Assembly (NCBI GenBank): GCA_021802375.1
Contig: JAKAAL010000050.1
Location: forward strand, 1 to 12,346
Source of the DNA: Bacillota bacterium
GTDB taxonomy: Bacteria > Bacillota_E > Sulfobacillia > Sulfobacillales > Sulfobacillaceae
Reading direction: 5' to 3'
Length of the DNA stretch: 12,346 nucleotides
Shown one piece after another: positions 1 through 12,346 of this stretch (position 1 is the stretch's first letter; the number at the start of each line of letters is the position of its first letter). Made by a program: the position numbers and the translations under genes. The notes below the pieces were generated by a model. That model was not told the DNA's origin and searched no databases. It worked only from the letters and a program-made list of their open reading frames with translations.

Positions 1-219
1 TAACATTTGTTCTCGCTGGCTCTGGTAGTCCTCATCCGTAATCTCGCCAATCTCTTTAAGGACTTCGAGTTCCACTAAGGCATTCCAAGTTGACTCTTGA
101 ACGTTACCTTCTTTTTCGGCCTCATTTTGAAGATAGCTTAAAGTCCATCCAATCGACCGAAGTGGCAATGCTACAGGAAATAACAGGATATCCCACAAGC
201 TAAGGTGCGTGTTTTCCAT
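1..219 (-). CDS. gvpG: Gas vesicle protein GvpG, 3' end outside the window
   Basis: This is the first 73 codons of a gas-vesicle accessory protein of the GvpG family; the end lies beyond the left edge. It begins MENTHLSLWDILLFPVALPL, and the hydrophobic start around a conserved LLFPVALPLRSIGW segment followed by a charged helical region (EAEKEG, LVELEVLKEIGEITDEDYQ) is typical of GvpG. GvpG is a minor protein needed for vesicle assembly, thought to act with GvpF/GvpL. The ATG at 217-219 has AAGGAG at 228-233, 8 nt upstream. The start overlaps the end of gvpF by 20 nt, so the two genes are probably translationally coupled. The frame is too short here to be called by length alone; it rests on the family pattern, the ribosome binding site and its place directly after gvpF, as in the Bacillus megaterium order N-F-G. 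The rest of the cluster (gvpL, S, K, J) would be expected to the left. Confidence 0.85.
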   Translation of the reverse strand, partial: MENTHLSLWDILLFPVALPLRSIGWTLSYLQNEAEKEGNVQESTWNALVELEVLKEIGEITDEDYQSQREQML

Positions 220-955
220 CAGCAGGGCTCCTTAACTTAATATTGACGAAATTAAACGGCGGCAGGTTATCCACATAGTGAATCCGAAAATTTGTACCAA
301 AGTTCTCCTCTAGTTTGTAAACCTGCTTCTGAAAATCCTCTTGCCTATTTCGCGATATTAAAAACGACACGTTATATAGCATATAAATGGAAATTAATTT
401 ACCGATAACCATATCGTCGGCCAGAGGCTCGAGGAGATCCGCAACCGCTTGACTAAAGGTGTCACGCCATAGGCTGATAATTTGTTCCGCTATTTGTCCG
501 ACTTGAATCTCCAGAGAATATAATCCTTCAGCCGTGTTAGCGCTGTCCTTTTTGGCCTGGTCCAAATCAATCCGTTTCAAAACTTGGTCCTGCAAAGCCT
601 TTTGCTCCCAATAGATCTTAATACCGACCTCCAGACGCCCTTTCAATCTTCTAAACTCGTCTTCCAATTGCCCACGACCCGCATCAATCATAGCGACCAA
701 ATCATCTGCTCCGGAGACAATCGTTCCAAACTTTACAGGAATGACCGTCGTTTTCTCAAACAGATCGCCGAGAACGTTCGAATGAGTTATGGCATCATCC
801 GCACTTAATGTGTTCAGGTGGGCGAATTCCGAAACGATAACGTCATACTCGTTAGCCCTTATGGCCTTCACGACCGTGGGTGGGGTCCCGATTCCGACAA
901 GATCTCTCATTGTCTCTAAGGCATGGCCGCGAACAATCCCGTAGACATATAGCAT
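200..955 (-). CDS. gvpF: Gas vesicle protein GvpF/GvpL family
   Basis: A 251-residue GvpF/GvpL-family protein, a minor gas-vesicle component thought to help nucleate or chaperone GvpA assembly. Family features visible in order are the start MLYVYGIV, the central FEKTTVIPVKFGTIV segment (about residues 68-82) typical of the first domain, a charged helical middle, and the C-terminal LPPFNFVNIKL motif near residue 235. The length is normal for the family. The ATG at 953-955 is preceded by an AGGAGGAGG run (961-969), 5-8 nt away. It lies 74 nt downstream of gvpN and overlaps gvpG by 20 nt. I chose GvpF rather than GvpL because it sits directly between gvpN and gvpG, as in Bacillus megaterium; the two paralogues cannot be separated with certainty without the left part of the cluster. 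Confidence 0.92.
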   Translation of the reverse strand: MLYVYGIVRGHALETMRDLVGIGTPPTVVKAIRANEYDVIVSEFAHLNTLSADDAITHSNVLGDLFEKTTVIPVKFGTIVSGADDLVAMIDAGRGQLEDEFRRLKGRLEVGIKIYWEQKALQDQVLKRIDLDQAKKDSANTAEGLYSLEIQVGQIAEQIISLWRDTFSQAVADLLEPLADDMVIGKLISIYMLYNVSFLISRNRQEDFQKQVYKLEENFGTNFRIHYVDNLPPFNFVNIKLRSPADGKHAP

Positions 956-1029
956 GAGGCCCTCCTCCTAAATCCTTAAATCTCTATGCCAAAATGCGGC
1001 CCCTTATGTCTTTTCAAAATACGCGAATA

Positions 1030-1935
1030 TCAATCACTTAACGTGACCAAAAAACCTTCAATGTCCTTCAGAGTTATAGTGCTAAAAGGCCCGCACAAAT
1101 CTTTGACAATTTGTGAGAAGTTTGTTGGAAGCACATGACGCGTCAGTGACCATCCCTCAGCCTGCAGCATTATGCCAAGCGCAACGCCCATACGAATTGA
1201 CGGATTGTGAACCACTAATTCTGATGACTTGCGACGTCGAGACGGTGTTTGATAACGGATGTGACGAATTAAACGAACAATTTGCTGAGATTCTTCTAAA
1301 GGAAGATGCGAATGAGCACTGACAATCATGACCTCGGTCTGTTCATCCAAGGTCTCCAAAGAAATGGTGACAGTCCGATCAATTAAGCCCTCTAATATTG
1401 GATAAATTCCGGTTTGATCAGACATTCCACTCGTCATAATTAACCGAAATTGAGGATGGACGGGAATCGTCTGGGTGTGACCGATGCGAGACACTGGGAG
1501 TATATGCTCCTGCAAGATCGCCAATAAGATGCTTTGCACTTCGGTTGGGATGCGATTAAACTCATCCAAGATGACAGTATGGCCTTTTTTAATGGCTAGG
1601 GATAGCCACCCCTCGGTCCAATTGCTGTCCATCCGCTCATCGACTTTGACAACATCGCGAATGAAATTATCCACCGCTTTATGATATCGGTATCCTCGGT
1701 AACCTCCGACCAAATCGGTAGTCGACATGTCATGATGTCCCTGAACAAAGACCGAAGGTCTCTCTAACTCGTGACCAAGTGTAAGCGCCAGCGTAGTTTT
1801 CCCGACCCCAGGGGGGCCGATGAGATTTATTGATAAGCCATTTTTTAAGTATTGGGCCGCACGCTCCATCAAGTCCACTATATAAGGGGAACGTACAAAC
1901 GGCACCTCATTCACCGCGCTCAATGCTAACGCCAA
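1030..1935 (-). CDS. gvpN: Gas vesicle AAA-type ATPase GvpN, TTG start preferred
   Basis: GvpN, a MoxR-like AAA+ ATPase required for full growth of gas vesicles. Visible motifs are FVRSPYIVDLMERAAQYL near the N-terminus, Walker A (GPPGVGKTT), the loop VGGYRGYRYHKAVDNF, Walker B (VILDEFNRIP), RLIMTSG as sensor 1, and a C-terminal helical lid. An ATG at 1969-1971 would give 313 residues, but it has no Shine-Dalgarno site and sits at the foot of a hairpin (1973-1999). The in-frame TTG at 1933-1935 lies 10-12 nt after a GGAGGAGA site and gives about 301 residues, so I prefer it. The extra N-terminal dozen residues (rich in Arg and Lys) are not typical of the family. It is the second gene of the operon, between gvpA and gvpF. 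Confidence 0.93.
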   Translation of the reverse strand: MALALSAVNEVPFVRSPYIVDLMERAAQYLKNGLSINLIGPPGVGKTTLALTLGHELERPSVFVQGHHDMSTTDLVGGYRGYRYHKAVDNFIRDVVKVDERMDSNWTEGWLSLAIKKGHTVILDEFNRIPTEVQSILLAILQEHILPVSRIGHTQTIPVHPQFRLIMTSGMSDQTGIYPILEGLIDRTVTISLETLDEQTEVMIVSAHSHLPLEESQQIVRLIRHIRYQTPSRRRKSSELVVHNPSIRMGVALGIMLQAEGWSLTRHVLPTNFSQIVKDLCGPFSTITLKDIEGFLVTLSD

Positions 1936-1943
1936 TGAAATCA

Positions 1944-1952
1944 CTCTCCTCC
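1944..1952 (-). promoter_or_regulatory. Ribosome binding site deciding the gvpN start
   Basis: On the minus strand this reads GGAGGAGAG. It lies inside the frame that would be used from the upstream ATG (1971), and its best-placed in-frame start is the TTG at 1933-1935. The upstream ATG has no purine-rich site in front of it. The in-frame GTG at 1942-1944 overlaps the site and is too close to it. Confidence 0.6.
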
Positions 1953-1972
1953 AACGACTTTTGCAGAGCATC

Positions 1973-1999
1973 CGACGAGAGCAGAATATGCCCTCGTCG
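1973..1999 (-). other. Intercistronic hairpin between gvpA and gvpN
   Basis: CGACGAG (read on either strand as CTCGTCG/CGACGAG) at 1973-1979 pairs perfectly with 1993-1999. The 13-nt interior contains a further GCA/TGC pair (1981-1983 with 1989-1991). No T-tract follows, so it is not a classical intrinsic terminator. A stem-loop directly after the gvpA stop could protect the 3' end of the abundant gvpA message or attenuate read-through into gvpN; that role is inferred from position only. Confidence 0.5.
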
Positions 2000-2008
2000 C
2001 ATGAATTC

Positions 2009-2245
2009 CTATGCTACGACACCCTCTTCTTCGAGCATCGGGCGATGGTGCTCCAAAAGTCCTACCGCGCGGGCATAAACAAGCCATGTTTCCACTGAAG
2101 CAATCACAATACGGGCTTCAATTGACAATAATTCGATGCCAACCAAGTTGACTTTTACCCACAGGTCAATGACAGCGCCCTTGTCGAGAACCCGGTCTAA
2201 AACTTCCACTAAGCTCGAGCCTCCGGTACTACTCCTGATGGCCAT
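2009..2245 (-). CDS. gvpA: Major gas vesicle structural protein GvpA
   Basis: A 78-residue GvpA, the small hydrophobic protein that polymerises into the ribbed wall of gas vesicles. The core is unmistakable: [20 protein letters not shown], then [20 protein letters not shown] and [14 protein letters not shown]. These give the two alpha-helices and beta-hairpin of the family almost without deviation. The C-terminal tail ([16 protein letters not shown]) is variable in GvpA proteins. The ATG at 2243-2245 follows GGGAGG with 7 nt spacing. It is the first gene of the minus-strand cluster, as expected for the protein needed in greatest amount, and a promoter-like element lies just upstream. No second gvpA/gvpB copy is visible in the window. 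Confidence 0.96.
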
Positions 2246-2272
2246 TAGTGGTCCTCCCTTTAAGGTTATTTA

Positions 2273-2284
2273 GAGACTGGTCTC
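2273..2284. promoter_or_regulatory. Dyad GAGACTGGTCTC in the gvpA leader
   Basis: A perfect 5-bp inverted repeat with a 2-bp centre lies between the candidate promoter and the gvpA ribosome binding site, at the expected start of the transcript. It might be an operator or a short 5' stem-loop. It is short, and chance occurrence cannot be excluded. Confidence 0.25.
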
Positions 2285-2292
2285 CACAAGCC

Positions 2293-2320
2293 AATATATG
2301 CAGACTTTCCCAAATGTGAC
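2293..2320 (-). promoter_or_regulatory. Candidate sigma-A-type promoter of the gvp operon
   Basis: Read on the minus strand: GTCACA (2315-2320), a 16-nt spacer, then TATATT (2293-2298). The -10 matches the consensus at five of six positions and the -35 at four. It would give a leader of roughly 40 nt before the gvpA ATG. The position is right for the first gene of the operon; an alternative sigma factor cannot be excluded. Confidence 0.35.
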
Positions 2321-2473
2321 GCATTTCCGCTCTGAAACTGGTTGTCGCTTTCAAATGTTCTGTGCTCGCCAAATGGTCGGGCCTGTTCGATGACTAAGAC
2401 AATCCCAGTCATTTCAGTTTTTGTCCATATCACCCCGTAAAGTGAACACGAACGGTCTCTCTCGACAATATTC

Positions 2474-3330
2474 TTACCTTTGCATCGATTTTCGCTGTTT
2501 CCAACCCTTCTCGTTGCTCAAGAGCCGATTGCGGCAACCGACTCGCCTAATTTTTGGCTGACATGACTTCAGGTGTGGGATTCCCCTCTCCTCCCATGCG
2601 TGTATCGGATCCTGAGGGACATCGATGAAGAACGCCGCCATTTGGACGGGGAACTGGGCTACGGCACGCCCGCGATGCGAAGTAATCAGGAGTCTGAGCC
2701 ACACTCCCTGTATCATCATCGGCAAAGGGTTCCAGGGGCCGACGAACGCTGTCTCGCCATCGGTACGGGTTCTCCGATACGCTCTGACTAAAGCAAGTGG
2801 TGCGCGGCGCGGGTTTGGTCTCGACAGTGGCCTATTGGCCTCAAAAACTCTTTTTCCCGAGATCAGGTCAACATCACAGTCTAGTGGGCTTTGATAACGT
2901 ACTGACCTTCGCTAATCATGGTTGGCCGGTCATTCCCAATAGCTGACCAATGGCGCTTCGCATTGAAACGACGGTGCGAAACCGGAGGGCGGCGCTATAT
3001 TCGGAACTCCGAACGAGGCCACGTAGTCGTCCGAACCCAGAGGAACCGGTTGACAGCGGAGAATTCTGCCGAAGCAACTGTGTGGAACTCGCGTTCGCGA
3101 GGTTTTTCCAGTGGACGTCTGCCTCCCCCGCCGCTTGGTCTAGTCGTTGCCGGAACGTGGGGCTCGACGGGAGCTTCTACACTCTCAGGGGATCGAAGAA
3201 AACGGATCCTCCCAGAACGTTTTTCGGTGCATAGCAGTCGCATTTTAACGGCCCCCATGTGGCGGCCGGGCGGCAAGTAGTGGGCCGACTACCCCGAGCC
3301 CGCCGTGTCCTTCGAGGAAGGCTGCGACCC
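2474..3330 (-). pseudogene. Decayed IS1380-family transposase
   Basis: No intact frame exists here, but minus-strand translations in shifting frames resemble one DDE transposase of the IS1380 type. FWEDPFSS (about 3200-3220) precedes KLPSSPTFRQRLDQAAG (3176 downward), matching the conserved LPSSPTLRQRLD block. A block with VPLGSDDY follows near 3030-3045 and seems to correspond to the VPLDxDVSPFDNS motif carrying the first catalytic Asp. ISEGQYVIKAH near 2890-2910 resembles the LREGSQHCQKGTP block. A longer frame at 2474-2725 (LLITSHRGRAVAQFPVQM, DPIHAWEERG) resembles the RGRxLLIPxxxxATYFTNLPLDP and HGTSEQFHSE region. Frameshifts, stops and deletions are numerous, so the element is long dead. 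Its ends and any target duplication could not be fixed. The family was assigned from remembered motifs, not by a search. Confidence 0.6.
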
Positions 3331-3650
3331 GACAGCTCGGCGTCCTATCTTATCCTGTAGATCCACTTCGTGTGGGGACATTGATGAAGCGGCAAGATTC
3401 ACTTTAGGATACGGCCCGATCGATGGCTAACCCTCCTGATGGATCCCACCTTGCAGCGGCGAGGACAAGTCGGGTGGAGCTTTCGTACCGGTGGTCACCC
3501 ACCCGATATGTCCACTGGGATTGACGCTGAATGGGCCATTTCGCGTGGCAGGTTCTTCCTCTGCAGTGACAACGCGGTTACGAGCTACAACACCGAATAT
3601 GTACGTTACAGATCAAGATAGTACCGCAGCGGCCAGGCTATTCTGTTGTT
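3331..3650. other. Stretch without recognisable genes
   Basis: Between the transposase remnant and the deacylase gene I see no convincing gene. On the minus strand a short segment just beyond the remnant (CRVAAFLEGHGGLGVVGPLL, about 3270-3345) could be its worn N-terminus. A 60-codon plus-strand frame at 3439-3621 has no ribosome binding site, no promoter and no family resemblance. The rest is probably remains of the insertion. Confidence 0.5.
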
Positions 3651-3654
3651 AATA

Positions 3655-5244
3655 TCAGGATGTGGGGCGTAATCGTTTCCCCCCTCGTGGTCCTAGAAAT
3701 GTTGTTCCGTTCACTACACACTGTCCCGATTGAAAAACCCGGGAAATTCCCCTCGGAGAGACAGGTTCTTCGGCATACTTGCCGCGATCGGCAATCGTAT
3801 CGTAAGAGAATACCACGAGGTCCGCAATAGACCCTTCCCGAATCACGCCACGATTCCTGAGACCAAACGTTTCGGCCGGCAATCCCGTCATTTTGTAAAC
3901 GGCAGTTTCTAAGGTAAGCCAAGAGGTCTCCCGAACATAATGACCTAACACCCGCGGAAATGTTCCGTAGAGGCGCGGATGAGGTTTCCCACCCCGTCCC
4001 GGTGGAAGGCCGTCCGACCCAATCATGGTCCATGGGAATCGGAGAACCCTTTTGAGATCCCCTTCGTCCATGCTAAACAGCACAACACTTACTTGAAGGC
4101 TATTATCAAGAAGCAACTGGCACAGGGCGGATAGCGCATCTATTCCCTGAGTCTGGGCCACGTCCGCCAAGGTGTGACCTTCAAAGGTATGGGTCGCAGT
4201 AGTGCTAATGAGGATACCTTCGGGGCCAAGACTTCCCAGTTCGTTTTCCCACCCGGGCAATCCATTGTCAATGTCCTTACCGAGTCGCAGTCGTATGGCA
4301 GGGTCTTGTAGTCGGGATAATACGGCCCTTTCATCGCCCTCCTCCATCCACGGCGGCAAGCACGCCGTTAACATCGTCGACGAGGCTGTGTAAGGATAGA
4401 CATCCAGGCGCACCTCTTGTCCTCTTTGTCGTGCGGCTTCGATGAGCGCGAGAGTATGCTTGGTCTTTCCCCAATTATGTCGGCCTGCCGCCTTATGATG
4501 CGATATCTGCACAGGCACTCCCGCACCCTGTCCAATCGCCAGAGCCTCTAAGACACTCGCCTCCAACTGATCGGATTCATTGCGCATATGGGTAACATAC
4601 AGCCGCCCTCGCAGTTCTTTGGCTAACTCGATAATGTCTTCCGTATCAGTAAAGATGCCCGGAGGATAAATGAGTCCTGTGGAAAAACCAAAGGCCCCAT
4701 CATCCAGGGCCTTCTTCAAGGCATCCCTCATGGCCTGACGTTCTGCTTTTGTGGGCGCTCGCTGTTCCATCCCCATGGCCAAGATGCGCAAGGTTCCTTG
4801 GCCGACAAGAGGAGCAACGTTGGTCACTAAGCCGCGTTGTTCAACTTCATCCCAATACTCCGCAAACGTTGTGCCGTTCCACGCGGTAGGGGGAAATAGC
4901 CGTTCAGTATAGCGGGCCAAGACTTCAGAAAACGCGGGTGAACGCGGAGCTAGGCTCTCGCCACAGTTGCCAGGAACTTCCGTAGTGACGCCTTGAAGGA
5001 TCTTGGAGAGGTCAGGTGTCGGTAAAAAAGCCGCATTGTCCGCATGGGAATGAACATCGATAAAGCCCGGGGTCACACATTGGCCCTCTACTGGAATTAT
5101 GGTGGCATTCGATGGATGCGACGTTGCGACCGGAGTGATGCGGATTACGTATCCATCTTCGATCCAAAGATCGCCGTGGTAGCGCTGTGATCCGGTGCCG
5201 TCTACAATGACGGCACCGGTAAGGATCAATGGGCGACGAGTCAA
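3655..5244 (-). CDS. N-acyl-D-amino-acid deacylase (D-aminoacylase), TTG start
   Basis: A zinc-dependent amidohydrolase of the D-aminoacylase family, which hydrolyses N-acyl-D-amino acids to a D-amino acid and a carboxylic acid, in the cytoplasm. Counting from the TTG at 5250 (531 residues), the metal and catalytic motifs are all present: HSHAD (H67, H69), GNCGES (C96), THMRNES (H221), QISHHK (H251) and IGSDG. The C-terminal IREGSIADLVVFSYDTIADR is the small beta-sandwich domain seen in this family. Length is normal. The TTG at 5248-5250 is only 2 nt from the GGAGG site; the in-frame TTG at 5242-5244 has 8 nt spacing, the same as nearly every other gene here, and is preferred (529 residues). 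The gene is downstream of the RpiR regulator, separated by a TnpB remnant, and faces a racemase acting on the same type of substrate across the regulator. The exact acyl and amino-acid preference is not readable. Confidence 0.93.
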   Translation of the reverse strand: MTRRPLILTGAVIVDGTGSQRYHGDLWIEDGYVIRITPVATSHPSNATIIPVEGQCVTPGFIDVHSHADNAAFLPTPDLSKILQGVTTEVPGNCGESLAPRSPAFSEVLARYTERLFPPTAWNGTTFAEYWDEVEQRGLVTNVAPLVGQGTLRILAMGMEQRAPTKAERQAMRDALKKALDDGAFGFSTGLIYPPGIFTDTEDIIELAKELRGRLYVTHMRNESDQLEASVLEALAIGQGAGVPVQISHHKAAGRHNWGKTKHTLALIEAARQRGQEVRLDVYPYTASSTMLTACLPPWMEEGDERAVLSRLQDPAIRLRLGKDIDNGLPGWENELGSLGPEGILISTTATHTFEGHTLADVAQTQGIDALSALCQLLLDNSLQVSVVLFSMDEGDLKRVLRFPWTMIGSDGLPPGRGGKPHPRLYGTFPRVLGHYVRETSWLTLETAVYKMTGLPAETFGLRNRGVIREGSIADLVVFSYDTIADRGKYAEEPVSPRGISRVFQSGQCVVNGTTFLGPRGGKRLRPTS

Positions 5245-5252
5245 ACTCAAAA

Positions 5253-5257
5253 CCTCC
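5253..5257 (-). promoter_or_regulatory. Ribosome binding site of the deacylase gene
   Basis: GGAGG on the minus strand, within AAGGAGG. Its 8-nt distance to the TTG at 5242-5244 (against 2 nt to the TTG at 5248-5250) decides the start chosen for the deacylase. Confidence 0.65.
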
Positions 5258-5274
5258 TTGGTATCTTCCTGAAT

Positions 5275-5412
5275 TTAAAAGAACCTATGAGCAAAGCACA
5301 AGCGTTGGCAACGCGACACGGATTCCGGTACAACCTTGTTCAAAACGTCGTTTATCCCCTCCGTAAATCTATAAGCCATTTCCACATCGACCGTTCTAAT
5401 GGGCTTATCCAT
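5275..5412 (-). CDS. Possible 45-residue protein of unknown function
   Basis: An ATG frame of 45 codons starting MDKPIRTVDVEMAYRFTEGI and ending in CFAHRFF lies just upstream of the deacylase, same strand, 30 nt before its start. A weak AGGA lies close to the ATG. No family is recognised, and there is no membrane segment or signal peptide; the sequence is mildly charged. It could be a small leader gene co-transcribed with the deacylase, part of the neighbouring IS remnant, or chance. I list it because it is the only open frame in this gap with a plausible start. Confidence 0.25.
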   Translation of the reverse strand: MDKPIRTVDVEMAYRFTEGINDVLNKVVPESVSRCQRLCFAHRFF

Positions 5413-5465
5413 TATTCCTGACCACATTTGTCGCCACCTTTACTTCATCATGCCACGGTTTTTAG

Positions 5466-5496
5466 GGCCACTGGCCGTCATCTCCCGGCGGCCACT
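5466..5496. repeat. Hairpin and direct repeat downstream of the TnpB remnant
   Basis: GGCCG (5473-5477) can pair with CGGCC (5489-5493) across an 11-nt loop, and GGCCACT occurs twice (5466-5472 and 5490-5496). It lies about 30 nt after the stop of the TnpB remnant, where IS200/IS605-type elements carry their right-end hairpin and the omega-RNA scaffold. It may be the worn right end of that element; this is inference from position. Confidence 0.25.
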
Positions 5497-5526
5497 CCAC
5501 AAGCCCGTCACCCATCCGTTCCGCGT

Positions 5527-5980
5527 TTAAGCAGAACCGGGTGAGGAGCCGCTGACCGAACTCTCGGCCACTTTCTGCCAATTACTCGCCGGGTTGATGT
5601 CGCGGTCATGCGGTGTCTGGCCCTGTGGGTATGTCCATGCCCGCACTTTTAAGGGCATTTTCGGAATCTTGTAGCCGCCGCCCGAACCGGTTTTGCACCG
5701 GGGATACCAACGGTCCACGACGGTGACCGTTTTCCCGCGTTGCCCCGCTTTGTATTCCAATTGACAACCGAACTCGCCAGCGCCCCTATCCGCAATCATC
5801 CGAGCCAGCTGATGATTTTTGAACCACCCCGCGACGTGCCAATCTTCGATGGCGATGACATCGAACCAGTCCGCGCGCATCGCGGTCAGTGGATGTAGCG
5901 CATTCGCCCGAATGATTGCGATCCGAGCAAGAAGCCGAGCGATACGACGTTGCGCACTTCGAAGATTATCATAATTATCT
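5527..5980 (-). pseudogene. C-terminal remnant of a TnpB (IS200/IS605 family) protein
   Basis: About 150 residues match the C-terminal half of TnpB, the RNA-guided nuclease of IS200/IS605 and IS607 elements. Visible are the arginine-rich helix SAQRRIARLLARIAIIRANA, then FDVIAIEDWHVAGWFKNHQL with the second RuvC glutamate, EYKAGQRGKTVTVVDRWYP, and the final DRDINPASN with the last RuvC aspartate. The N-terminal half, including the first RuvC aspartate, is absent, so the gene cannot encode an active nuclease. All four zinc-ribbon cysteines have been replaced: the usual TCSGCG reads TGSGGG and the usual TCPQCG reads TYPQGQ, while residues between them are kept. An ATG 12 codons upstream (6013-6015) opens the frame but is probably fortuitous. 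It lies between the regulator and the deacylase and may have split a former operon. No TnpA is present. Confidence 0.8.
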
Positions 5981-6031
5981 CCTCTCCTGGTTGGACCCAC
6001 GTCACCGATCCCCACACTGGATTCTCACAAG

Positions 6032-6871
6032 TTATCCCCCGTTAAGGTCCTGCCAAATACGATCCGCATCTTCTAGATTTTGCCGGACCCGTTCTGGTTC
6101 CCGTTCAGCCAACTCATGTGCAACAATGTGAATGAACGCCATAAGAGTCACGGTGGAACTATAATGCGACTGCGATGCACTGGGAAGCCGGATGATCATT
6201 TCTGCCGTCGGCACTGCCGGGCCTCCCAGATCAGTGATCCATATATTATGCGGCGTTTGTCGAAGGCTTCGCGCCAGAAACGCGGAGGTTCTCGCGGCAT
6301 AGCGTGGATAGCTTAATCCGATGACACCATCGTCGGATCGTAAATCACGTAGGTGCATCCACGCCTGACTAGAAGCAGCATCTACAAATTCTACGCCGCC
6401 TAATAGGTAACGAAAATTTAACGCCAGATGCTCGGCCAGACCCGCGGTCATCAAACTGGCGGTAACCACGATGTGTCGGCGCATTAAGAGCCAATCGATC
6501 AGTGGGGCCAGTTGGGGCCGCAGCAAGGGACTCAGCTGTTCAAGATTAGCAATTTCTTGGGACAGAACCAGTCCGATGGAGTCGATCGGTTGCACTTCGC
6601 GTGGCTTCTGAAAGAGCTGCCATGCTACCGGAACCGCAGGCCCCTGGTCACGGATCTGCGATTGCAAATCCAGGTATCCTTGAAATCCCGCTGATTGCAC
6701 CGCACGCACCACCGATGCAGGGCTGACGCGAGCTTCTCGCGCTATCGACTCAGCCTGTTTCCATGCGACTTCCGGGGTATGTTGCACCAGCCATATCAAT
6801 GCTTTTCGCACAGCCGGGGCCGCTGTCGGTATGGCAGCGTGTAATCGATCTTGAATTTCTGCAATCGTCAT
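6032..6871 (-). CDS. MurR/RpiR-family transcriptional regulator
   Basis: A 279-residue regulator with the two-domain RpiR layout. An N-terminal helix-turn-helix spans about residues 1-77 (TPEVAWKQAESIAREARVSP with SVVRAVQSAGFQGYLDLQSQ as recognition region). A C-terminal SIS domain spans about residues 118-255 (RRHIVVTASLMTAGLAEHLA, then DGVIGLSYPRYAARTSAFL, then HNIWITDLGG). SIS domains usually bind phosphosugars or related ligands. The ATG at 6869-6871 is preceded by AGGTGATCC, an extended match to the end of 16S rRNA. It is divergent from the binding-protein gene; a perfect inverted repeat at 6881-6898 lies between its -10-like element and its start, so autoregulation and joint control of the divergent pair are likely. 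RpiR proteins often govern amino-sugar or peptidoglycan-derived nutrient use, which suits the neighbouring genes; the true ligand is unknown. Confidence 0.92.
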   Translation of the reverse strand: MTIAEIQDRLHAAIPTAAPAVRKALIWLVQHTPEVAWKQAESIAREARVSPASVVRAVQSAGFQGYLDLQSQIRDQGPAVPVAWQLFQKPREVQPIDSIGLVLSQEIANLEQLSPLLRPQLAPLIDWLLMRRHIVVTASLMTAGLAEHLALNFRYLLGGVEFVDAASSQAWMHLRDLRSDDGVIGLSYPRYAARTSAFLARSLRQTPHNIWITDLGGPAVPTAEMIIRLPSASQSHYSSTVTLMAFIHIVAHELAEREPERVRQNLEDADRIWQDLNGG

Positions 6872-6880
6872 AGGATCACC

Positions 6881-6898
6881 TTGAAATTTTTATTTCAA
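6881..6898. promoter_or_regulatory. Probable operator of the RpiR regulator
   Basis: TTGAAATTTTTATTTCAA is a perfect 7-bp inverted repeat with a 4-bp T centre. It lies in the 112-bp gap between the divergent regulator and binding-protein genes, 10 bp from the regulator start. AT-rich TGAAA/TTTCA dyads are common targets of RpiR-type proteins. It overlaps the expected transcription start of the regulator gene. Binding is inferred. Confidence 0.55.
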
Positions 6899-6899
6899 T

Positions 6900-6905
6900 A
6901 TTATA
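6900..6905 (-). promoter_or_regulatory. -10-like element for the RpiR regulator gene
   Basis: The minus strand reads TATAAT, a perfect -10 hexamer, with no convincing -35 at 16-18 nt upstream. Transcription would begin inside the 6881-6898 dyad, which fits repression by a protein bound there. No clear -35/-10 pair was found for the plus-strand direction. Confidence 0.35.
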
Positions 6906-6983
6906 CCCTGAACTGTAGAAAAAAGCAGACTTTTATCACATCATGACGCAACGGATTTCATCCTAACTAAGGAGGCTGCCCCA

Positions 6984-8720
6984 ATGAAGAAACCTTGGCT
7001 ATCTGCCAGTGTCATGACGGCGACCCTGCTGGCACTTGCCGGATGTGGAGCTGGAGCACATCCCTCCAGCGCTGCCCCAACCTCTGGGGGGACGGTAGTG
7101 GTTGCCGAGCAACCGCAGTCGCCACCGAACTGGTTCTTTCCTGTCATCAATGCACCCGATTTTTTTGCTTTAAATTTGCAAATCGAATTTCTGATGTATA
7201 GACCGCTCATCTATCTTAACAAAACCAGTCAAGTCGACTATTCACGTTCCCTGGCTACTCATATTCAAGTAAATGCTACTGGAACACGTTATGTGATTAC
7301 GTTGGGGGATAAGTATAAATGGTCCAATGGCGATCCCGTCACAGCGCAAGATGTGGTCTTTACTGTGGATCTCATGAAAGCGGCTTCGCAACCCAATGCC
7401 CCGTGGGTCTTTGGCGGGGTCGGTAGCGGCGGCATGCCTAACGACTGGCAAAGCATCACTGCTGACGGTCCACACACGGTAACCATCCAGCTCGCTCATC
7501 CAGCCAACCCTGACTGGTTCATCCATAACGGCCTGACTCAAATATTCCCCGTGTCTAAGGCGGTTTGGGACCGGTATCCCCACAACATGACCCAGGAACT
7601 AAAATTCATTGCATCCGTAGGCAATACCCCCACCAGTCGGTATTACGATGTGGTCGACGGCCCGTTCCGGTTTCTTAAATGGCAGCCGAATAATTATTGG
7701 GAAATGGTGCCGAACACCCACTTTGGCGGCCATAAGGCCTCCATTGCACGATTGATCTTCCAATATGAGGGATCCCCGAGTTCCGAGTTCGTTGGATTAC
7801 GACAAGGAACTGTGTCCGTAGGGTACCTGCCGTCTTCGATGTGGAAGGCACGGCACGAACTCCCGGGTGACGTATTATCTTCCAGCTATCTGTTTGCCAT
7901 GAACTATATTGTGCCAAACTTGAACTCAGCCGCCCCCGACGGCATGGGCAAAGTGTTATCCCACCTGTATGTGAGGCGAGCCCTGGAAATGGGGATTGAC
8001 CAACAAGGCATTATCAACACCCTCTATCACGGCTATGGAGTGCCGACCGACGGTCCCATCCCGCCTAAACCCGTTTCGCCATATTACGATACCGCACTGA
8101 ATACCCCACCGTATGCCTTTAATCCGGCCGGTGGCAAAGCTTTATTAGAATCCCATGGGTGGCGCCTAGTCAATGGAGTAATGACCCGGGGGTCCCAAAA
8201 ATTAGCATTAACGTTGCTCTATGCAGCAGGCAGCGTCACGGAATCCGATACCATGCAGCTCATTAAAAGTGACTGGGCGCAGGAGGGGGTGCAAATCACC
8301 CTCCAACAGGTGCCATTCGATCAACTCTTCGCTGAGTTGAGCCAGTCAGATCCATCGAAGTGGCAACTCGGCTATTGGGGCACGGGTCTCGAATACCAGG
8401 AGAATTACTATCCAACTGGAGGCAGCATGTTTGCCACAAATGGCGAATATAACCAAAGTGGGTACGTAAGTGCCGAGGCGAATCAGTTGATCGCCAAGAC
8501 CTACCTTCCCGGCACTTCATCGCAAATACACGCGCGACTGGATGCCTATCAGATGTACATCGCGCAGCAGTTGCCTGTGCTGTGGATGCCTTGGCTTCCG
8601 TCGGGTAATTCCCGAGTCATCGGACTAAATGTCCATGCCAAATCGGTGCATGGCACGGTGCGCACTTTCAATCCCGTGACCAATTATATGTACGCCAACT
8701 ATTGGACGGTTTCCCAATAG
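6984..8720 (+). CDS. Peptide-type ABC transporter substrate-binding lipoprotein (SBP family 5)
   Basis: A 578-residue extracytoplasmic solute-binding protein of the DppA/OppA family. The N-terminus (MKKPWLSASVMTATLLALAGC) is a lipoprotein signal peptide with lipobox LAGC, so the mature protein should be anchored to the outer face of the membrane at Cys21. A Ser/Ala/Gly linker follows, then family 5 features: MYRPLIYLN, KYKWSNGDPVTAQDVVFTVDL, VRRALEMGIDQQGIIN, and the late LPVLWMPWLPSG region. Length is normal. The ATG has AAGGAGG 8 nt upstream. No permease or ATPase genes follow, so it must use subunits encoded elsewhere or be an orphan. It shares a divergent control region with the RpiR gene and is 39 nt upstream of the racemase, implying one transcript. 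The ligand is likely a peptide or acylated amino acid, from context. Confidence 0.93.
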   Translation: MKKPWLSASVMTATLLALAGCGAGAHPSSAAPTSGGTVVVAEQPQSPPNWFFPVINAPDFFALNLQIEFLMYRPLIYLNKTSQVDYSRSLATHIQVNATGTRYVITLGDKYKWSNGDPVTAQDVVFTVDLMKAASQPNAPWVFGGVGSGGMPNDWQSITADGPHTVTIQLAHPANPDWFIHNGLTQIFPVSKAVWDRYPHNMTQELKFIASVGNTPTSRYYDVVDGPFRFLKWQPNNYWEMVPNTHFGGHKASIARLIFQYEGSPSSEFVGLRQGTVSVGYLPSSMWKARHELPGDVLSSSYLFAMNYIVPNLNSAAPDGMGKVLSHLYVRRALEMGIDQQGIINTLYHGYGVPTDGPIPPKPVSPYYDTALNTPPYAFNPAGGKALLESHGWRLVNGVMTRGSQKLALTLLYAAGSVTESDTMQLIKSDWAQEGVQITLQQVPFDQLFAELSQSDPSKWQLGYWGTGLEYQENYYPTGGSMFATNGEYNQSGYVSAEANQLIAKTYLPGTSSQIHARLDAYQMYIAQQLPVLWMPWLPSGNSRVIGLNVHAKSVHGTVRTFNPVTNYMYANYWTVSQ

Positions 8721-8759
8721 GCTACCACCTGTCGACTTTCTAACGAAGGAGCGTCTTTT

Positions 8760-9923
8760 ATGAATATCGAGCGTGTGCAACTAGACTTCGTCGAACTTCC
8801 CCTAAAGGCTCCGTTTGAAACTTCTGTGGGAATCAGCACCACCAAGCAAACATGGATTTTGACGGTTATCGCCGACGGCCTCAAAGGCTATGCGGAATCG
8901 GTTGCCGATCCCGAACCGCATTGGAACGAAGAAACCCATGCCACCGTTTATTTTGCCCTCAAAAACCATCTACTCCCGCGGCTCTGGTCCGTGAATCTTC
9001 AGAGTCCCGAGGATGTTGCGCGAATTTTAAGTCCAGTGCGGGCTAACTTTATGGCCAAGGCGACCATTGAAATGGCGATTTGGGATTGGTTTGCGCGAGC
9101 ATCCGGTGCCCCGCTCTGGCAACTTATTGGGGGCGACACCGCCAAAAAAACCATTCCTGTCGGGGTGTCGATTGGCATCCAGCCGACCATTGACGCCTTA
9201 TTGCAGATGGCTGACGACTTTCTCGCAGCAGGGTATCGGCGTCTTAAGGTGAAGATCAAACCGGGTAGAGATGTCGAGCCTTTAAGTGCCCTCCGACAGC
9301 ATGTGGGGGCCGATGTGCTGATGATGGCCGATGCCAATTCCGCGTACCAGCTATCAGACGCAGACTCTCTTAAGGCTTTCGATGATTTGAACCTGATGAT
9401 GCTGGAGCAGCCATTGGCGCACGATGACATGATCGATCACGCAGCCCTCGCCCGTACGATAAAGACCCCCATCTGCCTGGATGAAGTCGTACGCACTGCA
9501 GAGGATGCCAGAAAAGCGCTGCAAATTGGCGCGTGCCAAATCATCAATATTAAGGTGGGGCGCGTCGGCGGACACGCCACGGCACGACAGATCCACGATA
9601 TCGCAGAAGCCGGCAATATTCCCGTGTGGTGCGGCGGGATGGAAGAAACCGGGATCGGGCGCGCCCATAATCTTCATCTGAGCACCTTGCCTAACTTCCG
9701 CTTACCCGGAGATACATCCGCAAGTGATCGCTATTTTCATGAGGATCTCATCGATCCGCCTTTTCGCCTAAACCACGACGGCACCTTGTCTGTCCCCGAG
9801 GGACCTGGCATTGGCGTCGTGCCGGACCCAGACCGTCTCTGCCGATATCGCCGTTATCATGAAGAATGGACGCATGCTACCCCGACCATTATGGTGCCCC
9901 ATGCGGTATCAACCACGTTTTAA
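8760..9923 (+). CDS. N-acylamino-acid racemase / o-succinylbenzoate synthase family enzyme
   Basis: A 387-residue enolase-superfamily enzyme (muconate-lactonising subgroup) closely resembling the N-succinylamino-acid racemase/o-succinylbenzoate synthase (MenC2) proteins of Geobacillus and Amycolatopsis. The capping domain (about residues 1-125) begins MNIERVQLDFVELPLKAPFE. The barrel holds the general acid/base lysines of the KxK motif (K163, K165 in RLKVKIKPG) and K265 (INIKVGRVGG), and the Mg ligands D191 (MADANSAY), E216 (LEQPLA) and D241 (CLDEVVR). WCGGMEETGIGRAHN is the family's substrate-loop signature. All catalytic residues are intact. The ATG has AAGGAG 8 nt upstream, and the gene lies 39 nt behind the binding-protein gene. 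No menaquinone genes are nearby, whereas a D-aminoacylase is, so I favour racemisation of N-acyl amino acids over the MenC reaction; both activities occur in one enzyme in known members. A C-terminal tail of about 15 residues is extra. Confidence 0.92.
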   Translation: MNIERVQLDFVELPLKAPFETSVGISTTKQTWILTVIADGLKGYAESVADPEPHWNEETHATVYFALKNHLLPRLWSVNLQSPEDVARILSPVRANFMAKATIEMAIWDWFARASGAPLWQLIGGDTAKKTIPVGVSIGIQPTIDALLQMADDFLAAGYRRLKVKIKPGRDVEPLSALRQHVGADVLMMADANSAYQLSDADSLKAFDDLNLMMLEQPLAHDDMIDHAALARTIKTPICLDEVVRTAEDARKALQIGACQIINIKVGRVGGHATARQIHDIAEAGNIPVWCGGMEETGIGRAHNLHLSTLPNFRLPGDTSASDRYFHEDLIDPPFRLNHDGTLSVPEGPGIGVVPDPDRLCRYRRYHEEWTHATPTIMVPHAVSTTF

Positions 9924-10237
9924 CGTTCTATCCCGGAGGTCGATGTGACCCGACCTCCTGTGGTCGCTCAACAACGCCCAAACAGTCCGCTGTGGGTTCA
10001 TGCATGGCGTAGGCTCAGCCCATGGCCATCCGATCTCGGCGGCTGCGAAAATCCCTCCCGAACCCACAGCGATCAGTGCAGGAATGCCCACGACATTAGG
10101 TGTGAGGACCCTTCCGGGATCTGGGTTCCCACGACCAACCCGATAAAAAACACCACGGCCACGCTGACCATGGTCAACATGTCAGGGACTGAATACAGGG
10201 CCCACAGTAACTCCCGCAGAGTGATACACGTCGCCAT
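9924..10237 (-). pseudogene. Possible frameshifted membrane-protein remnant
   Basis: On the minus strand an ATG at 10235-10237 opens 54 codons ending at 10073. The product starts MATCITLRELLWALYSVPDM and has one strongly hydrophobic segment (MVSVAVVFFIGLVVG). A hydrophobic frame continues in another register just beyond (IPALIAVGSGGIFAAAEIGW, about 10030-10090). The two might be halves of one small membrane protein broken by a frameshift. The ATG has only a weak GGTGGG in front and no family is recognised, so chance is a real possibility. Confidence 0.2.
9935..9958 (+). terminator. Hairpin after the racemase gene, possible terminator
   Basis: GGAGGTCG (9935-9942) pairs perfectly with CGACCTCC (9951-9958) over an 8-nt loop, 11 nt after the stop codon. 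No T-run follows, so if it terminates it is not a classical intrinsic terminator; it could also protect the transcript 3' end. Confidence 0.45.
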
Positions 10238-10586
10238 GGGCCCACCACAGAGTGTATTTCATCAAGAGGAAATTTCCACTTTAAGCAAAAAATTCGGAAT
10301 TTTGATATTAGCATCACAGCGCTACCCAAAATCGGGCACATGACTATCCTGAAAGTTCAGAGCGCGGTTTACCACTTATACGCTCTGTAACACAGGAAAG
10401 GTCCTGCTCCTATCCAACGCTATGTACCACACGTCGGCTAGATGGGCAAGGATCGGATCGTTGATGCTCAGAGACTGGCCCTATGGCGGTTTAGATCAAG
10501 GTGTCGTCTGCCTTGGCCAAGGCCATGTTTAACTAATCCTACAAAATTTTTTCAGGATGGATACCCATTATGCCCTAAAACCGAAG
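10238..10586. other. Non-coding stretch with several palindromes
   Basis: I see no convincing gene here. It holds a GGAAATTTCC palindrome (10268-10277), AAAATTC-G-GAATTTT (10289-10303), a CAGAGCG/CGCTCTG inverted repeat with 16-nt spacing (10358-10364 and 10381-10387), and a 14-bp perfect palindrome GCCTTGGCCAAGGC (10510-10523). None has the T-run of an intrinsic terminator. They could be protein-binding sites or remnants of mobile DNA. Confidence 0.4.
10358..10387. repeat. Inverted repeat CAGAGCG / CGCTCTG
   Basis: A perfect 7-bp inverted repeat with a 16-nt loop, extendable by GTT/AAC past a one-base bulge. It lies in a gene-poor stretch, with no obvious gene to serve. It could be a stem-loop or a spaced operator. 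Confidence 0.35.
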
Positions 10587-10700
10587 CTACAATACAAAGT
10601 ATCCGACGGCAAAAAACGCGAGCAATAGTCCAACCACAATAAATGCCCACCATGGCGGACTGGACCCCTGCTGTGAACCACTCTGATTCGGCATCTCCAT
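10587..10700 (-). CDS. Small single-pass membrane protein of unknown function
   Basis: A 37-residue protein, MEMPNQSGSQQGSSPP followed by a hydrophobic stretch (WWAFIVVGLLLAFFAVGYFVL) running to the C-terminus, so a short polar N-terminal tail and one membrane helix. The frame stays open upstream to 10781, but a promoter-like element at 10746-10775 lies within that extension, so the start should be downstream of it. The ATG at 10698-10700 follows AAAAAGG at about 5 nt and is preferred; ATGs at 10719-10721 and 10692-10694 are alternatives. No family is recognised, though tiny one-helix proteins of this kind are common in spore-forming Firmicutes. It is divergent from the TusA-like gene. Confidence 0.5.
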   Translation of the reverse strand: MEMPNQSGSQQGSSPPWWAFIVVGLLLAFFAVGYFVL

Positions 10701-10719
10701 CACAACCTTTTTCTTCAAC

Positions 10720-10732
10720 ATCAATTGATCAA
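10720..10732. promoter_or_regulatory. Overlapping palindromes ATCAATTGAT / TTGATCAA
   Basis: Two overlapping perfect palindromes (10720-10729 and 10725-10732) lie in the predicted leader of the small membrane-protein gene, just past its expected transcription start. A repressor site is possible; there is no other support. Confidence 0.2.
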
Positions 10733-10745
10733 CAAAGTCTACTGT

Positions 10746-10775
10746 AGTGTACCCACAACTCCGACCATCTGTCCA
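10746..10775 (-). promoter_or_regulatory. Candidate promoter of the small membrane-protein gene
   Basis: Minus strand: TGGACA (10770-10775), an 18-nt spacer, TACACT (10746-10751). The -35 matches five of six and the -10 four of six consensus bases. Transcription would start near 10739, about 40 nt before the preferred ATG. Confidence 0.35.
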
Positions 10776-10827
10776 TGGCACGCTAGAGTGAACGCCATCT
10801 GTGCATTGAAAAATCTTGTCGCCGTTA

Positions 10828-10857
10828 TTGACGTCATAATATTCACGCCAGTATGAT
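10828..10857 (+). promoter_or_regulatory. Sigma-A-type promoter of the TusA-like gene
   Basis: TTGACG (10828-10833), an 18-nt spacer and TATGAT (10852-10857) form a good sigma-A pair, five of six matches in each hexamer. The start point would fall near 10864, leaving a very short leader with the GGAGG site at or near its 5' end, which is unusual; the true start may be slightly different. Confidence 0.45.
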
Positions 10858-10876
10858 AAAAGCGGAGGCGATCCTT

Positions 10877-11128
10877 ATGGCAAAAATACAACTGGATATT
10901 AGAGGCCAATGCTGACGAGCACCCCTCATCAGTGTCACTGATGCCCTAAACCCGGTGCCTATAGGCACGCAACTCGATATATTAACTAACAAATGGTCCG
11001 TGGTTAGAGATATGCAAGCCTATGCCCATATGACGGGGCACACTTATCTAGGATATCGCGCCCATCCAGATTTACCCGAAACCTGGTGGGTTTATTTGGA
11101 GAAAAGCCTTAAGGCGTTACCGACCTAA
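10877..11128 (+). CDS. TusA-family sulfur carrier with in-frame TGA at the catalytic Cys: candidate selenoprotein or nonsense-disrupted gene
   Basis: An 83-codon frame interrupted only by a TGA at codon 13 (10913-10915). The start is MAKIQLDIRGQC, then TGA, then RAPLISVTDALNPVPIGTQL. The rest includes VVRDMQAYAHMTGHTYLG and ends YLEKSLKALPT. This is the TusA/SirA/YedF fold: LDxRGxxCPxP, then the ALxxxPxGxxL helix, the RDI/MxxFxxxxGH block and a final strand. Without gaps the TGA falls exactly on the catalytic Cys that carries persulfide sulfur in TusA. The codon before it is Cys and the first Pro of CPxP is Arg (CGA); the second Pro is kept. GGAGG at 10864-10868 lies 8 nt before the ATG, and a sigma-A-type promoter precedes it. 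A SECIS-like stem-loop follows the TGA. If UGA is read as selenocysteine the product is a full-length 83-residue protein with a Cys-Sec pair; if not, only 12 residues are made and this is a young pseudogene. The end is 1 nt from the end of the convergent phosphofructokinase gene. Confidence 0.6.
10919..10958 (+). promoter_or_regulatory. SECIS-like stem-loop just after the in-frame TGA
   Basis: CATCAGTG (10927-10934), one T, and CACTGATG (10936-10943) form a perfect inverted repeat. As RNA it folds into 6-7 bp with a 3-5-nt apical loop containing GU near its start (UGUCA, or GUC). The loop begins 17-18 nt after the TGA; known bacterial SECIS elements have a short upper stem, a G in the first two loop positions and a loop about 16-37 nt past the UGA. 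A possible lower stem pairs GCACC (10919-10923) with GGTGC (10954-10958). Function is inferred. Confidence 0.45.
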
Positions 11129-11129
11129 G

Positions 11130-12086
11130 TCATAGGGCAAGTTGTTCCGCCAGATCAAGCCAATCAAGTTGTTCTGGCTTTTCTGACTCTGCCACCGATG
11201 CTAGGGGCACCCAACAGGTCTTGCCGTTCTGCACCCCAATCATAACCCCATGAGCTCCTTGCTCTAGCGAGGCCACCGCTGCGGACCCAAAAATGGACCC
11301 TAACAAGCGATCTTTGGCGCTAGGGGGCCCTCCTCTTTGAGTATGGCCTAGCACCACCCATTTTACCTCAAAACCCGTCATGCCATTTAACTCGTTAGCT
11401 AATCGTTCGGCTCGATCCGCACCCTCTGCGACCACAATGAAACTATGTTTCTTACCGCGGGCATGAGTTGTTTGCAGACGTTCGGCAATAACTTCCGGGT
11501 TAACTGGGCGTTCCGGAATCACAATGGCCTCAGCACCGGCCGCAAGCCCCGCCCCAATAGCCAATGCCCCACTCCGATTACCCATCACTTCAACTACAAA
11601 AATACGCTCATGGGATGATGCGGTGTCCCGGATCTTATCGATCGAAGCCGTAATATTATTGACCGCCGTATCAAACCCAATGCAATCGTCGGTTCCATAA
11701 ATATCATTGTCAATACTTGCGGGGATGCCCACCACCGGAAAGCCCGCGGCACTAATGACGTGAGCAGCCTTGAGCGACCCATTACCGCCAATGACCGCCA
11801 ACCCATCCAATCCCCAATCTCGCATTTGCTGAATGGCCATTTGTTGGGTTGTTGGCGAATGAAAGTCGCCAAATCGGCAAGTGTGCAACATGGTACCTCC
11901 AGTCATGATGATATCCGCCACCGACTCTGTTTTCAGCTCTTGGCGCGTTCCTCGCACAAGTCCTTCCAATCCTCGCAAAATTCCCCACACACGATGATGC
12001 CCTAAGAGTCCTTGTCGAACAAATGAGCGAATGACAGCATTCATGCCGGGAGCGTCACCGCCCGAAGTCAATATGGCCAACTCCAC
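11130..12086 (-). CDS. pfkA: 6-phosphofructokinase, GTG start
   Basis: A 318-residue phosphofructokinase, phosphorylating fructose 6-phosphate to the 1,6-bisphosphate in glycolysis. Family blocks in order are LTSGGDAPGMNAVIR (nucleotide-binding start), GGTMLHTCRFGDF (R71, equivalent to R72 of the Bacillus enzyme), VIGGNGS, PASIDNDIYGTDDCIGFDTA (catalytic D126, equal to D127), DKIRDTASSHER, VVEVMG, and LGHTQRGG (R of the substrate site). The length equals that of Bacillus PfkA. Unusual: the Mg-ATP-binding Asp of the GGDGS motif (D103) is Asn102. The residue after the motif glycine is not the Asp that marks PPi-dependent enzymes, so ATP remains the likely donor. The GTG at 12084-12086 follows AGGAGG with 8 nt spacing. 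It is convergent with the TusA-like gene, with one base between the stops. Confidence 0.95.
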   Translation of the reverse strand: MELAILTSGGDAPGMNAVIRSFVRQGLLGHHRVWGILRGLEGLVRGTRQELKTESVADIIMTGGTMLHTCRFGDFHSPTTQQMAIQQMRDWGLDGLAVIGGNGSLKAAHVISAAGFPVVGIPASIDNDIYGTDDCIGFDTAVNNITASIDKIRDTASSHERIFVVEVMGNRSGALAIGAGLAAGAEAIVIPERPVNPEVIAERLQTTHARGKKHSFIVVAEGADRAERLANELNGMTGFEVKWVVLGHTQRGGPPSAKDRLLGSIFGSAAVASLEQGAHGVMIGVQNGKTCWVPLASVAESEKPEQLDWLDLAEQLAL

Positions 12087-12133
12087 TGAAAATTCCTCCT
12101 CGATTGTACATCCACTGGGATAATGATAATTCT

Positions 12134-12139
12134 AGTATA
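12134..12139 (-). promoter_or_regulatory. -10-like element upstream of pfkA
   Basis: The minus strand reads TATACT, five of six matches to the -10 consensus, about 48 nt before the GTG start, lying between the hairpin at 12182-12210 and the gene. No good -35 was found at the right distance. Confidence 0.25.
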
Positions 12140-12181
12140 TCTGTGCTAGCGGGACTTTCCTAGTTATCCGATCGCGCAGAG

Positions 12182-12210
12182 CGAAACCCCTTGCGCCGCA
12201 AGGGGTTTCG
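12182..12210 (-). terminator. Strong hairpin, probable terminator of the gene at the right edge
   Basis: CGAAACCCCTTGC (12182-12194) pairs perfectly with GCAAGGGGTTTCG (12198-12210) around a 3-nt loop: 13 bp with no mismatch. It lies 14 nt after the stop of the minus-strand partial frame and before pfkA, so it would separate the two. No T-run follows on either strand, so termination is inferred from its strength and position. Confidence 0.5.
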
Positions 12211-12224
12211 AGGGTAGGGTTGTA

Positions 12225-12344
12225 TTATATAACGGGTTTCGCCATCGGTTCAGGAATCTTGAGGTGGTCAAGGATATGCTGCTGACGGCGCGTCCGATCG
12301 GTGAGGGTTAACCGGACGCCCGTGGTACTGGGAGGCGGGTATTC
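12225..12344 (-). CDS. C-terminal end of an unidentified protein (partial)
   Basis: The last 39 codons of a minus-strand frame that enters from the right edge and stops with TAA at 12225-12227; it contains TTGVRLTLTDRTRRQQHILD and ends HLKIPEPMAKPVI. The other two minus-strand frames are closed by stops in this stretch, and a strong hairpin follows at the right distance, so it is probably the end of a real gene. The basic helix followed by a short proline-containing tail somewhat resembles the tails of some DDE transposases, but this is not enough to assign a family. Confidence 0.4.
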   Translation of the reverse strand, partial: EYPPPSTTGVRLTLTDRTRRQQHILDHLKIPEPMAKPVI

Positions 12345-12346
12345 TA

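Follow-up and report, generated by a model that had tools for sequence, protein, structure and literature searches.

A TusA-like reading frame with an in-frame UGA

The window, the 12,346-nucleotide stretch of DNA analysed here, contains a TusA-like reading frame with a single in-frame TGA, which raises the question of whether this codon marks a dead gene or is read as selenocysteine (Sec). A first-pass annotation had proposed a candidate new selenoprotein, describing a frame that is TusA-like apart from one TGA, preceded by a strong ribosome binding site, with the TGA lying exactly on the sulfur-carrying Cys. We re-read the frame and found it as described, including the Cys codon (TGC) directly before the TGA and the Arg codon (CGA) directly after it. 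The features of the locus, referred to below as the Sec-TusA gene, are as follows.

10828..10857, + strand: sigma-70-like promoter, TTGACG-18-TATGAT, from a consensus scan, by itself no evidence of function
10864..10868, + strand: Shine-Dalgarno sequence GGAGG, 8 nt 5' of the ATG, from the sequence
10877..11128, + strand: Sec-TusA gene, ATG, 83 codons including the UGA, then TAA, from the sequence, a Pfam match and homologues
10910..10912, + strand: TGC, Cys12, part of a putative vicinal Cys-Sec pair; the residue is Cys in 14 of the 15 sequences and Gly in L034
10913..10915, + strand: in-frame TGA, codon 13, predicted Sec13, at the catalytic Cys of TusA; TGA in 15 of 15 clade members
10927..10943, + strand: predicted bacterial SECIS hairpin, CAUCAG-UGUCA-CUGAUG, with a 5-nt loop and GU at 10934-10935

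The read-through protein of the window matched the Pfam TusA model PF01206 with 39 bits, above the cut-off of 28.6, and matches to the same model were obtained for all 15 proteins of the clade described below, with E values up to 0.01. A profile alignment to the TusA of E. coli (YhhP, 1dcj) puts the TGA residue on the Cys of the CPxP motif, in agreement with the earlier placement. Two promoter-like sites were identified between positions 10700 and 11250 on both strands, compared with a mean of 0.6 in shuffled sequences, and an identical site was found by the consensus scan before the gene of the relative L001 (positions 2301-2330). In 11 of the 15 homologues a GGAG is found no more than 18 nt from a start. 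The gene 3' of Sec-TusA, pfkA, is convergent with it and itself ends in TGA.

Distribution and conservation of the UGA codon

Querying GTDB species contigs with the read-through protein identified two relatives, L001 and L002. L001 (MAG FK_Sedi_B_Bin.12) has 87% identity to the window protein in the best segment and L002 (MAG DBS1-3.bin87, genome G002) has 77%, and the corresponding codon is TGA in both. We searched 151 genomes around G002 (G002 included) in six frames, with the three-row alignment as query, and found TusA-like matches in 57 genomes, of which 14 had a match containing one TGA; in the loci read, the TGA falls on the catalytic position in all 14. These genomes include Sulfobacillus acidophilus (G009, a putative name) and Hydrogenisulfobacillus filiaventi (G036). 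The presence of the same TGA codon in 14 further genomes excludes chance, and a sequencing error at the TGA, a possibility raised in the first-pass annotation, is excluded by the 15 separate sequences. The annotation had also considered that relatives might carry Cys here and this strain alone TGA; all 15 members found carry TGA, and no Cys members were identified inside the clade among the loci read.

The clade proteins are single-domain, 75-95 aa in length, and share the site pattern [LIVE]D[ILV]R[GE][QLF][CG]-U-[RGLA]. The member in G009, at 3,392,011-3,392,247 of contig 1, has a predicted product of 78 residues. D7 and R9 are invariant within the clade, and G10 and C12 nearly so, while Asp45 is invariant across all 53 aligned sequences, both Sec and Cys. 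The residue after the Sec position is R, G, L or A, and Pro is absent in 15 of 15. Arg in place of the usual Pro had been counted in the first-pass annotation as a possible mark of decay; the Arg is indeed present, but it does not stand as a sign of decay, since the loss of Pro is a property of the clade.

In a tree of 85 columns only, the 15 TGA-bearing proteins form one side of a branch, separated from 38 Cys-TusA sequences with support of 100/99. Of 40 Cys rows 38 were kept, L090 and L095 being dropped as near copies of L089. The clade resolves into two subgroups: A, of nine sequences including the window, and B, of six. Five of the six subgroup B proteins (L027, L028, L030-L032) have a further Cys near the C-terminus, in the contexts RLASC, RSPRC or RTAGC, and L034 has Ser. 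Two other TusA-like loci, L029 (G027) and L036 (G023), lack the catalytic Cys motif and have a longer C-terminus, and were set aside.

TusA-like matches without a stop were also found in 10 of the 14 TGA-TusA genomes, and G009 had further matches in a draw of the phylum; the Sec form is thus usually an extra paralogue. This draw comprised 398 genomes, 172 of them with a match. From it we fetched 30 loci, and 29 contained the motif, two with Sec (G002 and G009) and 27 with Cys, L077 falling outside the pattern; five lower matches listed with TGA (G172, G195, G357, G153 and G251) lie outside this count. Sec-TusA is likely to be restricted to Sulfobacillus-like lineages.

Selection on the gene

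The gene, and the part of it that follows the UGA, is under purifying selection. By the Nei-Gojobori method, dN/dS between the window and its closest relative, G001, is 0.165 (dS 0.33), and between the window and G002 it is about 0.06, at a saturated dS; the other four pairs with finite values gave 0.21-0.31. The first-pass annotation had suggested purifying selection on the rest of the gene as a check of its reading, and the low dN/dS speaks in its favour.

A hairpin 3' of the UGA

The subgroup A sequences share a stem of 6 bp, capped by a 5-nt loop, which is situated 11 nt 3' of the UGA, inside the coding sequence. In the nine sequences 54 of 54 pair cells of the stem are formed, and GU occupies loop positions 2-3 in every one. 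The bacterial SECIS element is characterised in PMC4607533 as a hairpin just 3' of the UGA whose apical loop contains a G, and this arrangement is found in 9 of 9 subgroup A sequences. Covariation in the stem consists of one two-sided change (G009, A-U to G-C), with two other pairs varying one-sidedly, and the covariation score was equalled or exceeded in 60 of 500 shuffles. Where the middle codon encodes Ser it is AGY in 8 of 8 cases, compared with a share of 24-43% for AGY locally; the G141 codon encodes Arg, but as AGA, which preserves the stem.

Compared with synonymous shuffles, the stem score gave p values of 0.010 for the window and 0.008-0.130 across the nine subgroup A sequences, whereas the Cys-TusA controls, namely the 13 of 20 loci (L029-L048) that matched the motif pattern, gave values of 0.132 to 1, with none below 0.05. 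The subgroup B stems (p 0.025-0.264) overlap with the controls, and their shape is less uniform in the six sequences. Free-energy tests of the hairpin region, combined by Fisher's method over seven of nine group A and five of six group B sequences (L019, L024 and L032 were left out), gave 0.098 for group A, which is weak, and 0.0015 for group B, both combined values being optimistic because the sequences are related. Codons identical between the window and G002 make up 7 of 8 in the hairpin and 20 of 45 outside it, which is borderline (p 0.050; run test 3071/20000).

For comparison, the loop of the best stem in the selD genes of G001 and G002 lies 17 nt after the UGA, like that of subgroup A. 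Among 14 selD loci that were folded, an uninterrupted GGUCC-GG[AC]-GGACC is predicted there in seven and imperfect versions in the others.

Selenocysteine machinery in the TGA-TusA genomes

We investigated the distribution of the Sec machinery, which the first-pass annotation had named as a check, and identified it in the genomes of the relatives. Among the 14 TGA-TusA genomes, selB was found over the cut-off in 11, selD over the cut-off in 12 and selA in 10, with at least one of the three in 13. A tRNA-Sec(UCA) was confirmed by ARAGORN in eight genomes and was not found in the other six, one of which (G078) gave only a 50.8-bit match. All four components are present in eight genomes (G002, G006, G009, G032, G036, G058, G116 and G147), and in the 1.7-Mb assembly of G003 none of selA, selB, selD and tRNA-Sec was found. 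A single TAA lies within the selA match of G002. Each of the 16 listed selD matches has one TGA in frame. Two selD matches over the cut-off were found in each of G058, G078, G116 and G141, every one of them with a single in-frame TGA. Putative Sec-containing formate dehydrogenases are named in all genomes of a Sulfobacillus genome comparison (PMC4378227).

The selA gene was identified in 104 of the 151 genomes searched, corresponding to 10 of 14 TGA-TusA genomes versus 94 of 137 others. The Sec trait is thus common among these genomes, and the co-occurrence of TGA-TusA with selA is not discriminating; we therefore rejected this co-occurrence as proof, and regard the Sec trait as necessary support, not proof. 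Lower-scoring Rfam tRNA-Sec matches were likewise rejected as evidence, as those inspected turned out to be either tRNA-Ser, at 37-43 bits, or tRNA-Cys, at 52-65 bits. A second Sec-shaped tRNA (L005:1503-1592; L113-L121), 89-95 nt in length by ARAGORN and scoring 52-65 bits with the Rfam tRNA-Sec model, has the anticodon GCA, that of tRNA-Cys, in 10 of 10 loci examined.

Alternative readings of the UGA

The first-pass annotation had named decay of a dead gene as its own alternative, in which the TGA would be a nonsense mutation in a TusA pseudogene. In its favour, two adjacent codons depart from the CPxP consensus, but the same TGA is present in 15 of 15 clade members, which form a well-supported branch of diverged sequences. 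Moreover, dN/dS across the gene is low and amino-acid changes downstream of the TGA are few, GGAG-type sites precede 11 of 15 starts, and a promoter-like site is common to the window and L001. Because the TGA is conserved and the sequence downstream is under purifying selection, the pseudogene reading is in effect refuted, and we consider it exceedingly improbable. It is very improbable, too, that the UGA is a real stop, ending a 12-residue leader peptide that is followed by a shortened TusA starting downstream. This is how databases annotate the locus, with C-terminal pieces of Sec-TusA genes entered as shortened proteins (P0002, P0005, P0006, P0008 and P0009), but these pieces begin at differing positions, they would lack the first strand and the active site, the strong Shine-Dalgarno sequence of the window precedes the upstream ATG, and the supposed leader is conserved at the four positions named above (D7 and R9 invariant, G10 and C12 nearly so).

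A further reading would have the UGA specify an ordinary amino acid, either through a suppressor tRNA-Cys, giving Cys, or in a reassigned code, so that the gene would be a Cys-TusA written with UGA. The Sec-shaped tRNA-Cys of G002 and nine other loci examined might be taken to favour it, but all ten of these tRNAs carry the anticodon GCA, which does not read UGA, and neighbouring genes use UGA as a normal stop codon; a true tRNA-Sec(UCA), SelB and a Sec-containing SelD occur in the relatives, and a hairpin lies 3' of the codon. We give this reading, too, a very small probability. For UGA codon 13 we infer, with high confidence, insertion of Sec, and on sequence evidence the gene very probably specifies a selenoprotein of 83 residues that belongs to the TusA sulfur-carrier fold family. 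The proposal of a candidate new selenoprotein is supported by the conserved TGA, by selection, by the hairpin and by the machinery in relatives. Mechanistically, the UGA would be read as selenocysteine by tRNA-Sec(UCA) and SelB, and the in-frame hairpin, starting 11 nt past it, would steer the insertion.

Relationship to known families

Sec-TusA has the fold, the length, the LDxRG motif and a catalytic position where helix 1 begins in common with TusA (YhhP of E. coli; PF01206/COG0425), and structure prediction gave a confident TusA-fold model with the characteristic beta-alpha-beta-alpha-beta-beta two-layer arrangement. Foldseek returned no match at E 0.001 or better, the best, at 2.2e-3, being to TusA. 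The clade differs from TusA in having Sec for Cys, in the loss of the following Pro (15 of 15) and in a Cys directly before the Sec position (14 of 15), and against the NCBIfam TusA cut-off of 78 the window protein scores 16 bits and three others 23-26 bits. With UGA for the catalytic Cys and no adjacent Pro, we therefore class these proteins as a Sec-type variant within the fold family, and not as TusA orthologues.

The first-pass annotation had pointed to YedF, a TusA-like protein associated with selenium metabolism. The YedF/SirA-like proteins (TIGR03527, PRK11018) share a TusA-type domain and the selenium theme with Sec-TusA, but their motif is CPxP and they possess an additional DsrE-like domain (PMC5322559), whereas Sec-TusA has one domain and the UGA. 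We rejected identity with YedF: the window protein scores 16 bits against a PRK11018 cut-off of 79 and three others score 12-22 bits, where the cut-offs are 79 and 110; the range of 12-22 bits holds for the four proteins together. The best E value of the 15 proteins against YedF models is 2.8e-5. In two genomes with a chromosome-sized contig, Sec-TusA lies far from the sel genes, and the hint towards YedF was not borne out. SirA-like YedF has been linked to SelD (PMC2432076, PMC5322559), and the available parts of these two papers make no mention of Sec in YedF.

Inventories of prokaryotic selenoproteins from 2022 (87 families; PMC9312934) and May 2026 (119 families; PMC13188914) contain no TusA, SirA, COG0425 or PF01206. 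The nearest entries in both are the DsrE-like, rhodanese-like and YeeE/YedE selenoproteins, which, as proposed for Sec-TusA, are sulfur-handling proteins with Sec (PMC9312934, PMC13188914), but which belong to PF02635, PF00581 and PF04143, and none to PF01206. A Cys adjoining Sec, as predicted for Sec-TusA, is found in the CU-motif selenoproteins KCU-star, SaoL, SaoC, HgcA and MbdU (PMC13188914). The NCBIfam matches listed for the 15 clade proteins include no selenoprotein model, neither one of the five CU-motif families nor one cited in PMC13188914 for the families of PMC12013261 and PMC9879109. A search of titles and abstracts of open-access journal papers found no description of a TusA selenoprotein or of selenocysteine in TusA. 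In all probability Sec-TusA constitutes a new family of selenoproteins inside the TusA fold family.

Protein-database searches returned from the clade only pieces starting after the UGA; candidates were limited by shared words and length (one search scored the 7992 candidates sharing most words), and full-length entries may exist elsewhere. The database piece named Candidatus Hydrogenisulfobacillus filiaventi is identical in sequence to the ORF after the TGA in G036. Two other entries, P0007 and P0010, look like further members and are located on short contigs. Annotation thus drops such genes, as the database pieces begin downstream of the UGA.

Proposed function

In TusA proteins, one Cys is the carrier; it takes sulfane sulfur from IscS-type or DsrE/rhodanese donors, and the proteins pass the sulfur on for tRNA modification, cofactors and sulfur oxidation. 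In Sec-TusA, Sec13 would lie at the N-terminal end of helix 1, where its selenolate might take over sulfane sulfur; the neighbouring Cys12 might resolve the sulfur-loaded Sec13, and the protein might relay sulfur (or selenium) in a redox-active manner, in cells that also have ordinary Cys-TusA. We put forward this function tentatively, as the most likely one but with somewhat under an even chance of being right. The broader idea of a dedicated selenium-based carrier clade is more speculative and on present evidence unlikely: here a vicinal Cys-Sec pair would replace xCys-Pro and turn a persulfide carrier into a redox-active sulfur/selenium relay, possibly delivering selenium to the cells' own SelD, beside Cys-TusA in Sulfobacillus-like Bacillota.

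The gene neighbourhoods of the 15 loci lend no support to the proposed relay. We compared the ORFs around these loci with each other and rejected the neighbourhood as a clue to function, as no partner was found across the clade; pfkA is common to the window, L001 and L002, and further ORFs are shared mostly within close pairs (L061/L062, L068/L069).

If the reading is true, a conserved version of TusA with selenium at the carrier atom would constitute a new selenoprotein family. With it one could ask directly whether persulfide transfer is faster with selenium or whether selenium confers redox activity on the carrier, and in bioleaching bacteria it would connect the use of selenium with sulfur metabolism.

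Other features of the window

Two further features were identified in the window.

1-2245, - strand: gas vesicle cluster, with gvpG (truncated at the edge of the window), gvpF/L, gvpN and a gene of the gvpA type, in a Sulfobacillus-like host
5527-6015, - strand: Cas12f1-like TNB domain fragment, likely a TnpB remnant
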